This document shows, piece by piece, positions 1 through 64,000 of a stretch of 64,000 nucleotides of DNA. The notes under the pieces are model-generated. The model was not told the DNA's origin. It did no database searches and was given only the letters and a program-made list of their open reading frames with translations. This stretch comes from Aquamicrobium sp. (GTDB lineage: Bacteria > Pseudomonadota > Alphaproteobacteria > Rhizobiales > Rhizobiaceae). The position numbers and the translations under genes are program-made. The stretch is from the NCBI GenBank assembly GCA_019739225.1, contig JAHHDT010000006.1:791501-855500 (forward strand). Direction: 5' to 3'. The number at the start of each line of letters is the position of its first letter. Position 1 is the stretch's first letter.

Positions 1-2
1 AC

Positions 3-851
3 CAGCTCGCGGAAACGCTGATGGGCGACGCGGTTTTCGCCAATGTCATGATGCTCGGCTTCGCCTGGCAGAAGGGGCTCGTGCCCGTCGGCGCTGCTGC
101 GCTTGCACAGGCGATCGAACTGAACGGCGTCGCCGTCGAGGCCAACCATCGCGCGTTTCTGATCGGTCGGGTTGCCGCCGCCAACCCGGAACGGCTGGCC
201 GCTCTTTTACGCCCGGAAAAGCCGAAGCCCGAAACGCTTGACGAGATGATCGGCCGCCGCGCCGATTTCCTCACGCAGTATCAGGATGCCGCCTATGCGG
301 GACGATACCGGGAAGTTGTCGACAGGGTACGCGAAGCGGAGGCATCGCTCGGATCCGACCGACTGACCAAGGCCGTGGCGCGCTCGCTGTTCAAGCTGAT
401 GGCCTACAAGGACGAATACGAGGTGGCGCGCCTGCACACGCAGACTGGCTTTGCCGACGGCTTGAAGGAGCAGTTCGACGGCGACTTCCGCATTGTCCAT
501 CACCTCGCGCCGCCATTCCTTGCATCCGAAAAGGATGCGCGCGGGCGCCCGCTGAAGCGGGAGTTCGGCCCCTGGATCAGGCTGCCTTTCGCCGCGCTGG
601 CGCGGATGAAGCGGCTGCGGGGCACGCCCTTCGACCTGTTCGGCTACACTGCCGAGCGCCGCATGGAACGCCAACTGATCGGCTGGTACGAGCAGGCGGT
701 GGAGCGTTGCCTGTCACGCCTTTCGCCGGAGACCCACGAGGCACTGTGTTCGGCGATGGAGCGGCCGATGCAAATCCGTGGCTACGGCCCGGTCAAGGAA
801 GAGGCCGCTCACCGCATCCGCGCAGAGGTCGATACGGCCCTGGCTGGATAG
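3..851 (+). CDS. Indolepyruvate ferredoxin oxidoreductase, C-terminal part (partial gene)
   Basis: The frame is open from the left edge, so only about the last 282 residues are present; the ATG at 21 is internal. The family oxidatively decarboxylates aryl pyruvates (indolepyruvate and related 2-oxo acids) to acyl-CoA and reduces ferredoxin, in the cytoplasm. The visible part starts in the pyruvate/ketoisovalerate oxidoreductase gamma-type domain; the stretch around GDAVFANVMMLGFAWQKGLV, followed by AIELNGVAVEANHRAF, is typical of the large fused rhizobial enzymes of over 1,100 residues. The remainder is the conserved C-terminal tail of those fused proteins. The TPP and iron-sulfur regions would lie upstream, outside the window. 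The family is fairly certain; the exact substrate is not. Confidence 0.85.
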   Translation, partial: QLAETLMGDAVFANVMMLGFAWQKGLVPVGAAALAQAIELNGVAVEANHRAFLIGRVAAANPERLAALLRPEKPKPETLDEMIGRRADFLTQYQDAAYAGRYREVVDRVREAEASLGSDRLTKAVARSLFKLMAYKDEYEVARLHTQTGFADGLKEQFDGDFRIVHHLAPPFLASEKDARGRPLKREFGPWIRLPFAALARMKRLRGTPFDLFGYTAERRMERQLIGWYEQAVERCLSRLSPETHEALCSAMERPMQIRGYGPVKEEAAHRIRAEVDTALAG

Positions 852-894
852 GTCGCCAGTCTCGACGATTATTCGGAAAGAAATTGAACCCGGC

Positions 895-921
895 TGTCGG
901 TCGGTAGCATAGTCGCGCGTC
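895..921 (+). promoter_or_regulatory. Candidate ECF42 autoregulated promoter
   Basis: TGTCGG at 895-900 and CGTC at 918-921 are separated by 17 bases and lie 27 bases before the ATG at 949. This resembles the TGTCGA-type -35 and CGTC-type -10 elements described for ECF42 sigma factors, which usually transcribe their own DGPF-sigma operon. It is a single short match and therefore tentative. Confidence 0.35.
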
Positions 922-948
922 CTTTGAACCGAACGATGAGGAAGCGTC

Positions 949-1317
949 ATGCTTTATGCCCTTCTCTGCTACAACAACGAGGCAGCCGTCTGCGGCCTTT
1001 CCAAGGAAGACGACGAGGCCATGATGAGCCGCGTCCGCGCAGCCGAGGAGAAGATCGTCGCCAAGAGCAAATTCGGTCCGCGGTTGAGGCTGATGCCGAC
1101 CACCGCCGCAACCTTCGTCAAGGCGGGTCAGGACCCGTTGGTCGTCGACGGCCCCTTTGCTGAGACCAAGGAGCAGTTGCTGGGGTTCTGGATCGTCGAA
1201 TGCGCCTCGCTCGACGACGCCATCGAGGCAGGGAAGCATCTGGCGCGCGAACGCGAATTCGGCGGTGTCGAGGTGCGACCCATCTCGGCATATATACCCC
1301 CTGCGGAGGCAATGTGA
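949..1317 (+). CDS. YCII-related DGPF-domain protein
   Basis: A 122-residue cytoplasmic protein of the YCII/DGPF family. The namesake motif DGPF is at residues 67-70, after the N-terminal strand MLYALLCYNN and before the GFWIVECASLDDAI segment usual in this family. Its biochemical role is not known; ferredoxin-like YCII folds can have small-molecule enzyme activity. The start has a GAGGA ribosome site 6 bases upstream. The stop overlaps the GTG of the following sigma-factor gene, so the two are translationally coupled. DGPF genes typically sit with ECF42 sigma genes and are thought to be their targets. Family call firm; function open. Confidence 0.88.
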   Translation: MLYALLCYNNEAAVCGLSKEDDEAMMSRVRAAEEKIVAKSKFGPRLRLMPTTAATFVKAGQDPLVVDGPFAETKEQLLGFWIVECASLDDAIEAGKHLAREREFGGVEVRPISAYIPPAEAM

Positions 1318-2573
1318 ACGACCTTTCCTGGATAGATCAGGCCCTTTCTGCGGCGCGGCCACAGGTCGTGGGCGCGCTTATGCGCTATTTCCGCGACCTC
1401 GATACGGCCGAGGAAGCCTTTCAGGAGGCCTGCCTGCGTGCGCTGAAGAACTGGCCGCAGAAGGGTCCTCCGCGCGACCCCGCAGCCTGGCTGATCTTCG
1501 TCGGACGCAATGCCGGTGTGGACGACATCAGAAAGCGCAGCCGGCAGCAGGCGCTGCCTGACGAAGAGACGCTGTCCGATCTTGACGATACCGAGCCGTC
1601 GATGGCGGAACGCCTCGACAATGCCGACTATCGCGACGACGTGCTGCGGCTCCTGTTCATCTGCTGCCATCCGGACCTTCCGGCCACGCAGCAGATTGCC
1701 ATGGCGCTGCGGATCGTATCCGGCCTCACCGTGCCGGAGATCGCAAGGGCCTTCCTCGTTTCCGAAGCCGCGATGGAGCAGCGCATCACCCGCGCCAAGC
1801 GCAAGGTGGCTGTCGCCGGGGTCGAATTCGAGACGCCTTCCGCGGTCGACCGTGTCGAGCGCATCGCCACCGTCACGGCGATGGTCTATCTGCTTTTCAA
1901 CGAGGGCTATTCCGCAAGCGGCGGCGAGGCTCACATCCGCGAGCCGCTATGCGACGAGGCGATCAGGCTGGGCTATCTCCTCCTGAGGATGTATCCCGGC
2001 GAGCCGGAGCTGATGGGGCTGGTCGCGCTGATGCTTTTCCAGCATGCCCGCGTGCCCGCGCGGCTCGATGCCGAGGGCGAGATCGTGCTGCTGGACGAGC
2101 AAGACCGCAGCCTGTGGCGCGGCAAGCTGATGGCGGAAGCCGCAGCCCTGATCGAGAAGGCGGCACGCCATAGCCGGCCCGGCACCTACCAGCTTCAGGC
2201 GGCGATCGCCTATGAGCACGCCAAGGCAAAGCAGGCTGCCGACACCGACTGGCGCGCGATCGACCAATATTACCAGATGCTCGAGACCTTGCAGCCTTCA
2301 CCGGTCATCACGCTGAACCGCGCGGTTGCGGTCTCCAAGCATGCCGGAGCGGCCGAAGCGCTTCGACTGATCGAACCGCTTTCAGGCTCGCTCGACGGGT
2401 ATTTCCATTTCCACGGGGTGCGCGGCGCGCTGCTGCTCGAACTGGGGCGTGCGCGCGAAGCGCGGGCGGCATTCGAGAAGGCGATCTCATTCGCCAACAC
2501 CACCGCGGAGGCCAGCCATATCCGCCGGCACCTCGACCGATTGCAGAAAGGCGCGGAGGGAATGCCCGCCTGA
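1314..2573 (+). CDS. ECF42-type RNA polymerase sigma factor (DUF6596)
   Basis: A 419-residue extracytoplasmic-function sigma factor with a long C-terminal extension. Residues about 1-80 are the sigma-2 region (RYFRDLDTAEEAFQEACLRA), about 115-165 the sigma-4 region with its helix-turn-helix (LTVPEIARAFLVSEAAMEQR), and about 170-415 a DUF6596/TPR-like helical domain (AVAVSKHAGAAEALRLIEPL) typical of the ECF42 group. There is no anti-sigma gene; in this group the C-terminal domain is thought to control activity. The GTG start at 1314 overlaps the upstream stop in the ATGTGA junction and is preferred over an earlier in-frame start inside the DGPF gene. It probably transcribes the DGPF-sigma operon itself. 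Confidence 0.9.
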   Translation: MNDLSWIDQALSAARPQVVGALMRYFRDLDTAEEAFQEACLRALKNWPQKGPPRDPAAWLIFVGRNAGVDDIRKRSRQQALPDEETLSDLDDTEPSMAERLDNADYRDDVLRLLFICCHPDLPATQQIAMALRIVSGLTVPEIARAFLVSEAAMEQRITRAKRKVAVAGVEFETPSAVDRVERIATVTAMVYLLFNEGYSASGGEAHIREPLCDEAIRLGYLLLRMYPGEPELMGLVALMLFQHARVPARLDAEGEIVLLDEQDRSLWRGKLMAEAAALIEKAARHSRPGTYQLQAAIAYEHAKAKQAADTDWRAIDQYYQMLETLQPSPVITLNRAVAVSKHAGAAEALRLIEPLSGSLDGYFHFHGVRGALLLELGRAREARAAFEKAISFANTTAEASHIRRHLDRLQKGAEGMPA

Positions 2574-2987
2574 GTTGATCGTACCGTGTACGAAACGAGC
2601 CTTGCAAGGAAGGGGTGGAATGCCTCCGTCATGGCAAGCGCAGCCGCGTGTCTTAACGTTTGACGGCGCATTCCGGCTTCCATTAGCAGCTTATTAATCT
2701 TGTCCCGACATGAGTACGGGTGACGTATCCGCAAGGGGCAGGATGCATTGGGGGTTCCGGAAGGCACGCCGGAACCGGGTCACGGTACTTGGGGGCATCG
2801 TGTCTTTGACGTGTTCGATTCAGCACGCGCAAACGGCTGTTTGCGTGCGTAGCGACGAAGCGGCGATCACCGCGCGACGCCACACTTTCCCGTGCATGAA
2901 CAGCCTCTTTTCTGAAACGCTATCGGCCGACCGGGCAATCGCCCCGGCAGGCCTTGCCGTCCATCGGTTCATTGAACGGGGTTTAAA
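2574..2987. other. 414-base intergenic region upstream of the first MCP gene, with two hairpins
   Basis: No convincing gene. It holds two perfect dyads: 8-bp arms GGTTCCGG/CCGGAACC at 2753-2776 (8-base loop) and 7-bp arms CGCAAAC/GTTTGCG at 2828-2845 (4-base loop). Neither has a T-tract. They may be leader structures or operators for the MCP operon. The MCP start at 2988 is preceded by a GGGG ribosome site. Confidence 0.5.
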
Positions 2988-4952
2988 ATGAACGCTTTCC
3001 GCATCTCGACCAGGCTTTATGCGCTGGTCGGTCTCACTCTTGTTATCATGGTCTCGGCCATGGGCTTCGCGCTGCTCCAGGAACACGAGAAGCTGGTGGA
3101 CGAGCGCAAGGCCATGCTGGCCGCCATGAACGAAAACGCCGTTCACATCTTCCAGGCCTATCAGGAGAAGGAAGCATCGGGCGCGCTGACCCGTGAGGAA
3201 GCGCAAAGCCTGGCGATGGAAGCCATCCGGCCGATGCGCTACCAGGCGGACGGCTATTTCTTCATCACCGACATGAACGAGAACATGCTGATGCACCCGG
3301 TGCGTCCCGACATGGATGGCACCAACCAGTCGGGCATGGAAGACCCGACGGGCAAGCGCATCTTCGTCGAGTTTGGCAATACGGTGGAGGCGGAAGGCAA
3401 GGGCTTCGTCGACTATCTGTGGCCCAAGCCCGGCCTTGAAGAACCCGTGCTGAAGCTCTCTCACGTGCAGGGCTTCGCCCCGTGGGGTTGGATCGTCGGC
3501 ACCGGCGTTTACGCCGACGACCTCGACGCAATGTTCTATGACAATGCGATGATTCTCGGCTCGGTCATGCTGATCGGCATTCTGCTGACGCTGGTCGCTG
3601 CCTATGCGGTGGTGCGCAGTGTCGTCCATCCGGTCAATGCGCTGACGTCGGTCATGGGCAGGCTGGCGTCGGGCGACAATTCCGTCGAGATTCCGGCCAT
3701 CAACCGGAAGGACGAGATCGGGGACATGGCCAAGGCCGTGCTCGTCTTCAAGGAAGCAGCGATCGAGAAGATCCGGCTCGAGGGCGAGACGGAGAGCGCG
3801 CGTGGTGCGGCCGACGCCGAGCGGTCTCGCAACGAAAGCGAGAAGGCCCGCAAGGCGGAGGAAGATCACGTCGCGATCGGCGCCCTTGCGGCCGGCCTAT
3901 CGGCGCTCGCCAATGGCGACCTGACCCACCGCATCACCGCCACCTTCTCCCCGGAAGCGCAGCGGTTGAAGGACGATTTCAACACCACGGCGCAGCAGCT
4001 CCAGGATACGATGGTGACGATCACCAGCGCCATCGAAGGCATGCGCTCCGGCACGGGTGAGATCAGCCAGGCAGCGGACGACCTGTCGCGGCGCACCGAG
4101 CAGCAGGCTGCGAGCCTGGAGGAGACCGCGGCGGCGCTGGACGAGATCACCGCAACGGTCAAGAAGACCGCCGAAGGCGCTCATCAGGCCTCGCAGGTGA
4201 CCGATCAGGCGCGTGTCGGTGCCGAGAAATCCGGCGCGGTTGTGCGTGAGGCGGTCGAGGCGATGGCGCAGATCGAGAAGTCTTCGCAACAGATCGGCCA
4301 GATCATCGGCGTGATCGACGAGATCGCTTTCCAGACCAACCTGCTGGCGCTCAATGCGGGGGTGGAAGCGGCGCGTGCGGGCGACGCAGGCAAGGGCTTC
4401 GCCGTCGTCGCTTCGGAAGTGCGTGCGCTGGCCCAGCGCTCGGCCGAAGCCGCCAAGGAGATCAAGGACCTCATCTCGACCTCGACTCAGCAGGTGGACC
4501 AGGGTGTCGATCTTGTCGGCCAGACAGGCTCGGCCTTGGACAAGATCGTCGCGCAGGTTGGGGAGATCACGGGCCTGGTGACGGAGATCGCGGCCTCGGC
4601 GCGCGAGCAGTCGACCGGGCTGGGCGAAGTGAACACGGCCGTCAACCAGATGGATCAGGTCACTCAGCAGAATGCGGCGATGGTCGAACAGTCGACGGCT
4701 GCCAGCCATCATCTGGCGCAGGAAGCCGACGAACTGGCGCGGCTCATGGCCAAATTCCGCCTCGGCAACCAGGCCGGAGCAAAGGCTGCGTCGCGTAAGG
4801 TCGCCGTGGCGGCGAACAGCTCGGCCCCCGTTGCCGCAGCGCCGAAGCCGCAGGCAGCACGTCCCACGCTCAAGACAGTCTCGGCCGGTGGCGGCCAGGC
4901 GGCAGCCCTGCTGGCAGTGCAGCCGCAGGACGACGGCTGGGAGGAGTTCTGA
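2988..4952 (+). CDS. Methyl-accepting chemotaxis protein with Cache sensor
   Basis: A 654-residue membrane chemoreceptor, first gene of the rightward che operon. Order: TM1 at about 9-30, a periplasmic single Cache domain at about 35-180 ([20 protein letters not shown]), TM2 at about 186-208, HAMP at about 208-262, a second HAMP-like stretch around [10 protein letters not shown] at about 310, then the long signalling coiled coil with the conserved hairpin tip [20 protein letters not shown]. After a linker rich in Ala, Pro and Lys the protein ends in GWEEF, a CheR/CheB tether pentapeptide like NWETF of enteric receptors. Cache domains of this type often bind small organic acids; the ligand cannot be told from sequence. 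Firm family call. Confidence 0.96.
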
Positions 4953-4961
4953 GCAGATAGT

Positions 4962-4990
4962 GAGACCGCCGCGAAATCAGCGGCGGTCTC
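4962..4990 (+). terminator. Strong hairpin after the mcp gene
   Basis: Perfect 11-bp arms GAGACCGCCGC/GCGGCGGTCTC with a 7-base loop, starting 9 bases after the mcp stop. The T-tract is weak (GTCTGT), so it may cut transcription only partly before cheW or protect the mcp mRNA 3' end. Confidence 0.6.
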
Positions 4991-5110
4991 GTCTGTCGCC
5001 GAGCGACCGTGCGGTCCGAACTAACGTGAAATTAACGCGATCGGACACATTCTTGGCACGTGAAGTTTCTGCGCGCTGCTTCATGTATCAGCGGAGTCTC
5101 AGGTCAGTAA

Positions 5111-5581
5111 ATGAGCGAACAATTCAATAGAAGAGCGTCCGACCGTCGCCGCGAACTGATCGCATTTCGCGTCGGCGAGCAGGAGTTCTGTGTCGACATC
5201 ATGTCGGTGCGCGAAATCCGCGGCTGGACGCCGGCAACGCCGCTGCCGCATGCGCAGAAGTTCATGCGCGGCGTCATCAACCTGCGTGGAACGGTGCTGC
5301 CGATCATCGACCTTTCCGCCCGGCTCGGCTTCGGCTTCACGACGCCGGAAGCCCGTCATGTGATCATCGTCGTGCGCGTAGGCGAGCAGGAGGCCGGACT
5401 GCTGGTCGATGCTGTCTGCGACATTCTCGGGGTAACCGAGGACATGCTTCAGCCCACGCCGAATGTAGCCAGCGAGACGGTCCGCTCGTTCATTCGCGGC
5501 ATACTCGCTGTTGAGGGCCGCATGATTGGCGAGATCGGCCTGGAGCGCATTCTGCCCGAAAAGGAAGCCGAGGCAGCATGA
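5111..5581 (+). CDS. cheW: Chemotaxis coupling protein CheW (copy in + arm)
   Basis: A 156-residue CheW that couples receptors to the CheA kinase at the cytoplasmic face of receptor arrays. It is a single CheW domain, with [20 protein letters not shown] near the start and the conserved [15 protein letters not shown] strand-loop at about residues 56-70. It follows the mcp gene, and its stop overlaps the cheR start by 4 bases (ATGA), so cheW-cheR-cheB are coupled. It is strikingly like the second CheW encoded at 9290-9769 on the other strand; the two look like paralogues from a duplication within this cluster. Confidence 0.96.
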
Positions 5582-6465
5582 CGACCGCCATCAGGCCTGC
5601 GACGGGTGCACGCCAGCAGGCGTTGGTCGAGGGCGAGTTCCTCTTCACCAACGATGATTTCCTCTCCATCGCGCGGATGCTGTACGACGACGCCGGCATT
5701 GCGCTGACCGAAAGCAAGGCCTCGCTGGTCTATTCCAGGCTCGCGAAGCGGTTGCGGGCGCTGGGACTGGAGAGCTTCCGCGATTACTGCAAATTCGTCG
5801 GCGGCTCCGAAGGGGTCGGCGAGCGCCAGAACATGCTGGCCGCGCTTACGACGAACGTCACGCGCTATTTCCGCGAGCCTCATCATTTCGAACATCTGAA
5901 GACCCGGGTTCTGCCCGAACTCGCCACGCGCGCGAGGGCACGGGGGCGGGTGCGCATCTGGTCGGCCGGCTGTTCGACGGGGCAGGAGCCCTATTCGATC
6001 GCTCTGACCCTTCTCGACATACTGCCCGACGCCGCGCAATACGACGTGCGCATCCTTGCAACGGACATCGATCCCAATGTGGTCGCGACGGGCCGGGCAG
6101 GCGTCTATTCCGACGAGGCAGTGCAGCCCGTGCCCACTGCCCTGCGTGACCGCTGGATGGTCCGGGTCAAGGATGGGGCGCGAGACGCCTGGGGTGCGGG
6201 CGAGGAGATGCGGCGGCTGGTTTCGTTCCGCGAGCTGAACCTGATGGGCAACTGGCCGATGAAGGGCCGGTTCGATGCCATCTTCTGCCGCAACGTGGTC
6301 ATATACTTCGACGAGGCGACGCAGGCGCGCATCTGGGCGCGCTTCGGGCCGCTGCTGAACCCGGGCGGGCGCCTGTATGTGGGGCATTCGGAGCGCGTCA
6401 CGGACATGGCCAGGTTCGAAACCGACGGGCTTACCACCTACCGCCTCCGAGACGGTGTTCGATGA
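5578..6465 (+). CDS. cheR: Chemotaxis receptor methyltransferase CheR
   Basis: A 295-residue S-adenosylmethionine-dependent glutamate methyltransferase that methylates chemoreceptors during adaptation. An N-terminal helical domain (about 20-95) is followed by the catalytic domain; the SAM-binding loop is [17 protein letters not shown] at about residues 127-143, ILATDIDPN follows, and [13 protein letters not shown] at about 237 is the conserved late motif. The beta-subdomain that docks receptor tail pentapeptides should lie between these motifs, and both receptors encoded in this cluster end in WEEF. The gene overlaps cheW and cheB by 4 bases each. Firm. Confidence 0.96.
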
Positions 6466-7499
6466 GCGTGGTCAAGGTTCTCGTCGTCGACGACAGCGCG
6501 ACGATGCGCAGCCTGATCTCGGCGGTTCTGCGCCGGGACCCCGAGATTTCCGTGATCGGGCAGGCCGGCGATCCGCTTGAAGCGCGCGAGGCCATCAAGC
6601 AGCTCAATCCTGACGTGATCACGCTCGACGTCGAGATGCCGAACATGAACGGGCTCGCGTTTCTGGAAAAGATCATGCGCCTGCGCCCGATGCCGGTGGT
6701 GATGGTCTCGACGCTGACGCAGGTCGGGGCCGATGTGAGCCTTGCAGCACTGGAGCTCGGTGCCATCGATTGCGTCGGCAAGCCGTCGGCCGGCGTGCCG
6801 GCAGAGCAGGCCTTTGCCGGACTGGCGGCGAAGGTCAAGGCGGCCGCGCGGGCGCGGGTAAGGCCGGATTCCGATCGTGCACCCAGCCATGCCGCCGGCG
6901 GCGATTTCAAGCCTGACGGGCGGGTCGTCGCGATCGGCTCGTCGACGGGCGGCGTTGAAGCGCTGCTGTCCGTGCTGTCGGCGTTCCCGGCCAACTGCCC
7001 GCCGACGGTCATCACCCAGCATATGCCCGGCACCTTCACCCGAAGCTTCGCCGAGCGTCTTAACCGCACCTGTGCCGCCCATGTTGAAGAAGCGACGGAG
7101 GGCGCGCAGCTTCGTGCCGGACAGATCTACCTTGCGCCAGGTGGAGACAACCATCTCCAGGTCGCCGGGTCGACGCAGCTCCGTTGCCGGCTGGTGCCGG
7201 ATGCGGCGGTCAACGGCCATCGTCCCTCGGTTGACGTGTTGTTCGATTCCGTCGCGCGCACGGTCGGCCGGAGCGCGGTCGGCGTGATCCTGACAGGTAT
7301 GGGGCGCGACGGTGCAAATGGCCTCCTGTCCATGCGCAATGCGGGCGCTGCGACGATCGGCCAGAACGAACAGACCTCGGTAGTCTACGGTATGCCGAGG
7401 GTCGCGTTCGAGGTTGGAGCGGTCGAGCGACAATTACCGCTGGAACGCATCGGTGCGGAAATCATCAACCGGTGCAACGCCACCAGGGAAACAGCTTGA
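6462..7499 (+). CDS. cheB: Chemotaxis methylesterase/glutamine deamidase CheB
   Basis: A 345-residue response-regulator methylesterase that removes receptor methyl groups when phosphorylated by CheA. The receiver domain occupies about 1-125, with acidic pocket D10/D11 and the phosphorylation site Asp56 ([10 protein letters not shown]). The methylesterase domain occupies about 155-340, with catalytic Ser in GSSTGG, His in [10 protein letters not shown] and Asp in [10 protein letters not shown]. The ATG overlaps the cheR stop (ATGA), so the ratio of the two adaptation enzymes is set by translational coupling. All catalytic residues are present. Confidence 0.97.
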
Positions 7500-7588
7500 T
7501 GTGCAGAGGGGGGCCATATGCACGCAATCACCGAAACACCACCTGATGGGTCGGGATCGACCGGACTTCGCCTGCGGAGTGCACGGCG

Positions 7589-8179
7589 ATGACACGCGGC
7601 ATGATCGAGCGAAGCCCGCCCGGCATACAGTCTTCCGTCACTGGTGGTCTGCGTGTCCACGTCGTGCAGGGCGAGCAGTTCGTCACCGATGATCCTGAAG
7701 CCGTGCTGACCACGCTGCTCGGTAGCTGCGTTGCCGCATGCATGCGCGACCCCGTCGCCGGCGTCGGCGGCATGAACCATTTTCTCTTGCCCGGCAATCG
7801 CTCTCAAGACACGGCTTCACAGGCGCAGCGCCATGGCGTTCACGCGATGGAGCTGCTCGTCAACGCGCTGCTTTCACGCGGCGCGCGGCGAGAGCGCCTC
7901 GAAGCCAAGCTCTTTGGCGGCGCGCGCCTGATCGATGGTCTTACGGATGTCGGCCGCCAGAACGCCGAGTTCGCCCAACGCTTCCTCACCGCCGAGGGCA
8001 TTCGTCATGCTGGCGGCAGCCTGCTTGGCGAACATGGACGCAAGGTTCAGTTCTGGCCGGTTTCCGGCCGTGCGCGTCAGTCGCTGATGGAACGCGAAAG
8101 CATTCAGGTCTTCGATGCCGAGCGCCGCATCCGTCCGGTGCCGCCGGTCGAAAGCGACGGTTCCGTCGAGCTGTTCTGA
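7589..8179 (+). CDS. cheD: Chemoreceptor glutamine deamidase CheD
   Basis: A 196-residue CheD, which deamidates specific receptor glutamines to glutamates. The conserved active-site segment [13 protein letters not shown] carries the catalytic Cys, followed by [10 protein letters not shown] with the catalytic His. It is the last gene of the rightward arm, 89 bases after cheB; that gap holds no other gene. An earlier in-frame start is not available, and the ATG at 7589 follows a purine-poor leader, so MIERSPPG a few codons later is a possible alternative start. The protein ends in SVELF, close to the VDLF end of the facing DxxxQ protein and the WEEF ends of the receptors. Confidence 0.95.
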
Positions 8180-8219
8180 TTTTTGGCAGATGGCCGCGCG
8201 CTGGTTCATGTCGGACTTC

Positions 8220-8294
8220 GTGCGTCCTTCGAGGCTCGATACGCTACAGTCCTCATCCTGAGGTGCGAGCGTAGCGAGCCTTGAAGGACGCACG
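8220..8294. repeat. Interspersed inverted-repeat element (compact copy) between convergent che arms
   Basis: GTGCGTCCTTCGAGGCTCG at the left end is repeated in inverse at the right end (CGAGCCTTGAAGGACGCAC), around a CCTCA-TCC-TGAGG mini-hairpin. The same sequence family occurs as inverted pairs at 46821-47002 and 51854-51989. Here the left unit is shortened. It lies in the 162-base gap between two convergent stop codons and could act as a two-way transcription stop. Confidence 0.85.
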
Positions 8295-8341
8295 GCAATA
8301 TCTGCCAGCGATGACGAGGTAGAATCGTCCGACTGCTGTGT

Positions 8342-8728
8342 TCAAAACAGGTCGACGTCGCCGGCCGTATCTTCATCCTTGGCCTGGATGGAAAGCCCTG
8401 CCTGACCGATCGAGCGGGCAAGTTCCGTGAGCTTGAGCGTGCCGGTTGCGGCCGCCGTGTCTATCCGCCAATGCGGATGCGCGGCATCGCCGATGGCGCG
8501 CAGGAAGTCAGCAACACCGGCAATGCGCTGCGCGCTGAGGTCGGCATCCTGCATTGCCTGCACATAGGCGGCATCCGCCACGCCGACATCCCAGGTCGAG
8601 CGGGCTATGGTCGCCTGATTGCGGTCGATGCGACGCGCGATTTCCTCCAGTTCCATCTGGATGCGGGCGAGCACGTCGGCCATCGACTCGGCTTGATCCG
8701 TGGCGTCTTCGCGCTGTGCATGGCTCAT
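8342..8728 (-). CDS. cheT: CheT/CheZ-like small chemotaxis protein with DxxxQ motif
   Basis: A 128-residue helical protein, last gene of the leftward arm, 92 bases after cheY2. Residues 63-67 read DLSAQ inside QDADLSAQRIAGVADFL, which lines up with the QDLTGQVIKR helix of CheZ, where Asp and Gln form the CheY-phosphate phosphatase site. It ends in GDVDLF; CheZ also uses its C-terminal tail to hold CheY. A DxxxQ protein named CheT sits at the end of the Sinorhizobium meliloti che operon, as I recall, and has been tied to CheY dephosphorylation and CheR binding. Position, size and motif all fit. The assignment is by motif and context rather than overall similarity; function is inferred. Confidence 0.68.
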   Translation of the reverse strand: MSHAQREDATDQAESMADVLARIQMELEEIARRIDRNQATIARSTWDVGVADAAYVQAMQDADLSAQRIAGVADFLRAIGDAAHPHWRIDTAAATGTLKLTELARSIGQAGLSIQAKDEDTAGDVDLF

Positions 8729-8820
8729 GATACTCGACCCTACGCTTTACTCGACATGTCCGGCCCAAACGCGGCCGGCATTTGAATTCTCCGCCGGCCA
8801 CCGGCCCGCGGCGGGCATCG

Positions 8821-9210
8821 TCAGTGGAGCTTGCCCACGATCGCTTCCAGAGCCCTGCGGAGCTGGTCGGGGTTGAAAGGCTTAGTCAGGTAGTTGTTCA
8901 GCCCGAGCTTGCGTCCTTCGTCCAGCACCGCGCGATCGGGGCTGCCGGTGAGGATCATGAACGGCGTGCGCGACGTCGGCTTGTAGGTCCGGATCGCGTG
9001 CAGGAGCTGCAGCCCGTTCATCTTGGGCATGTTCATGTCGGATATGATGAGATGAGACGGCGTCGTCATCATCATCTTCATCGCCTGCTCGCCGTCGGCC
9101 GCCACCTGGATGTTGCGGAAGCCGAGTGTTTCGAGCGCATCCCTGACGAGAAGCCGACTGGTTGTCGTGTCGTCGACGACGAGGATTTTCAACTGAGCAA
9201 GAAGTGACAT
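8821..9210 (-). CDS. cheY: Response regulator CheY2
   Basis: A 129-residue single receiver domain. Acidic pocket D13/D14, phosphorylation site Asp58 (LIISDMNMPKMNG), conserved Thr in ILTGS and Lys in LTKPFNPDQL. It matches the rhizobial CheY2 class, the output regulator that binds the flagellar motor, in position (downstream of cheA-cheW and before the DxxxQ protein) and in its Asp58 site. AGGAAAA precedes the ATG by 6 bases. CheY2 rather than CheY1 identity is inferred from order and residue numbering. Confidence 0.93.
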   Translation of the reverse strand: MSLLAQLKILVVDDTTTSRLLVRDALETLGFRNIQVAADGEQAMKMMMTTPSHLIISDMNMPKMNGLQLLHAIRTYKPTSRTPFMILTGSPDRAVLDEGRKLGLNNYLTKPFNPDQLRRALEAIVGKLH

Positions 9211-9289
9211 GGCTCGTTTTCCTTATTGCCCGCTCGCGCGGGATTTCCCTGTCTGTCGCCGCGTTCCCGGTCCCCGCGCGGCTAGGTTG

Positions 9290-9769
9290 TCAATTCAGCA
9301 GGCCCTGTCCTGCTGCCTGGTTCTGTGTCAGCACGTTGTCGAGCGCGATCAGGCTGATCATGCGCCCTTCCATCGCGATCACGCCCTTCATGAAGGTGCG
9401 TGCCAGATCCGAGGCGACGTTGGGGGTCGCCTGAATCGCGCCGGAATCGACGGTCAGGATGTCCGAGACTGCATCGACCAGCAGGCCGATGGTCTGGTGT
9501 CCGACCTGGGTGATGATGATGACATGGCGTGCGCTCGGCTCCGCCGGATCGAAACCCAGCCTGGCGGCCAGGTCGACAACCGGCAGCACGGCGCCGCGCA
9601 GGTTTATCACGCCCTTCACATAGGCCGACGAATGGGGCAGCGGCGTCGTCTGCGTCCAGCCGCGAATGTCGCGCACCGACATGATGTCGACGCAGAACTC
9701 CTGCTCGCCGAGGCGGAAAGCGATCAGCTCGTTGCTCGCCGTGGCGTCCTGTTCCCTGACCTGGATCAT
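9290..9769 (-). CDS. cheW: Chemotaxis coupling protein CheW (copy in - arm)
   Basis: A 159-residue CheW domain protein linking CheA to receptors. Its body ([20 protein letters not shown], then GVINLRGAVLPVVDLAARLG) is very close to the CheW at 5111-5581. It follows cheA with a 4-base overlap, as in the standard rhizobial cheA-cheW pair, so it is the more likely ancestral copy. The ATPNVASDLARTFMKGVIAMEGRMI stretch near the C-terminus (here only its position, about residues 115-140, matters) is also shared by both copies. Confidence 0.96.
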   Translation of the reverse strand: MIQVREQDATASNELIAFRLGEQEFCVDIMSVRDIRGWTQTTPLPHSSAYVKGVINLRGAVLPVVDLAARLGFDPAEPSARHVIIITQVGHQTIGLLVDAVSDILTVDSGAIQATPNVASDLARTFMKGVIAMEGRMISLIALDNVLTQNQAAGQGLLN

Positions 9770-11997
9770 GCTGCGCTCCTCTTTCGGTTTGCGTCGGCCC
9801 GCGCGACATCGCTGCGGGAGCCGGCAACAATTGCATCGACGTCAAGAATGACGGCCACGCGGCCATCGCCGAGAATGGTGGCTGCCGCCACGCCGAAGAC
9901 ATGGCCGTAGTTGGTTTCCAGGCTTTTGATGACGACCTGCTGCTGGCCGATGATACCGTCGACCATCAGTGCGCATTGCGACTGGTTCTCGGTCTCCACC
10001 ATCACCGCCACGCCCTGCAGCGGATCGGCCTCCTCGTCGCGATAGCTCAGCACGCTGCCGACATCGACAAGCGGGATGAAGGACCCGCGGATGGCGATCA
10101 CGCGTGCCTTCTCACCGAGCCCGTGAACATCTGCGGCTTTCGGCTGAAGGGTCTCGACGATGGCTGAGAGCGGCACGACCAGCGTCTGCCCGGCAACCGT
10201 GACCACCATGCCGTCAAGCACGGCCAGCGTCAGCGGCAGCGAGAGGGAGAAGGTCGTCCCGTTGCCGGGGCGTGAGGAAATGGTGATGCGCCCACCGAGC
10301 GCCTGGATGGAGCGGCGCACGACATCCATGCCGACGCCGCGTCCAGAAACGTCCGAGATGGTCGCCGCCGTGGAAAAGCCCGGTGCAAAAATCAGATCGT
10401 CGATCTCCGCGTCGGTAAGCGGGGCGTCGGCCTCGATGATGCCCTTGTTGACCGCGATCTCACGCACCTTGGCGCGGTTGATGCCGGCGCCGTCGTCAGA
10501 CACCTCGATCACCACGCGGCCGGAGCGGTGGGCCGCGACCATCTTGACCACGCCCTGCTCGGGCTTGCCGGCCTTTACGCGGTCTTCGGGCTTTTCCAGA
10601 CCATGGTCGATCGCGTTGCGGATCATGTGCGTCAGCGGGTCGGCCAGCCGCTCGATGACGGTCTTGTCGACTTCGCAATTCTCGCCTTCCGTGACGAGGC
10701 GGACCGACTTGCCCGTCATGTCGGCAACCTCGCGTACAACGCGGGACATGCGCTGGAAGATCGGCCGTACCGGCTGCGCGCGGATCGCCATGACGGAATC
10801 CTGGATCTCGCGGGTGAGATGCTCGAGGTCGTCAAGACCCACGGCAACGTCCGACAGGCGGGCGATGCCAGCTTCGGTTACGCGCTGAGCCAGCATAGAC
10901 TGGTTGATGACCAGCTCGCCGACCAGGTCGATCAGGCGATCGACGCGGTCGAGGTCGACGCGGATGGTGGCGCCGGGCTGCTGGGCAGACTGTGCTGCTG
11001 GTTGGGACTGCTGGTTGGCTGCAACAGGTGTCTTCGGTGCGGGTTCCAGAGCCGCTGCCGGCTCGATCGGGGCCGACACAGGCTCGACCGCCAGGGGCAG
11101 CACCGCTTCCGACTGGGCCGCTTCCTCAGCGGCGACCTGTGCAAGGATTGCCTCCACGGTCTGGCTGGCACTTTCCTCGTCCATGCCGATGACATTGACA
11201 TCGATCGACAGATCGCAATCGAATTCCACGAACTCGAAGATCTCGCGCACCGACTTTTCGTCGGCGTCGGTGGACAGGTCGATCTTCCAGGTCAGATAGG
11301 CGCCTTCGGGATCGATCTCGTCGAGCGGCGGCAGCGCGGCGACGTCGCAGGCGACTTCCATATCTCCCAGCCGGCCGAGCTCGCGCAACAGCCGCAGGGC
11401 ATCGTTGGCCTTGGAGTAGAGCTCCGGCCTAGGCGTGAAGCTGATCTCGAAACGATGCGCCCCTGCGGCAACATCCTCGGAAATCAGGGTATCGAACGAA
11501 ATCTGAACCGGTGCGAAGCCGAATTCATCGACCCCGGCGCCGTCGCCGCCCGCGGCCACAGGCTCGAAGGAAAAGTCGGCCGCGGGTGCGGGCTGAACCG
11601 CGGGGGCAGGGGCCATGCCGCCAGCCTTGCTCAACTCCTCCGTCATCTGCGCCACGCGCGTCGCATCCATCTCACCGCCATCGCGTGAGATGCGCACCAG
11701 ATCCGACAGGACGTCGGCGGAACGCAACATCAACTTGACGACCTGCGGGGTGATTTCGAGTTTTCCGCTGCGCATTCCGTCGAGCGTGGTCTCGAAGGTG
11801 TGTGCAAAGCGCACGAGGTCGTCGAGCCCGAAGGCTCCAGCGCCTCCTTTGATCGAGTGAACGGCGCGGAAGACGGCGTTGATCGTTTCGAGATCGCCCT
11901 CCTCGCGTTCGATCATCAACAGCCCTTCTTCCATCTCGGTGAGCTGTTCCTCGCACTCCTGAAAGAAGGTCTGCTTGATGGCGGCCATCGTATCCAT
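9766..11997 (-). CDS. cheA: Chemotaxis histidine kinase CheA
   Basis: A 743-residue kinase that phosphorylates the CheY proteins and CheB under receptor control. P1 (HPt) at about 1-110 with phospho-accepting His47 in RAVHSIKGGAGAFG; a response-regulator binding P2-like region at about 185-285; an Ala/Pro-rich linker; P3 dimerisation at about 340-400; P4 ATPase at about 400-600 with N-box HMIRNAIDHGLEKPED, DDGAGI and GRGVGMDVVRR; P5 CheW-like domain to the end. It is somewhat longer than enteric CheA because of the two linkers. It lies 20 bases after cheY1 with a GGAGG ribosome site, and overlaps cheW by 4 bases. Only one cheA exists in the window, so both arms must serve it. Confidence 0.97.
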   Translation of the reverse strand: MDTMAAIKQTFFQECEEQLTEMEEGLLMIEREEGDLETINAVFRAVHSIKGGAGAFGLDDLVRFAHTFETTLDGMRSGKLEITPQVVKLMLRSADVLSDLVRISRDGGEMDATRVAQMTEELSKAGGMAPAPAVQPAPAADFSFEPVAAGGDGAGVDEFGFAPVQISFDTLISEDVAAGAHRFEISFTPRPELYSKANDALRLLRELGRLGDMEVACDVAALPPLDEIDPEGAYLTWKIDLSTDADEKSVREIFEFVEFDCDLSIDVNVIGMDEESASQTVEAILAQVAAEEAAQSEAVLPLAVEPVSAPIEPAAALEPAPKTPVAANQQSQPAAQSAQQPGATIRVDLDRVDRLIDLVGELVINQSMLAQRVTEAGIARLSDVAVGLDDLEHLTREIQDSVMAIRAQPVRPIFQRMSRVVREVADMTGKSVRLVTEGENCEVDKTVIERLADPLTHMIRNAIDHGLEKPEDRVKAGKPEQGVVKMVAAHRSGRVVIEVSDDGAGINRAKVREIAVNKGIIEADAPLTDAEIDDLIFAPGFSTAATISDVSGRGVGMDVVRRSIQALGGRITISSRPGNGTTFSLSLPLTLAVLDGMVVTVAGQTLVVPLSAIVETLQPKAADVHGLGEKARVIAIRGSFIPLVDVGSVLSYRDEEADPLQGVAVMVETENQSQCALMVDGIIGQQQVVIKSLETNYGHVFGVAAATILGDGRVAVILDVDAIVAGSRSDVARADANRKRSAA

Positions 11998-12017
11998 GAT
12001 CGGGTGTCCTCCTTCGC

Positions 12018-12383
12018 TCAGGCGGCGACGCGGTTGATCGCGGTGACGAGCTTGACCGGATCGAACGGCTTTATGATCCAGCCACTTGCACCGGCCCGAC
12101 GCGCCCGATCCTTCTTGTCGTCGACGCTCTCGGTCGTCAGCACGAGGATGGGGATGGCGCGATGGCGATCTGACCCCCGCACGGCCTCGATGAAGCCGAA
12201 ACCGTCCATGCGGGGCATGTTGATGTCGGTAATGATGACGTCGGGGTCGCAGGTCTCCAGAACCTCGAGCCCATGCACACCGTCTTCAGCCTGCACAACC
12301 TCCATGCCGGCATCCGTGAGAGCCGCCTTCAGCATCTCGCGGATCGTGCGCGAATCATCAACGGTCAGGATTGTCTTCGCCAT
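12018..12383 (-). CDS. cheY: Response regulator CheY1
   Basis: A 121-residue single receiver domain with acidic pocket D9/D10, phospho-acceptor Asp53 (VIITDINMPRMDG), Thr in VLTTES and Lys in IIKPFDPVKL. It sits between the STAS gene and cheA, the place of cheY1 in Sinorhizobium-type operons, where CheY1 drains phosphate from CheY2 through CheA as a sink. The sink role is inferred from order; the protein family is certain. The gap to the STAS stop is only 2 bases. Confidence 0.93.
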   Translation of the reverse strand: MAKTILTVDDSRTIREMLKAALTDAGMEVVQAEDGVHGLEVLETCDPDVIITDINMPRMDGFGFIEAVRGSDRHRAIPILVLTTESVDDKKDRARRAGASGWIIKPFDPVKLVTAINRVAA

Positions 12384-12385
12384 GG

Positions 12386-12673
12386 TCAGTTGCTCCGTGC
12401 CGTGAATTGCGCGAGGTCAAGGCCAGCGGTCTGGATCGCGTCGACGAAAGCGGGCGAAGGCTCCTCGATCGTCAGTTCGGCACCGTCGGCGCTCCACGTC
12501 GCGGCGGCCGAAAGCAGCACCTGCAGGCATTGCCCACCGACGCGCTCGATCTGCGACGCATTGACGGCGAGGTCCTTCCCGCGTGCCGCCAGCAATTCGG
12601 CTGCAAGTGGACCGGCGGCCTTGATGTCGAGTTCATTGGAAAGCGTAATGCTTTCCGTTGCGGGTTTGCCCAT
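12386..12673 (-). CDS. cheS: STAS-domain chemotaxis protein, CheS-like
   Basis: A 95-residue single STAS domain (anti-sigma antagonist fold): strand SITLSNELDIKAA, then the SQIERVGGQCLQVLLSAA segment where phosphorylatable Ser/Thr sits in classic members; here that position is GG, so it is probably not regulated by phosphorylation. In rhizobia a protein of this size between icpA and cheY1 (CheS, also called CheX or orf2) binds CheA and speeds phosphate flow to CheY1. I chose the ATG at 12673, which has AGGAGAGGGGC just before it and lies 11 bases after the transducer stop; an ATG nine codons earlier would overlap that gene and lacks a site. Confidence 0.82.
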   Translation of the reverse strand: MGKPATESITLSNELDIKAAGPLAAELLAARGKDLAVNASQIERVGGQCLQVLLSAAATWSADGAELTIEEPSPAFVDAIQTAGLDLAQFTARSN

Positions 12674-12684
12674 GCCCCTCTCCT

Positions 12685-14277
12685 CTAGAATTCTTCCCAT
12701 TCGGACGTTTCCGTCCTGACCGCCAGTGCGGTCGCCCCTGCAGTTGCATAGACCGGCTGCCCCCTTGCCGGCCGTCCCGTCTGCGATGCCGTTGGCGCCG
12801 CCTTTGCCCTCGGCGCGTTGTCCAGGACAAACGCCGACACCCCTTCGGCAAGCGTTGCAGCCTCGCTGCGCAGCGAGTGGACCGCTGCGGTTGTCTGTTC
12901 GACCATGGCCGCGTTCTGCTGCGTTCCCTGATCCATCTCGCTGACCGCGGTATTGATGTCCGACAGACCCATCGACTGCTCGCGGGACGACGATGCGATG
13001 CCGGCCACCAGTTCGTCGATTTCCACGACGCTGGTGATGATCCGCTCCGAAACGTCGCCGGTCTCGGCCATCAGCTTCACGCCTCGCTCAACCTGAGCGG
13101 AACTCGTCGCGATCAGCGTCTTGATTTCCTTGGCGGCATCGGCCGAACGCTGCGCCAGCGCCCGCACCTCTTGCGCGACCACGGCAAAGCCCTTGCCCGC
13201 GTCGCCGGCCCGAGCGGCTTCCACGCCCGCATTGAGCGCCAGCAGGTTGGTCTGGAAGGCGATCTCGTCGATCACGCCGATGATCTGTGAAATCTCCTGC
13301 GAGGACTTTGCGATCTCGCTGATCGCGCGCACCGCATTGCCGACGATCTCGCCGGAATGCCGCGCTTCCTCGCGCGTCGACACCACTTTTGCTGCCGCCT
13401 GCGAGGCGCCGTCGGCGGCGCGCTTGACGCTGCCGGTGATCTGGTTGAGCGCGGCCGCGGTCTGCTCCAGGCGCATGGCCTGATGCTCGGTGCGGCGTGC
13501 AAGGTCGTCGGCCGCACGACCAACTTCCTCGGAACTCGAGCCGATGCTGTCCGCAGACTGCGCGACGGAGGAAAGCGTTCTGGCAAGCGCGGCGGCGGTG
13601 TGGTTGAAATCGGCCTTGAGCTGGTCGAATTCTGGAGCCAGCCGGTCGTCGAGCCGCGTCGTCAGATCGCCCGCAGCGATGCCGCCCAAAGCCCTCGTGA
13701 TCGCCTTGACGGCCTCGCCCTGGCGCTGCTCGGATTCAAGCCGCGCGCTTTCGGCTTCCTGACGCTTCTCATCGAGCGATTCCAGGTAAGTGGTGATCGC
13801 CAGGTCCATGTCGAGCATGATCGCTTTGAGCAGTGCCACGAGCATCTGGCTCATGGCTTCCGGCCCGCTGCGCGACATCAGGCGCGGCCAGTTTTCCTTG
13901 ACGACTGCCTTGACGAGATGCTCTGCGATGAGTGCATAGCCACCGATATACCAGGTGGGCTCAAGGCCAAGACGGGCGTGGGTCTCGCCGATGCGCCGCA
14001 CTGCCTGCTCATAGCTGTCGCCATAGGATGCTTCGGCAATGCCGGTCCAGTGGGTAGCCTGCCGACCCTTGGCGGACTCCATATGGCTGGCCGACGAAAA
14101 GAAGCCGCTGGTCTGCGGGTGGGTTCGCACCTTGTCGTAAAATACGGTCAGCGCCGGCCCGATCTCACGCGAGAGCAGGGGCTTCAGGTTCCTCAGATTC
14201 TGGCGGGTTGAGGAATCGAGACCGATGAAGTCGAGGCGGTCCTCGAGCGTCACCCGGGTCGCATGCGATGCGGCCAT
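12685..14277 (-). CDS. Soluble globin-coupled chemotaxis transducer (IcpA/HemAT-like)
   Basis: A 530-residue transducer without membrane segments, first gene of the leftward che operon. Residues about 10-160 are a protoglobin domain with proximal haem His100 in [19 protein letters not shown], so it should bind haem and sense oxygen. A HAMP-like stretch ([19 protein letters not shown]) at about 200 leads into the MCP signalling domain with the tip [20 protein letters not shown]. It ends in SEWEEF, a CheR/CheB tether. Its place ahead of the STAS gene and cheY1 matches icpA of Sinorhizobium. The 282 bases upstream (14278-14559) contain no gene and must hold the operon promoter. Confidence 0.93.
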
Positions 14278-14559
14278 TGAAAAAGAATCCCGAGCCGCAG
14301 GGAACTGCGGCTATGCGCTGATCTGGAAAATCGACATTCCGGTCCAGCCGGATCGGGAGCGCGGCATCATGCCTTTGGTTATTCCCCCACCAAGCCCCGC
14401 TATCTGGATAAGCGAGCATTGGTTTAGTTCATCTTAACGTAAGCCCTGAGACCGCAAGGTTTGGATGACGCTGGGGAACGGGAGGCTTTTGTGCGACGGC
14501 AAGATGCCGGGCGCGCGCGGCTGGAACGCTCAGGTCCCGGCCGCGCGGCCAAGGTCGGG

Positions 14560-14907
14560 TCAGTCGTTCTGCGCGGCGATGACGATGATCTCGACGCGGT
14601 ATTTCGGAGCGGCCAGCTTGGCTTCGCCGGTGGCGCGTGCGGGCGCATTGCCGGGCGCCACCCAGGCGTCCCACGCGGCATTCATCTCGGCGAAGTCGGC
14701 CATGTCCGACAGCCAGATCTGTGCGGAGAGGATGCGCTCCTTCGACGAATTTGCCAGCGCCAGCAGATTGTCGATCTTCGACAGGATCGATTTGGTCTGG
14801 TCGGCGACCGATTCTCCCTCGCCAACCTGGCCGGCGAGATATACGACGCCGTTATGGATGTTGACCTGGCTCATGCGGGGGCCGGTTTCGTGACGGATAA
14901 TGCTCAT
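14560..14907 (-). CDS. RidA family protein
   Basis: A 115-residue YjgF/YER057c/UK114 (Rid) protein, which hydrolyses reactive enamine/imine intermediates such as those made by PLP enzymes, or belongs to one of the less defined Rid subgroups. Core motifs: NGVVYLAGQVGEG, DQTKSILSKIDNLLA and RVEIIVIAAQ at the end. Start chosen at 14907 because AGGAGAGAG lies just upstream; a longer frame to 14985 has no such site. It follows the lysR gene on the same strand by 74 bases and could share its transcript. The Arg that binds substrate carboxylates in archetypal RidA is not in the usual PARATV context (here ARATGEAKL), so the precise activity is uncertain. Confidence 0.88.
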   Translation of the reverse strand: MSIIRHETGPRMSQVNIHNGVVYLAGQVGEGESVADQTKSILSKIDNLLALANSSKERILSAQIWLSDMADFAEMNAAWDAWVAPGNAPARATGEAKLAAPKYRVEIIVIAAQND

Positions 14908-14981
14908 GGAACTCTCTCCTGTTGGTGTCGCCGCGTTTCTATTGGCTTCGCCGTTGCCGGGCAATGGGCGCCCTCGCCTGT

Positions 14982-15863
14982 TCACGTGAAGGTGGCGCGC
15001 TCGGCCTCCACGGCGGCGGCTATAAAGGCTGAAACCGCCTGAACGCGCCGCAGCGGGCGCACCGTCTCGTGATACACGAGCCAGTAGGCGCGGCGGATCG
15101 GCTGGCTTGCCGGCACCGGCACCAGGTCATCGTGCGCACGTGCGATGAAGGTGTGGAGGATGCCGATGCCGGCACCTGACCGCACGGCCTCTACCTGGCC
15201 GAGTGCTGAGGAAACGGCGAAGTCGGCCTGCCAGTCCGGCAGGATTTCGGGCCCGTAGTCGAGCGAGGGGCTGATGATCAGGTCGGGCACGTAGCCGATC
15301 AGGCGGTGGCCGCGAAGATCTCCCGGCGTTTCCGGCAGCCCCCGTGCTGCGGCATAGGCGCGCGAGGCGTAGAGACCGAGCGTATAGTCGACCAGTTTGC
15401 CGGCGACGAGCCGCCCCTCCGTGGGGCGCTCCACAGTGATGGCGATGTCTGCCTCGCGGCGCGACAGCGAGAAGGAGCGCGGCACCGGCACGAGCTGGAT
15501 CGACAATGCGGGGTGGCGCTCGGTGAGTTGGCCGAGGCGTGGAGCTAGAAAGGCCACACCGAAGCCGTCGGGTGCACCAATGCGCACCACGCCCGCCACC
15601 TCGTCGCTTTCCCCGGCGATCTCGGCGCGCGCGGCGATCATATCCGCCTCGATGCGCTCAGCGACGTTCAGGAAACGCTCGCCTTCAGCCGTCAGCTCGG
15701 ACCCCGTCGTCAGCCGGCGAAACAGCTTGGCGCCAAGCGCGCGCTCCAGCGCGGCGATGCGGCGCGAGACCGTTGCGTGGTTGAGTTCAAGCCTTCGCGC
15801 CGCGCCCAGGATCTGGCCTGCGCGTGCTACTGCCAGGAATATCCGCACGTCGTCCCAGTTCAT
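14982..15863 (-). CDS. LysR-family transcriptional regulator
   Basis: A 293-residue LysR-type regulator: N-terminal winged helix-turn-helix (MNWDDVRIFLAVARAGQILG, ATVSRRIAALERALGAKLF) at about 1-62 and a periplasmic-binding-like effector domain from about 88. Start at 15863 is supported by GGAGG 5 bases upstream; a longer frame to 15893 has none. It is divergent from mmsA with a 147-base gap holding a 60-bp dyad, so it probably controls mmsA and itself. A homologue group next to methylmalonate-semialdehyde dehydrogenase genes is common in rhizobia; the inducer is not known. Confidence 0.92.
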   Translation of the reverse strand: MNWDDVRIFLAVARAGQILGAARRLELNHATVSRRIAALERALGAKLFRRLTTGSELTAEGERFLNVAERIEADMIAARAEIAGESDEVAGVVRIGAPDGFGVAFLAPRLGQLTERHPALSIQLVPVPRSFSLSRREADIAITVERPTEGRLVAGKLVDYTLGLYASRAYAAARGLPETPGDLRGHRLIGYVPDLIISPSLDYGPEILPDWQADFAVSSALGQVEAVRSGAGIGILHTFIARAHDDLVPVPASQPIRRAYWLVYHETVRPLRRVQAVSAFIAAAVEAERATFT

Positions 15864-15888
15864 GGCTGCCTCCGCGCTGCGGGATTGC

Positions 15889-15948
15889 AGCAAATCATGT
15901 TCTCAATAGCAGGAGCAGCAATCTGTGCACAACGGATGCTGATTTGCT
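15889..15948. promoter_or_regulatory. Candidate LysR operator between lysR and mmsA
   Basis: Perfect 9-bp arms AGCAAATCA (15889-15897) and TGATTTGCT (15940-15948) frame 42 bases that include the 8-bp palindrome TGTGCACA at 15924-15931. A 60-bp footprint with two spaced half-sites fits binding by a LysR tetramer in a divergent promoter. Confidence 0.6.
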
Positions 15949-16010
15949 CGCATTGCATTGGCGCAGCGGAAGCGGGACAATGCCGGCAACCAATGTACAG
16001 GGAGAGAGCC

Positions 16011-17507
16011 ATGCTCGAGATCGGACATTTCATCGGCGGCGAGCACGTCGCCGGCGCCAGCGGACGCAGCCAGGACGTCATGCAGCCTATGGATGGCTCC
16101 GTGCGCGGCAAGGTGGCGCTTGCTTCCAAGGACGAGCTTCGCGCCGCGGTGGAGAACGCCAAGGCGGCGCAGGCCGGATGGGCCGCGACCAACCCGCAGC
16201 GTCGCGTGCGCGTGCTGATGAAGTTCCTCGAGCTGGTGCAGAACGAGTATGACGAGCTCGCCGAAATGCTGGCGCGCGAGCACGGCAAGACGATTGCCGA
16301 CGCCAAGGGCGACATCCAGCGCGGGCTGGAGGTCGTCGAGGTCTGCATCGGCGCGCCGCACATGATGAAGGGCGAGTTCACCGATGGTGCCGGCCCGGGC
16401 ATCGACGTCTATTCCATGCGCCAGCCGCTGGGCGTGGTCGCGGGCATCACGCCCTTCAACTTCCCGGCTATGATCCCGCTTTGGAAGATCGCGCCGGCGA
16501 TCGCCTGCGGCAACGCCTTCATCCTGAAGCCGTCGGAGCGTGATCCTTCCATTCCGATGCGGATCGCCGAGCTCTTCATCGAGGCGGGGCTTCCGGCCGG
16601 CGTGCTCAATGTCGTCAACGGCGACAAGGAGGTCGTCGACGCGATCCTGGACGATCCGGACATCAAGGCCGTTGGCTTCGTCGGTTCGACGCCAATCGCG
16701 CAGTACATCTATTCGCGGGCAACCGCGAACGGGAAGCGCGCCCAGTGCTTCGGCGGTGCCAAGAACCACATGATCATCATGCCGGATGCCGACATGGACC
16801 AGACCGTCGATGCGCTGATCGGCGCGGGTTACGGCTCGGCCGGCGAGCGCTGCATGGCGATTTCGGTAGCCGTGCCTGTCGGTCAGGAGACAGCCGATCG
16901 CCTGATCGAGCGTTTGATCCCACGCGTTGAAAGCCTGAAGGTCGGCCCGTCGACCGACAACAGCGCCGATTTCGGCCCGCTCGTCACGAAGGAAGCGCTG
17001 GCACGGGTGAAGAACTATGTCGACGTCGGCGTCCAGGAAGGCGCCAAGCTCGTGGTCGACGGCCGCAACTTTACCATGCAGGGCTATGAGAACGGCTACT
17101 ATATGGGCGGCTGCCTCTTCGATGACGTGACCGAGGACATGCGCATCTACAAGGAGGAAATCTTCGGGCCGGTCCTCTCGGTGGTGCGCGCGCCGACCTA
17201 CGAAAACGCGATCAAGCTCGCCAACGACCACGAGATGGGCAACGGCGTGGCGATCTTTACCCGCGACGGCGATGCAGCACGCGACTTCGCGTCCCGCGTT
17301 CAGGTCGGCATGGTCGGCGTGAACGTGCCGATCCCGGTACCGATTGCCTACTACACATTTGGCGGCTGGAAAGCCTCGTCCTTCGGCGACCTGAACCAGC
17401 ATGGCCCCGACGCCTTCCGCTTCTACACCAAGACCAAGACCGTCACCTCGCGCTGGCCGTCCGGCATCAAGGATGGTGCGGAATTTGTGATCCCGACCAT
17501 GAACTGA
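16011..17507 (+). CDS. mmsA: CoA-acylating methylmalonate-semialdehyde dehydrogenase
   Basis: A 498-residue cytoplasmic aldehyde dehydrogenase that converts methylmalonate semialdehyde (and malonate semialdehyde) to propionyl-CoA (acetyl-CoA) with NAD and CoA, in valine, thymine and inositol catabolism. Catalytic Cys281 lies in GSAGERCMAIS; the cofactor and specificity signature GITPFNFPAMIPLWKIAPAI and the terminal IPVPIAYYTFGGWK are typical of MmsA/IolA. There is no catalytic Glu at the usual place, as in other CoA-acylating members. The ATG at 16011 has GGGAGAGAGCC before it. A strong terminator follows at 17539. Divergent LysR regulator upstream. Confidence 0.95.
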   Translation: MLEIGHFIGGEHVAGASGRSQDVMQPMDGSVRGKVALASKDELRAAVENAKAAQAGWAATNPQRRVRVLMKFLELVQNEYDELAEMLAREHGKTIADAKGDIQRGLEVVEVCIGAPHMMKGEFTDGAGPGIDVYSMRQPLGVVAGITPFNFPAMIPLWKIAPAIACGNAFILKPSERDPSIPMRIAELFIEAGLPAGVLNVVNGDKEVVDAILDDPDIKAVGFVGSTPIAQYIYSRATANGKRAQCFGGAKNHMIIMPDADMDQTVDALIGAGYGSAGERCMAISVAVPVGQETADRLIERLIPRVESLKVGPSTDNSADFGPLVTKEALARVKNYVDVGVQEGAKLVVDGRNFTMQGYENGYYMGGCLFDDVTEDMRIYKEEIFGPVLSVVRAPTYENAIKLANDHEMGNGVAIFTRDGDAARDFASRVQVGMVGVNVPIPVPIAYYTFGGWKASSFGDLNQHGPDAFRFYTKTKTVTSRWPSGIKDGAEFVIPTMN

Positions 17508-17538
17508 TCAGGCGCCACGACGCTTTTCATGGAAAATC

Positions 17539-17567
17539 AAGGCGGCGGTCCACCGGACCGCCGCCTT
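17539..17567 (+). terminator. Rho-independent terminator of mmsA
   Basis: Perfect 13-bp arms AAGGCGGCGGTCC/GGACCGCCGCCTT with a 3-base loop, 31 bases after the stop, followed by ATCTTTTG. Confidence 0.9.
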
Positions 17568-17782
17568 ATCTTTTGTGAATGTTTCAGCGTCGAAAATACC
17601 CGAAAAGCTGGATTTTCGCCCGTCATCCGCAGGCGATTGTTACAGACTGTCAAAAAAACGTGATGGAACGTGCGTGGTCCCTGAAAGCTTGTTTTCGCGA
17701 GACCCGTTGCATGATGCGCGGGGCGGTAAACAAGCCGGACCGGTCGCCAATCAGGTGGTCGCCTCGGCATCAGGAGGCTGCA

Positions 17783-18163
17783 ATGGCACGCATCCCACTT
17801 CTCATTTCGGCGCTGGCCGCTGGTGCCATGCTCGCTGTTTCTCCACTCGCTTCGGCGACGAGCCCTGAAGACAAGCCCGCTGCAGAGGCCGTTGGTGTCG
17901 CCGAAACCCCCGCACTGAATGCCAACATGCTGGGCATGGCGATGTGCGGGGAGCGCGAGGCCGTGGTAGCTGAGCTGTCGCAGCAATTCAACGAGACCCC
18001 CATGGCGGTAGGCCAGGTCGATGGCTCGTCAGTCGTCGAGATTCTGGTGTCCGCCAACGGTAGCTGGACCATCCTGGCAACGGGAACCGACGGCAAGAGC
18101 TGCATCGTTTCGGCTGGCGAAGGATTTGAAAGCACCAAGCTTGTGCGCGGCGTCGACGCCTGA
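17783..18163 (+). CDS. Small exported protein of unknown function
   Basis: A 126-residue protein that I cannot assign by function. Residues 1-25 form a signal peptide (ARIPLLISALAAGAMLAVSP, cleavage likely after LASA), so it is periplasmic. The mature part has two cysteines, Cys55 and Cys107, that could form a disulfide, and a strand-rich second half (VVEILVSANGSWTILATGTD). Similar small exported proteins with a GxWTI...C pattern are frequent in Hyphomicrobiales. The ATG at 17783 has AGGAGG 6 bases upstream; a longer frame from 17579 runs through the region after the mmsA terminator and is unlikely. Convergent with the GntR gene, 13 bases apart. Confidence 0.75.
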   Translation: MARIPLLISALAAGAMLAVSPLASATSPEDKPAAEAVGVAETPALNANMLGMAMCGEREAVVAELSQQFNETPMAVGQVDGSSVVEILVSANGSWTILATGTDGKSCIVSAGEGFESTKLVRGVDA

Positions 18164-18176
18164 GGGACTATAGAAC

Positions 18177-18830
18177 TCAGCGCCGGGCGGCGTGTTCGGC
18201 AAGCTGCCGCAACATTCCCATGAGCCGCTCGGCCTCCCGCCCCGCCTGCCATTCGTCTCCATCGACCACCGCGCGTATGAGCCGGACGTGATGTTCGGCT
18301 GATTGCGCGAGCCCCGCGTCGCTCTGATAACGAAACCAGAATCGGCGGCTGTGGGTCTGGAGCGGAGCCGCTACGCGCACCGCAAAGCTGTTGTCGGAAG
18401 CAGTCGCTATCACCTCATCGAGTTGCTTGTCCGCTTCGAGGAAAGCGAGCGTGTCCGCTGCCGACACCGCCGCATTCATGGCGTCTGCCGCTTCTTGCAA
18501 CCGTAGCCTGTCCAGCGATGAAGCGTGACGCGCCGCCGAACGCGCGAGCACGATCTCCACGCCGGCTCGCGCATCGACCACCAGCGGCCAATCCGGAGCG
18601 AGCAAGGGCGCGACCGCCAGGCCCGCGCGCGGTCTTATCTCGATCAATCCGTCCCATGCGAGCCGCTGGATCGCCTCTCTCACTGGCGTGCGGCCAAGCG
18701 CCAGCCTTTCGATCAACGCGCCCTCGGTCGTGGTGCCGCCTGGGGACAGGTCGAGCGTGACGATCATCCGTTCCAGCGCACGATAGGCACGCTGTGCCGC
18801 GGGCTCGTTGGCGACTTCCATTTCGATCAT
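18177..18830 (-). CDS. GntR/FadR-family regulator of the hydroxyproline operon
   Basis: A regulator of about 217 residues with an N-terminal winged helix (AYRALERMIVTLDLSPGGTT, then LGRTPVREAIQRLAWDGLI) and a C-terminal all-helical FCD effector domain (about 85-210; the metal/ligand His residues are in AARHASS and SAEHHVRLI). FCD members usually bind small carboxylates. I chose the ATG at 18830 with GGAGG 8 bases upstream; ATG codons at 18848/18845 are alternatives. It is divergent from the catabolic operon, and three TGATATATCA-type boxes lie between them, so it most likely represses the operon and itself until hydroxyproline or a product is present. Confidence 0.9.
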   Translation of the reverse strand: MIEMEVANEPAAQRAYRALERMIVTLDLSPGGTTTEGALIERLALGRTPVREAIQRLAWDGLIEIRPRAGLAVAPLLAPDWPLVVDARAGVEIVLARSAARHASSLDRLRLQEAADAMNAAVSAADTLAFLEADKQLDEVIATASDNSFAVRVAAPLQTHSRRFWFRYQSDAGLAQSAEHHVRLIRAVVDGDEWQAGREAERLMGMLRQLAEHAARR

Positions 18831-18853
18831 CAACCGACCCTCCATCATTCCCT

Positions 18854-18918
18854 TGATATATCAGCATCGAACGTCGCTTGACAGCCCGCATGCCAACAGA
18901 TATATCAGTGATATATCA
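18854..18918. promoter_or_regulatory. Three operator boxes in the GntR/hydroxyproline divergent promoter
   Basis: Palindromic decamers TGATATATCA at 18854-18863 and 18909-18918, and AGATATATCA (one change) at 18898-18907. The right two are 11 bases apart centre to centre and the left one is 44 bases further, so all sit close to the same DNA face. The right-hand pair ends 15 bases before the deaminase ATG. Confidence 0.75.
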
Positions 18919-18932
18919 GAAGGAGCAAGGCG

Positions 18933-19826
18933 ATGTGGGCAGGTGTTCTTCCGGCGGTGACGACAAAGTTCACCGAAAACGATGAGCTCGATCATGACGA
19001 GATGGAGCGCTGCTTTTCACTGCAGATCGAGGCGGGTTGCGACGGGCTGATCGTTTGCGGTTCGCTGGGCGAGGGCCCCATGCTGCATGTCGACGAGAAG
19101 CTCGCCGTGTTGAAGACGGCCCAAGGCGTCGCCGGGGACAGGCCGGTGCTCCTCACGATTAACGAAGCCGCCACGCGCGATGCCTGCTCGCTGGCCAAGG
19201 CGGCCGCTAAGGCTGGAGCGAACGGCCTGATGGTCGTGCCGAGCCCGATCTACCACACCAACCCAGAAGAGACCGTCGCCACGCTCAAGGCTGTCGCCGC
19301 CGCAGGCGACCTGCCGGTGATGATCTACTCGAACCGGCTTGCCTATCGCGTCGACGTCACTGTGCCGGTCATGGCGGAGCTGGCATCCGACGCCCGTTTC
19401 GTCGCGGTGAAAGAGTCTTCCGACGACATCCGCCGCTCCACCGAAATCATCAACGCGTTCGGCGACCGCTTCGACCTGCTGACCGGTGTGGACAACCTGG
19501 CCTACGAGGCGCTGTGTGTCGGCGCGGTCGGATGGGTGGCCGGGCTCGTCACGGCCTTTCCCCGCGAGACAGTGGCGATCTACCAGCTCATGAAACAGGG
19601 GCGCCGCGAGGAGGCGCTGACCATCTATCGCTGGTTCCGGCCGCTGCTCGACCTCGACGTGTCGACCTATCTGGTGCAGAACATCAAGTTCGTCGAGGCG
19701 CTCGCCATCGGGTCCAACGAGCGGGTCCGTGCACCGCGCCTGCCGCTTTCGGGCGACAGGCGGCGGGCGGCGGAGAAGGTCGTCAGCGATGCCATGGCGA
19801 CGAGGCCGGAAATGCCGGCCTTCTGA
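18933..19826 (+). CDS. DapA-family aldolase, likely 1-pyrroline-4-hydroxy-2-carboxylate deaminase
   Basis: A 297-residue TIM-barrel enzyme of the dihydrodipicolinate synthase/N-acetylneuraminate lyase superfamily. The Schiff-base Lys160 is in FVAVKESSDD, the partner Tyr in VMIYSNRLAY, and the entry motif is GSLGEGPML. True lysine DapA has GTTGE and is not found next to epimerases; the neighbours here (FAD oxidase, 4-hydroxyproline epimerase, GntR) identify it as the deaminase that converts 1-pyrroline-4-hydroxy-2-carboxylate to 2-oxoglutarate semialdehyde in trans-4-hydroxy-L-proline breakdown. AGAAGGAGC lies before the ATG. Superfamily certain; reaction inferred from context. Confidence 0.85.
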   Translation: MWAGVLPAVTTKFTENDELDHDEMERCFSLQIEAGCDGLIVCGSLGEGPMLHVDEKLAVLKTAQGVAGDRPVLLTINEAATRDACSLAKAAAKAGANGLMVVPSPIYHTNPEETVATLKAVAAAGDLPVMIYSNRLAYRVDVTVPVMAELASDARFVAVKESSDDIRRSTEIINAFGDRFDLLTGVDNLAYEALCVGAVGWVAGLVTAFPRETVAIYQLMKQGRREEALTIYRWFRPLLDLDVSTYLVQNIKFVEALAIGSNERVRAPRLPLSGDRRRAAEKVVSDAMATRPEMPAF

Positions 19827-19912
19827 GGCCGGCATCTCAATTCGGAAGCTGCGGGAGCGATGGCATTGCGGTCTGACCTGTCCCTCATCTCGATGGTGTC
19901 GCGAGTGCGGCG

Positions 19913-21157
19913 ATGAGGGAGGTCGACGTCGCGATCATCGGTGCGGGCATCGTCGGCATCTGCGCCGCTTCCAGTCTCGCTGACGCCGACCGCCACGTCA
20001 CCGTTTTCGACCGCACCGGCATCTGCGAGGAGACGAGCTCCGGCAACGCCGCCGCGCTGGCTTTTCCCGACGTCCTGCCGCTGGCGCAAAAGGGCATGAT
20101 GCGGAACCTGCCGCGCTGGCTGGCCGATCCACTCGGGCCGCTTTCCATTCCGCCTTCCTACTTCCCGAAGCTCGCGCCCTGGCTATGGCGCTTCTGGCGC
20201 GCGGGCAGTCCGCGCCATTACGAGAAGAGCCTCGCGGCGCAGGCGTCACTGATGAGGCTGGCCGAAGCTGAATGGATGCGGGTGCTTGACGCTTCCGGCA
20301 CGCGTTCGATGCTGCGCGAAAACGGTGCGCTCGAGCTTTACGAAAGCGATGCGGAGTTCAAGGCGTCCCTCCCGGGGTGGCAGGCGCGCGACAGGTTCGG
20401 CTTTGAGTTCCGCCATGTCGCGGGCGACGAGATGGCGGCACTGCAGCCCGGCCTCTCGCCGCGCTTCGTCAAGGGCACGTTCATGCCCGGCTGGAAGAAC
20501 GTGGCTGATCCGAAATTGCTGGGTAAGGCCGTTTTCGAGCATGCGCGGCGGCGCGGCAGGGTGGCGTTCGAGCAGCGCAGGGTGGAGGCAATCGCACCGC
20601 GCGAGGGCGGCGGGCTGTTGCGGCTGGCCGACGGAGAGGAAGTGCTTTGCCGCGCGCTTGTGGTTGCCGCCGGCGCGTGGTCGCATCGGCTTGCGGCGCC
20701 GCTTGGCGACAATATTCCGCTGGAAACCGAGCGCGGTTACAACACTACGCTGCCTATCGATGCTTTCGACGTGAAGCGGCAATTGATCTTCTCCTCCCAC
20801 GGCTTTGTGGTCACGCCGCTTGAAACCGGATTGCGGATCGGCGGCGCGGTCGAACTCGGCGGGCTGGACCTTCCGCCGGACTATCGTCGCTCGAAAGCAA
20901 TGCTGGAAAAGACGCGGCAGTTCCTGCCGGGTCTTAAAAGCGAAGGTGGACGCGAATGGATGGGCTACCGTCCCTCGCTGCCGGATTCCCTGCCGGTGAT
21001 CGGGCGGTCGCGCAACTCGGCCAGCATTGTCTATGCTTTCGGTCACGGCCATCTCGGGCTGACGCAGGCAGCTGCGACGGGTCGGCTTGTGCGTGATCTC
21101 GTGACGGGCCAGTCTCCTGCGATCGATCTGTCACCCTTTTTGCCGCAAAGGTTCTGA
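19913..21157 (+). CDS. FAD-dependent D-amino-acid dehydrogenase, likely D-hydroxyproline dehydrogenase
   Basis: A 414-residue DAO-family flavoprotein with the N-terminal Rossmann dinucleotide motif VAIIGAGIVGICAASSLA and the second FAD contact ETSSGNAAALAFPD typical of DadA-like enzymes; the C-terminal IVYAFGHGHLGLTQAAATG closes the FAD site. In hydroxyproline operons this enzyme oxidises cis-4-hydroxy-D-proline to 1-pyrroline-4-hydroxy-2-carboxylate, passing electrons to the respiratory chain. It lies 86 bases after the deaminase and 2 bases before the epimerase, so the three form one operon. The substrate is inferred from context. Confidence 0.87.
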   Translation: MREVDVAIIGAGIVGICAASSLADADRHVTVFDRTGICEETSSGNAAALAFPDVLPLAQKGMMRNLPRWLADPLGPLSIPPSYFPKLAPWLWRFWRAGSPRHYEKSLAAQASLMRLAEAEWMRVLDASGTRSMLRENGALELYESDAEFKASLPGWQARDRFGFEFRHVAGDEMAALQPGLSPRFVKGTFMPGWKNVADPKLLGKAVFEHARRRGRVAFEQRRVEAIAPREGGGLLRLADGEEVLCRALVVAAGAWSHRLAAPLGDNIPLETERGYNTTLPIDAFDVKRQLIFSSHGFVVTPLETGLRIGGAVELGGLDLPPDYRRSKAMLEKTRQFLPGLKSEGGREWMGYRPSLPDSLPVIGRSRNSASIVYAFGHGHLGLTQAAATGRLVRDLVTGQSPAIDLSPFLPQRF

Positions 21158-21159
21158 GC

Positions 21160-22161
21160 ATGGCTCGCCATTCGTTTTTCTGCGTCGACGGCCACACCTG
21201 CGGAAATCCGGTGCGGCTGGTGGCTGGCGGCGGCCCGCTTCTGAAAGGCGCTACCATGATGGAGCGCCGCGCGCATTTCCTCGAAGAGTTCGACTGGATC
21301 CGCAAGGGGCTGATGTTCGAGCCGCGCGGCCACGACATGATGTCCGGCTCGATCCTCTACCCGCCGACGCGCGAGGATTGCGACATCGCGATCCTGTTCA
21401 TCGAGACATCGGGGTGCCTGCCGATGTGTGGTCACGGCACGATCGGCACCGTCACCATGGCCATCGAGCACGGGCTGGTGACGCCGAAGACTCCGGGCAT
21501 GCTGCGCCTCGATACGCCGGCGGGGCTCGTCGTGGCCGAGTATCGCCAGGAAGGGCAATATGTGGAGGAGGTGCGCATCACCAACGTTTCTTCCTTCCTT
21601 TACGCCGAGGGGCTCGAAGTGGAATGCCCGGACCTCGGCCGCCTCGTCGTGGATGTCGCCTATGGCGGCAATTTCTATGCGATCGTCGATCCGCAGGAGA
21701 ACTTTTCCGACATGGCGGCGTATTCCGCGGGCTCGCTGATCGCGTGGAGCCCGGTGCTGCGACAGAGGCTGAACGAACGCTATGAGTTCGCGCATCCGCA
21801 CAATCCGGAAATCAACCGGCTCACCCATATACTATGGACGGGAGCGCCGACGGTCGAAGGGGCCGATGCCCGCAACGCGGTCTTCTATGGCGACAAGGCC
21901 ATCGACCGTTCGCCCTGTGGCACCGGCACGTCCGCCCGCATGGCCCAGTTACATGCAAAGGGCAGGCTGAAGCAGGGCGACGACTTCGTTCACGAGTCGA
22001 TCATCGGTTCGCTGTTCAAGGGCAGGGTGGAAAAGGAGACGCAGGTGGCCGGCCGGCCGGCAATCGTGCCGTCGATCGGCGGCTGGGCACGTATGACGGG
22101 GCTCAACACCATCTTCATCGACGACCGCGATCCGTTCGCGCACGGTTTCTCGGTTTTGTAG
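21160..22161 (+). CDS. 4-hydroxyproline 2-epimerase
   Basis: A 333-residue proline racemase family enzyme. Both catalytic cysteines are present: Cys90 in PMCGHGTIGTV and Cys253 in RSPCGTGTSARMA. Two cysteines mark the racemase/epimerase branch; trans-3-hydroxyproline dehydratases have Thr at the second place. It interconverts trans-4-hydroxy-L-proline and cis-4-hydroxy-D-proline, the first step of the pathway completed by the two upstream genes. Length matches the family. It is the last gene of the operon. Confidence 0.92.
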   Translation: MARHSFFCVDGHTCGNPVRLVAGGGPLLKGATMMERRAHFLEEFDWIRKGLMFEPRGHDMMSGSILYPPTREDCDIAILFIETSGCLPMCGHGTIGTVTMAIEHGLVTPKTPGMLRLDTPAGLVVAEYRQEGQYVEEVRITNVSSFLYAEGLEVECPDLGRLVVDVAYGGNFYAIVDPQENFSDMAAYSAGSLIAWSPVLRQRLNERYEFAHPHNPEINRLTHILWTGAPTVEGADARNAVFYGDKAIDRSPCGTGTSARMAQLHAKGRLKQGDDFVHESIIGSLFKGRVEKETQVAGRPAIVPSIGGWARMTGLNTIFIDDRDPFAHGFSVL

Positions 22162-22494
22162 GGCCTTGCGTATGGTCGGCTTCAACCATGAACCGCAATT
22201 CAGGGAGCCATCATGCGATGCACGAAAACGTCGGCATTTCGTAAAATTTGACGATTGCTTGCGCGATAGCGCATTCATTCATGGTGTCGAGGCAAGGACA
22301 TTGCGCTGGCCCGGTGCTAGCTTCCGCCGTGGTCCAAGGGGCGGATGGCGAAAAAGCGCACAGCCGTTCGACGTTGCCGGAACTGTCCAGCCGCCGAATT
22401 TAAGCGTTGCAATCCAGCCTCGACATAATAGGACTAGGGGAACCAAAGAAAAGGATGCGTCGTCCCGGCGACATCCTCGAGGGGTCGCGAAACA
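22162..22494. other. 333-base leader and promoter region of the liv operon
   Basis: No gene recognised. An imperfect hairpin at 22453-22476 (GGAT..GTCG pairing with CGAC-ATCC) lies just before the GAGGGG ribosome site of livH and might modulate its translation. The promoter of the transporter operon must be here; no confident -35/-10 pair was found. Confidence 0.45.
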
Positions 22495-23423
<929 letters not shown>

Positions 23424-23424
<1 letters not shown>

Positions 23425-24803
23425 TGTCGACGGTTTCCACCAACGTGAATCCCGAGAATTCCTTTCAGGCATCGATCAAGGATGCGCTTCTAGCGGCATT
23501 CCTCACCGGTGTGCTCGGCTTCTATTTCCTCGCCTTGCGCACGGATATCGCGCCCGGCGGCCTTGCGGTCACCACCCGCTGGGGGCTGTGGTTTTCGGCC
23601 ATCGCAATCGTCTTTGCCGGACGCCTTCTGCTCAACCTTTTCGTCTGGCGCACCGACAAACCGGTCACGCGCGGGCTTCTGTCGGCAAGCGCGGGTGTGG
23701 GCACGGCTTTGCCGGACCTCGGAAAATGGCTCGGCCGCGCACTCTTCGCTTTCGCGGTGATTCTGCCGTTCTTCTTCATCATTTTCTTCCCCGGGCAGCA
23801 GCGCCAGTATATCGACCTGGCCATCCTGATTATGACCTACATCATGCTCGGCTGGGGCCTGAATATCGTGGTTGGCCTCGCCGGCCTGCTCGACCTCGGC
23901 TACGTCGCCTTCTACGCGGTAGGGGCCTACTCCTTCGCGCTGCTGTCGACGCATTACGAGTTCATCGGCTTCTGGACGGCGCTGCCGCTTGCCGGCCTGC
24001 TCGCCGCCTTCTGGGGCGTGATCCTCGGCTTCCCGGTGCTCAGGCTGCGCGGCGACTATCTTGCGATCGTGACGCTTGCCTTCGGCGAGATCATCCGCGT
24101 GGTGCTGCTGAACTGGTACGAATTCACCGGTGGACCGAACGGCATCTCCGGCATTCCGAAGCCGACATTCTTCGGGCTTGAATTCTCGCGCGGGGAAGGC
24201 GGGTTTGCCGATTTCTTCGGGCTTGAATTCTCGACGATCCACCGTTTCGTCTATCTCTATTACATCATCTTCCTGCTCGCGATCATCACCAACATCGTCA
24301 CGATGCGCCTGAGGCGCCTGCCCGTGGGCCGTGCCTGGGAAGCGTTGCGTGAGGACGAAATCGCCTGCCGCTCGCTCGGCATCAACACGACGAACACCAA
24401 ACTGACGGCGTTCGCCATCGGCGCGATGTTCGGCGGTTTTGCCGGTTCGTTCTTTGCCACGCGCCAGGGATTCATCTCGCCGGAGAGCTTCACCTTCCTG
24501 GAGTCGGCGATCATCCTGGCGATCGTGGTGCTTGGTGGTCTCGGATCTCAGATCGGTGTCGTGATCGCCTCCATCGTGATGATTGGCGGCATCGAGATGC
24601 TGCGCAATATCGGCTTCCTGAGCCAGATATTCGGGCCCGGTTTCGACCCGACCCAGTACCGCATGCTCATCTTCGGCCTCGCCATGGTGCTAATCATGGT
24701 CTGGAAGCCGCGCGGACTGATCTCGACGCGTGAGCCGTCGGCCGTGCTCAAGGAGAAAAAGAAAATCGGCGCGGACATGGTCGCGCAGGGCGAGGGGCAC
24801 TGA
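23424..24803 (+). CDS. livM: Branched-chain amino acid ABC transporter permease LivM
   Basis: A 459-residue second permease. An extra N-terminal part (residues 1-115) with additional hydrophobic helices precedes the conserved core that begins at MTYIMLGWGLNIVVGLAGLLDLGY; the ATPase-contact loop is AWEALREDEIACRSLGIN at about 305. The extension makes it longer than enteric LivM, as is usual in rhizobia. Stop and the following livG start overlap by one base. Firm. Confidence 0.95.
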
Positions 24804-26140
24804 TGAGCGCTGCAGCTATCAGGAAGCCGGTCGAAGGCGCACCGGCCAAGTGGGACGAGGATCCGGTCCTGACCGTCGAGCATCTGACGATGCGGTTCGG
24901 AGGTCTGGTTGCGATCAACGATCTTTCGTTCAATGTCGGGCGCGGCCAGATCACCGCGCTGATCGGACCCAACGGCGCGGGCAAGACAACCGTCTTCAAT
25001 TGCGTCACCGGCTTCTACAAACCGACTGAAGGGCGCATCGTCATGCGCCACGGTCCGGGCCGCCAGCAACAGGCGATCGACACGCTTACCCAGGGCGGCC
25101 TGAAATGGCAGGCGACCGGGGAAGGCGCGGTCTTCCTGCTCGAACGGATGCCTGATTTCGAGATTTCCCATCAGGCCAAGGTTGCCCGCACGTTCCAGAA
25201 CATCCGCCTGTTCGGTGGCATGACGGTTCTGGAGAACCTGCTGGTCGCGCAGCATAACGTCCTGATGCGAGCGTCGGGGTTCACGCTCGGTGGCATCGTC
25301 GGCATCCCGTCGTTCCGCAAGGCGGAGAAGGAAGCCATCGACAAGGCCGTCTACTGGCTGGAGCAGGTCCACCTGATCGAGCGCGCTGACGATCCGGCCG
25401 GCGATCTGCCCTACGGCGCGCAACGGCGCCTCGAGATCGCGCGGGCGATGTGCACCGAGCCGCAGCTCCTGTGTCTCGACGAGCCGGCCGCCGGCCTCAA
25501 TCCGCGCGAGTCAGCCGAACTGAACGAACTGCTGCAGTTCATCCGTGCCAATCACGAGACGTCTATCCTGCTCATCGAGCACGACATGGGCGTGGTGATG
25601 GAGATTTCCGATCACATCGTCGTGCTCGACTATGGCGTGAAGATTTCCGATGGCGATGCCGATTTCGTGCGCAACGACCCGAGCGTCATCGCCGCCTATC
25701 TCGGCGTCGAGGACGAGGAAATCGAAGCGGCCCCCGAGGTCGCGTCTCTGGTCGTCGAGGCGATCGGCGAGGGTGCCGCGAAGCAGGTCGGCATCAAGGC
25801 GGCCGCCGTGCCTGCCGCCGCCGCGGTTGCGGAAACGGCCGCGACCGCTGACAGCGAAGCCGCCAGCCATCCGGGCAAGCGCCCGAGCGGCCTTGCTGCT
25901 GCGCGGGAAGGCGGGCCGGACAGACTGACGCGGATCAAGGGCGTGGGCCCGGTCAACGAGAAGAAGCTTAACGGGCTCGGCATCTGGCACTTCGACCAGG
26001 TCGCGTCGTGGAAGAAGGCCGAGGTCGAATGGGTCGGTTCCTACCTTGCCTTCCCCGGACGTATCGAACGTGAGGAATGGGTGAAGCAGGCGAAGGCGCT
26101 GGCAAAATCCGGCAAAGGCAAGACAGGGGGCGCGAAATGA
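24803..26140 (+). CDS. livG: Branched-chain amino acid ABC transporter ATPase LivG with C-terminal helix-hairpin-helix tail
   Basis: A 445-residue ATPase, much longer than the usual 255-290. Residues about 25-300 are the ABC domain: Walker A GPNGAGKT, a family insertion of about 25 residues before TFQNIRLFGGMTVLENLLVA, signature region DLPYGAQRRLEIARAM (degenerate, as usual in LivG), Walker B LLCLDEPAAGLNP. Residues about 310-370 are an Ala-rich linker, and 372-440 a helix-hairpin-helix-like domain (RLTRIKGVGPVNEKKLNGLG, then IWHFDQVASW) of the kind found at the C-terminus of alphaproteobacterial NuoE. The tail is in frame with no sign of error; its role here is not known. Overlaps livF by 4 bases. 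Confidence 0.94.
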   Translation: MSAAAIRKPVEGAPAKWDEDPVLTVEHLTMRFGGLVAINDLSFNVGRGQITALIGPNGAGKTTVFNCVTGFYKPTEGRIVMRHGPGRQQQAIDTLTQGGLKWQATGEGAVFLLERMPDFEISHQAKVARTFQNIRLFGGMTVLENLLVAQHNVLMRASGFTLGGIVGIPSFRKAEKEAIDKAVYWLEQVHLIERADDPAGDLPYGAQRRLEIARAMCTEPQLLCLDEPAAGLNPRESAELNELLQFIRANHETSILLIEHDMGVVMEISDHIVVLDYGVKISDGDADFVRNDPSVIAAYLGVEDEEIEAAPEVASLVVEAIGEGAAKQVGIKAAAVPAAAAVAETAATADSEAASHPGKRPSGLAAAREGGPDRLTRIKGVGPVNEKKLNGLGIWHFDQVASWKKAEVEWVGSYLAFPGRIEREEWVKQAKALAKSGKGKTGGAK

Positions 26141-26874
26141 GCACGACGGCGCAAACCCCGTTGCTTTCAGTGCGTGGTGTCGAGACCTATTACGGCAAGA
26201 TCGTCGCGCTGCGTGGCGTCGATGTCGACGTCAACCGCGGCGAGATCGTCACTCTTATCGGCGCCAACGGCGCCGGCAAGTCGACGCTGATGATGACGAT
26301 ATGCGGCAGCCCGCAGGCGCGCGCCGGTTCGGTTATCTACGACGGCACGGACATCACCATGATGCCGACGCACGAGATCATGCGCCTGGGCATCGCCCAG
26401 TCTCCCGAGGGGCGGCGCATATTCCCGCGCATGACGGTTCTGGAAAACCTGCAGATGGGCGCGCAGCTCGTCGCTCCGGAGCACTTCGACGCCGACCTGC
26501 GCAAGGTCTACGAACTGTTCCCCAGGCTCAAGGAGCGCGCCGCTCAGCGTGGCGGAACGCTCTCCGGCGGCGAACAGCAGATGCTGGCGATCGCACGCGC
26601 TCTGATGAGCCGTCCGAAACTTCTGCTGCTGGACGAACCGTCGCTGGGGCTCGCGCCGCTGATCGTGAAGCAGATTTTCGAGGCGGTTAAAGAGCTCAAC
26701 CGCACCGAGGGCCTGACGGTCTTTCTGGTCGAGCAGAATGCGTTCCATGCGCTCAAGCTGGCGCATCGCGGCTACGTGATGGTCAACGGCAATATCACGA
26801 TGAGCGGCACAGGCGCCGAACTGTTGAAGCGCGAGGAGGTGCGTGCCGCCTATCTCGAAGGCGGAAGGCACTGA
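26137..26874 (+). CDS. livF: Branched-chain amino acid ABC transporter ATPase LivF
   Basis: A 245-residue ATPase partner of LivG. Walker A GANGAGKST, Q-loop region GIAQSPEGRRIFPRMTVLEN, signature LSGGEQQMLAIARAL, Walker B LLLLDEPSLGLAP and the H-loop in VEQNA. Start at the ATG overlapping the livG stop (ATGA); a longer frame starting inside livG is not needed. Normal length. Confidence 0.95.
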   Translation: MSTTAQTPLLSVRGVETYYGKIVALRGVDVDVNRGEIVTLIGANGAGKSTLMMTICGSPQARAGSVIYDGTDITMMPTHEIMRLGIAQSPEGRRIFPRMTVLENLQMGAQLVAPEHFDADLRKVYELFPRLKERAAQRGGTLSGGEQQMLAIARALMSRPKLLLLDEPSLGLAPLIVKQIFEAVKELNRTEGLTVFLVEQNAFHALKLAHRGYVMVNGNITMSGTGAELLKREEVRAAYLEGGRH

Positions 26875-26884
26875 GGGGCTAGCG

Positions 26885-27217
26885 ATGGAAAATCAGAACA
26901 CGCTGATCTGGGAAGTCACGATCTGGGAGTTCGTCTTCGTCACGGTGTTGCTGGCCGGGGCGGCTGCTTACATGACGGGTCGCGCGCTTGCCAATTCCTG
27001 GTTGGGGACGGCTCACCTCGTCGCATACATGGTGCTCCTCGCCGCGGCGACGCGCTTCATCCATTTCGCATTGTTCAGCGGAACGCTGCTTTCGCCCTAT
27101 TATTATCTCGTCGACCTCGTGGTGCTGCTGGCGATCGCCACGATCGGCTTCCGGGTGACGCGATCCAAGCAGATGGCGAGGCAGTATGGTTTTCTCGGCC
27201 GAACGCAGGCCGGTTAA
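26885..27217 (+). CDS. DUF6867 small membrane protein of the liv operon
   Basis: A 110-residue protein with three hydrophobic helices (about 10-32, 42-62, 70-92) and a short basic C-terminus. It matches the DUF6867 family, which is regularly encoded between livF and the binding-protein gene in rhizobia; its function is not established. It begins 10 bases after livF with GAGGGGC upstream, so it belongs to the operon. It may assist the transporter complex in the membrane; that is inference from context. Confidence 0.78.
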   Translation: MENQNTLIWEVTIWEFVFVTVLLAGAAAYMTGRALANSWLGTAHLVAYMVLLAAATRFIHFALFSGTLLSPYYYLVDLVVLLAIATIGFRVTRSKQMARQYGFLGRTQAG

Positions 27218-27407
27218 CCTTGCCGAACGGCAAGACCGCCGCAGTCTGCTGCGGCGCCGAAAGTTCGGCGTAAAAGCCTTTATCTCAACGGGAAATTGGG
27301 CTTTTATGTCGGTTCAAGCGGGTAGGGAACACCCGCATGCCGCCGGGCAGGGGCATTCGACACCAACCTCGCCGGCGCCGGTTTGTCAGGTGTTAATGGG
27401 AGCAATC

Positions 27408-28508
27408 ATGAAAAAAGCACTCTTGGCGGGCGTTGCGCTTAGCTTCGCATTCTCCACCCCCGCGCTTGCGGAGATACTCATCGGCACCGCAGGTCCGATG
27501 ACGGGCCAGTATGCGGCGTTCGGTGAGCAGATGAAGGCTGGCGCCGAGCAGGCCGTGGAAGACATCAACGCCGCCGGTGGCGTCAACGGCGAGATGCTGA
27601 AGCTCTTCGTCGGTGACGATGCGTGCGATCCGAAGCAGGCCGTCGCGGTCGCCAACCAGGCGGCGGGCGAAGGCGTGGTTTTCATGGCCGGTCACTTCTG
27701 CTCCGGCTCCTCGATCCCGGCCTCGTCCGTCTATGCCGAGGAAGGAATCGTCCAGATTTCGCCGGCCTCGACCAACCCGACTTTCACCGACGAGCGTCCT
27801 GGTGACGGCGTCTTCCGTGTCTGCGGTCGTGACGATCAGCAGGGCGACGTTGCGGGCGCGTTCCTTGTCGAGAATTTCGGCGACAAGAAGGTTGCGTTCG
27901 TCCACGACAAGACCGCGTATGGCAAGGGCCTCGCTGATGCCACCATGGCAGCTTACGAAGCTGCTGGCGGCAAGCCGGCGCTTTACGAAGCCTACACCGC
28001 CGGTGAAAAGGACTACACGGCGCTCGTCTCCAAGCTGAAGGCCGAGGGCGTCGGCGTGCTCTATGTCGGCGGATACCACACCGAGGCTGGCCTGATGATG
28101 CGCCAGATGAAGGAGCAGGGCATGGACACCGTGCTGGTGTCTGGCGACGCTCTTGTCACCGACGAATATTGGGCGATCACGGGTGACGCAGGCGAAGGCA
28201 CGCTGATGACCTTCTCGCCGGATCCGCGCAAGAACCCCGACGCAGCGCCGCTGGTCGAGAAGTTCCGCGCCAAGGGAGTCGAGCCGGAAGGCTACGTGCT
28301 CTACACCTACGCTGCTGTCCAGGCATGGGCGGAGGCGGCAACCACGGCCGGCTCGACCGACTTCGACCCGATCGTGACTGCGCTGAACGACGGCAAGTTC
28401 AACACGGTGCTCGGCGAACTCGAGTTCGACGACAAGGGCGACGTGACGTTGCCCGGCTACGTCTTCTACGAGTGGAAGGACGGCAGCTACGACTATCTTG
28501 AGCAGTAA
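27408..28508 (+). CDS. Branched-chain amino acid ABC transporter substrate-binding protein
   Basis: A 366-residue periplasmic Leu/Ile/Val-binding protein. Signal peptide MKKALLAGVALSFAFSTPALA (cleavage after ALA), then the type I binding fold starting EILIGTAGPMTGQYAAFGEQ, with HFCSGSSIPASSVYAEEGI and RDDQQGDV forming the amino acid pocket. Start at 27408 with GGGAG 6 bases upstream, which gives an intact signal peptide; a longer frame from 27186 is spurious. The 190 bases before it separate it from DUF6867, so it may also have its own promoter. A strong terminator at 28533 closes the operon. Confidence 0.94.
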   Translation: MKKALLAGVALSFAFSTPALAEILIGTAGPMTGQYAAFGEQMKAGAEQAVEDINAAGGVNGEMLKLFVGDDACDPKQAVAVANQAAGEGVVFMAGHFCSGSSIPASSVYAEEGIVQISPASTNPTFTDERPGDGVFRVCGRDDQQGDVAGAFLVENFGDKKVAFVHDKTAYGKGLADATMAAYEAAGGKPALYEAYTAGEKDYTALVSKLKAEGVGVLYVGGYHTEAGLMMRQMKEQGMDTVLVSGDALVTDEYWAITGDAGEGTLMTFSPDPRKNPDAAPLVEKFRAKGVEPEGYVLYTYAAVQAWAEAATTAGSTDFDPIVTALNDGKFNTVLGELEFDDKGDVTLPGYVFYEWKDGSYDYLEQ

Positions 28509-28532
28509 GACATCCGTGTGAACGGGAAGAAG

Positions 28533-28563
28533 CGGCCCGGCGCGCAAGCGCCGGGCCGTTTTG
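28533..28563 (+). terminator. Rho-independent terminator of the liv operon
   Basis: Perfect 11-bp arms CGGCCCGGCGC/GCGCCGGGCCG with loop GCAA, then TTTT, 25 bases after the binding-protein stop. Confidence 0.92.
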
Positions 28564-28599
28564 CGTTGCGAGACGAACGAATCTTGCTTCAGCTTGAGG

Positions 28600-28615
28600 T
28601 TTGCAGTGCAGCAAA
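28600..28615. promoter_or_regulatory. Candidate PhaR-like element upstream of pyc
   Basis: TTTGCAGTGCAGCAAA has 5-bp inverted ends (TTTGC/GCAAA) and ends 51 bases before the pyc start codon. It shares 13 of 16 positions with ATTGCAGCGCAGCATA upstream of bdhA (45421-45436). Such TGC-rich sites resemble those of the polyhydroxybutyrate regulator PhaR (AniA) in alphaproteobacteria; the regulator is inferred. Confidence 0.5.
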
Positions 28616-28666
28616 TTACCGCTAAGGAAGGCGGACCGTCCCATACATGCCAACGGAGAGCCACCT

Positions 28667-32125
<3,459 letters not shown>

Positions 32126-32171
32126 CTATCCTGAGTCGCTCGATTGATTTCTACGAGAGCGGAATATACCG

Positions 32172-32194
32172 GGATGGCGGCTTGGCCGCCGTCC
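32172..32194. terminator. Hairpin between pyc and the SH3-protein gene
   Basis: GGATGGCGGC pairs with GCCGCCGTCC (one G-T pair) around loop TTG, in the 71-base gap between two convergent genes. There is no T-tract, but the position fits a two-way stop. Confidence 0.55.
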
Positions 32195-32196
32195 GG

Positions 32197-32997
32197 TCAC
32201 TCGTAGCTGAGGAACGTCTTGTAGATGTAGCCGGTGCGACCGTCATATCGGACGGAGCACCAATCGCAGTCCGTCTCCGCCTCGATCTTTTCCAGGGCGG
32301 GTACAACCAACAGCACCTCCGCGTCGTCGGCAGGTCCCGAACGCATATTCACATAGCGCGTGGTGGTGGCCTGCTGCATCGAAGACGTGCCGATAGGACC
32401 GATGGATGCGGTTTCTTCCTCGGAGGGGACTCCGACATCGGCCTCGACCTCGCGGCGCTGGATCGCTTCGAGCTGGGCGACCTCGTCCTCCGATTCAGCG
32501 ACCGGAACGGAAGGGACAAAGGCGGAGGCCGCAGGCCTTGCAGCTAGTATGGACGACGTCCGACCGGGGTCCGGCTGGAAGGTGCCACCTTCGGCGAGAG
32601 CTGCCGGCTCCAGCAACTGCGGGGCGGATTCCACGGACGGAACAGTTGCCCGCGCCGTCGCTTCCGCAGCCGGATTTTCTTCCGTGTTTCCGGGTGCGTC
32701 TGCCGTCGTACCGGCTTGTGCCGCGGGCTGTTCGGTTGCCACCGCACCGGACGAAAGTGGCGCGGCCTGATCGTGGCTCTCCCCGGCTTCGCGGCCAAGG
32801 AACGTCCCCAGCAACACGATTAGCGCCAGCCCGCCCACAAGCGTTACAGCGATGGGCGCGGCGGACGCCGGAAGATTGGATAGAACTTCCCGTGAGGGGC
32901 GCGGAAAACGCGGCAGGCGAGGGCGGGAGCCAAGGGGCGCGAGAAACGGTTGCGGGGCCTGCTTGAACTTGAAGAGACTCTTCACGCTATTCTCCAT
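32197..32997 (-). CDS. Membrane-anchored SH3b-domain protein
   Basis: A 266-residue protein with a basic cytoplasmic N-terminus (1-45), one transmembrane helix at about 47-67 (APIAVTLVGGLALIVLLGTF), a long low-complexity Ala/Glu/Pro-rich stretch (70-195), and a C-terminal bacterial SH3 domain at about 205-266 (YVNMRSGPADDAEVLLVVPA, then DWCSVRYDGRTGYIYKTFL). Bacterial SH3 domains in this arrangement often sit in the periplasm and contact cell wall or partner proteins; no enzyme domain is present. The ATG at 32997 was chosen because the 130 codons before it are not protein-like. Function not known. Confidence 0.82.
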   Translation of the reverse strand: MENSVKSLFKFKQAPQPFLAPLGSRPRLPRFPRPSREVLSNLPASAAPIAVTLVGGLALIVLLGTFLGREAGESHDQAAPLSSGAVATEQPAAQAGTTADAPGNTEENPAAEATARATVPSVESAPQLLEPAALAEGGTFQPDPGRTSSILAARPAASAFVPSVPVAESEDEVAQLEAIQRREVEADVGVPSEEETASIGPIGTSSMQQATTTRYVNMRSGPADDAEVLLVVPALEKIEAETDCDWCSVRYDGRTGYIYKTFLSYE

Positions 32998-33197
32998 GCG
33001 GGCGATACGGTGCCCAAACCCGCCAGCTTGCGCAAACGCGCAAGCGGCTCTGCCCCTCTCCTTCTGTCGTTTCCATGGAACCGGAATGTGGCTGGGGTTG
33101 GTCGGCTTTGTGGCAATCCGCACTTCGCTGGCCCGGTCCGCAAGACGCCATGCGCACCCTGGCCCAACACCTGCCGATCCAAATGGCCTTGACTGCG

Positions 33198-33215
33198 AAC
33201 TAAATCGATTTAGTT
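33198..33215. promoter_or_regulatory. 18-bp perfect palindrome before the MFS gene
   Basis: AACTAAATCGATTTAGTT is self-complementary over all 18 bases and lies 32 bases before the MFS start codon. An even palindrome with a central CG is the usual form of LacI-family operators, so it is a likely repressor site. No regulator gene is adjacent; the 250-base gap with the SH3-protein gene holds no other gene. Confidence 0.65.
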
Positions 33216-33247
33216 TCGCCGTTGACCAATCAGGAAGCAAAAACTCC

Positions 33248-34423
33248 ATGACGACGGACACGAAACTCGCCGCCCGGCGCGGCCGCCTCGCGGTGGCTGC
33301 GATGTTCTTCGCCAACGGCTTCATCATCGGAAGCTGGGCGCCGCAGATTCCGATGGTCCTGTCGCGCCTCGGCATTACGGAAACCACGCTGGGCGTTTTG
33401 ATCCTCGTGTTCGGGCTGGGCGCACTGGTGGCGATGCCCTGGTGCGGTTACCTGATGGCCAGCCACGGCTCGCGGGCGGTACTGCGCGTGTTCGCGGTGC
33501 TTTCGTCGTTCGCGCTGCTGTTCGTCGCGCTGGCCGATACCATCTGGCTGGTGGCGCCGGCGATGTTCTTCCTCGGTGGCGTGATTGGCGCGATGGATGT
33601 CGCCATGAACACCAACGCGGTCGTGGTCGAGAAGCGGCTGGGACGCGCGGTCATGTCGTCGTCGCACGGCTTCTGGAGCCTCGGCGGTTTCGCAGGCGGG
33701 GCGAGCGGCGGCCTTATCATCCAGTCCGTCGGTCATCTTCTGCATGCCGCGATGGTCACCGTCGTGGTTTTTGCCATCGTTGCCGCGGCAGTCGGCGTGC
33801 TCGTGGAGGGCGACCGCCCAGCCGCGCAGGAGCGTACAGGCTTTGCCTGGCCGTCGAACCCGCTCGTTTATCTTGTCGGCTTCATGGCCCTTTTCTCGAT
33901 GATCCCGGAAGGCGCGGTGCTGGACTGGGCAGCTCTCTACCTCCAGCAGGAGATGGGCAGCGACATTGCGACGGCAGGCTTCGCGTTTGCCGCATTCTCC
34001 GCGACCATGGCCGCGATGCGTTTTCTTGGCGACGGCGTGCGCAACCGCTTCGGCGCGGTCGTCACCTTGCGGGTTTCGGCGCTCATCGCGGCAGCGGGGA
34101 TGCTCGTAGCGGGCTTGGCGCCGCATGCGTGGCTGGCCATCGCTGCCTTTGCGTTTTCTGGGCTCGGCATCGCCAACATGGTGCCGATTGCGTTCTCGGC
34201 GGCAGGAAACCAGGATGGCGTGGAGTCCGGAACCGGAATGAGCGTGGTCACGACGATGGGCTATTCCGGCATTCTGGTCGCGCCCTCGGCAATCGGCTTC
34301 CTAGGCGAACGAACCGGATTCGCACCGGTTTTCGTCGCGTTGTCGGGGCTTCTCGTCGTGGTAAGCCTCATGGCGGGGCTCGCCCGCTCGGCGGACTTCG
34401 TGGCTCATCAGCCCGCCGAGTAG
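33248..34423 (+). CDS. MFS transporter
   Basis: A 391-residue major facilitator with 12 predicted helices, beginning RLAVAAMFFANGFIIGSWAP and with GMSVVTTMGYSGILVAPSAI in the C-terminal half. The loop 2-3 motif is represented by CGYLMASHGSRAV. It resembles the small MFS group often near sugar or purine genes in rhizobia; the substrate cannot be named. The ATG at 33248 is chosen; the frame remains open upstream to 32852 but that part crosses the opposite gene and is not protein-like. A palindromic operator lies just upstream, so it is probably induced by a specific ligand. Confidence 0.88.
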   Translation: MTTDTKLAARRGRLAVAAMFFANGFIIGSWAPQIPMVLSRLGITETTLGVLILVFGLGALVAMPWCGYLMASHGSRAVLRVFAVLSSFALLFVALADTIWLVAPAMFFLGGVIGAMDVAMNTNAVVVEKRLGRAVMSSSHGFWSLGGFAGGASGGLIIQSVGHLLHAAMVTVVVFAIVAAAVGVLVEGDRPAAQERTGFAWPSNPLVYLVGFMALFSMIPEGAVLDWAALYLQQEMGSDIATAGFAFAAFSATMAAMRFLGDGVRNRFGAVVTLRVSALIAAAGMLVAGLAPHAWLAIAAFAFSGLGIANMVPIAFSAAGNQDGVESGTGMSVVTTMGYSGILVAPSAIGFLGERTGFAPVFVALSGLLVVVSLMAGLARSADFVAHQPAE

Positions 34424-34459
34424 GTACCGTTCACGTAGGTATCGTTTAGAAGGGCAGGG

Positions 34460-34618
34460 TCAGATCCTGCCCATCAGCACCAGGATCAACACGATCACCA
34501 GCACGACACCGAGAATGCCGGACGGGCCATAGCCCCAGCCGCGCGAATGTGGCCATGCCGGCACGGCGCCGAGCAGAATCAGGATCAGGATAATGATGAG
34601 AATTGTGCCGAGCGACAT
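34460..34618 (-). CDS. DUF3309 tiny membrane protein
   Basis: A 52-residue protein of the DUF3309 family: one N-terminal helix SLGTILIIILILILLGAVP, a short loop WPHSRGWGYGPSGILG with the conserved Trp/Gly residues, and a second helix VVLVIVLILVLMG. AAGGGGACC precedes the ATG. These proteins are widespread in proteobacteria with no proven function; some are stress-induced. It stands alone between the MFS gene and the RND operon. Confidence 0.85.
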   Translation of the reverse strand: MSLGTILIIILILILLGAVPAWPHSRGWGYGPSGILGVVLVIVLILVLMGRI

Positions 34619-34697
34619 TGATGGTCCCCTTCGCATAGTGGCGTGAAACACCACATAAATGCCGTGTGACGGGGATTGGTTCCCGCAGGGTCAGGCA

Positions 34698-34724
34698 GGC
34701 CCCTCCGGATCGTCCGGAGGGGCC
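34698..34724. terminator. Strong hairpin between DUF3309 and the RND operon
   Basis: Perfect 12-bp arms GGCCCCTCCGGA/TCCGGAGGGGCC with a 3-base loop. The T-tract (TTTTCCTT) is on the + side, so it best stops rightward transcripts; it also lies 6 bases past the RND stop on the - strand and may stop that operon too. Confidence 0.8.
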
Positions 34725-34730
34725 TTTTCC

Positions 34731-37700
34731 TTATTCGGCTGCCTTGGGATAGGCCAAGCCTTCATCGTTCGCGATGGCCGGTTTGCCGTCACCATCCGTG
34801 GAGGTCCCGACCGTCCCGCCCTTGCCACGTCTGAACAGGCGCGACAGCAGGCTGCGCTGGCCTTCGGGCCGCTTGTCGCGGGTGAACACCATCAGCGCCG
34901 AGGGCGTCACGACCAGTGTCAGCACGGTCGCGAAGGCGAGGCCGTAGACGATGGCGCTCGACAGCGAAATCCACCACTGGGTCGACGGCGCGTTGATCGT
35001 CGTTTCGTGATGAAACAGCTCGAGGCCGAGGCCGAAGGCGATCGGCAGCACGCCCATGATCGCCGAGACGGCGGTCAGAACCACGGGACGCGCACGTTCC
35101 CGGCAGGTCTGCAGCACCGCGTCCATCTTCGTCCAGCCTTCCTCGCGAAGGCGGTCATAGGTGTCGATGAGCACGATGTTGTTGTTCACCACCACGCCCG
35201 CAAGCGCAATGACGCCGATGCCGGACATCACGATGCCGAAGGTCTGGCCGGTCAGCAGCAGTCCGAGGAACACGCCGATGGTCGACATGACCACCGTCAT
35301 CAGAACCAGGAACACGCTGGTGAACTTGTTGAACTGCGCCAGCAGCACGATGAAGATCAGGAAGATGGCCGCACCGAACGCATTGGCGAGGAACGCGCTG
35401 GCCTCGTCGCTTTCCTGGCTCGAGCCTGCGAGTTTCCAGTTCGTGCCGGTCAGGTCCATCCCGCCAACTGCGTCTGCTACCTGCGCCTGAACTTCCGCAA
35501 CCTGGAAGCCATGGCCGACATTGGCCTGCACGACGATCGTGCGCTGGCCGTCGATGCGCGACAGGATGCCGGTGCGGGGCTCGGCGACACGCGAGACGAA
35601 ATTCGAGATCGGCACCGACCCCTGCGCCGTTTCGACGCGAAGCTGGTCCAGCGTCGACAGCGTGCGGCGATCCTCAGGCAGGCGCAGGCGGATGTCCACA
35701 GCGTCATCGGCACCGGCCGGGCGATAGTCGGTCAGCTTGAGACCGGTCGTCACGAGCTGGACGACCGTGCCGACGGAGGACGGGCTGATGCCGTATTGCG
35801 CGGCCTTGGTGCGGTCGACCTCAAGCGCCCAGTCGACGCCGGGGGGCGGCAACCCGTCGGAGATGTCGATGACGCCAGGCACTTGCGCGATCCGGGCCGC
35901 GACGTCCCGGGCATGGTCGTTGAGGTTCTGCGGATCGATGGCCGACAAACGAACCTGAATGGGCTTGCCGGTCGGCGGGCCTGCGTCCGGCACGCGAACC
36001 TCGACGTCGACGCCCGGAATACCGGCCATCGCAACGCGCAGGTCATCGAGAATGGCGTTGGCGGATTTGCGCTCGCGCCAGTCGACGAACTCGTACTGGA
36101 TAACGCCGACGACATCCTCGGGGATGTCCTGACCGCCACCCTGCGTCTTGCCGACGCGGGTGTAGACCGACTCGATACCCGGCCAGCCGAGCAGGCGGCC
36201 TTCCGCTTCACTCGTGGCGGCGTCCATCTCGGCCAGGGACAGGTTGCCGCGTGCGTGCACGTAGAGCAGGCCGTAATCGGGCTCCACGCTCGGGAAGAAT
36301 TCCACGCCGGCGCCGTACTGAGAATAGGAATAGAAGACGCCGCCAAGCAGGCCCACCGTCAGGACCAGCACGGTGATCGGGAAGCGTACTGCCTGCTTGA
36401 CGATCGCCATGTACCAGCCGTCGCGATGCGAACCTTCAGGCTCGACATGTGCCTTGGCGAACATGGCGCCAAGCGTCGGCGTGAACACCAGCGCGTAGAG
36501 CATCGATGCGGCGAGGGTGACGATCAGGGTGATCGGCAGGTACTTCATGAAGTCGCCGACGATGCCGGGCCAGAACAGCAGCGGCGAGAAGGCGGCGATG
36601 CGGGTCATGGTCGCGGCGATGACCGGGCCGGCCATGCGCTTGGCTGCGAGTTCGAAGGCCTGCTCCTTGGGCATGCCTTCCGACATGCGCCGCTCGGCGA
36701 ACTCGGTGACGATGATCGCGTCGTCCACCAGCATGCCCACGGCAAGGATGAGACTGAACAGCACGATCATGTTGATCGTGTAGCCCATCATCGCGAGCGC
36801 CAGGATGCCCATTAGGAAGGATGACGGGATCGCAAGGCCGATCAACAGCGAGGACCGGCCGGACAGCGAGTAGAGAATGATGATGAAAACCAGAATGACC
36901 GCGATGAGCACGTGGTTCTGGAGATCGTTCAGGAGCTGGTTGACGAAGACCGACTTGTCCTGGGTGTAGGTGACGGTCATGCCTTCCGGCAGCTCTTCGG
37001 CGAACTGATCGGCGAGCGCCTTCGCGCCGACGATGGTGTCGACGATGTTGGCGCCGGTGCGCTTCTTGACCTCGATGGCGATAGCCGGCGCGCCGTTGAT
37101 GCGCGTGATCGTTTCGGCATCCTTGTAGGTGGAACGGATGGTCGCGAGGTCTTGCGCGCGCACCACCGCATTGGGGCCGGCAACGATCGGGAGGTTGGCG
37201 ACATCCTCGACGGTCTCGATGAGCGAGGGCACCTTGACGGCATACTTGCCTTCGCTGCCCTCGATGGCGCCGGCGGCGACCAGGCTGTTGGACGCGCCGA
37301 TGGACTGGATCATCTGGTCGAGGCGCAGGCCGTAGGACGACAGCTTCATCGGGTCGATTACGACCTCGACGAGGTCGTCGCGTGCGCCCTGCAGCGACGC
37401 TTCGAGCACGCCGGGGATCTCTTCCATGCGGTCGCGCAGATCGCGGGCAGCCTTGGTCAGCACGCGCTCGGGCACGTGGCCGGAAAGCGTGACCACCAGA
37501 ACCGGGAACTCCGAGATATTGACCTCGTGAACAGTCGGCTCATCGGCATCCTGCGGGATGTCGCCCCGTGCGTCGTCGACCTTGCTGCGGGTGTCGTCGA
37601 GCGCCGTCTTCAGGTCGGTGGAGGGATCGAATTCGAGCAGCACGAAGCCGCCGCCCTGATAGGCGGAGGAGCGCATTTCCTTGACGCCCTTGATCGTCTT

Positions 37701-37913
37701 GAGCTTGGTCTCGACAGGCCGCAGCAGGAGGCGCTCCGAGTCCTCGGGCGAGATGCCCTGATAGGTCAGGCTCACATAGATGATCGGGATGGCAACGTCC
37801 GGTTCCGCTTCCTTCGGCACGGCCTGATAGGCGATGGCGCCGGCGATGACCAGAAACAGCAGGACCGAGATGGTCAGTCTTGCGTTGCGTATGGCAAGTT
37901 TGACGATGTCCAT
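34731..37913 (-). CDS. RND efflux permease (AcrB/HAE1 family)
   Basis: A 1,060-residue inner-membrane proton-driven efflux pump subunit. Features: TM1 at about 12-32, two large periplasmic loops, twelve helices in all, the paired Asp residues of TM4 in GMLVDDAIIVTEFAERRM (about 405), and the C-terminal half repeat with ASMLYALVFTPTL. It exports drugs or other amphiphiles with the adaptor protein encoded just upstream (4-base gap) and an outer-membrane channel that is not in this cluster. Substrates unknown. Full length, no lesions. Confidence 0.95.
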   Translation of the reverse strand: MDIVKLAIRNARLTISVLLFLVIAGAIAYQAVPKEAEPDVAIPIIYVSLTYQGISPEDSERLLLRPVETKLKTIKGVKEMRSSAYQGGGFVLLEFDPSTDLKTALDDTRSKVDDARGDIPQDADEPTVHEVNISEFPVLVVTLSGHVPERVLTKAARDLRDRMEEIPGVLEASLQGARDDLVEVVIDPMKLSSYGLRLDQMIQSIGASNSLVAAGAIEGSEGKYAVKVPSLIETVEDVANLPIVAGPNAVVRAQDLATIRSTYKDAETITRINGAPAIAIEVKKRTGANIVDTIVGAKALADQFAEELPEGMTVTYTQDKSVFVNQLLNDLQNHVLIAVILVFIIILYSLSGRSSLLIGLAIPSSFLMGILALAMMGYTINMIVLFSLILAVGMLVDDAIIVTEFAERRMSEGMPKEQAFELAAKRMAGPVIAATMTRIAAFSPLLFWPGIVGDFMKYLPITLIVTLAASMLYALVFTPTLGAMFAKAHVEPEGSHRDGWYMAIVKQAVRFPITVLVLTVGLLGGVFYSYSQYGAGVEFFPSVEPDYGLLYVHARGNLSLAEMDAATSEAEGRLLGWPGIESVYTRVGKTQGGGQDIPEDVVGVIQYEFVDWRERKSANAILDDLRVAMAGIPGVDVEVRVPDAGPPTGKPIQVRLSAIDPQNLNDHARDVAARIAQVPGVIDISDGLPPPGVDWALEVDRTKAAQYGISPSSVGTVVQLVTTGLKLTDYRPAGADDAVDIRLRLPEDRRTLSTLDQLRVETAQGSVPISNFVSRVAEPRTGILSRIDGQRTIVVQANVGHGFQVAEVQAQVADAVGGMDLTGTNWKLAGSSQESDEASAFLANAFGAAIFLIFIVLLAQFNKFTSVFLVLMTVVMSTIGVFLGLLLTGQTFGIVMSGIGVIALAGVVVNNNIVLIDTYDRLREEGWTKMDAVLQTCRERARPVVLTAVSAIMGVLPIAFGLGLELFHHETTINAPSTQWWISLSSAIVYGLAFATVLTLVVTPSALMVFTRDKRPEGQRSLLSRLFRRGKGGTVGTSTDGDGKPAIANDEGLAYPKAAE

Positions 37914-37917
37914 GAGC

Positions 37918-39057
37918 TCATTGCGTCCCGCCGGTCGCTTCGCTGACCAGCTTCTTGATCATCTCTTGGTCGGCTTCGACGGGGTTCACCACGTCGCCTT
38001 CGGTGACCAGCTCCTGGCCTTCCACGATCACCCGCGCATCCGCAGGGATGCCGCCCAGAACGAGCCCGGTAGGCGTGTCGTCGACCAGATCGATCGGGTA
38101 GAACACTACCTCGTTATCCGCGTTGACAGCACGGATGCCGAGATCGCCCGCATTGCTGAGTGTGACGACCGAGCGCGGCAGGACCGTCGCTGACACCGGA
38201 TCGGCACGCAACGTGACTTCCGCGGTCATGCCGGCCGGCACCTTGCGGTCCGCATTGGGCACGGCAACCTCGACCCGGAACGTGCGGGTGGCGGCGGTTG
38301 CGTCGCGGCTGATGTAGCGGATCTCGCCTTCGACCGTCATGCCGTTGACGAGGCGAACTTCGGCCTTGTCGCCGGTCTCCACGTAAGCGAGGTCGCGCTC
38401 GGAAACCTCCCCGCGTGCGAGGATCGGATCGAGATTGATGATGGTCGCAACCTGCGCGCCCTGGCTGACCGAACTGCCGAGTTCGACATCGACCTTGTCG
38501 ATGATGCCGGCAAACGGCGCCTTCAGCGTGTTGCGCTCCAGTTCGGCCTGCGCCATCTCAAGCTGCGAGCGGGCGGAAGCGAGCGCGGACATCGCGTTGT
38601 CGAGCTGAAGCTTGGGCATGCTGCCCGTCTTGGCAAGGCGGCTAGCCGCGTCGGCCTCGGCTTCGCGCTGGGCGAGCAACTGGCGCGCTGTTTCGACCGA
38701 GGCTTCCTTGCCTTCGGCTTCAAGCCTGGCGATCAGGTCGCCCTTCTCGACACGGGAGCCTTGGCGGATCGGCAGGTCTTCGATGACACCGGCCGCACGC
38801 GTAGCAAGCACGGCACGCTTGTCTGCATCGGTCGTCCCCGACAAGCGGATCGCACGGGAATGGTCGACGCGTGGCGGCTGAACCACGGCGACAGTGCGCG
38901 GCGGAGCCTGCTCTTCCTGGGTTTCTGCCGGCGTGGGCGCGGCACCCTCTTCGTCGGCAGCGCTGCCAACCGACGAGAACTCGCCTGTTGCCACCCATGC
39001 GGCGGTTACGATGAGAACGGCGATCGCCGCTACCTTGTGGAACTTGATCTTTGGCAT
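37918..39057 (-). CDS. RND efflux periplasmic adaptor (membrane fusion protein)
   Basis: A 379-residue adaptor that links the RND pump to an outer-membrane channel. N-terminal membrane helix at about 8-26 without a lipobox, a lipoyl-like strand pair (RAAGVIEDLPIRQGSRVEKGDLIARL), a short coiled-coil hairpin at about 115-175 (AREAEADAASRL region), and beta-barrel and membrane-proximal domains to the end. First gene of the pair. Upstream lies a 327-base region with two inverted repeats that may be its operators. Confidence 0.93.
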   Translation of the reverse strand: MPKIKFHKVAAIAVLIVTAAWVATGEFSSVGSAADEEGAAPTPAETQEEQAPPRTVAVVQPPRVDHSRAIRLSGTTDADKRAVLATRAAGVIEDLPIRQGSRVEKGDLIARLEAEGKEASVETARQLLAQREAEADAASRLAKTGSMPKLQLDNAMSALASARSQLEMAQAELERNTLKAPFAGIIDKVDVELGSSVSQGAQVATIINLDPILARGEVSERDLAYVETGDKAEVRLVNGMTVEGEIRYISRDATAATRTFRVEVAVPNADRKVPAGMTAEVTLRADPVSATVLPRSVVTLSNAGDLGIRAVNADNEVVFYPIDLVDDTPTGLVLGGIPADARVIVEGQELVTEGDVVNPVEADQEMIKKLVSEATGGTQ

Positions 39058-39384
39058 GTTCTTCGAAATCCAGCGAGCGATGCCCCGGCGGGTCGCGTAC
39101 CCCTACGGAAGGCGTCGATATGGGTGTGCGTTGTTTCCCATTCAATCCGGCGGTTCGCAATCAATGCGAAAAGCACGGGGTTCTACCTCAATTTTGCGGT
39201 GCAACATAGTCAGAACTTGTGATCTTCCGATCACTCCTGACAATGGGTTGTCAGCCTTTGCGACCAAGGACGTTCGGCGAAATGACAATCCGACAGCATC
39301 CGTTCAACATCGTATTCGGGTCGCCCCTGGAGACTGGCAGCCGCATCGCCCCCTGACGTGAAGGCGGCATAAATCACAGGAAAT
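39058..39384. other. 327-base region upstream of the RND operon
   Basis: No gene seen. It holds the promoter of the efflux operon and the end of the cytochrome transcript. Two adjacent inverted repeats at 39219-39254 are listed separately; the rest shows no clear signal. Confidence 0.45.
39219..39254. promoter_or_regulatory. Twin inverted repeats upstream of the RND operon
   Basis: GTGATC-TTCC-GATCAC (39219-39234) is followed 2 bases later by CTGACAA-TGGG-TTGTCAG (39237-39254), both perfect with 4-base centres. No T-tract on either strand. Two side-by-side dyads of 16 and 18 bases suggest repressor sites, about 165-200 bases before the adaptor start. Confidence 0.5.
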
Positions 39385-39987
39385 TCAAGGGCATGGGGCT
39401 CCCGATGCTTCCCAGGCGAGAATGGCCTGATAGGTCTCTTCAGCGCTGCCGGGGGCGGGCTCCCGCCCGGGACCCGGATCCCAGCCCCAGGCAACAAGTG
39501 CGTCGTCGCGAACATGCGTGGCGACCTCCCGAAGCGAACGGTCTCCGTTTCGCTCCGGATCCTTGATCTGCGCGCAGATCTCGGCGGAAGTCTTGCCGAA
39601 CCACACCATCTCGACCGGCGCCAGATGCCAGTTCTCTGCGCCCGGCGGGCCGTGCAGGACCTGCGAGTTTGTCTCGAAATGGCAGGTCGAGCAGCGCAGG
39701 CCGGCATTGCCGAAACCGGATCCGTCGTCACCGCGCTGCACGTTGAAGGCATGGACACGCGTTTCGCCGTAATGTGGGCCGGACCAGCGGGGATGCTCAT
39801 CCTCGACATGGCAGTTGGCGCAGCGTGGGTGGGCGAAGACGGCGTGAACCTTCTCCCACTCCGCAAGCCCGCGCTCACGGTCGACGACGGGTTCTGCCTG
39901 CTGGCTGGTTTGCGCGGAGGCGCTCGTCAAAAGCGCTGGCGCAAACAAGGAAACAAGTGCAGCCAGGATGATGGGTCTCGAAGTCAT
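39385..39987 (-). CDS. Exported di-haem cytochrome c of the molybdenum hydroxylase operon
   Basis: A 200-residue exported protein. Signal peptide at 1-25 (IILAALVSLFAPALLTSASA). Two c-type haem sites: CANCH at 56-60 and CSTCH at 99-103. The rest (HLAPVEMVWFGKTSAEICAQ) is shared with small cytochromes found beside periplasmic isoquinoline-oxidoreductase-type hydroxylases. It overlaps the hydroxylase gene by 4 bases and probably carries electrons from its iron-sulfur clusters to the respiratory chain. Haem sites are plain; the partner role is from context. Confidence 0.85.
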   Translation of the reverse strand: MTSRPIILAALVSLFAPALLTSASAQTSQQAEPVVDRERGLAEWEKVHAVFAHPRCANCHVEDEHPRWSGPHYGETRVHAFNVQRGDDGSGFGNAGLRCSTCHFETNSQVLHGPPGAENWHLAPVEMVWFGKTSAEICAQIKDPERNGDRSLREVATHVRDDALVAWGWDPGPGREPAPGSAEETYQAILAWEASGAPCP

Positions 39988-42260
39988 GCGAAGGCAGCCT
40001 CCTTGCTGAGCGGCAGCGAGCGTATGCGCTTGCCCGTCAGTGCGAAGATTGCGTTTGCCAGTGCCGGTGCCGCGGGCGGTGTACCGACTTCGCCAACGCC
40101 GCCCATCTTGTGGAAGTTCTCGAGCACCGCGACCTCGAACTCGGGAGCCTGATGCATGCGCATGGCATCGAAATCATGGAAGTTGGATTGTTCGACCATG
40201 CCGTCCCTGAAGGTCAGTTCCTGACCCATGGCAGCCGAGAGGCCAAAGACCGCGCCGGACGTCATCTGTGTCTCGATGATGCCGGGGTCGAGAGCCGTGC
40301 CGACATCCACTGCGATCCACATCTTTTCCAGCTTGATGCCCGCCGGGGTGTCGGCGATCTGGACGACCTGTCCACACCAGCTTCCAAACGAGAGGGTGAA
40401 GGCGAAGCCTCTTGCCTTGCCTTCAGGCAGAGTTTCGCCCCAGCCCGACATTTCCGCGACTTTGTCTACGACGGCGACGGCCGCCGGAAAGTCGGCCATG
40501 AGCTTTCGCCTCATCTCCACCGGATCGATGCCGCCGGCATGGGCGATCTCATCCATGAAAGCTTCGTGGAAGAAGCCGTTCACCGAGTTGCCGACCGAGC
40601 GCCAGAAGCTGACGGGGATGGTCAGAGGCACCTGAATCTCGGAGACCCGGTAGTTGGGGATCGTGTAGGGCTGATTGCGAGATCCGTCGGTGATCGACGG
40701 GTCGGAACCGCCAGCTGGTAGGGACGGGAACAGCCGCGACGTCAGCGATGCCATCATGTTTTGCGCGGCGATGCGCATATCAACCGCGACCGGCAGGCCG
40801 TCGTCGCCGATGCGCGCCCGGAAAAGGCCTGCCGAGGCGGGGCGATAGACGCCACGGCGCATATCTTCCTCACGGGTCCACGTCACCTGCACCGGACGTC
40901 CGTCGGTTTCTTTGGCAAGAATCGTCGCATAGATCGCGTAATCCAGTTCGCCGCGACGTCCGAATGCGCCGCCCATGGAGGTGGTGTGGACATTGGTGCG
41001 CTCGCCGGGCACGCCGGCGATGTCCGAGCAGAACCAGCGAACGAGCACCGGCATCTGGTTCGGCGCCCAGACATCAAGCACGCCATCTTTCAGGCGTGCG
41101 GTGCAGTTCATCGGCTCCATCGGCGCATGCGCCAGGTAGGGAACCGAATATTCGGATTCGATGACACGCTCGGGCGGCGCGTCGGCGAAGGCTGCGTCCA
41201 CGTCGCCGTCGTCCCGCATCGCGCTTGCGTCGCCGGATCGCGCTGCATCGGCGATCATTGAGACGATGGCGTCATGAGTGCGGGGATAGGCGGGTTCGCC
41301 CCATTCGACATCGATCGCCTCGGCAGCCTTGAAGGCAGCCCAGGTGTTCTCCGCGATGACACCGAAGCCGCTGCCATAGGTCGATTCGATCGGCACGATC
41401 TTGAGAACGCCCGGCATGGCGGTCGCCGCCGAGATGTCGGATCGAACCGGCTTCGCGCCGAATACCGGGCTCATACGCACGGTCGCGAACAGCATGTCGG
41501 GCTGCCTGACGTCGATGCCGAAGATCGGCGCGCCGGTGACCTTGTCGAGCATGTCGACGCGTGGCTGCGGCTTGCCGAGCAGTTTCCACTGCGCGGGCTC
41601 CCTCAGGCGCACCTCGGATGGCGGAGCGAGCTTTGCGGCATCCGTTGCGACGCTGCCATAAGTAACGCTGCGGCCGGACGCCGTATGCACGATGGTGCCG
41701 TTTTCCGTCTCAAGTTCCGTGGCTGCAACGCCCAGACGGGCAGCGGCCGCGTCGACCAGCATCGCCCTAGCGGCCGCGCCTGCCTGCCGCATCCTGTCGA
41801 AGCCGTCGCGCGCGGCGGTCGAGCCGCCGGTCGCCTGCAGGCCCAGCATCTTGCCCGCGACGCCCATCATTCCGCGTACCGTCTCGGCGGTAAAGCTGTT
41901 GTCCCAGAAGTTGAAGCCGCCGCCTTCCTCCAGCATTGCCGCGTTGTAATAGGCATAGGAGGGAGGGCCGTGCTCGACCTTGACGCGGTCCAGCGTCACG
42001 TCGAGTTCTTCCGCGACGAAGGCTGCCAGCGTCGTCGAGATGCCCTGGCCCATTTCGGCGCGCGGCGCGATGACGGTGATGGTCTCGTCGCTGCCGATCT
42101 TCAGGTACGGGTTGAACGTGACTTCACCCTCCGCGAGGTCGTCCTCGAGAGGGTTCGGGTAGGGCTTGCGGTAATAGTAATAGCCCACCGCGATGCCGCC
42201 CGCCGCGACAGCGGCCAGTCCGAGAAAGGTTCGCCGGGTGATCGTTCCGAGGCGCGACAT
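39984..42260 (-). CDS. Periplasmic molybdenum hydroxylase, molybdopterin subunit (isoquinoline 1-oxidoreductase beta type)
   Basis: A 758-residue xanthine-dehydrogenase-family large subunit. The N-terminus MSRLGTITRRTFLGLAAVAA is a twin-arginine signal, and one hydrophobic helix may anchor it. Molybdopterin-binding segments include APRAEMGQGISTTLAAFVAE near residue 75, GGAFGRRGELDY and the C-terminal GGVGEVGTPPAAPALANAI with the catalytic Glu. Members oxidise N-heterocycles or aldehydes; the substrate here is unknown. The ATG at 42260 lies 2 bases after the small-subunit stop. It works with the 2Fe-2S subunit upstream and the di-haem cytochrome downstream. Confidence 0.92.
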   Translation of the reverse strand: MSRLGTITRRTFLGLAAVAAGGIAVGYYYYRKPYPNPLEDDLAEGEVTFNPYLKIGSDETITVIAPRAEMGQGISTTLAAFVAEELDVTLDRVKVEHGPPSYAYYNAAMLEEGGGFNFWDNSFTAETVRGMMGVAGKMLGLQATGGSTAARDGFDRMRQAGAAARAMLVDAAAARLGVAATELETENGTIVHTASGRSVTYGSVATDAAKLAPPSEVRLREPAQWKLLGKPQPRVDMLDKVTGAPIFGIDVRQPDMLFATVRMSPVFGAKPVRSDISAATAMPGVLKIVPIESTYGSGFGVIAENTWAAFKAAEAIDVEWGEPAYPRTHDAIVSMIADAARSGDASAMRDDGDVDAAFADAPPERVIESEYSVPYLAHAPMEPMNCTARLKDGVLDVWAPNQMPVLVRWFCSDIAGVPGERTNVHTTSMGGAFGRRGELDYAIYATILAKETDGRPVQVTWTREEDMRRGVYRPASAGLFRARIGDDGLPVAVDMRIAAQNMMASLTSRLFPSLPAGGSDPSITDGSRNQPYTIPNYRVSEIQVPLTIPVSFWRSVGNSVNGFFHEAFMDEIAHAGGIDPVEMRRKLMADFPAAVAVVDKVAEMSGWGETLPEGKARGFAFTLSFGSWCGQVVQIADTPAGIKLEKMWIAVDVGTALDPGIIETQMTSGAVFGLSAAMGQELTFRDGMVEQSNFHDFDAMRMHQAPEFEVAVLENFHKMGGVGEVGTPPAAPALANAIFALTGKRIRSLPLSKEAAFA

Positions 42261-42262
42261 GA

Positions 42263-42721
42263 TCAGGCCCCCGTCGCGTTGCCGGCTGCGCGCTTGATGG
42301 CGGCCCGTATCCTGGGATAGGTGCCGCAGCGGCACAGATTGCCGGCCATGGCCTTGTCGATGTCATCGTCCGTGGGGTCGGGGATCTCTTCGAGCAGCGC
42401 CACTGCCGTCATGATCTGGCCGGCCTGGCAATAGCCGCACTGCGCGACCTGCTCGTCCAGCCAAGCCTGCTGAACCCGGTGAAGCGCCCCGTCGCGGGCA
42501 AGCCCCTCGATCGTGGTGACCCGGCCCGTGACGTCGCCGACCGGCAGCACGCAGGACCGGACGGGAGCGCCGTCGATGAGGACGGTACAAGCACCGCAGG
42601 CTGCGATGCCGCAGCCGAATTTCGGACCAAGGATGCCTGCGACATCGCGCAGGGCCCACAGTAGTGGCATCTGGGGATCGACCTGGATATCGATCTGCCG
42701 ACCGTCGACTTCGAGTTGCAT
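42263..42721 (-). CDS. Molybdenum hydroxylase 2Fe-2S subunit
   Basis: A 152-residue small subunit with two [2Fe-2S] domains. The plant-ferredoxin-like cluster uses [12 protein letters not shown] and a later Cys in VRSCVLPVG; the second uses [10 protein letters not shown] and [11 protein letters not shown]. It has no signal peptide, so it is probably exported as a complex on the twin-arginine signal of its partner. Start at 42721 (MQLEVDG) gives the normal length; a longer frame runs into the operator. First gene of the operon, divergent from the TetR gene. Confidence 0.93.
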
Positions 42722-42761
42722 GGGTATACCTTTGCAGGCCGTCGGGGTTGATCGCAGACAA

Positions 42762-42788
42762 CTTGACAAATTCTGTTATTTTGTCAAG
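42762..42788. promoter_or_regulatory. TetR-type operator in the divergent promoter
   Basis: A 27-bp dyad with arms CTTGACAAA (left) and TTTGTCAAG (right) around a 9-base centre. It contains TTGACA (42763-42768), a -35-like hexamer for the rightward promoter, and ends 8 bases before the TetR start codon, so a bound repressor would block both promoters. Confidence 0.72.
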
Positions 42789-42796
42789 ACAGGATT

Positions 42797-43411
42797 ATGA
42801 GCATGGCCGCGCCAACCAGCGATAAACGACGTCAGCCTTCCGATGAGCGCCGCGAGCGCATTCTGGAGGGGGCGTTCAAGGTATTCCTGGCGTATGGCTA
42901 CGACCGCACGACCATGGACGACATTGCCAGGGCGGCCGAGATTTCGCGTCCGGCGCTCTATCTCGTCTTCCGCAACAAGACCGACATCTACAGGGCGCTC
43001 GCCGCGCAGTTCCTTAACGAACTGCTGGTTCAGACCGAGGCCGTGCTTGCCGGGGAAGGCTCGCTGGCGGCGCGGCTGGATCGCATGTGCGAGGGGGTCT
43101 TCTACTGCATGATGCGGGAGATAGAGGAAACGCCGCACGGCTCGGAACTGCTCGATGTCAAGAATAGCCTTGCAGGCGACGTGATGAGCGAGTGGCGTGC
43201 ACGCCTCGACGCGGTGCTGGCGCAGTCCATCAAGGCCGAGGCGCTCAAGAACGGTGTCGATCTGGAAGCGAAGGGATTTTCTGCCGAAACCCTGGCGACG
43301 ATGCTCAACGACGCGATGGAAGGCATGAAGGCCAGGGTCACCGATCCCAAGGCCCACCTGGAACGCGGCAAGCTCTATCTGAAGGTTATCGGCGCGGTTC
43401 TGAATCCGTAG
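42797..43411 (+). CDS. TetR-family regulator of the hydroxylase operon
   Basis: A 204-residue TetR regulator with the N-terminal helix-turn-helix RRERILEGAFKVFLAYGYDR, then MDDIARAAEISRPALYLVFR at about 30-55; the rest is a helical ligand domain. It is divergent from the 2Fe-2S/molybdopterin subunit genes with a dyad between, and most likely represses them and itself. The ATG at 42797 is close to the operator; ATG at 42803 is an alternative. Its 3' end overlaps the convergent patatin gene by 26 bases. Confidence 0.92.
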   Translation: MSMAAPTSDKRRQPSDERRERILEGAFKVFLAYGYDRTTMDDIARAAEISRPALYLVFRNKTDIYRALAAQFLNELLVQTEAVLAGEGSLAARLDRMCEGVFYCMMREIEETPHGSELLDVKNSLAGDVMSEWRARLDAVLAQSIKAEALKNGVDLEAKGFSAETLATMLNDAMEGMKARVTDPKAHLERGKLYLKVIGAVLNP

Positions 43412-44564
43412 GCTCACCGCGCGGGCGGTGATGGTTTGCCGACGGCGGCCGCTTGCGGGTGGCCAGGAAATCGCGCACGCGGGCGCCTGCACTCTTGCGC
43501 GGCCGTGCTGCAAGGCCCGGGGCGAGTTCCCCGGAAATGTCGAGCGAGGCGCGCTCGCCGACATCGTCGTAGCTCTCCGCCAGCCAGTCGTCAGCGGCCG
43601 AGCGGCCCAGATCACGCAGATATTCGAGGAAAGCCCATTCGGCGTTGACCTTCGACGAGGCTGAGAGATCCTTGAACGCCTCGTCGGCGTCGATCCTGTG
43701 CATGCGGATCTGCCGATACTGGCCACGCTCAAGCTGGCCGCTCTCGATCAGTTCGTTGACGAAGGCGATGGCACGGAATTCGCGCAGCATCGCCGCGTTG
43801 AAGGTGATCTCGTCGATACGATTCTGGATTTCGCGGGCCGAGCGGGGTGCGCCCTCCCGTTCCACCGGGTTTATCTGCACCAGCAGCACGTCCTCGACCG
43901 GCGTCGCGTAGAAGAACGGATAGAGCGCGGGATTGCCGCCATAGCCGCCGTCCCAATAGGGCGTGCCGTCGATCTCGACCGCCTGGAATATCTGCGGCAG
44001 GCAGGCCGACGCCATGACCGTGTCGAGCGTGATCTCACCCGTCTCGAACACGCGCAACTGGCCCGTCTCGACATTGGTGGCCGAGATGAACAGTTTTGGT
44101 CCCGCGCAGCGGCGCACCAGATCGAAATCGATCTCCGTGCGGACCACATCGCGCAGCGGATTGTGGTTGAACGGATTGGCGCTATAGGGCGAAAATATCC
44201 GCGAGAAGGCGTCGAACCACAGATAGCCCGGCGTGTTCTCGACCGACCAGTTGCCCCACAGAACGTCCCAGGGCATCCGTCGGACGGGGCTGAAGCGGCC
44301 TTGCCGGGCAACCGCGCGCCAGAAGTCGTGGAGCTTTTCGCGGGCGCCCTCGGCTCCATTGGTGGCCCAGCCGTGCGCCAGCGCCACCGCGTTCATTGCG
44401 CCTGCGCTTGTGCCGGATATGGCTGCAATGTCCAGCCTCCCGTCTTCAAGCAGGCGATCGAGCACACCCCAGGTGAAGGCGCCGTGCGAACCGCCACCCT
44501 GCAGCGCTATGTTGACCGGCTTTTTGTCGGCCGATGTCGCGTCCGCGCTCATGTCGTGCTCCAT
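43386..44564 (-). CDS. Patatin-like phospholipase
   Basis: A 392-residue patatin-family serine hydrolase. Oxyanion motif ALQGGGSHGAFTWG at about 20-33, nucleophile Ser in GTSAG at about 50, catalytic Asp in WDGGYGGNPA at about 200. Patatins hydrolyse acyl esters of lipids; in rhizobia close relatives follow the 3-hydroxybutyrate dehydrogenase gene and are sometimes labelled polyhydroxybutyrate depolymerases, which is plausible here because that gene lies 33 bases upstream. Two starts are possible (44564, or 44552 with GGAG 6 bases upstream). No signal peptide. Convergent overlap of 26 bases with the TetR gene. Confidence 0.88.
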   Translation of the reverse strand: MEHDMSADATSADKKPVNIALQGGGSHGAFTWGVLDRLLEDGRLDIAAISGTSAGAMNAVALAHGWATNGAEGAREKLHDFWRAVARQGRFSPVRRMPWDVLWGNWSVENTPGYLWFDAFSRIFSPYSANPFNHNPLRDVVRTEIDFDLVRRCAGPKLFISATNVETGQLRVFETGEITLDTVMASACLPQIFQAVEIDGTPYWDGGYGGNPALYPFFYATPVEDVLLVQINPVEREGAPRSAREIQNRIDEITFNAAMLREFRAIAFVNELIESGQLERGQYRQIRMHRIDADEAFKDLSASSKVNAEWAFLEYLRDLGRSAADDWLAESYDDVGERASLDISGELAPGLAARPRKSAGARVRDFLATRKRPPSANHHRPRGEPTDSEPRR

Positions 44565-44597
44565 GCCTCCCGGTCGCCTCCCGAAAGGTTGGAGATC

Positions 44598-45380
44598 CTA
44601 TTGCGCCGTCCAGCCGCCATCGACGGACAGCGTGGTGCCCGTGATCTGTGCCGCATCGTCGGAGCACAGAAAGGCCGTCGAGGCGGCGATCTGCTCGACG
44701 GTCGCGAACTGCTTCGACGGCTGCTTGGCAAGGATAACGTCGCGGATGGTGGTCTCGCGGTCGAGGCCCGTCTCTTTCGCGCGGTCCTCGATCTGCGTTT
44801 CGACGAGCGGCGTGAGCACGAAGCCGGGGCATACGGCGTTGCTGGTCACACCCTGACCTGCCAACTCGAGCGCGATGGTCTTGGTCAGGCCGACCACGCC
44901 GTGCTTGGCTGCGACATAGGCCGACTTGTTAGGCGAGGCGCGCAGGCCGTGCGCCGACGCGATGTTGACGATGCGGCCCCAGCCGGACGCCTTCATGTGG
45001 GGGATCGCGGCTGCCGCGGTGTGGAAGGCCGAGCTCAGGTTGATCGCGATGATCGCGTCCCAACGCTCCGGCGGGAACTCGTCGACGGGGGCTACGAACT
45101 GGATGCCCGCATTGTTGACGAGGATGTCGACCGTGCCGAAACGCGAGACGGCTTTCTCGACGAGCATGCGGCAATCGTCAGGTTTCGACATATCCGCCTT
45201 GATGTAGACGGCTTCGACGCCATGGCGCTCCGCCACACCGGCTGCGATCGCATGATCTTCCTGGCTGTCGGAATAGGAGTTGATGACCACGGCGCAGCCC
45301 TTGGTTGCCAGCGCCTCGGCTATGGCCAGGCCGATGCCCGAGGTCGATCCCGTCACGATTGCGGTTTTTCCGGTGAGCAT
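44598..45380 (-). CDS. bdhA: 3-hydroxybutyrate dehydrogenase
   Basis: A 260-residue short-chain dehydrogenase that oxidises D-3-hydroxybutyrate to acetoacetate with NAD, in polyhydroxybutyrate turnover. NAD motif TGSTSGIGLAIAE, NNAG in LVNNAGIQFVAPVDEFPPE, catalytic Tyr/Lys in SAYVAAKHGVVG, and the substrate-lid segment ILAKQPSKQFATVEQIA, all typical of BdhA. It starts a two-gene operon with the patatin gene. A 16-bp element like that before pyc lies 41 bases upstream of its start. Confidence 0.94.
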   Translation of the reverse strand: MLTGKTAIVTGSTSGIGLAIAEALATKGCAVVINSYSDSQEDHAIAAGVAERHGVEAVYIKADMSKPDDCRMLVEKAVSRFGTVDILVNNAGIQFVAPVDEFPPERWDAIIAINLSSAFHTAAAAIPHMKASGWGRIVNIASAHGLRASPNKSAYVAAKHGVVGLTKTIALELAGQGVTSNAVCPGFVLTPLVETQIEDRAKETGLDRETTIRDVILAKQPSKQFATVEQIAASTAFLCSDDAAQITGTTLSVDGGWTAQ

Positions 45381-45420
45381 GGCTGTTCCTTCGCGTTTCC
45401 GTTGCCCTTGCTGCAGATAT

Positions 45421-45436
45421 ATTGCAGCGCAGCATA
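45421..45436. promoter_or_regulatory. Candidate PhaR-like element upstream of bdhA
   Basis: ATTGCAGCGCAGCATA, nearly the same as the element before pyc (28600-28615). A further CTGCAG lies just to its left at 45411-45416, giving TGC-rich half-sites on both sides of GATATAT. Confidence 0.5.
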
Positions 45437-45558
45437 AAATCCAACCGCACTCGCCCTTTGCGGCTGCGTCGCCTTTGTCATGTCAGATTTGGCGGATTGT
45501 GCTAGACGGGATCAAGGCATAGATATCGCCGCGTACAGGCGACAACGAGTTCGACCCG

Positions 45559-46812
45559 ATGCAGCAATTCCTCGACCGCCCCCTTGCACGACGCCGTTCG
45601 GTCGGTGTCGCCGTCGGCGACGTCATCGTGGGGGGCGACGCCCCGGTCGTCGTCCAGTCGATGACCAATACCGACACGGCCGACATTGACGCGACCGTGG
45701 CCCAGGTGGCCGCACTCCACCGCGCAGGCTCCGAGATCGTGCGGATCACGGTGGACCGTGACGAGGCTGCGGCCGCCGTACCCCGCATACGGGACCGCCT
45801 GGCGCGACTCGGCTGCCACGTGCCGCTCGTCGGCGACTTCCACTATATCGGGCACAAGCTGCTGGCCGATCACCCGGATTGCGCCGAAGCGCTGGCCAAG
45901 TACCGGATCAATCCGGGCAATGTCGGCTTCAAGGAGAAGAAGGACCGGCAGTTCGGGGCCATCGTCGAGACCGCCATCCGCTACGACAAGCCGGTGCGCA
46001 TCGGCGTCAACTGGGGCTCGCTCGACCAGGAGCTGCTGACGCGCCTCATGGACCAGAACCAGGCGCAGGGTTCGCCGCTCACCGCGATCGAGGTGATGCG
46101 CGAGGCGATCGTGCAGTCGGCACTGATTTCGGCGACGATGGCGGAGGAGATCGGTCTGCCGCGCGACAAGATCATCCTGTCGGCCAAGGTCAGCCAGGTT
46201 CAGGACCTGATCGCCGTCTATGTGGAACTTGCCAAGCGTTCCGATCATGCGCTGCATCTGGGGCTCACGGAAGCGGGCATGGGCACCAAGGGCGTGGTCG
46301 CATCGTCGGCCGCCATGGGCATCCTGCTGCAGCAGGGTATCGGCGACACGATCCGCATCTCGCTGACGCCGGAACCCGGCGGCGACCGCACGCGCGAGGT
46401 CCAGGTCGCGCAGGAGCTCCTGCAGACGATGGGCTTCCGCCAGTTCGTGCCGATCGTGGCGGCTTGTCCCGGTTGCGGCCGCACGACGTCGACGGTGTTC
46501 CAGGAGCTTGCCGCCACCATCCAGGACGACCTACGGCGCAACATGCCGGTCTGGCGCGAGAAATATCCGGGGGTCGAGGAACTCAAGGTCGCCGTGATGG
46601 GCTGCATCGTCAACGGCCCAGGCGAATCCAAGCATGCCGATATCGGTATATCCCTGCCGGGCACGGGCGAGACGCCTTCGGCGCCCGTCTTCATCGATGG
46701 CCAGAAGGCCGCGACGCTGCGCGGCCCGCAGATCGCCGACGACTTCCAGAAGATGGTGGCGGACTACATCGAGCAGCGCTTCGGCGCCGGCGGCAGGCAG
46801 GCGGCGGAGTAG
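45559..46812 (+). CDS. ispG: 4-hydroxy-3-methylbut-2-enyl diphosphate synthase (IspG/GcpE)
   Basis: A 417-residue iron-sulfur enzyme of the non-mevalonate isoprenoid pathway, converting MEcPP to HMBPP. N-terminal TIM barrel ([20 protein letters not shown]) and C-terminal 4Fe-4S domain with Cys residues in [12 protein letters not shown] and [10 protein letters not shown] and a conserved Glu in that last motif. Length fits bacterial IspG. Divergent from bdhA. The first ATG after a poor ribosome site is used. A prenyl synthase gene for the same pathway lies 3 kb away. Confidence 0.96.
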
Positions 46813-46820
46813 GTAAAACC

Positions 46821-47002
46821 GTGCGTCCTTCGAGGCTCGCTGCGCTCGCGCCTCAGGATGAGGGAGGTGGGTTGATCAGGCCCCGCGGTCGCGGCTCAAT
46901 TCGCGACAACGGAACGCTCCCTCGAGCCCAGAAGATTGCCGGAGCGATGGACAACCCTCCCTCATCCTGAGGTGCGAGCGCAGCGAGCCTCGAAGGACGC
47001 AC
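46821..47002. repeat. Inverted pair of interspersed repeat elements
   Basis: Left unit 46821-46870 begins GTGCGTCCTTCGAGGCTCG; right unit 46955-47002 is its reverse complement and ends CGAGCCTCGAAGGACGCAC. Each about 45 bases, 84 bases apart. Fills the 213-base gap between convergent ispG and the kinase gene. Same family as 8220-8294 and 51854-51989. Confidence 0.9.
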
Positions 47003-47025
47003 TTACAGTTCAGGGCCGCGAATTG

Positions 47026-49563
47026 TCACGCGCTCAGCGCCACCGCGTCGCTGCCGATCCATGCGTTAATCTTGGCGGCGAGCTTGTTGGGCGACACCGG
47101 CTTGGACAGGTAATCGTCCATGCCCGCTTCTATGCACATCTCCCGGTCGTCCTTCAGCGCATGGGCGGTGACGCCGATGATAGGCGTACGGGTGCCGATG
47201 CCGACTTCCGCGCGGCGGATCGCGGCCGCCGCCTCCAACCCGTTCATCTCCGGCATCGAAACGTCCATGAGGATGAGGCGCGGCTTCAGCGTGCGGTGCA
47301 TTTCCACGGCGGTGCGCCCGTTGGAAGCGATCCTGTAGGCGAAACCAAGTCCGTCGAGAATCTGGCTGAAGACGAGCTGGTTCACCTCGTTGTCTTCGGC
47401 GACCAGAATGTCGAGCTGTCGTCCACCGCCGGACCGGACCGAGGCGATCGGTCGGTCGGCATTCTGGACGACCGGCTTGGGCGCGAAATTGTGAACGGGC
47501 TGCAAACCGCCGCGCTGGCTGTGCCGTTTGGGGGCCGCCTTCGCCTTCTGCATGACGGTGACGAGGGTCTCCAGAAGCGCCGAGGCTCGCGCCGGCTTGT
47601 TCAGGTGGGCAGAAATGCCCGACTCGATGGTCAAGTGCCCCGTGATCGCCTGATCGACGGACGTCAGTAGCAGGACGGGAATGTCCCATGTCGCGGGGTT
47701 GGCGGCGATCCTGCGAGCGACCTCAAGCCCGTTGATGCCGGGCATCTGGTAGTCGAGGATGATACAGTCGACGCGTGCGCCAAGCTGTGTGGCGCGCTCC
47801 AGGAATGCCAGGCCGACCTCGCCGTTTTCGGCGGCCGCGCAGTCGAAATGCCAGCTCCTGAGCTGTTCCAGCAGAATCTCGCGGTTGACCCGGTTGTCGT
47901 CGATGACCAGTACCCGCGCACCGGACACGTCGACTGGAACGGGCTGCACGGGTTCCAGGTCCTCGTGGACCGGCAACGGAACGGTGAACCAGAAGGTCGA
48001 ACCCTTTCCGAAATCGCTGGAAACGCCCATCTCGCCGCCCATCAGGTCGACGAGGCGCGATGCGATGGCAAGCCCGAGGCCGGTACCTTCATGCCTGCGG
48101 GTCGAGGAAGCGTCGACCTGACTGAACTTCTCGAACACCCGTGCCAGCATGTCGTCGGGGATGCCGATGCCGGTATCTTCGACGCGAATGGTTATGTGCG
48201 CGGTGTCGCTGTCGACATGACCACTGACATCGACCAGAACGTGACCCTTTTCGGTGAACTTGACGCCGTTGCCGACGAGGTTGGTCACGATCTGGCGGAT
48301 GCGCCCGACGTCGCCGACGACACAACCCGGCAGTTCCGGATCGACGCGAACGATGAGTTCGAGGTCCTTTTCGGCGACCCGCGTCGAAACCAGCGTGGCC
48401 ACATCCTCGATCGCTTCGCCGAGGCGGAACGGGGCGGGGTCGAGGCTGAGTTGGCCAGCGTCGATCTTCGAGAAATCGAGAATGTCGTTGATGATCGTCA
48501 ACAGCGCATTGCCGGATTTGAGGATGACGTCGGCAAAAGTTCGCTGGCGGCTATCGAGGTTCGTCCGCACCAGCAGTTCCGCCATGCCGAGCACGCCATT
48601 CATTGGTGTCCTGATCTCGTGGCTCATATTGGCCAGAAATTCGGACTTCGCACGGTCGGCGGATTCCGCCTTGATGCGGGCAGCTTCCATCGAAGCGTTT
48701 GCTTCGTGCAGATCGTCGTGCGCCTTTGCGATGTTCCGCATCATCGGAACAAAAACCCAAAGGGTCGTCGCCACGCTGACGAGGAAGATGACGCCGGCCA
48801 CGGCATAAAGGATCTTCTCCAGCCGGCCATAGCCTTCGATGGCATCGGCGCGCAGCTCGGCCATGATGGTGTCGAGATTGGGCCTAACGCGCTCGCTGGC
48901 GATCGTCTGCATGCGGGTAAAGACCCGTTGAGCGACAGGCAGCGAGTAGTCGGCGAAGAGGTCGAGGCGGTTGGCAAGCGTGATGATCTCCGGCACATCC
49001 TGCTTCAGCGAGCCGGCCTGGTTTGCGCCGTTCCAGAGCTTGGTCACGGATGCCGGCGCCGAAAGGCCCTCTATCTCGTCAAGGACGCGGGCAAGGTCGG
49101 TGGGTGGTTCCGCCGCATTGCCGGTCTGTGCCTCACCGACGGCCATCTCGGTTCCCGCAGCGTTACCAAAGGCGCGGTAGGAAAGGTCGAGGCGGTCGAT
49201 GGCATCGTGAAGCTTTTCCTGAACGTCTTCCATCGAGTCGGCGCCCGCTGCGGCGGGGCTAACAGCTCCGGCAGGTGGAGCGGCACGACGTTCACTTCCC
49301 GTGTCGAGAGTGATCGTGCGTTCGGCCTTTTGCGATGCGAGCTCGGCCTTCAGCCGGGTCTGGTCCAGCATAAGCGCGTAATAGATGACCTCGTCCGTGG
49401 CTTCGCTCATCGCGCCGAGCACCGCACCGAACCTGGCGCTGGTCTTGGCTTCGCCTGCCTGCCAGTTGATGAGGACGGCCCCGATGCCGACCGCGAGCAG
49501 GAAGCCCGTCATGATAAAGATCAGACGGCCACGCATATAGGCGCGCGTTACAGCAAACGACAT
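47026..49563 (-). CDS. Hybrid sensor histidine kinase with two receiver domains
   Basis: An 845-residue membrane kinase. TM1 at about 10-32 ([20 protein letters not shown]), a helical periplasmic sensor region without a recognised domain (35-255), TM2 at about 262-285, HisKA with phospho-His315 in [15 protein letters not shown], HATPase ([44 protein letters not shown]), receiver 1 with Asp604 in IILDYQMPG, receiver 2 with Asp767 in [13 protein letters not shown]. No HPt domain is fused, so a separate phosphotransfer protein is needed. The start at 49563 keeps a single clean first helix. No partner regulator adjacent; signal unknown. Confidence 0.93.
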
Positions 49564-49648
49564 TGACCCCGAACACCCATTACCCGACACACATCGCTCA
49601 AAATCGAACAATCCGATTAAAGCGCTGTTAATCGAGAGAATTTGGGTT

Positions 49649-50569
49649 TCAGAAGGAGCGCAGGGCGATGAAACGCGCCGCCTGGCGCAGGGTTGCTGCG
49701 CGATCGCCGAACGGCTCGAGGAGCTCGGTTGCCTGATCGACAAGCCCGGAAAGCTGTTTTCGGCTCCAGTCGATTCCATGCAGGGCGACGAGCGTCGCTT
49801 TGCCGGCTTCGGCATCCTTGCCTGCTGCCTTGCCGAGGGCCGCGGTATCGGAGGTGGCGTCGAGAAGGTCGTCGGCAAGCTGGAACGCGAGGCCGATTGC
49901 CTGGCCGAATTCGGTTAGCCTTTGACGTTCCGGCTCGCCGGCTGCGCCTATGATGGCGCCGGCCTCGCAGGCAAAGCGTATCAACGCGCCCGTCTTCATC
50001 GCCTGCAGCTTGATGATGCCCTGTTCGTCGGGTTTCTCGCGCTCCGCCTGCAGGTCGAGGGCCTGGCCTCCAGCCATGCCGCCCATGCCGGCCGCATGCG
50101 CAAGCAGGAGTACGAGCCGTGCGCGCGTTTCGGCGGGCAGGTCAGTCTCCTCGTCGGCAACGATGTCGAAGGCGTAGGTGAGCAGGCTGTCGCCGGCGAG
50201 AATCGCGGTTGCTTCGTCGAAAGCCCGATGAACGGTCGGGCGGCCGCGGCGGAGATCGTCATCGTCCATCGCCGGCAGGTCGTCGTGGATCAGCGAATAG
50301 CAGTGCACGCATTCCAGGGCTGCCGCCACGCGCAGGGCCGCAAGCCCGTCGGCATCGAACAGGGCGGCGCTTTCCATCAGGAGGAACGGGCGCAGGCGCT
50401 TGCCGCCGCCCAGCACGCCGTGCCTGATGGCCTGCATCAGTTCCTCTGGCCGTGCAATCTCGCCCTCGTGAGGTTTGGAGGTCAAAAGCGCCTGCAGGCA
50501 CTGCTCGACATTCCGTGCCCTATCGGCGAGCGCCATCTCGAAATCAGCGGGGGCGGTCATCTGTTCCAT
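49649..50569 (-). CDS. ispA: Polyprenyl synthetase (farnesyl/geranyl diphosphate synthase type)
   Basis: A prenyltransferase of about 306 residues that condenses isopentenyl diphosphate with allylic diphosphates. First Asp-rich motif in [20 protein letters not shown], second in [13 protein letters not shown], and [13 protein letters not shown] early. The two residues spacing of the first motif ([10 protein letters not shown]) is the bacterial farnesyl-synthase form, so farnesyl diphosphate is the likely product. The start is uncertain: 50569 (MEQMTAP), 50560 or 50581; no clear ribosome site. Divergent from mtgA. Confidence 0.9.
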
Positions 50570-50673
50570 GGCGCGAGGCATGGGGGCAAATACAGCCCGC
50601 GTCAAGCGGCCCGCGGCGTTGCGCATTGCCCTTTGCGTCTGTATTCGGGAAAGATGAAGTGCGAGGCGCAAGG

Positions 50674-51432
50674 GTGGACAAGCCGACCACAGAGCCGGTT
50701 GTCGAGATCGAGCCGGAGATGAGGCGGAAACGCTGGAAGGGCGGGCGACAGCGCAGCCGGCTGAGCGTCTGGCTGCGCCGCGTTGTGCTTTTTGTCGTGG
50801 TGCTGGGTCTGCTGCCGGCGCTGCTGACGTTCGCCTATCTGCCGCCGGCCGTGCACCCGCTGTCAACGCTGATGATGAAGGACATCGTTACGCTGCAAGG
50901 CTACGATCGACGCTGGACGCCTATCGATGAGATCGGCGACAGGCTCGTCCACTCGGTCATGATGTCGGAAGACGGACAGTTCTGCTCGCATGACGGTGTC
51001 GACCTCGCCGAGTTCAAGGTACTGCTTGAAGAGACGCTCGCCGGCGAGACGACACGCGGCGGCTCCACAATCACCATGCAGACGGTCAAGAATCTGTATC
51101 TCTGGCACGGCCGATCCTACCTGCGCAAAGCGATCGAGCTGCCCTATTCGATCTATATTGACATCGTGATGCCCAAGCGGCGGATCATGGAAATCTACCT
51201 CAACATCGCCGAATGGGGGCCGGGCATCTACGGGGCCGAAGCCGCCGCACAATACCATTTCGGCAAGTCGAGCAGCGAGCTGACGTCGCGACAGGCCGCA
51301 CTGCTGGCGGTGACGCTTCCAAGCCCGCTGACGCGTACGCCGGGCAAGCCCGGACCTGGCCTCGATCGGCTCGCGCGCACCATCGAACGGCGGGCGGGGC
51401 ACGCGGGCGGCTACAATCAATGCCTGCGTTAA
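50674..51432 (+). CDS. mtgA: Monofunctional peptidoglycan transglycosylase
   Basis: A 252-residue inner-membrane glycosyltransferase that polymerises lipid II glycan chains. Cytoplasmic basic N-terminus, one TM helix at about 33-55 ([19 protein letters not shown]), then the GT51 domain: [20 protein letters not shown] with the catalytic Glu, [17 protein letters not shown], and [20 protein letters not shown]. The GTG at 50674 is chosen after GAGGCGCAAGG; a longer frame overlaps the prenyl synthase gene. Length fits MtgA. Confidence 0.93.
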
Positions 51433-51579
51433 CGTGGCGCGCAAAAATTTGCGCGCCGGTGCTGGTCAAATCCGGCGCGTGCGTGTATAGGCACGCAACT
51501 TTCCTGGTTCTCGGCCGCGATGCGAGGCCCTTTTGTCGAGGGCGGCAGCGGCCGTTTGACCGAACACCGGAGCAGGACA

Positions 51580-51762
51580 ATGGCTGTACCAAAAAGAAAG
51601 ACCTCGCCGTCGAAGCGCGGCATGCGTCGCTCCGCCGACGCACTCAAGGCCCCGACCTATGTCGAGGACAAGAATTCCGGCGAACTGCGCCGCCCGCACC
51701 ACATCGACCTGAAGACCGGCATGTATCGCGGCCGCCAGGTGCTGGAGCCGAAGGAAGGCTGA
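51580..51762 (+). CDS. rpmF: 50S ribosomal protein L32
   Basis: A 60-residue ribosomal protein, [20 protein letters not shown] at its N-terminus and [16 protein letters not shown] near its end. It is the Zn-free form: the four cysteines of the C+ type are absent. AGCAGGACA precedes the ATG. Alone in its transcript with its own terminator at 51793, after mtgA as in many rhizobia. Confidence 0.97.
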
Positions 51763-51792
51763 GCGAAAGCCAGCCAATTCACGGATTGAAAG

Positions 51793-51816
51793 GACCGGCC
51801 CTGCGCCGGTCTTTTT
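51793..51816 (+). terminator. Rho-independent terminator of rpmF
   Basis: GACCGGC-CCTGC-GCCGGTC followed by TTTTT, 31 bases after the rpmF stop. Confidence 0.92.
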
Positions 51817-51853
51817 CGTTTTGGGAAAGTGTGCCGAAGTCGTTTATCTAGAT

Positions 51854-51989
51854 GTGCGTCCTTCGAGGCTCGCTGCGCTCGCACCTCAGGATGAGGGAGG
51901 TGGTTTGATCGAGGCCTAACGCATCATGGTCTCGATGCACTTCAGACCTCATCCTGAGGTGCGAGCGCAGCGAGCCTCGAAGGACGCAC
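51854..51989. repeat. Inverted pair of interspersed repeat elements
   Basis: Left unit 51854-51901 begins GTGCGTCCTTCGAGGCTCG; right unit 51947-51989 is its reverse complement and ends CGAGCCTCGAAGGACGCAC. The spacer is 45 bases. It lies between convergent rpmF and the acyl-CoA synthetase gene. Confidence 0.9.
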
Positions 51990-52017
51990 CGAAAGATCTA
52001 TGGGACTACACTTTGTC

Positions 52018-53658
52018 TCACAACGCCTTCGCCATCTCGCGCAGGCGGAACTTCTGGATCTTGCCGGTCGAGGTCTTGGGAATCTCCGCGAAGATCACCG
52101 TGCGGGGACATTTGAAGCGGGCTAGCAGCGCGCGGCAGTGCGCGATGATCTCCTCTTCGGTCGCACTGCGGCCTGGCTTCAGTTCCACATACGCGAGGGG
52201 TGTCTCGCCCCATTTGTCGTCCGCGCGTGCCACAACGCCGCAGGACGCCACCGCGGGGTGCTTGTAGAGCGCGTCCTCGACCTCGATCGACGAAATGTTT
52301 TCCCCGCCCGAGATGATGATGTCCTTGGACCGGTCCTTGAGCTGGATGTAGCCGTCGGGATGCATCACGCCGAGATCGCCAGAGTGGAACCAGCCGCCGG
52401 CGAAGGCTTCGTCGCTGGCTGCCTTGTTCTTCAGGTAGCCCTTCATGACGATGTTGCCGCGGAACATGACTTCGCCGATTGTCGTTCCGTCGGCGGGCGT
52501 CTCTTCCATCGTCTCCGGGTCCATGACGGTCAGACTTTCGAGCGCTGCATAGCGCACGCCCTGGCGTGCCTTCCTGGCTGTGCGCGCGTCCTTGTCGAGC
52601 TGGTCCCACCCCTCGTGCCATTCGTTGACGACGGCCGGGCCATAGGTCTCGGTCAGTCCGTAGAGATGTGTGACGGCAAAGCCGGCATCCGCCATCCCGG
52701 AAAGCACCGCTTCCGGCGGCGGTGCGGCTGCGGTGTTGAAGGTGACGGTCTGCGGAAAATCCCGTTTCTCGTCGTCAGCCGCGTTTATCAGCGTCGACAT
52801 GACGACCGGCGCGCCACACAGATGTGTCACGCCATGGTCGGCGATAGCGTCGTAGATGGCCTTCGCCCGGACCCAGCGCAGGCAGACATGGGTGCCGCCG
52901 GTGACGGCAAGCGTCCAAGGGAAGCACCAGCCGTTGCAGTGAAACATCGGCAGGGTCCACAGATAAACCGGATGCCTGCCCATGCCCGCATGGATCGTGT
53001 TGGCGTAGGCCATCAGCGCCGCGCCGCGATGGTGGTAGACGACACCCTTGGGATTTCCCGTAGTGCCCGACGTGTAGTTCAGCGCGATCGCATCCCATTC
53101 GTCGTCCGGCATCGCCCAGGCGAAGTCTTCGTCGCCGGATGACAGGAAAGCCTCGTAGTCGCTGTCGCCGGTGCGCTCGCCCTTTGGATACGGTGCATCG
53201 TCGCCGTAGTCGGGATCGTCATAATCGATGACGAGCGGCTTGACCGTCGCCAGTGCAAGCGCCTCCTTCATCACGCCGGAAAATTCCCTGTCCACGATCA
53301 GCACCTTCGTTTCCGCATGGTCTAGCTGGAAAGCGATGATCGCCGCATCGAGCCGCGTGTTGAGCGAGTGCAGCACCGCCTTGACCATCGGCACGCCGTG
53401 ATGCGCCTCCAGCATCGGAGGCGTGTTGGACAGCATCACCGAAACCGTGTCGCCCTTGCCGATGCCGTTGCGTGCAAGTGCCGACGCCAGCTTCAGCGAA
53501 CGCTGCCAGAATTCGCGATAGGTGGTGCGCGACGCGCCATGAATGATGGCGACCTGGTCTGGGAAGACCTTTGCCGCACGCTCCAGATAGGTAAGCGGCG
53601 TCAGCGGCTGGTAGTTCGCGGCGTTTTTCTCAAGGCCGAGCGCGTAGGAATTGGTCAT
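52018..53658 (-). CDS. AMP-forming acyl-CoA synthetase
   Basis: A 546-residue ANL-superfamily ligase that activates a carboxylic acid to its CoA thioester through an acyl-adenylate. P-loop-like motif YTSGTTGNPKGVVYHHRG, adenine motif LYGLTETYGPAV, hinge KDRSKDIIISGGENISSIEV, and the catalytic Lys in KTSTGKIQKFRLREMA. It belongs to the medium/long-chain and methylmercaptopropionate-CoA-ligase-like group; the substrate is not fixed by sequence. AAGGAG precedes the ATG at 53658. Alone in its transcript, with a TauE/SafE gene 48 bases upstream on the same strand. Confidence 0.92.
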   Translation of the reverse strand: MTNSYALGLEKNAANYQPLTPLTYLERAAKVFPDQVAIIHGASRTTYREFWQRSLKLASALARNGIGKGDTVSVMLSNTPPMLEAHHGVPMVKAVLHSLNTRLDAAIIAFQLDHAETKVLIVDREFSGVMKEALALATVKPLVIDYDDPDYGDDAPYPKGERTGDSDYEAFLSSGDEDFAWAMPDDEWDAIALNYTSGTTGNPKGVVYHHRGAALMAYANTIHAGMGRHPVYLWTLPMFHCNGWCFPWTLAVTGGTHVCLRWVRAKAIYDAIADHGVTHLCGAPVVMSTLINAADDEKRDFPQTVTFNTAAAPPPEAVLSGMADAGFAVTHLYGLTETYGPAVVNEWHEGWDQLDKDARTARKARQGVRYAALESLTVMDPETMEETPADGTTIGEVMFRGNIVMKGYLKNKAASDEAFAGGWFHSGDLGVMHPDGYIQLKDRSKDIIISGGENISSIEVEDALYKHPAVASCGVVARADDKWGETPLAYVELKPGRSATEEEIIAHCRALLARFKCPRTVIFAEIPKTSTGKIQKFRLREMAKAL

Positions 53659-53706
53659 GCGGGGCTCCTTCACGCTGCGATTATGCACACGGCGCGGCGG
53701 CGGTCA

Positions 53707-54483
53707 TCAGGGTTGCGCCCATATCTCGAAGGCGCCGTCCCACACCAGCTTGGCGCCGACGATCAGCACCATGCCGTACATCAACGGATAGAAGATTTCC
53801 GGCTTCATGCGGCGAACGATCCACGCCCCGGCAAGCGTCGCCAGCGGAGCGATGGGCATGAGCACCAGCGAGGCGGTGACATTGGTGGCATCGAACTGGC
53901 CGAGGGCGAAATAGGGGATCAGCTTCACCGCATTGACGACGGCGAAGAAGATGACGCTGGTACCGACGAAAAGTGCGGGGCGCTGGCCGAGCGGCAGGGT
54001 ATAGACCTGATAGGGCGGGCCGCCTGCATGGGCGACAAAGCTGGTGAAGCCGCTGACGATGCCCCAAAAGCCTGCCCGCACGGGACTGTGGTCCGTCGGC
54101 CGCTCGACGGTCGCCATCCCCTGCGTTGCCCAGCGGGCGAAGAACGCGATCGCTACGAGCCCGACGATAAGCCGTACGGCGCCGGTGGTCACCGCCGCCG
54201 CCGTCAGCCAGCCTAGCCCGATGCCGAGCATGGCCGCCGGCAGCATTAGCTTCAGTGTCACGGGGTCTCGTTCGCCGCGCCAGGTCCACAGCGAGACGAT
54301 GTCCATGACCACGAGTATCGGCAGCAGGATTGCTGCTGCCTGCACAGGGGAAACCACCAGAGCCATCAGCGGCACGCCGATCAGCGCCATCGCGCCGCCC
54401 AATCCGCCCTTCGACAGGCCGACGAGCACCACCGCCGGAACGGCGGCGGCGTAGAACCATGGATCAGAAAGCAGCGGGACCAT
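53707..54483 (-). CDS. TauE/SafE-family sulfite/sulfonate exporter
   Basis: A 258-residue membrane protein of the TauE/SafE (DUF81) family with seven to eight hydrophobic helices. The duplicated core motif appears as VLVGLSKGGLGGAMALIGVP near the start and GFTSFVAHAGGPPYQVYTLP in the second half. Members export sulfite, sulfoacetate or related anions. The start at 54483 gives the normal N-terminus; the longer frame to 54558 runs into the ftsH terminator. Substrate not determined. Confidence 0.88.
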   Translation of the reverse strand: MVPLLSDPWFYAAAVPAVVLVGLSKGGLGGAMALIGVPLMALVVSPVQAAAILLPILVVMDIVSLWTWRGERDPVTLKLMLPAAMLGIGLGWLTAAAVTTGAVRLIVGLVAIAFFARWATQGMATVERPTDHSPVRAGFWGIVSGFTSFVAHAGGPPYQVYTLPLGQRPALFVGTSVIFFAVVNAVKLIPYFALGQFDATNVTASLVLMPIAPLATLAGAWIVRRMKPEIFYPLMYGMVLIVGAKLVWDGAFEIWAQP

Positions 54484-54562
54484 TGCGGGCGGGAACAAGC
54501 CTTTCGGCGCAAGCCATAGCTGCTGCGGCTGGCTTTGGCGAGGCCCACCATGCAGCAAAAGA

Positions 54563-54590
54563 AAAGGCGGCCGCGAATGCGACCGCCTTT
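54563..54590 (-). terminator. Rho-independent terminator of ftsH
   Basis: Read on the - strand: AAAGGCGGTCGC pairs with GCGGCCGCCTTT (one G-T pair), loop ATTC, followed by TCTTTT. About 55 bases after the ftsH stop. Confidence 0.88.
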
Positions 54591-54645
54591 CTGAAACTGC
54601 CTGACTTGGGCTTCGCTAAGGCTCCTCGCTAGGCTCGGAGACTTG

Positions 54646-56586
54646 TCACCCTTGGGGCTGGGGCTCCATGCCGGCGTCGGGTTCCTCGCCACCCTTTTTC
54701 TTGTCGTCCTTGCGGGCACCGGCCTTCGGCACGGTGGAACCACGCGACGGCGGGGTGTCGTCGCCGAGATCGCGCGCGGGCTTCTCGCCCTTGATGATCG
54801 CCTTGATCTCGTCGCCCGAAAGCGTCTCGTATTCGAGCAGTCCCTCGGCGATGGCGAGCCACGCGTCGCGATGCTCCTTGAGGATACGATGCGCCTCCTT
54901 GTAAGCCTCGTCGATCAGGCGGCGCACTTCCGCGTCGATAAGCTGGGCCGTTTCCTCAGACACGTTCTGCTGGCGCGCGACGGAATGGCCGAGGAAGACC
55001 TCTTCCTGATTGTCGCCGTAAGCGACGTGGCCGAGCTTGTCGGAGAAGCCCCAGCGCGTGACCATCGCACGGGCGAGCTTGGTCGCCTGGTCGATGTCGG
55101 AGGCCGCGCCAGAGGTGATGTTTTCCTTGCCGAACTTGATTTCCTCGGCAACGCGTCCACCCATCATGATGACGAGACGCGAGATCATGTATTTGTAGCT
55201 CATGGAGTAGCGGTCGCCCTCCGGAAGCTGCATGACCATGCCGAGTGCGCGGCCGCGGGGGATGATCGTCGCCTTGTGCAGTGGATCGGCCGAGGGAACC
55301 TGTAGCGCCGTGATGGCGTGACCGGCCTCGTGGTAGGCGGTCAGTTCCTTCTCGGCCTGCGTCATGGCGTTGGAGCGTCGCTCCGCGCCCATCATGATCT
55401 TGTCCTTGGCGTCCTCGAACTCCAGCATCGTCACGAGGCGCTTGTTACGGCGCGCGGCCATCAGGGCGGCCTCGTTGACGAGGTTCATCAGATCGGCACC
55501 GGAGAAGCCTGGTGTGCCGCGCGCGAGAACCTTGAGGTCGACATTCGGCGCCAGCGGCACGTTGCGCACGTGAACCTTGAGGATCTTCTCACGGCCGATG
55601 ATGTCCGGGTTGGGCACGACCACCTGGCGGTCGAAACGGCCCGGACGCAGAAGTGCGGGATCGAGCACGTCGGGCCGGTTGGTCGCGGCGATGAGGATGA
55701 TGCCCTCATTGGCCTCGAAGCCGTCCATCTCGACCAGAAGCTGGTTCAGCGTCTGCTCGCGCTCGTCATTGCCGCCGCCGAGGCCGGCGCCGCGATGGCG
55801 GCCGACCGCGTCGATCTCGTCGATGAAGATGATGCAGGGCGCGTTCTTCTTGGCCTGCTCGAACATGTCGCGGACGCGGCTGGCGCCGACGCCTACAAAC
55901 ATCTCCACGAAGTCCGAGCCGGAGATGGTGAAGAACGGCACGTTGGCTTCACCGGCAACGGAACGCGCAAGCAGCGTCTTACCGGTTCCGGGAGGGCCGA
56001 CGAGCAGCACGCCGCGCGGAATCTTGCCACCAAGTCGCTGGAATTTCTGCGGGTCGCGCAGGAACTCGACGATTTCCTCCAGGTCCTGCTTGGCCTCGTC
56101 GACGCCCGCCACGTCCTGGAAAGTGACGCGGCCATGAGCCTCGGTCAAAAGCTTGGCCTTGGACTTGCCGAACCCCATGGCCCGGCCGGAGCCGGACTGC
56201 ATCTGGCGCATGAAGAATATCCATACGCCGAGGATCAGGATCATCGGCAGCCAGGAAATCAGGTAACCGAAGATCGAATTGGAGCCGTCGGTTTCAGGTC
56301 GCGCGTTGATCGTCACGCCGCGCTGCTCAAGCCGCTCGACCAGCGAGGGATCACCTGGCGAGTAGGTCTGGAAACCGCTGTTGGAGTCGCCGTAGGTGCC
56401 GGAAATCCGGCTGCCGGAAATCGTCACCGTGTTGACGCGGCCCGATTCAACTTCCTGCAGGAACTCCGAATACGGAATCTCTCGCGATACGCCGCGCTGC
56501 TGGGGCGCCTGGAACAGATTGAAGAGTGCGATCAGCAGGACGGCAATGATCGCCCAGAGCGCGAGGTTGCGATAATTCGGATTCAT
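54646..56586 (-). CDS. ftsH: ATP-dependent zinc metalloprotease FtsH
   Basis: A 646-residue membrane-bound AAA+ protease that degrades membrane and regulatory proteins. TM1 at about 8-26, periplasmic domain, TM2 at about 110-130 ([20 protein letters not shown]), AAA module (Walker [10 protein letters not shown]; Walker [13 protein letters not shown]; second-region [20 protein letters not shown]), and the peptidase with zinc motif HEAGH. Start at 56586 after GGGAAACACG. It follows tilS, an arrangement common to alphaproteobacteria, and is ended by a strong terminator. Confidence 0.97.
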
Positions 56587-56708
56587 CGTGTTTCCCGTTG
56601 GTGCCCGGCCGGGCGAACTATAGCGGCGGACACTAGTCCCATTGAGCAAGTGCTGCGACTAACATAGGCAGCGGCCCCAGCCTTGCCAAGCGCAACTAAG
56701 GCATGCGG

Positions 56709-58046
56709 TTAAGCATCGGCGTCAATGTGGTTCTTCCAAGGCGAGACGGGCAGGGCGGGCCGGGCGAGCACGCAGCGCAGCGCTTGTGCTAAGGCAAGAT
56801 CGAATTCAGGAAGGAAGTGGGCGAAAAGTGCCTCGACGGGCCACGCCGATATGCCCAGGGCACGGGCATCGTCAGTGTCCGCCGCGCCAATAAGCCGCCC
56901 ATCGCGAAAGATGCAGGGTTCGGCGGAAAATGCCGCTCGAACAAGACTTTCCGGTATGTCGGAGCGGCTTGCGGCATCGGCGGTCGGACGCGCCTGGCGG
57001 CAAGCGCCGACCTGCAGTCCCATGGCCTCGTCCTTTACCGCGATACGCCAGCGTCCATCCCATAAAGTCTGTGTCGCAGATAGTTGCGTGACGGGCAGGT
57101 TGCGGTGCTCGCGCCTTATCCAGACGCCCGACTTTCGCGCGTCGACCAGCGCGCGCGACAATGCGACGCGCAAGGGGCCGGCGGCGAGGCGGCAGGCGAG
57201 AGTGGTCGCGCGATCGTGATCGGGCAGGCGAGGCGTGCCTCCGGCAACGGCCAGTACGATGCGCAGCGCATGGGTCGCCGCGTCGCTGCCGTCGAACATT
57301 GCCGGGTCGAGGCGGAAAAGCCCGCGCGCCGGCATGGTCACGAACCGAGCGATCAGCGTCGCGGCCTGTCGACCAAGCTCGGCCCGCGCCTTTCCTGCCC
57401 TCGCGGCCTGATCGGCGAGGGCCCGTACATCGTTATCTTCGAGAGCGGAACGAACCCTGACGCGTTCGTAGCGCCGGTTGTCGTTGGTGGGATCGTCGAT
57501 CCAGTGAATGCCGGCGGCGGCGAGATGGTCTCGCAGCGCCTGCCGGCGAACCTGCAGCAATGGTCTGACGAGCCAGATGCGCTCATCATAAAGTGTCGCG
57601 CGCGCCATGCCGGCGAGACCTAGCCCTTCGCCGCGTCGTGCACGCATGGCGACTGTCTCGGCCTGGTCATCCATCGTGTGGGCGACAAGGATCGTGTCGG
57701 CGCCAACGTCATCGGCAGCCTGCGCCAGCAGCCTGTAGCGCGCCTCGCGGGCGGCTGCGATCAGACCTTTTTCGGGCTTGGTGCCGGTCCAGACCATGGT
57801 CCTGTGTTCGACGCCTATCTGTTGGCACAGGGTCGCCACGGCGCGCGCTTCGGCGGCGGCTTCAGGCCGCATGGCATGGTCGACCGTCACCGCGAGAACG
57901 CTGACATCAGGCGCTCGCCGGTCGATGAAGCTTTTGAGAAGAAGAAGGAGTGCGAGGGAATCGCTGCCGCCGGAAACGGCTATGGTCAGGCTGCGCCGTC
58001 GCGAGAGATCGAGACCGCCGAAGATGCGATCGAGGTCGAGGGCCAT
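56709..58046 (-). CDS. tilS: tRNA(Ile)-lysidine synthase
   Basis: An enzyme of about 445 residues that attaches lysine to cytidine 34 of the CAU-anticodon isoleucine tRNA, changing both its codon and amino-acid identity. N-terminal PP-loop ATPase motif VSGGSDSLALLLLL at about 25-38, HTMDDQAETVAMRARRGEG, and the substrate loop WIDDPTNDNRRYERVRVR are typical. The start is ATG 58046, or the GTG three codons earlier. It lies 10 bases after the cpoB stop and 122 bases before ftsH. Confidence 0.93.
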   Translation of the reverse strand: MALDLDRIFGGLDLSRRRSLTIAVSGGSDSLALLLLLKSFIDRRAPDVSVLAVTVDHAMRPEAAAEARAVATLCQQIGVEHRTMVWTGTKPEKGLIAAAREARYRLLAQAADDVGADTILVAHTMDDQAETVAMRARRGEGLGLAGMARATLYDERIWLVRPLLQVRRQALRDHLAAAGIHWIDDPTNDNRRYERVRVRSALEDNDVRALADQAARAGKARAELGRQAATLIARFVTMPARGLFRLDPAMFDGSDAATHALRIVLAVAGGTPRLPDHDRATTLACRLAAGPLRVALSRALVDARKSGVWIRREHRNLPVTQLSATQTLWDGRWRIAVKDEAMGLQVGACRQARPTADAASRSDIPESLVRAAFSAEPCIFRDGRLIGAADTDDARALGISAWPVEALFAHFLPEFDLALAQALRCVLARPALPVSPWKNHIDADA

Positions 58047-58056
58047 CGGCCGCACG

Positions 58057-59040
58057 TCAGCAAGAGGCGAGGGCCTGTTCCTGCTTTATGCGCTCGCGCA
58101 GCGCATCGGTCGTATTGGGATAGCGCTGGAGCACTTCGGTGAAGGTCGCGCAAGCGACGTCGCGCTGGTTCAGCGCGGCCAATGACACGCCTAGCTTGAA
58201 AAGGGTGTCGGGCGCCTTGCGCGCCTCCGGATAGTCGCGGCTGGCGGCTAGGAAAATCTCGGCAGCCTCCCGCGGCTTTTCCTGCGCCAGAAGCGCTTCG
58301 CCCAGCCAGAAATGCGCGTCGGCGGCGTGCTCGCTGTCGGGGTACTGCGCCAGCAGATCGCGGAAGCCGGTTTCCGCGGTACCGTAGTCGCCGGACAGGA
58401 TGAATTCGTAGGAATTGCGGTAAAGCTCGTCATCACCACCGCTGCCACTCGGCAGGGCGGCAACCGTCGTGTCGTCTTCCGTTTGCTCCGGCAGGCCGCC
58501 ACCGATCGCATTACCGTTTTCGTCGAAAGTGATCGTTCCGAAAGTGCGGGGCGGAGTACCACGCACTTCGCTACTGTCCTCGACGCGCGGCGCGGCGGCA
58601 TAATATTCATCGTCGCCGCTGCCGCCGGCGCTGTTGCTTGTATCGGCGGTTGCGCGATCCCGCGTCGGGGACGCGCCTCCGGCATCGGACCGCTTCTGCT
58701 CCAGTTCCTGGAAGCGCAGCTCGTTGTCTTCCTGCATGCGGCGAAGCTGATCCTGCATCTGCAGGATCTGGAAGTTGAGCTCCTCCAGCGTGCCTGTGAG
58801 CTGACGAACCTGCTCCTCGAGCTGCGCTACGCGCGGATCCGTCACCTGCGCGTATTGCACAGGATCGCTTCGGGTTGCCGGTTGTGTCGCACCTGGCAGG
58901 CGGAGCGACGGCATCGAGAATGCGATGACGGGCGCTGGGGACGACGTCGGGGCGTTTCCGGCGACATCGCGCGCCTGCGCGGCCCCCGCCATCAGGATCG
59001 GCAGCGCCACGATGCCACCGAGTAAGGTTCGCAGGAACAT
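58057..59040 (-). CDS. cpoB: Cell division coordinator CpoB (YbgF), Tol-Pal associated
   Basis: A 327-residue periplasmic protein that links peptidoglycan synthesis with outer-membrane constriction. Signal peptide at 1-23 (FLRTLLGGIVALPILMAGAA), coiled coil at about 78-125 (VAQLEEQVRQLTGTLEELNF), a low-complexity linker, and three TPR repeats at about 205-320 (LYRNSYEFILSGDYGTAETG). Same strand as pal but after its terminator, so it has its own promoter within 59041-59198. The ATG at 59040 gives the cleanest signal peptide. Confidence 0.92.
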   Translation of the reverse strand: MFLRTLLGGIVALPILMAGAAQARDVAGNAPTSSPAPVIAFSMPSLRLPGATQPATRSDPVQYAQVTDPRVAQLEEQVRQLTGTLEELNFQILQMQDQLRRMQEDNELRFQELEQKRSDAGGASPTRDRATADTSNSAGGSGDDEYYAAAPRVEDSSEVRGTPPRTFGTITFDENGNAIGGGLPEQTEDDTTVAALPSGSGGDDELYRNSYEFILSGDYGTAETGFRDLLAQYPDSEHAADAHFWLGEALLAQEKPREAAEIFLAASRDYPEARKAPDTLFKLGVSLAALNQRDVACATFTEVLQRYPNTTDALRERIKQEQALASC

Positions 59041-59146
59041 GTCGGGTCTCTTCACCTTTGGCTCTTTCACTGGGTCTGGTGGTCGATCTAGGCTCTTTTA
59101 TCAGGACCGCCGAGTTCGGCCAAATTTTGTTTCGGATAAAGCAAAA

Positions 59147-59169
59147 GAGGCGGCCGTGAAGGCCGCCTC
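59147..59169 (-). terminator. Rho-independent terminator after pal
   Basis: Read on the - strand: GAGGCGGCC-TTCAC-GGCCGCCTC followed by TTTTGCTTT, 29 bases after the pal stop. It separates the tol-pal transcript from cpoB. Confidence 0.9.
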
Positions 59170-59198
59170 CCGCATTCTTCAAAACATATCGGTCCGGT

Positions 59199-59705
59199 TC
59201 AGCTTCCGGCGCCGTTCAGCACGGTGACGGCGCGCCGGTTCTGCGACCAGCAGGAAATATTGTCGCAAACGGCAACCGGGCGTTCCTTGCCGTAAGAAAT
59301 GGTGCGGATGCGATTTGCCGCGACACCGCGTGCGACGAGGAAGTCGCGAGCTGCGGCCGCGCGGCGCGCACCCAGAGCAAGGTTGTATTCGCGGGTTCCG
59401 CGCTCGTCGGCATGGCCTTCGACCGTGATCGCGTAGGTGCCGTACTGGTTCAGCCACTGGGCCTGGCGGCTCAGGGTCTGCTGGGCGTCCGCGCGGATCA
59501 GCGAGGAGTCGGTGTCGAAGAAAATGCGGTCTCCGATGTTGACCGTGAAGTCCTGGCTCGACCCTGGGGTCGCGGAGCCGGCTCCACCGAGGCCGAGATC
59601 GCCAGGATTGTTCGGCGTCTGCTTGTTGGCGCAGCCGGCGATCGCCAGCATGGCGACCAGCACGATGGCGGCAGGGTTACGTGTGATGGCTGCGATACGG
59701 CGCAT
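59199..59705 (-). CDS. pal: Peptidoglycan-associated lipoprotein Pal
   Basis: A 168-residue outer-membrane lipoprotein that ties the outer membrane to peptidoglycan. Lipoprotein signal with lipobox LAIAGC (Cys25 or close), Gly-rich linker, and an OmpA-like peptidoglycan-binding domain from about 60 (FFDTDSSLIRADAQQTLSRQ, EGHADERGTREYNLALGARR). Start at 59705 with GGAGAGGCGGC upstream. Last gene of the tolQRAB-pal run; a terminator follows. The 230 bases between pal and tolB (59706-59935) hold no gene. Confidence 0.96.
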   Translation of the reverse strand: MRRIAAITRNPAAIVLVAMLAIAGCANKQTPNNPGDLGLGGAGSATPGSSQDFTVNIGDRIFFDTDSSLIRADAQQTLSRQAQWLNQYGTYAITVEGHADERGTREYNLALGARRAAAARDFLVARGVAANRIRTISYGKERPVAVCDNISCWSQNRRAVTVLNGAGS

Positions 59706-59935
59706 GCCGCCTCTCCTTCGCAATTTATCGAATGTGGTGAACGTCTAGTAACCATGTCGCGGTTAACTTGCGCTCAACAAACAGGGTTAACGATGTCCTA
59801 ATGGCCCGTCCGAGACGCGTCGATCAGATTGTCGACTCGCCAGCCTTTCGCCCGCACACTAGGCCGAAATACGGCGGAAACGCGGCGTTTTGACGAGAAG
59901 GCGACGCTGGAGGCCGCCTCCTGTCGTGGTGGAGC

Positions 59936-61252
59936 TCAATCGAGAAGCGGAGACCAGGCCGGGTCGGAAGCAAAGTTTGGCGTGGGTATCGACTGCTCGT
60001 TGCGGCCCGTCAGGTCGATCGAGAACAGGCGCGGCCCACCGCCGCCCGCGGCTTCGCGGAAGAACATGAGGACGCGGCCGTTCGGGGCCCATGTAGGCCC
60101 TTCCTGAAGGAAGCCCGACGACAGGATGCGTTCGCCCGAGCCGTCGACACGCATGACGCCGATCTGGAATTCGCCGCCGCTTTGCTTGGTGAAGGCGATG
60201 AGATCGCCGCGCGGCGACCAGACCGGCGTAGAGTAGGTGCCGTCGCCGAACGAGATTCGCTGCGGGTTCGAGCCATCGGCGCCCATCACGTAAATGTGCG
60301 GGCGGCCGCCGCGATCCGAGGTGAAGACGACCCTGTTGCCGTCGGGTGAGTAAGAAGGCGACGTGTCGATCGAGTTGGAGCTGGTCATGCGCGTGGTGGT
60401 GCGGCTGCGCAGATCCATCGTGTAGATGTTCGAGTTGCCGTCGTCGCGCAGCAAGCTCATGATCACCTTCTGCCCATCGGGTGAGAAGCGCGGGGCGAAG
60501 GTCATGCCGGGGAAATTGCCGACGAGTTCACGCTGTCCCGTTTCGATCTGCAGCAGGTAAACCTGCGGCTGGCCGCTCTCGTAGGACATGTAGGTTATTT
60601 CCTGCCGGTTCGGCGAGAAACGCGGGGTCAGAACGATCGACCTGCCGTCGGACAGCGCGCGCAGATTGGCGCCGTCCTGATCCATAATCGCCAGCCGCTT
60701 GACGCGCTGGTTCTTGGGGCCGGTTTCCTCGACAAAGACGACGCGGGTGTCGAAATAGCCTTTTTCGCCAGTCAGGCGCTCATAGATCGCGTCCGCGATG
60801 ATGTGGGCGACGCGCCGCCAGTTTGCGGGATTGGCGAAGAACTGCTCGCCGACGAGCTGCTGTCCGGCGAAGGTATCCCAGAGGCGGAACTCCGCGCGCA
60901 GCCTTCCATCGGCCTCTTTGGTCACGCGTCCGGTGACGATCGCCTGCGCATTGATGACCTTCCAGTCGTCGAAGCGGGGAGCAGCGTCCGGGTTGGAGAC
61001 GTTCTCGATGAAGGCGGCCTTGTCGATGGGAGCGAACAGGCCGGAGCGTTTCAAGTCGGCAGTGATGACCGCCGCGATCTCCTGGCCGATAGCATCCGAC
61101 GACACGAAATCGGTAATGGCGATAGGCAGGGGCTCGACGACGCCTTGCGTGATGTCGATCTCGAGCACTGCTCTTGCGGGCTGCGAGGCAGCAAGCGCGA
61201 GGCCCGCTGCCAGCATTCCGATCTTGAATAGGTTTGTCAGGGATTTCATCAT
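59936..61252 (-). CDS. tolB: Tol-Pal system beta-propeller protein TolB
   Basis: A 438-residue periplasmic protein that binds Pal. Signal peptide at 1-28 ([20 protein letters not shown]), TolB N-terminal domain at about 30-160, then a six-bladed WD40-like propeller with repeats such as [34 protein letters not shown] and [20 protein letters not shown]. The start is ATG 61252 (or the next codon), 58 bases after tolA, with GAGG before it. Confidence 0.95.
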
Positions 61253-61310
61253 TCGTTTGGCCTCATGGGTCCGATAGGGCTCATGCCGGTTTGATGGCGT
61301 TCCATTCAGG

Positions 61311-62369
61311 TCAGAACATGTCACGCGGGTCGAAGTTCACCACGACTTCCGACCAGGTGTTGTACTTGTCGCTGGGAAGCTGGAAGCCGCGCTGGCTGCA
61401 GATGCGGATGGCGCGCGTCGTGCTTTCGTCGAACTGGCGGTTGCCGCTTGCCTTCTCGATGACCGGGCTTCCCTCCAGGGTGCCGGACGGGTCGAGGCGG
61501 AAACGAACCGTGGTCTGCAGGTCGGAAGAGCTTTCCGCTCCGACAGGCACGTTCCAGCAGCTACGAAGCTGCGCGATGATCGCGTCACGCTCGCTCTGGG
61601 TGAGCTGTGCGCCTGTGGTTTCACGGCCGCCGAGCGCGGCCTGTTCGTTCGAGCGCTGCGCGCCGCCGCCCGACGCGCGGTCTCGGTTGAGAAGCGCTGC
61701 CACCTGGTCCTCGAGATTTTCGGATTCGCGGTCGCTGGCCGTTGCCTGCTGACGCTGCTCCGTCTGTCGTTCCGGCTCGCGGCGCTCCGGCGTGCGTGCC
61801 GTCTGCGCCTGCGGCGGCTGCGGACGAGACTGGGGAGCCGGCGCGCTTGTTGGCAGACTCACGCTTTCCTGCTCCTGGGGAGCCTCGGCTACCTCGGTTT
61901 CCGGTACCGGGTCAGGCGCCACTTCCTGCTGGGGCCGAGGTTCGGGCGCCACCTCGGTGGTGGGCACCGGCTCCGGGCGCTCCGGCTCGGCCTGCGGTTC
62001 CGGTTCAGGTTCGGGTTCCGGCGCGGGGGTGGGCGGAGTTGGCGCGGGAGGAGGGGCCTCTGCCGTTTCGACCGGCCGCGGTCTTGGGTCGGGTGTCGGC
62101 GGTGCGGTCGTGTCGACCGTGTTGTCTCCGACGCGTTCCGCATCATCAACCACATCGGTCCGGGTGGTGGGGGTGGGCGCCGGTCGCTCAGCCGCCGGCG
62201 CTTCGCGTTCGCCCTGAACGCTCTGCGCGAACTCTGCCATGGGGACGATGTCCACCGGGAAAGACTCGACGTCGGCAACCTCCATCGGACGCGGCGACGA
62301 CAGCGTGAAGAGCCCGAAGCCCAGCACGACCGTGTGCAACACCAGCGATGTCGTCAGCCCGGCCTTCAT
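61311..62369 (-). CDS. tolA: TolA-like energy-transducing protein
   Basis: A 352-residue protein with an N-terminal inner-membrane helix ([20 protein letters not shown]), a Pro/Glu-rich periplasmic arm at about 60-185 (many PxPxP repeats), a charged coiled stretch at 190-250 and a C-terminal TonB/TolA-like domain at about 255-345 ([20 protein letters not shown]). It spans the periplasm to Pal/TolB. The arm is Pro-rich, more TonB-like than the long Ala-rich helix of enteric TolA, as usual in alphaproteobacteria. It lies 5 bases after tolR. Confidence 0.9.
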
Positions 62370-62374
62370 GCCTT

Positions 62375-62830
62375 TCAGCTATCCTGTTCCTGCAGCGTCA
62401 CCAGGCCCAGGTTGCGGTAACCCGCCGAGGAGATGCGCGCCATAACACGCATGACGGTGCCATAATCGGCATCGCGGTCGCCGCGAACGAAGATGCGCTC
62501 CTCGTAACCTGTCTGGGCGATGGCCTGGAGCTTGGGGACGATCTCGTCGATGCCGATCTCGGTTTCCTGAAGGAATATCTGGCCTTCCTGGTTGACCGAT
62601 ACGGTGATGGGCTGCGTCTCCGCGTTGAGCGCGCGCGCCTGCGTTTCGGGCAGCTCGATGGGTACCCCAACGGTCAGCAGCGGAGCCGCCACCATGAAGA
62701 TGATGAGCAGCACCAGCATCACGTCCACGAAAGGCGTGACGTTGATCTCCGATACCAGCGCGTGATGCCTGCCGCGTCTTCTGTGGCCGCGTCCACCGCG
62801 CCCGCCGGTCTGGCCGATTGACATTCCCAT
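62375..62830 (-). CDS. tolR: Tol-Pal system protein TolR
   Basis: A 151-residue ExbD/TolR-family protein. Basic Gly/Arg/His-rich N-terminus, one TM helix at about 32-55 with the ion-pathway Asp in INVTPFVDVMLVLLIIFMVA, and a periplasmic domain. It forms the proton-driven motor with TolQ. The ATG at 62830 has AGGAG 8 bases upstream. It lies 11 bases after tolQ. Confidence 0.95.
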   Translation of the reverse strand: MGMSIGQTGGRGGRGHRRRGRHHALVSEINVTPFVDVMLVLLIIFMVAAPLLTVGVPIELPETQARALNAETQPITVSVNQEGQIFLQETEIGIDEIVPKLQAIAQTGYEERIFVRGDRDADYGTVMRVMARISSAGYRNLGLVTLQEQDS

Positions 62831-62841
62831 GGAACCCGCTC

Positions 62842-63558
62842 CTAAGCCGCCGCTCGCGTGACGACCTTTTCATCGATTTGCCGCGACAGTATGGCCGAGA
62901 ACTCGTCGGCGAAGCCCTCCATCCGCAGCCCGATCTTGCCAGCATCCGACGCCAGTTTGTTGTAGGCGATTGTCGCTGGAATAGCCGCCAGCAGGCCGAG
63001 TGCCGTGGCCAGAAGAGCTTCGGCGATACCGGGCGCGACGACGGCGAGATTGGTGGCGCCGGAACCTGCGATGGCCTGGAAAGAGGTCATGATGCCGATC
63101 ACGGTGCCGAAAAGTCCGATAAAGGGTGCAGCCGAACCCACGGAAGCGAGAAAGCCGAGGCGTGCTTCGAGACGTTCCATCTCGCGTGTCAGCGCCAGGT
63201 CCATTGCCTTGTCGATGCGCGTCTGCAGGCTGAGAGGCGACTTGACGCCTTTTTCGAAGCTCTTCTTCCATTCCCGCATGGCGGCGACGAAGATCGAGCC
63301 CATGCCGGTCGTCTTGCGCTCCGAAAGCGAACGGTACAGATCTTCCAGGGATTGTCCCGACCAGAAGACTTCCTCGAACCGGCTCAGCGAGGCGCGCATG
63401 CGTGCATATGAGAGCAGCTTGTCGACGATGATGGCCCAGGTCCAGACCGAGGCTGCGAGAAGGCCGATCATGACCAGCTTGACAACCCAGCCGGCCTGCA
63501 TGAACAGGGCCCATATGGAGTGGTCGCCGCCGGGCGCGGCAAGAGCCATTTGTTCCAT
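62842..63558 (-). CDS. tolQ: Tol-Pal system protein TolQ
   Basis: A 238-residue MotA/TolQ/ExbB proton-channel subunit with three TM helices: about 22-42 (AGWVVKLVMIGLLAASVWTW), about 137-160 (LASVGSAAPFIGLFGTVIGI) and about 175-197. The pore motif GLFGTVIGIM is intact. It leads the tolQRAB-pal operon. The 221 bases before it (63559-63779) separate it from the thioesterase gene and may hold a promoter. Confidence 0.96.
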   Translation of the reverse strand: MEQMALAAPGGDHSIWALFMQAGWVVKLVMIGLLAASVWTWAIIVDKLLSYARMRASLSRFEEVFWSGQSLEDLYRSLSERKTTGMGSIFVAAMREWKKSFEKGVKSPLSLQTRIDKAMDLALTREMERLEARLGFLASVGSAAPFIGLFGTVIGIMTSFQAIAGSGATNLAVVAPGIAEALLATALGLLAAIPATIAYNKLASDAGKIGLRMEGFADEFSAILSRQIDEKVVTRAAA

Positions 63559-63779
63559 GAATCCTTAGTCCCTAAAGAGTATCGGGCATTCGCCAGCGGT
63601 TGCCCGTGCGCATCATTCCCTATCGACTTCGGTCCGTCGTCAGTCCGAACTCGCCCTCAATGCGCGGTTTCGGCCTTTTCCGGGCCAAATTTGGTGAAAC
63701 GAAGGCGCGTCGGATTCACGCGATGTTCACCACGATCTTGATGGACCGTTAAGGTTAAGGATCTGTTATGCGGGAGTGG

Positions 63780-64000
63780 TCAGCCGCGCGGCATGAAGGC
63801 GGCGACCCATTCCCTGGGAAACCTGCGCGGCCGGCCGCTCTCGGAGATGATCGCGGCCTCTACTTTTGCCTCGACCAGCAGCTCCTCGCCGCGCTTGAGT
63901 TGCTGCGCCATGAAGATACGCGCGCCGGAAACCTTCTCGGTGCGGGTTTCCACAATCAGGATGTCGTCGATGCGGGCAGGGGCCCGGAAATCGATTTCCA
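63780..64000 (-). CDS. ybgC: Tol-Pal associated acyl-CoA thioesterase YbgC, C-terminal part (partial gene)
   Basis: The frame on the - strand is open from the right edge to a TGA at 63780, giving about 73 residues of the C-terminal half of a hot-dog thioesterase: FRAPARIDDILIVETRTEKV, ARIFMAQQLKRGEELLVEAK and a final PREWVAAFMPRG. The catalytic Asp region would lie further upstream, outside the window. The place before tolQ fits ybgC, which heads tol operons. Confidence 0.85.
   Translation of the reverse strand, partial: EIDFRAPARIDDILIVETRTEKVSGARIFMAQQLKRGEELLVEAKVEAAIISESGRPRRFPREWVAAFMPRG

Follow-up and report, generated by a model that had tools for sequence, protein, structure and literature searches.

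How did a single set of che genes come to be shared between two facing rows, and do both rows descend from the same operon? In the window, by which we mean the whole 64,000-nucleotide stretch of Aquamicrobium sp. DNA that was analysed, positions 2988-14277 comprise two convergent arms: a plus-strand arm (2988-8179) reading mcp-cheW-cheR-cheB-cheD, referred to here as the adaptation arm, and a minus-strand arm (14277-8342) reading icpA-cheS-cheY1-cheA-cheW-cheY2-cheT, referred to as the kinase arm. A preliminary description of this DNA had given the same order and strands, and every gene lies where it was said to lie:

2988..4952, plus strand: membrane chemoreceptor (sCache_2, HAMP and MCPsignal; Pfam) ending in ...DGWEEF, which heads the adaptation arm
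5111..5581, plus strand: cheW of the adaptation arm, a second CheW distant from that of the kinase arm (Pfam, trees, identity)
5578..6465, plus strand: cheR, the sole CheR found in the genome (Pfam, genome search)
6462..7499, plus strand: cheB, with receiver and methylesterase (Pfam; NCBIfam NF001965, 433 bits)
7589..8179, plus strand: cheD, receptor glutamine deamidase, ending in ...SVELF (Pfam)
8180..8341, no strand: 162-bp spacer where the convergent arms meet, containing a long, REP-like inverted repeat (folding, word count)
8342..8728, minus strand: cheT, candidate CheZ-like phosphatase (DXXXQ) ending in ...GDVDLF (NCBIfam NF047973, motif)
8821..9210, minus strand: cheY2 (Pfam Response_reg, tree)
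9290..9769, minus strand: cheW of the kinase arm (Pfam, tree)
9766..11997, minus strand: cheA, with Hpt, H-kinase_dim, HATPase_c and CheW (Pfam, trees)
12018..12383, minus strand: cheY1 (Pfam)
12386..12700, minus strand: cheS-like gene (STAS_2; Pfam)
12685..14277, minus strand: icpA-like gene for a protoglobin-MCP receptor ending in ...SEWEEF, which heads the kinase arm (Pfam)

The cheT gene is a candidate by virtue of its position, its DXXXQ motif and a weak homology to NCBIfam NF047973 (E 2.1e-13; 50.4 bits, under the model cut-off of 200); no Pfam family passed for its product. Genome searches returned one CheR, one CheD, one CheB (at E<=1e-40), one CheA (its three further matches being weak, none better than E 1.4e-6) and two CheW (at E<=1e-25). 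Since no further cheR, cheB or cheD was found, the enzymes of the adaptation arm would have to serve all receptors, IcpA included.

The gene content is that of the rhizobial F7-type cluster, whose common set in Sinorhizobium meliloti, Rhizobium leguminosarum and Agrobacterium consists of S, Y1, A, W, R, B, Y2, D and T together with an IcpA-like receptor. The S. meliloti che genes are assigned to class F7, with Y, S, D and T as additional genes and one receptor gene (PMC8429497), and it is from there that the F7 label is taken here. The set is complete in the window, but instead of a single operon in the standard order there are two convergent arms, with a second CheW and with R, B and D apparently of other descent. 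Because of the two arms, the locus is a variant of the F7-type pathway rather than an example of the F7-type operon.

The arrangement is shared by close relatives. In all eight examined genomes of the genus (the Neoaquamicrobium/Aerobium group), as well as in one further genome, G093, cheR, cheB and cheD lie outside the kinase operon. The arms adjoin in six of these nine two-arm genomes and are on separate contigs in the other three; in G003 and G093 the contig stops just 5' of the plus-arm receptor, and the kinase arms of G005 and G006 showed no icpA. Among the matches listed, CheA and CheB are on the same strand and at most 4.1 kb apart in 119 of 127 family genomes, and the eight exceptions all belong to the two-arm group. 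(CheA and CheB matches were present in 202 and 196 of 394 family genomes, respectively; 149 genomes were listed for each, 127 of them for both.) The one-strand order S-Y1-A-W-R-B-Y2-D-T, which the preliminary description took as the standard, was found in nearly all relatives examined, and for this reason the two-arm state is derived, not ancestral.

A layout in two rows is in itself unremarkable. In E. coli, cheA-cheW are described in the mocha operon and receptors with cheR-cheB in the meche operon (PMC2716512), and separate A-W and R-B blocks have been described (PMC2829493). As E. coli likewise keeps kinase and adaptation genes apart, the layout alone matters little; the point of interest is the mixed ancestry of the arms. 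The likeness to E. coli is one of gene order and lies in having A-W in one arm and receptor-R-B in the other. It does not extend to a cheY and phosphatase beside R-B or to motor genes beside A-W: both cheY genes and the CheZ-like cheT sit with cheA, and the arms are without motor genes.

To place the kinase arm, we used eight relatives with a canonical che operon as the comparison set in trees (hereafter the canonical relatives). The CheA proteins of the nine two-arm genomes and of the canonical relatives form one clade (support 99-100), and topology tests rejected a union of the two-arm CheA with the Rhizobium group (p 8.9e-06) and with G520 (p 4.4e-42). IcpA, CheY1, the kinase-arm CheW, CheY2 and CheT likewise group with the available rows of the canonical relatives (support 91 to 100), although these number two for CheY2 and five for IcpA. 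In identity, the CheA of the window is 67-74% to the eight canonical relatives and, among the matches listed, 57-63% to other family genomes except their close kin. The closest kinase-arm kin, Mesorhizobium sp. L-8-3 (G087), Nitratireductor arenosus (G091) and Aquibium sp. ELW1220 (G255), with CheA at 71-73%, have the standard order and, unlike the two-arm group, carry R, B and D inside the operon. An RpoB tree, compared without G006 (no rpoB row) and G255, agreed only broadly: in it G087, G054, G074, G093 and G106 stand closer to the genus than the remaining canonical relatives do (support 89-90), and G074 and G106 have che operons of other types. Judged by these protein trees, the kinase arm has its sister group in the canonical operons of close relatives.

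The adaptation genes gave a different picture when joined. In a 73-taxon tree of CheR, CheB and CheD, which took in 40 of 89 loci, the two-arm group falls with G520 (support 98) and then with Caulobacterales and one Acetobacteraceae metagenome-assembled genome (99), and a union with the canonical relatives was rejected (p 0.0126). The same union was rejected with 34 taxa (p 0.0168 for R+B+D; p 0.0406 for W+R+B+D) and with 65 taxa (W+R+B+D; p 0.0265); every joined-tree p value is above 0.01 but below 0.05, and quick searches underlie them all. Taken singly, most of the genes leave this union unrejected (CheB 0.048, CheR 0.37, CheD 0.125; in the 65-taxon set, CheB 0.352, CheD 0.0737, CheR 0.789). 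For CheR in the 65-taxon set, constraining the tree to a union with the canonical relatives improved on the unconstrained tree by 19.2 log units. Constraint to a union with G520 instead likewise gave a better tree than the unconstrained search, by 31.1 for CheR and 5.7 for CheD, so the quick searches for both genes were poor. For CheB, the window shows 78% identity with G093, 70% with G520 and 64-72% with seven Rhizobium-type tree genomes; with G054, G087, G127, G198 and G091, the five canonical relatives among the matches listed, it shows 56-60%. Four genomes with long branches (G106, G146, G017 and G168) were excluded from most trees, G294 also from the 73-taxon tree and the duplicate tests of the extra CheW, and eight long rows from the CheA-G520 test and the 65-taxon set; in G004 (M. 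sediminum), the breaks in rpoB (three pieces) and cheD (two) were read as assembly errors.

These results lend partial support to the view of the preliminary description that one operon was split. Its expectation of a derived state stands. The kinase-arm genes go with the canonical relatives; the best joined trees of cheR, cheB, cheD and the extra cheW fall elsewhere (p 0.013-0.041), and tests of single genes are mostly not decisive. A true split would mean that cheR-cheB and cheD were rearranged out of the native operon, came to lie beside a receptor and a second cheW made by duplication, and diverged afterwards. Both arms do keep the ancestral gene order, the CheR trees leave room for such an origin, as do those of CheB and CheD in the wider set, and five loci of other Hyphomicrobiales families (L262-L266) keep R-D-B or R-B away from A-W; these, however, are on the same strand, with the next labelled gene 0.6-2.1 kb from cheW, and in another gene order. 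Against a split stand the joined adaptation genes and its need for two excisions around cheY2 with rejoining in order, and we regard it as unlikely.

The extra CheW also speaks to this point. Its identity to the kinase-arm CheW within the genome is 61%, and to the operon CheW of other genomes that lack the two-arm layout 62-66%. As an old duplicate it is compatible with the trees (p 0.645), which a split can accommodate; as a recent one it is 24.6 log units worse and nearly rejected (p 0.0721), which counts against a split and makes it less likely that the gene was simply copied from the kinase-arm cheW in recent times. The plus-arm receptor, in turn, is 73% identical in its signalling half to another receptor of its own genome; its best matches in G087, G127, G091 and G054 (65-70%) are far from their che operon, and with the che-locus receptors of G074 and G520 its identity is 60-61%. 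A role as leader of an incoming operon is therefore not favoured, since the receptor is closer to those away from the che operons of the canonical relatives, and on these identities it probably stood outside any incoming block. Both lead receptors end alike, with WEEF or WDEF on 7/7 IcpA and 7/7 plus-arm receptors seen in two-arm genomes, and this W(E/D)EF tether would be predicted to dock CheR and CheB.

We favour, over relocation or an old duplication, the reading that the native cheR, cheB and cheD were replaced by a block of other descent, giving a chimeric pathway; we consider this probable, and the different descent of the arms supported but not proven. One complete rhizobial-type (F7-like) pathway would then have been assembled from two operons differing in descent. 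The minus arm would be the native icpA-led operon, which lost cheR, cheB and cheD and kept cheY2 and cheT; the plus arm would be a cheW-cheR-cheB-cheD block with another ancestry. Its enzymes would have assumed the methylation, demethylation and deamidation steps, and the receptor at its head is of a type that family genomes also carry at other loci. The CheA of the native arm would have to phosphorylate the CheB of the other arm, and both arms would work as one pathway. Remnants of lost native genes were not seen by eye in the gap translations (79, 92, 158 and 89 bp), and no genome with native genes plus a plus-arm-like set was found in the 394 family genomes, among the matches listed; one CheB at E<=1e-80 is present in each of the seven listed genus genomes and in G093. 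Plasmids offered no donor, their best CheB matches (Sinorhizobium and Shinella replicons) topping out at 64-67%.

How replacement might have come about is a more tentative matter. A second complete che operon may have entered the group's ancestor, followed by reciprocal loss until single-copy functions were each kept once, with A, S, Y1, Y2 and T from the native operon, R, B and D from the other and CheW from both. We hold this to be possible but doubtful. Two points in favour of replacement belong here. The collinearity of both arms with the ancestral order is what reciprocal loss from two full operons predicts, and one genome can hold two full sets of F7-like type, as seen in G289 (estimated contamination 4%), where two CheA (58 and 59%) each lie 3.6-3.7 kb from a CheB (69 and 68%) on two contigs. 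The same observations, together with the distance between the two cheW genes, would be accounted for if an ancestor already carried two che operons through an old duplication, the canonical relatives having lost one and the two-arm group having kept part of each. Against this, among the matches listed from the 394 family genomes no CheB outside the group exceeds 72% to the plus-arm CheB, and the place of the block is beside another family and Caulobacterales, not at the family base; we think such an origin quite improbable. It differs from replacement solely in needing no transfer between species.

Whether the arms are also controlled separately is compatible with any of these origins, and its likelihood stands on its own. 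The gap between them (8180..8341) folds at -82.8 kcal/mol, a value reached by none of 200 shuffles (z -5.99), the core word of its repeat occurs five times in the window with at most one mismatch (0.01 expected), and the inverted repeat is a possible two-way terminator; a terminator scan was at chance level. Putative separate control, in which the arms are transcribed under different conditions and adaptation strength is tuned apart from the kinase, would fit this strong hairpin, the upstream region of each arm (414 bp ahead of the plus-arm receptor, and some 0.7 kb separating icpA from the next LysR gene) and the different contigs of the arms in three of nine genomes. On the other hand, a sigma-70 promoter scan, whose scope did not include flagellar-type promoters, returned nothing above chance (one site, 1.7 expected), and one regulator could serve both arms, as with the E. 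coli two-operon pair, which is under one shared regulator. Separate control is plausible, though we lean somewhat against it.

The surroundings of the arms differ from those of their kin, with a flagellin gene nearby in 7/8 loci of the canonical relatives versus 0/16 two-arm stretches examined. With loss of flagella in mind, a FliM search was run on the window's own genome and gave no match; as the same model scores a rhizobial FliM at only E 0.023, this negative carries no meaning. Searched with the flagellar regions of two Rhizobium-type genomes, a sample of 0.81 Mb out of 5.35 Mb yielded short matches only (24-62 residues). Descriptions of Neoaquamicrobium and Aerobium give them as motile (PMC11057113).

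If the reciprocal-loss account is true, CheT and CheA face a CheR and a CheB of another descent; a CheT-CheR complex has reportedly been found in S. meliloti. More generally, if the different descent of the arms holds, the genus would amount to a natural swap experiment that pairs an intact kinase module with adaptation enzymes from a different lineage. One could then test directly which of the contacts CheA-CheB, CheT-CheR and receptor tether-CheR depend on co-evolution and which can be exchanged. Such a case would also show that gene loss after the acquisition of an operon can rebuild a pathway.

We found the che genes of the window, which lies on a 1.1-Mb contig (C6) of a 5.35-Mb genome, in two facing rows at 2988-14277, and annotation of this region bore out the gene content and order of the preliminary description: icpA-cheS-cheY1-cheA-cheW-cheY2-cheT on the minus strand (the kinase arm) and mcp-cheW-cheR-cheB-cheD on the plus strand (the adaptation arm). 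Genes within either row overlap or are spaced by gaps of at most 158 bp, while the 162-bp gap where the arms meet folds as a long hairpin. CheT, the product of the final minus-arm gene, reaches the cut-off of no Pfam family and scores 50.4 bits against the NCBIfam CheT model, under that model's cut-off of 200; it carries the phosphatase motif DLSAQ, and DXXXQ is present in 9/9 two-arm genomes. REP-like palindromes were seen in the window at 8251-8266, 46848-46975 and 51881-51962, the copies at 46.9 and 51.9 kb being inverted pairs, and the REP-like word CCTCATCCTGAGGTGC has 5 copies (at most 1 mismatch) against 0.01 expected.

By CheA, the closest named relatives are Mesorhizobium sediminum KCTC 42205 (92%), M. 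microcysteis, a Hyphomicrobiales MAG (PRO1), Aquamicrobium aerolatum, Aminobacter sp. J41 and A. zhengzhouense; according to PMC11057113, M. sediminum is now Neoaquamicrobium sediminum, M. microcysteis is N. microcysteis and A. aerolatum is Aerobium aerolatum. The genus is represented by eight genomes, among them that of the window, and in each of them cheR and cheD lie outside the kinase operon. The arms are convergent neighbours in five (G000, G003, G004, G005, G007) and on separate contigs in three (G001, G002, G006); G093, which belongs to a different genus in the family, has convergent arms too. In G005 and G006 we saw no icpA beside the kinase arm. Because G093 has adjacent arms and the CheA tree places it outside the genus, side-by-side arms may be the older state and the separations later; the CheR tree does not place G093 there. 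G005 is the sole genus genome of the eight with a second CheR (locus L133, G005:C2:515000-534900), and this CheR belongs to a second che cluster, cheY-cheA-cheW-mcp-cheW-mcp-cheW-cheR-cheB, ~50 kb from the two-arm locus of that genome. The M. sediminum assembly (G004, locus L002) has rpoB broken into three fragments and cheD into two, which looks like the result of indel errors of assembly.

Of 394 family genomes surveyed, 202 have a CheA match (E ≤ 1e-70) and 196 a CheB match (E ≤ 1e-80); we tallied strands in the 127 with both proteins among the matches listed. Among these matches, CheA and CheB share a strand, 1.96-4.1 kb apart, in 119 genomes, are on opposite strands in five and on different contigs in three; these last eight genomes are G093 and seven members of the genus. 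In a further 74 named loci (L008-L081, several ending at contig ends), neither cheR nor cheB was seen on the opposite strand to cheA. The two-arm layout is a derived trait, stable within a small group of genomes. In other families of the order, the adaptation genes of 5 of 15 loci (L262-L266) are separated from cheA-cheW and share its strand. One genome of the survey, G289, has two whole Rhizobium-type CheA-CheB sets among the matches listed (G289:C27:22930-27611 and G289:C2:332442-337184); it may be a mixture of genomes, since its contamination estimate is 4%.

For the kinase arm, the comparison was with eight relatives that carry the canonical single operon (G087, Mesorhizobium sp. L-8-3; G054; G127; G198; G091; G235; G288; G255). 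Among the matches listed, these and their close kin have the CheA nearest the window's of all genomes without the two-arm layout. The two-arm group and the eight relatives form one CheA clade (support 99-100), and the trees of IcpA, CheY1, the CheW of the kinase arm, CheY2 and CheT agree with this for those of the relatives whose rows were available. The RpoB tree of 29 genomes, from which G255 and G006 are absent, unites the genus with seven of the relatives, G093, G074 and G106 (89), and within this group G087, G054, G074, G093 and G106 are nearer the genus (90) than the other five. Whole-operon exchange seems to occur in the family, because G074 (locus L192), Aminobacter ciceronei (L027) and Mesorhizobium soli (L046) carry canonical che operons that are of a different type (CheA 59-63%, among the matches listed), although the RpoB of G074 groups with those of G054 and G087.

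Moderate evidence from the protein trees suggests that the adaptation genes are of different descent from the kinase arm. For CheR, CheB, CheD and the CheW of the plus arm alike, the nine two-arm genomes cluster tightly (98-100), and in the best trees this clade stands apart from the eight relatives. The joined CheR+CheB+CheD tree, with 73 taxa, makes G520, a genome of another family, the sister of the two-arm group (98), the next sisters being Caulobacterales and one Acetobacteraceae MAG (99), and holding the group with the eight relatives is 50.8 log units worse (p 0.0126). The same constraint gave p 0.0168 for these three proteins and 0.0406 with CheW added in 34 taxa, and 0.0265 for the four proteins in 65 taxa. 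One-gene tests with the relatives are weak (CheB 0.048, CheR 0.37, CheD 0.125; in the 65-taxon set, CheB 0.352, CheD 0.0737, CheR 0.789). In the 65-taxon set, CheR trees held with the relatives or with G520 beat the free tree by 19.2 and 31.1, respectively, and the quick search therefore missed the best CheR tree. For the extra CheW, an old duplicate gave p 0.645 and a recent duplicate 0.0721. Fast evolution of the relatives' adaptation genes could mimic part of the signal of different descent. The split of one rhizobial operon, as first proposed, remains a live history, but the joined trees do not make it the likeliest.

All nine two-arm genomes have the LysR and aldehyde dehydrogenase genes beside the kinase arm, on its right in the window; genes beyond them are common to some of these genomes only. 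Genes left of the adaptation arm are partly shared, with a DUF6537 gene in G004 and G006. Just upstream of that arm (1200-2573), a Sigma-70-type factor with DUF6596, found at the corresponding position in G001, G004 and G005, is a candidate neighbouring regulator. A flagellin gene lies near the che operon in 7/8 loci of the canonical relatives and in none of the 16 two-arm stretches examined, several of them overlapping, so that the kinase arm, too, seems to have moved out of the flagellar neighbourhood.

A C-terminal W..F pentapeptide is present on IcpA in the two-arm group and in five of the canonical relatives, and seven Rhizobium-type genomes of the tree set (G010, G020, G068, G080, G115, G150, G270) have an IcpA without it. 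CheD (7589-8179) and CheT (8342-8728) each end in (E/D)-x-F in 23/24 of the rows listed (for example ...SVELF and ...DVDLF), the exceptions being the broken CheD of L002 and the CheT of L044; this shared tail is possibly a common docking peptide. Receptors of L263, L265 and L266 end in ...IELF.

In E. coli, cheA-cheW and cheR-cheB form two operons that set kinase genes apart from adaptation genes (PMC2716512), and a 206-species comparison describes A-W and R-B as the two recurrent che operon blocks (PMC2829493); such separation is therefore not new. In the accessible portions of the open-access literature, we found no description of the two-arm arrangement in this genus, or of adaptation-module replacement in a rhizobial operon.

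According to PMC12654446, CheS is a CheA-binding protein that shapes how phosphate passes between the two CheY; CheT has DXXXQ, speeds phosphate loss from one CheY and complexes with CheR, and receptors are adjusted by CheR, CheB and CheD. Both lead receptors of the window end in WEEF, and the C-terminus is WEEF or WDEF in 7/7 IcpA and 7/7 plus-arm receptors observed among two-arm genomes. IcpA has a protoglobin domain, through which it would be expected to respond to oxygen or some related gas, and the target of CheY is presumably the flagellar motor (flagellar-gene sampling covered 0.81 of the genome's 5.35 Mb). A search of the window's genome found no further cheA, cheR, cheB or cheD of the same kind, and the two arms must therefore supply one pathway, in which the plus-arm CheR and CheB would dock on both lead receptors and CheB would be phosphorylated by the native CheA.
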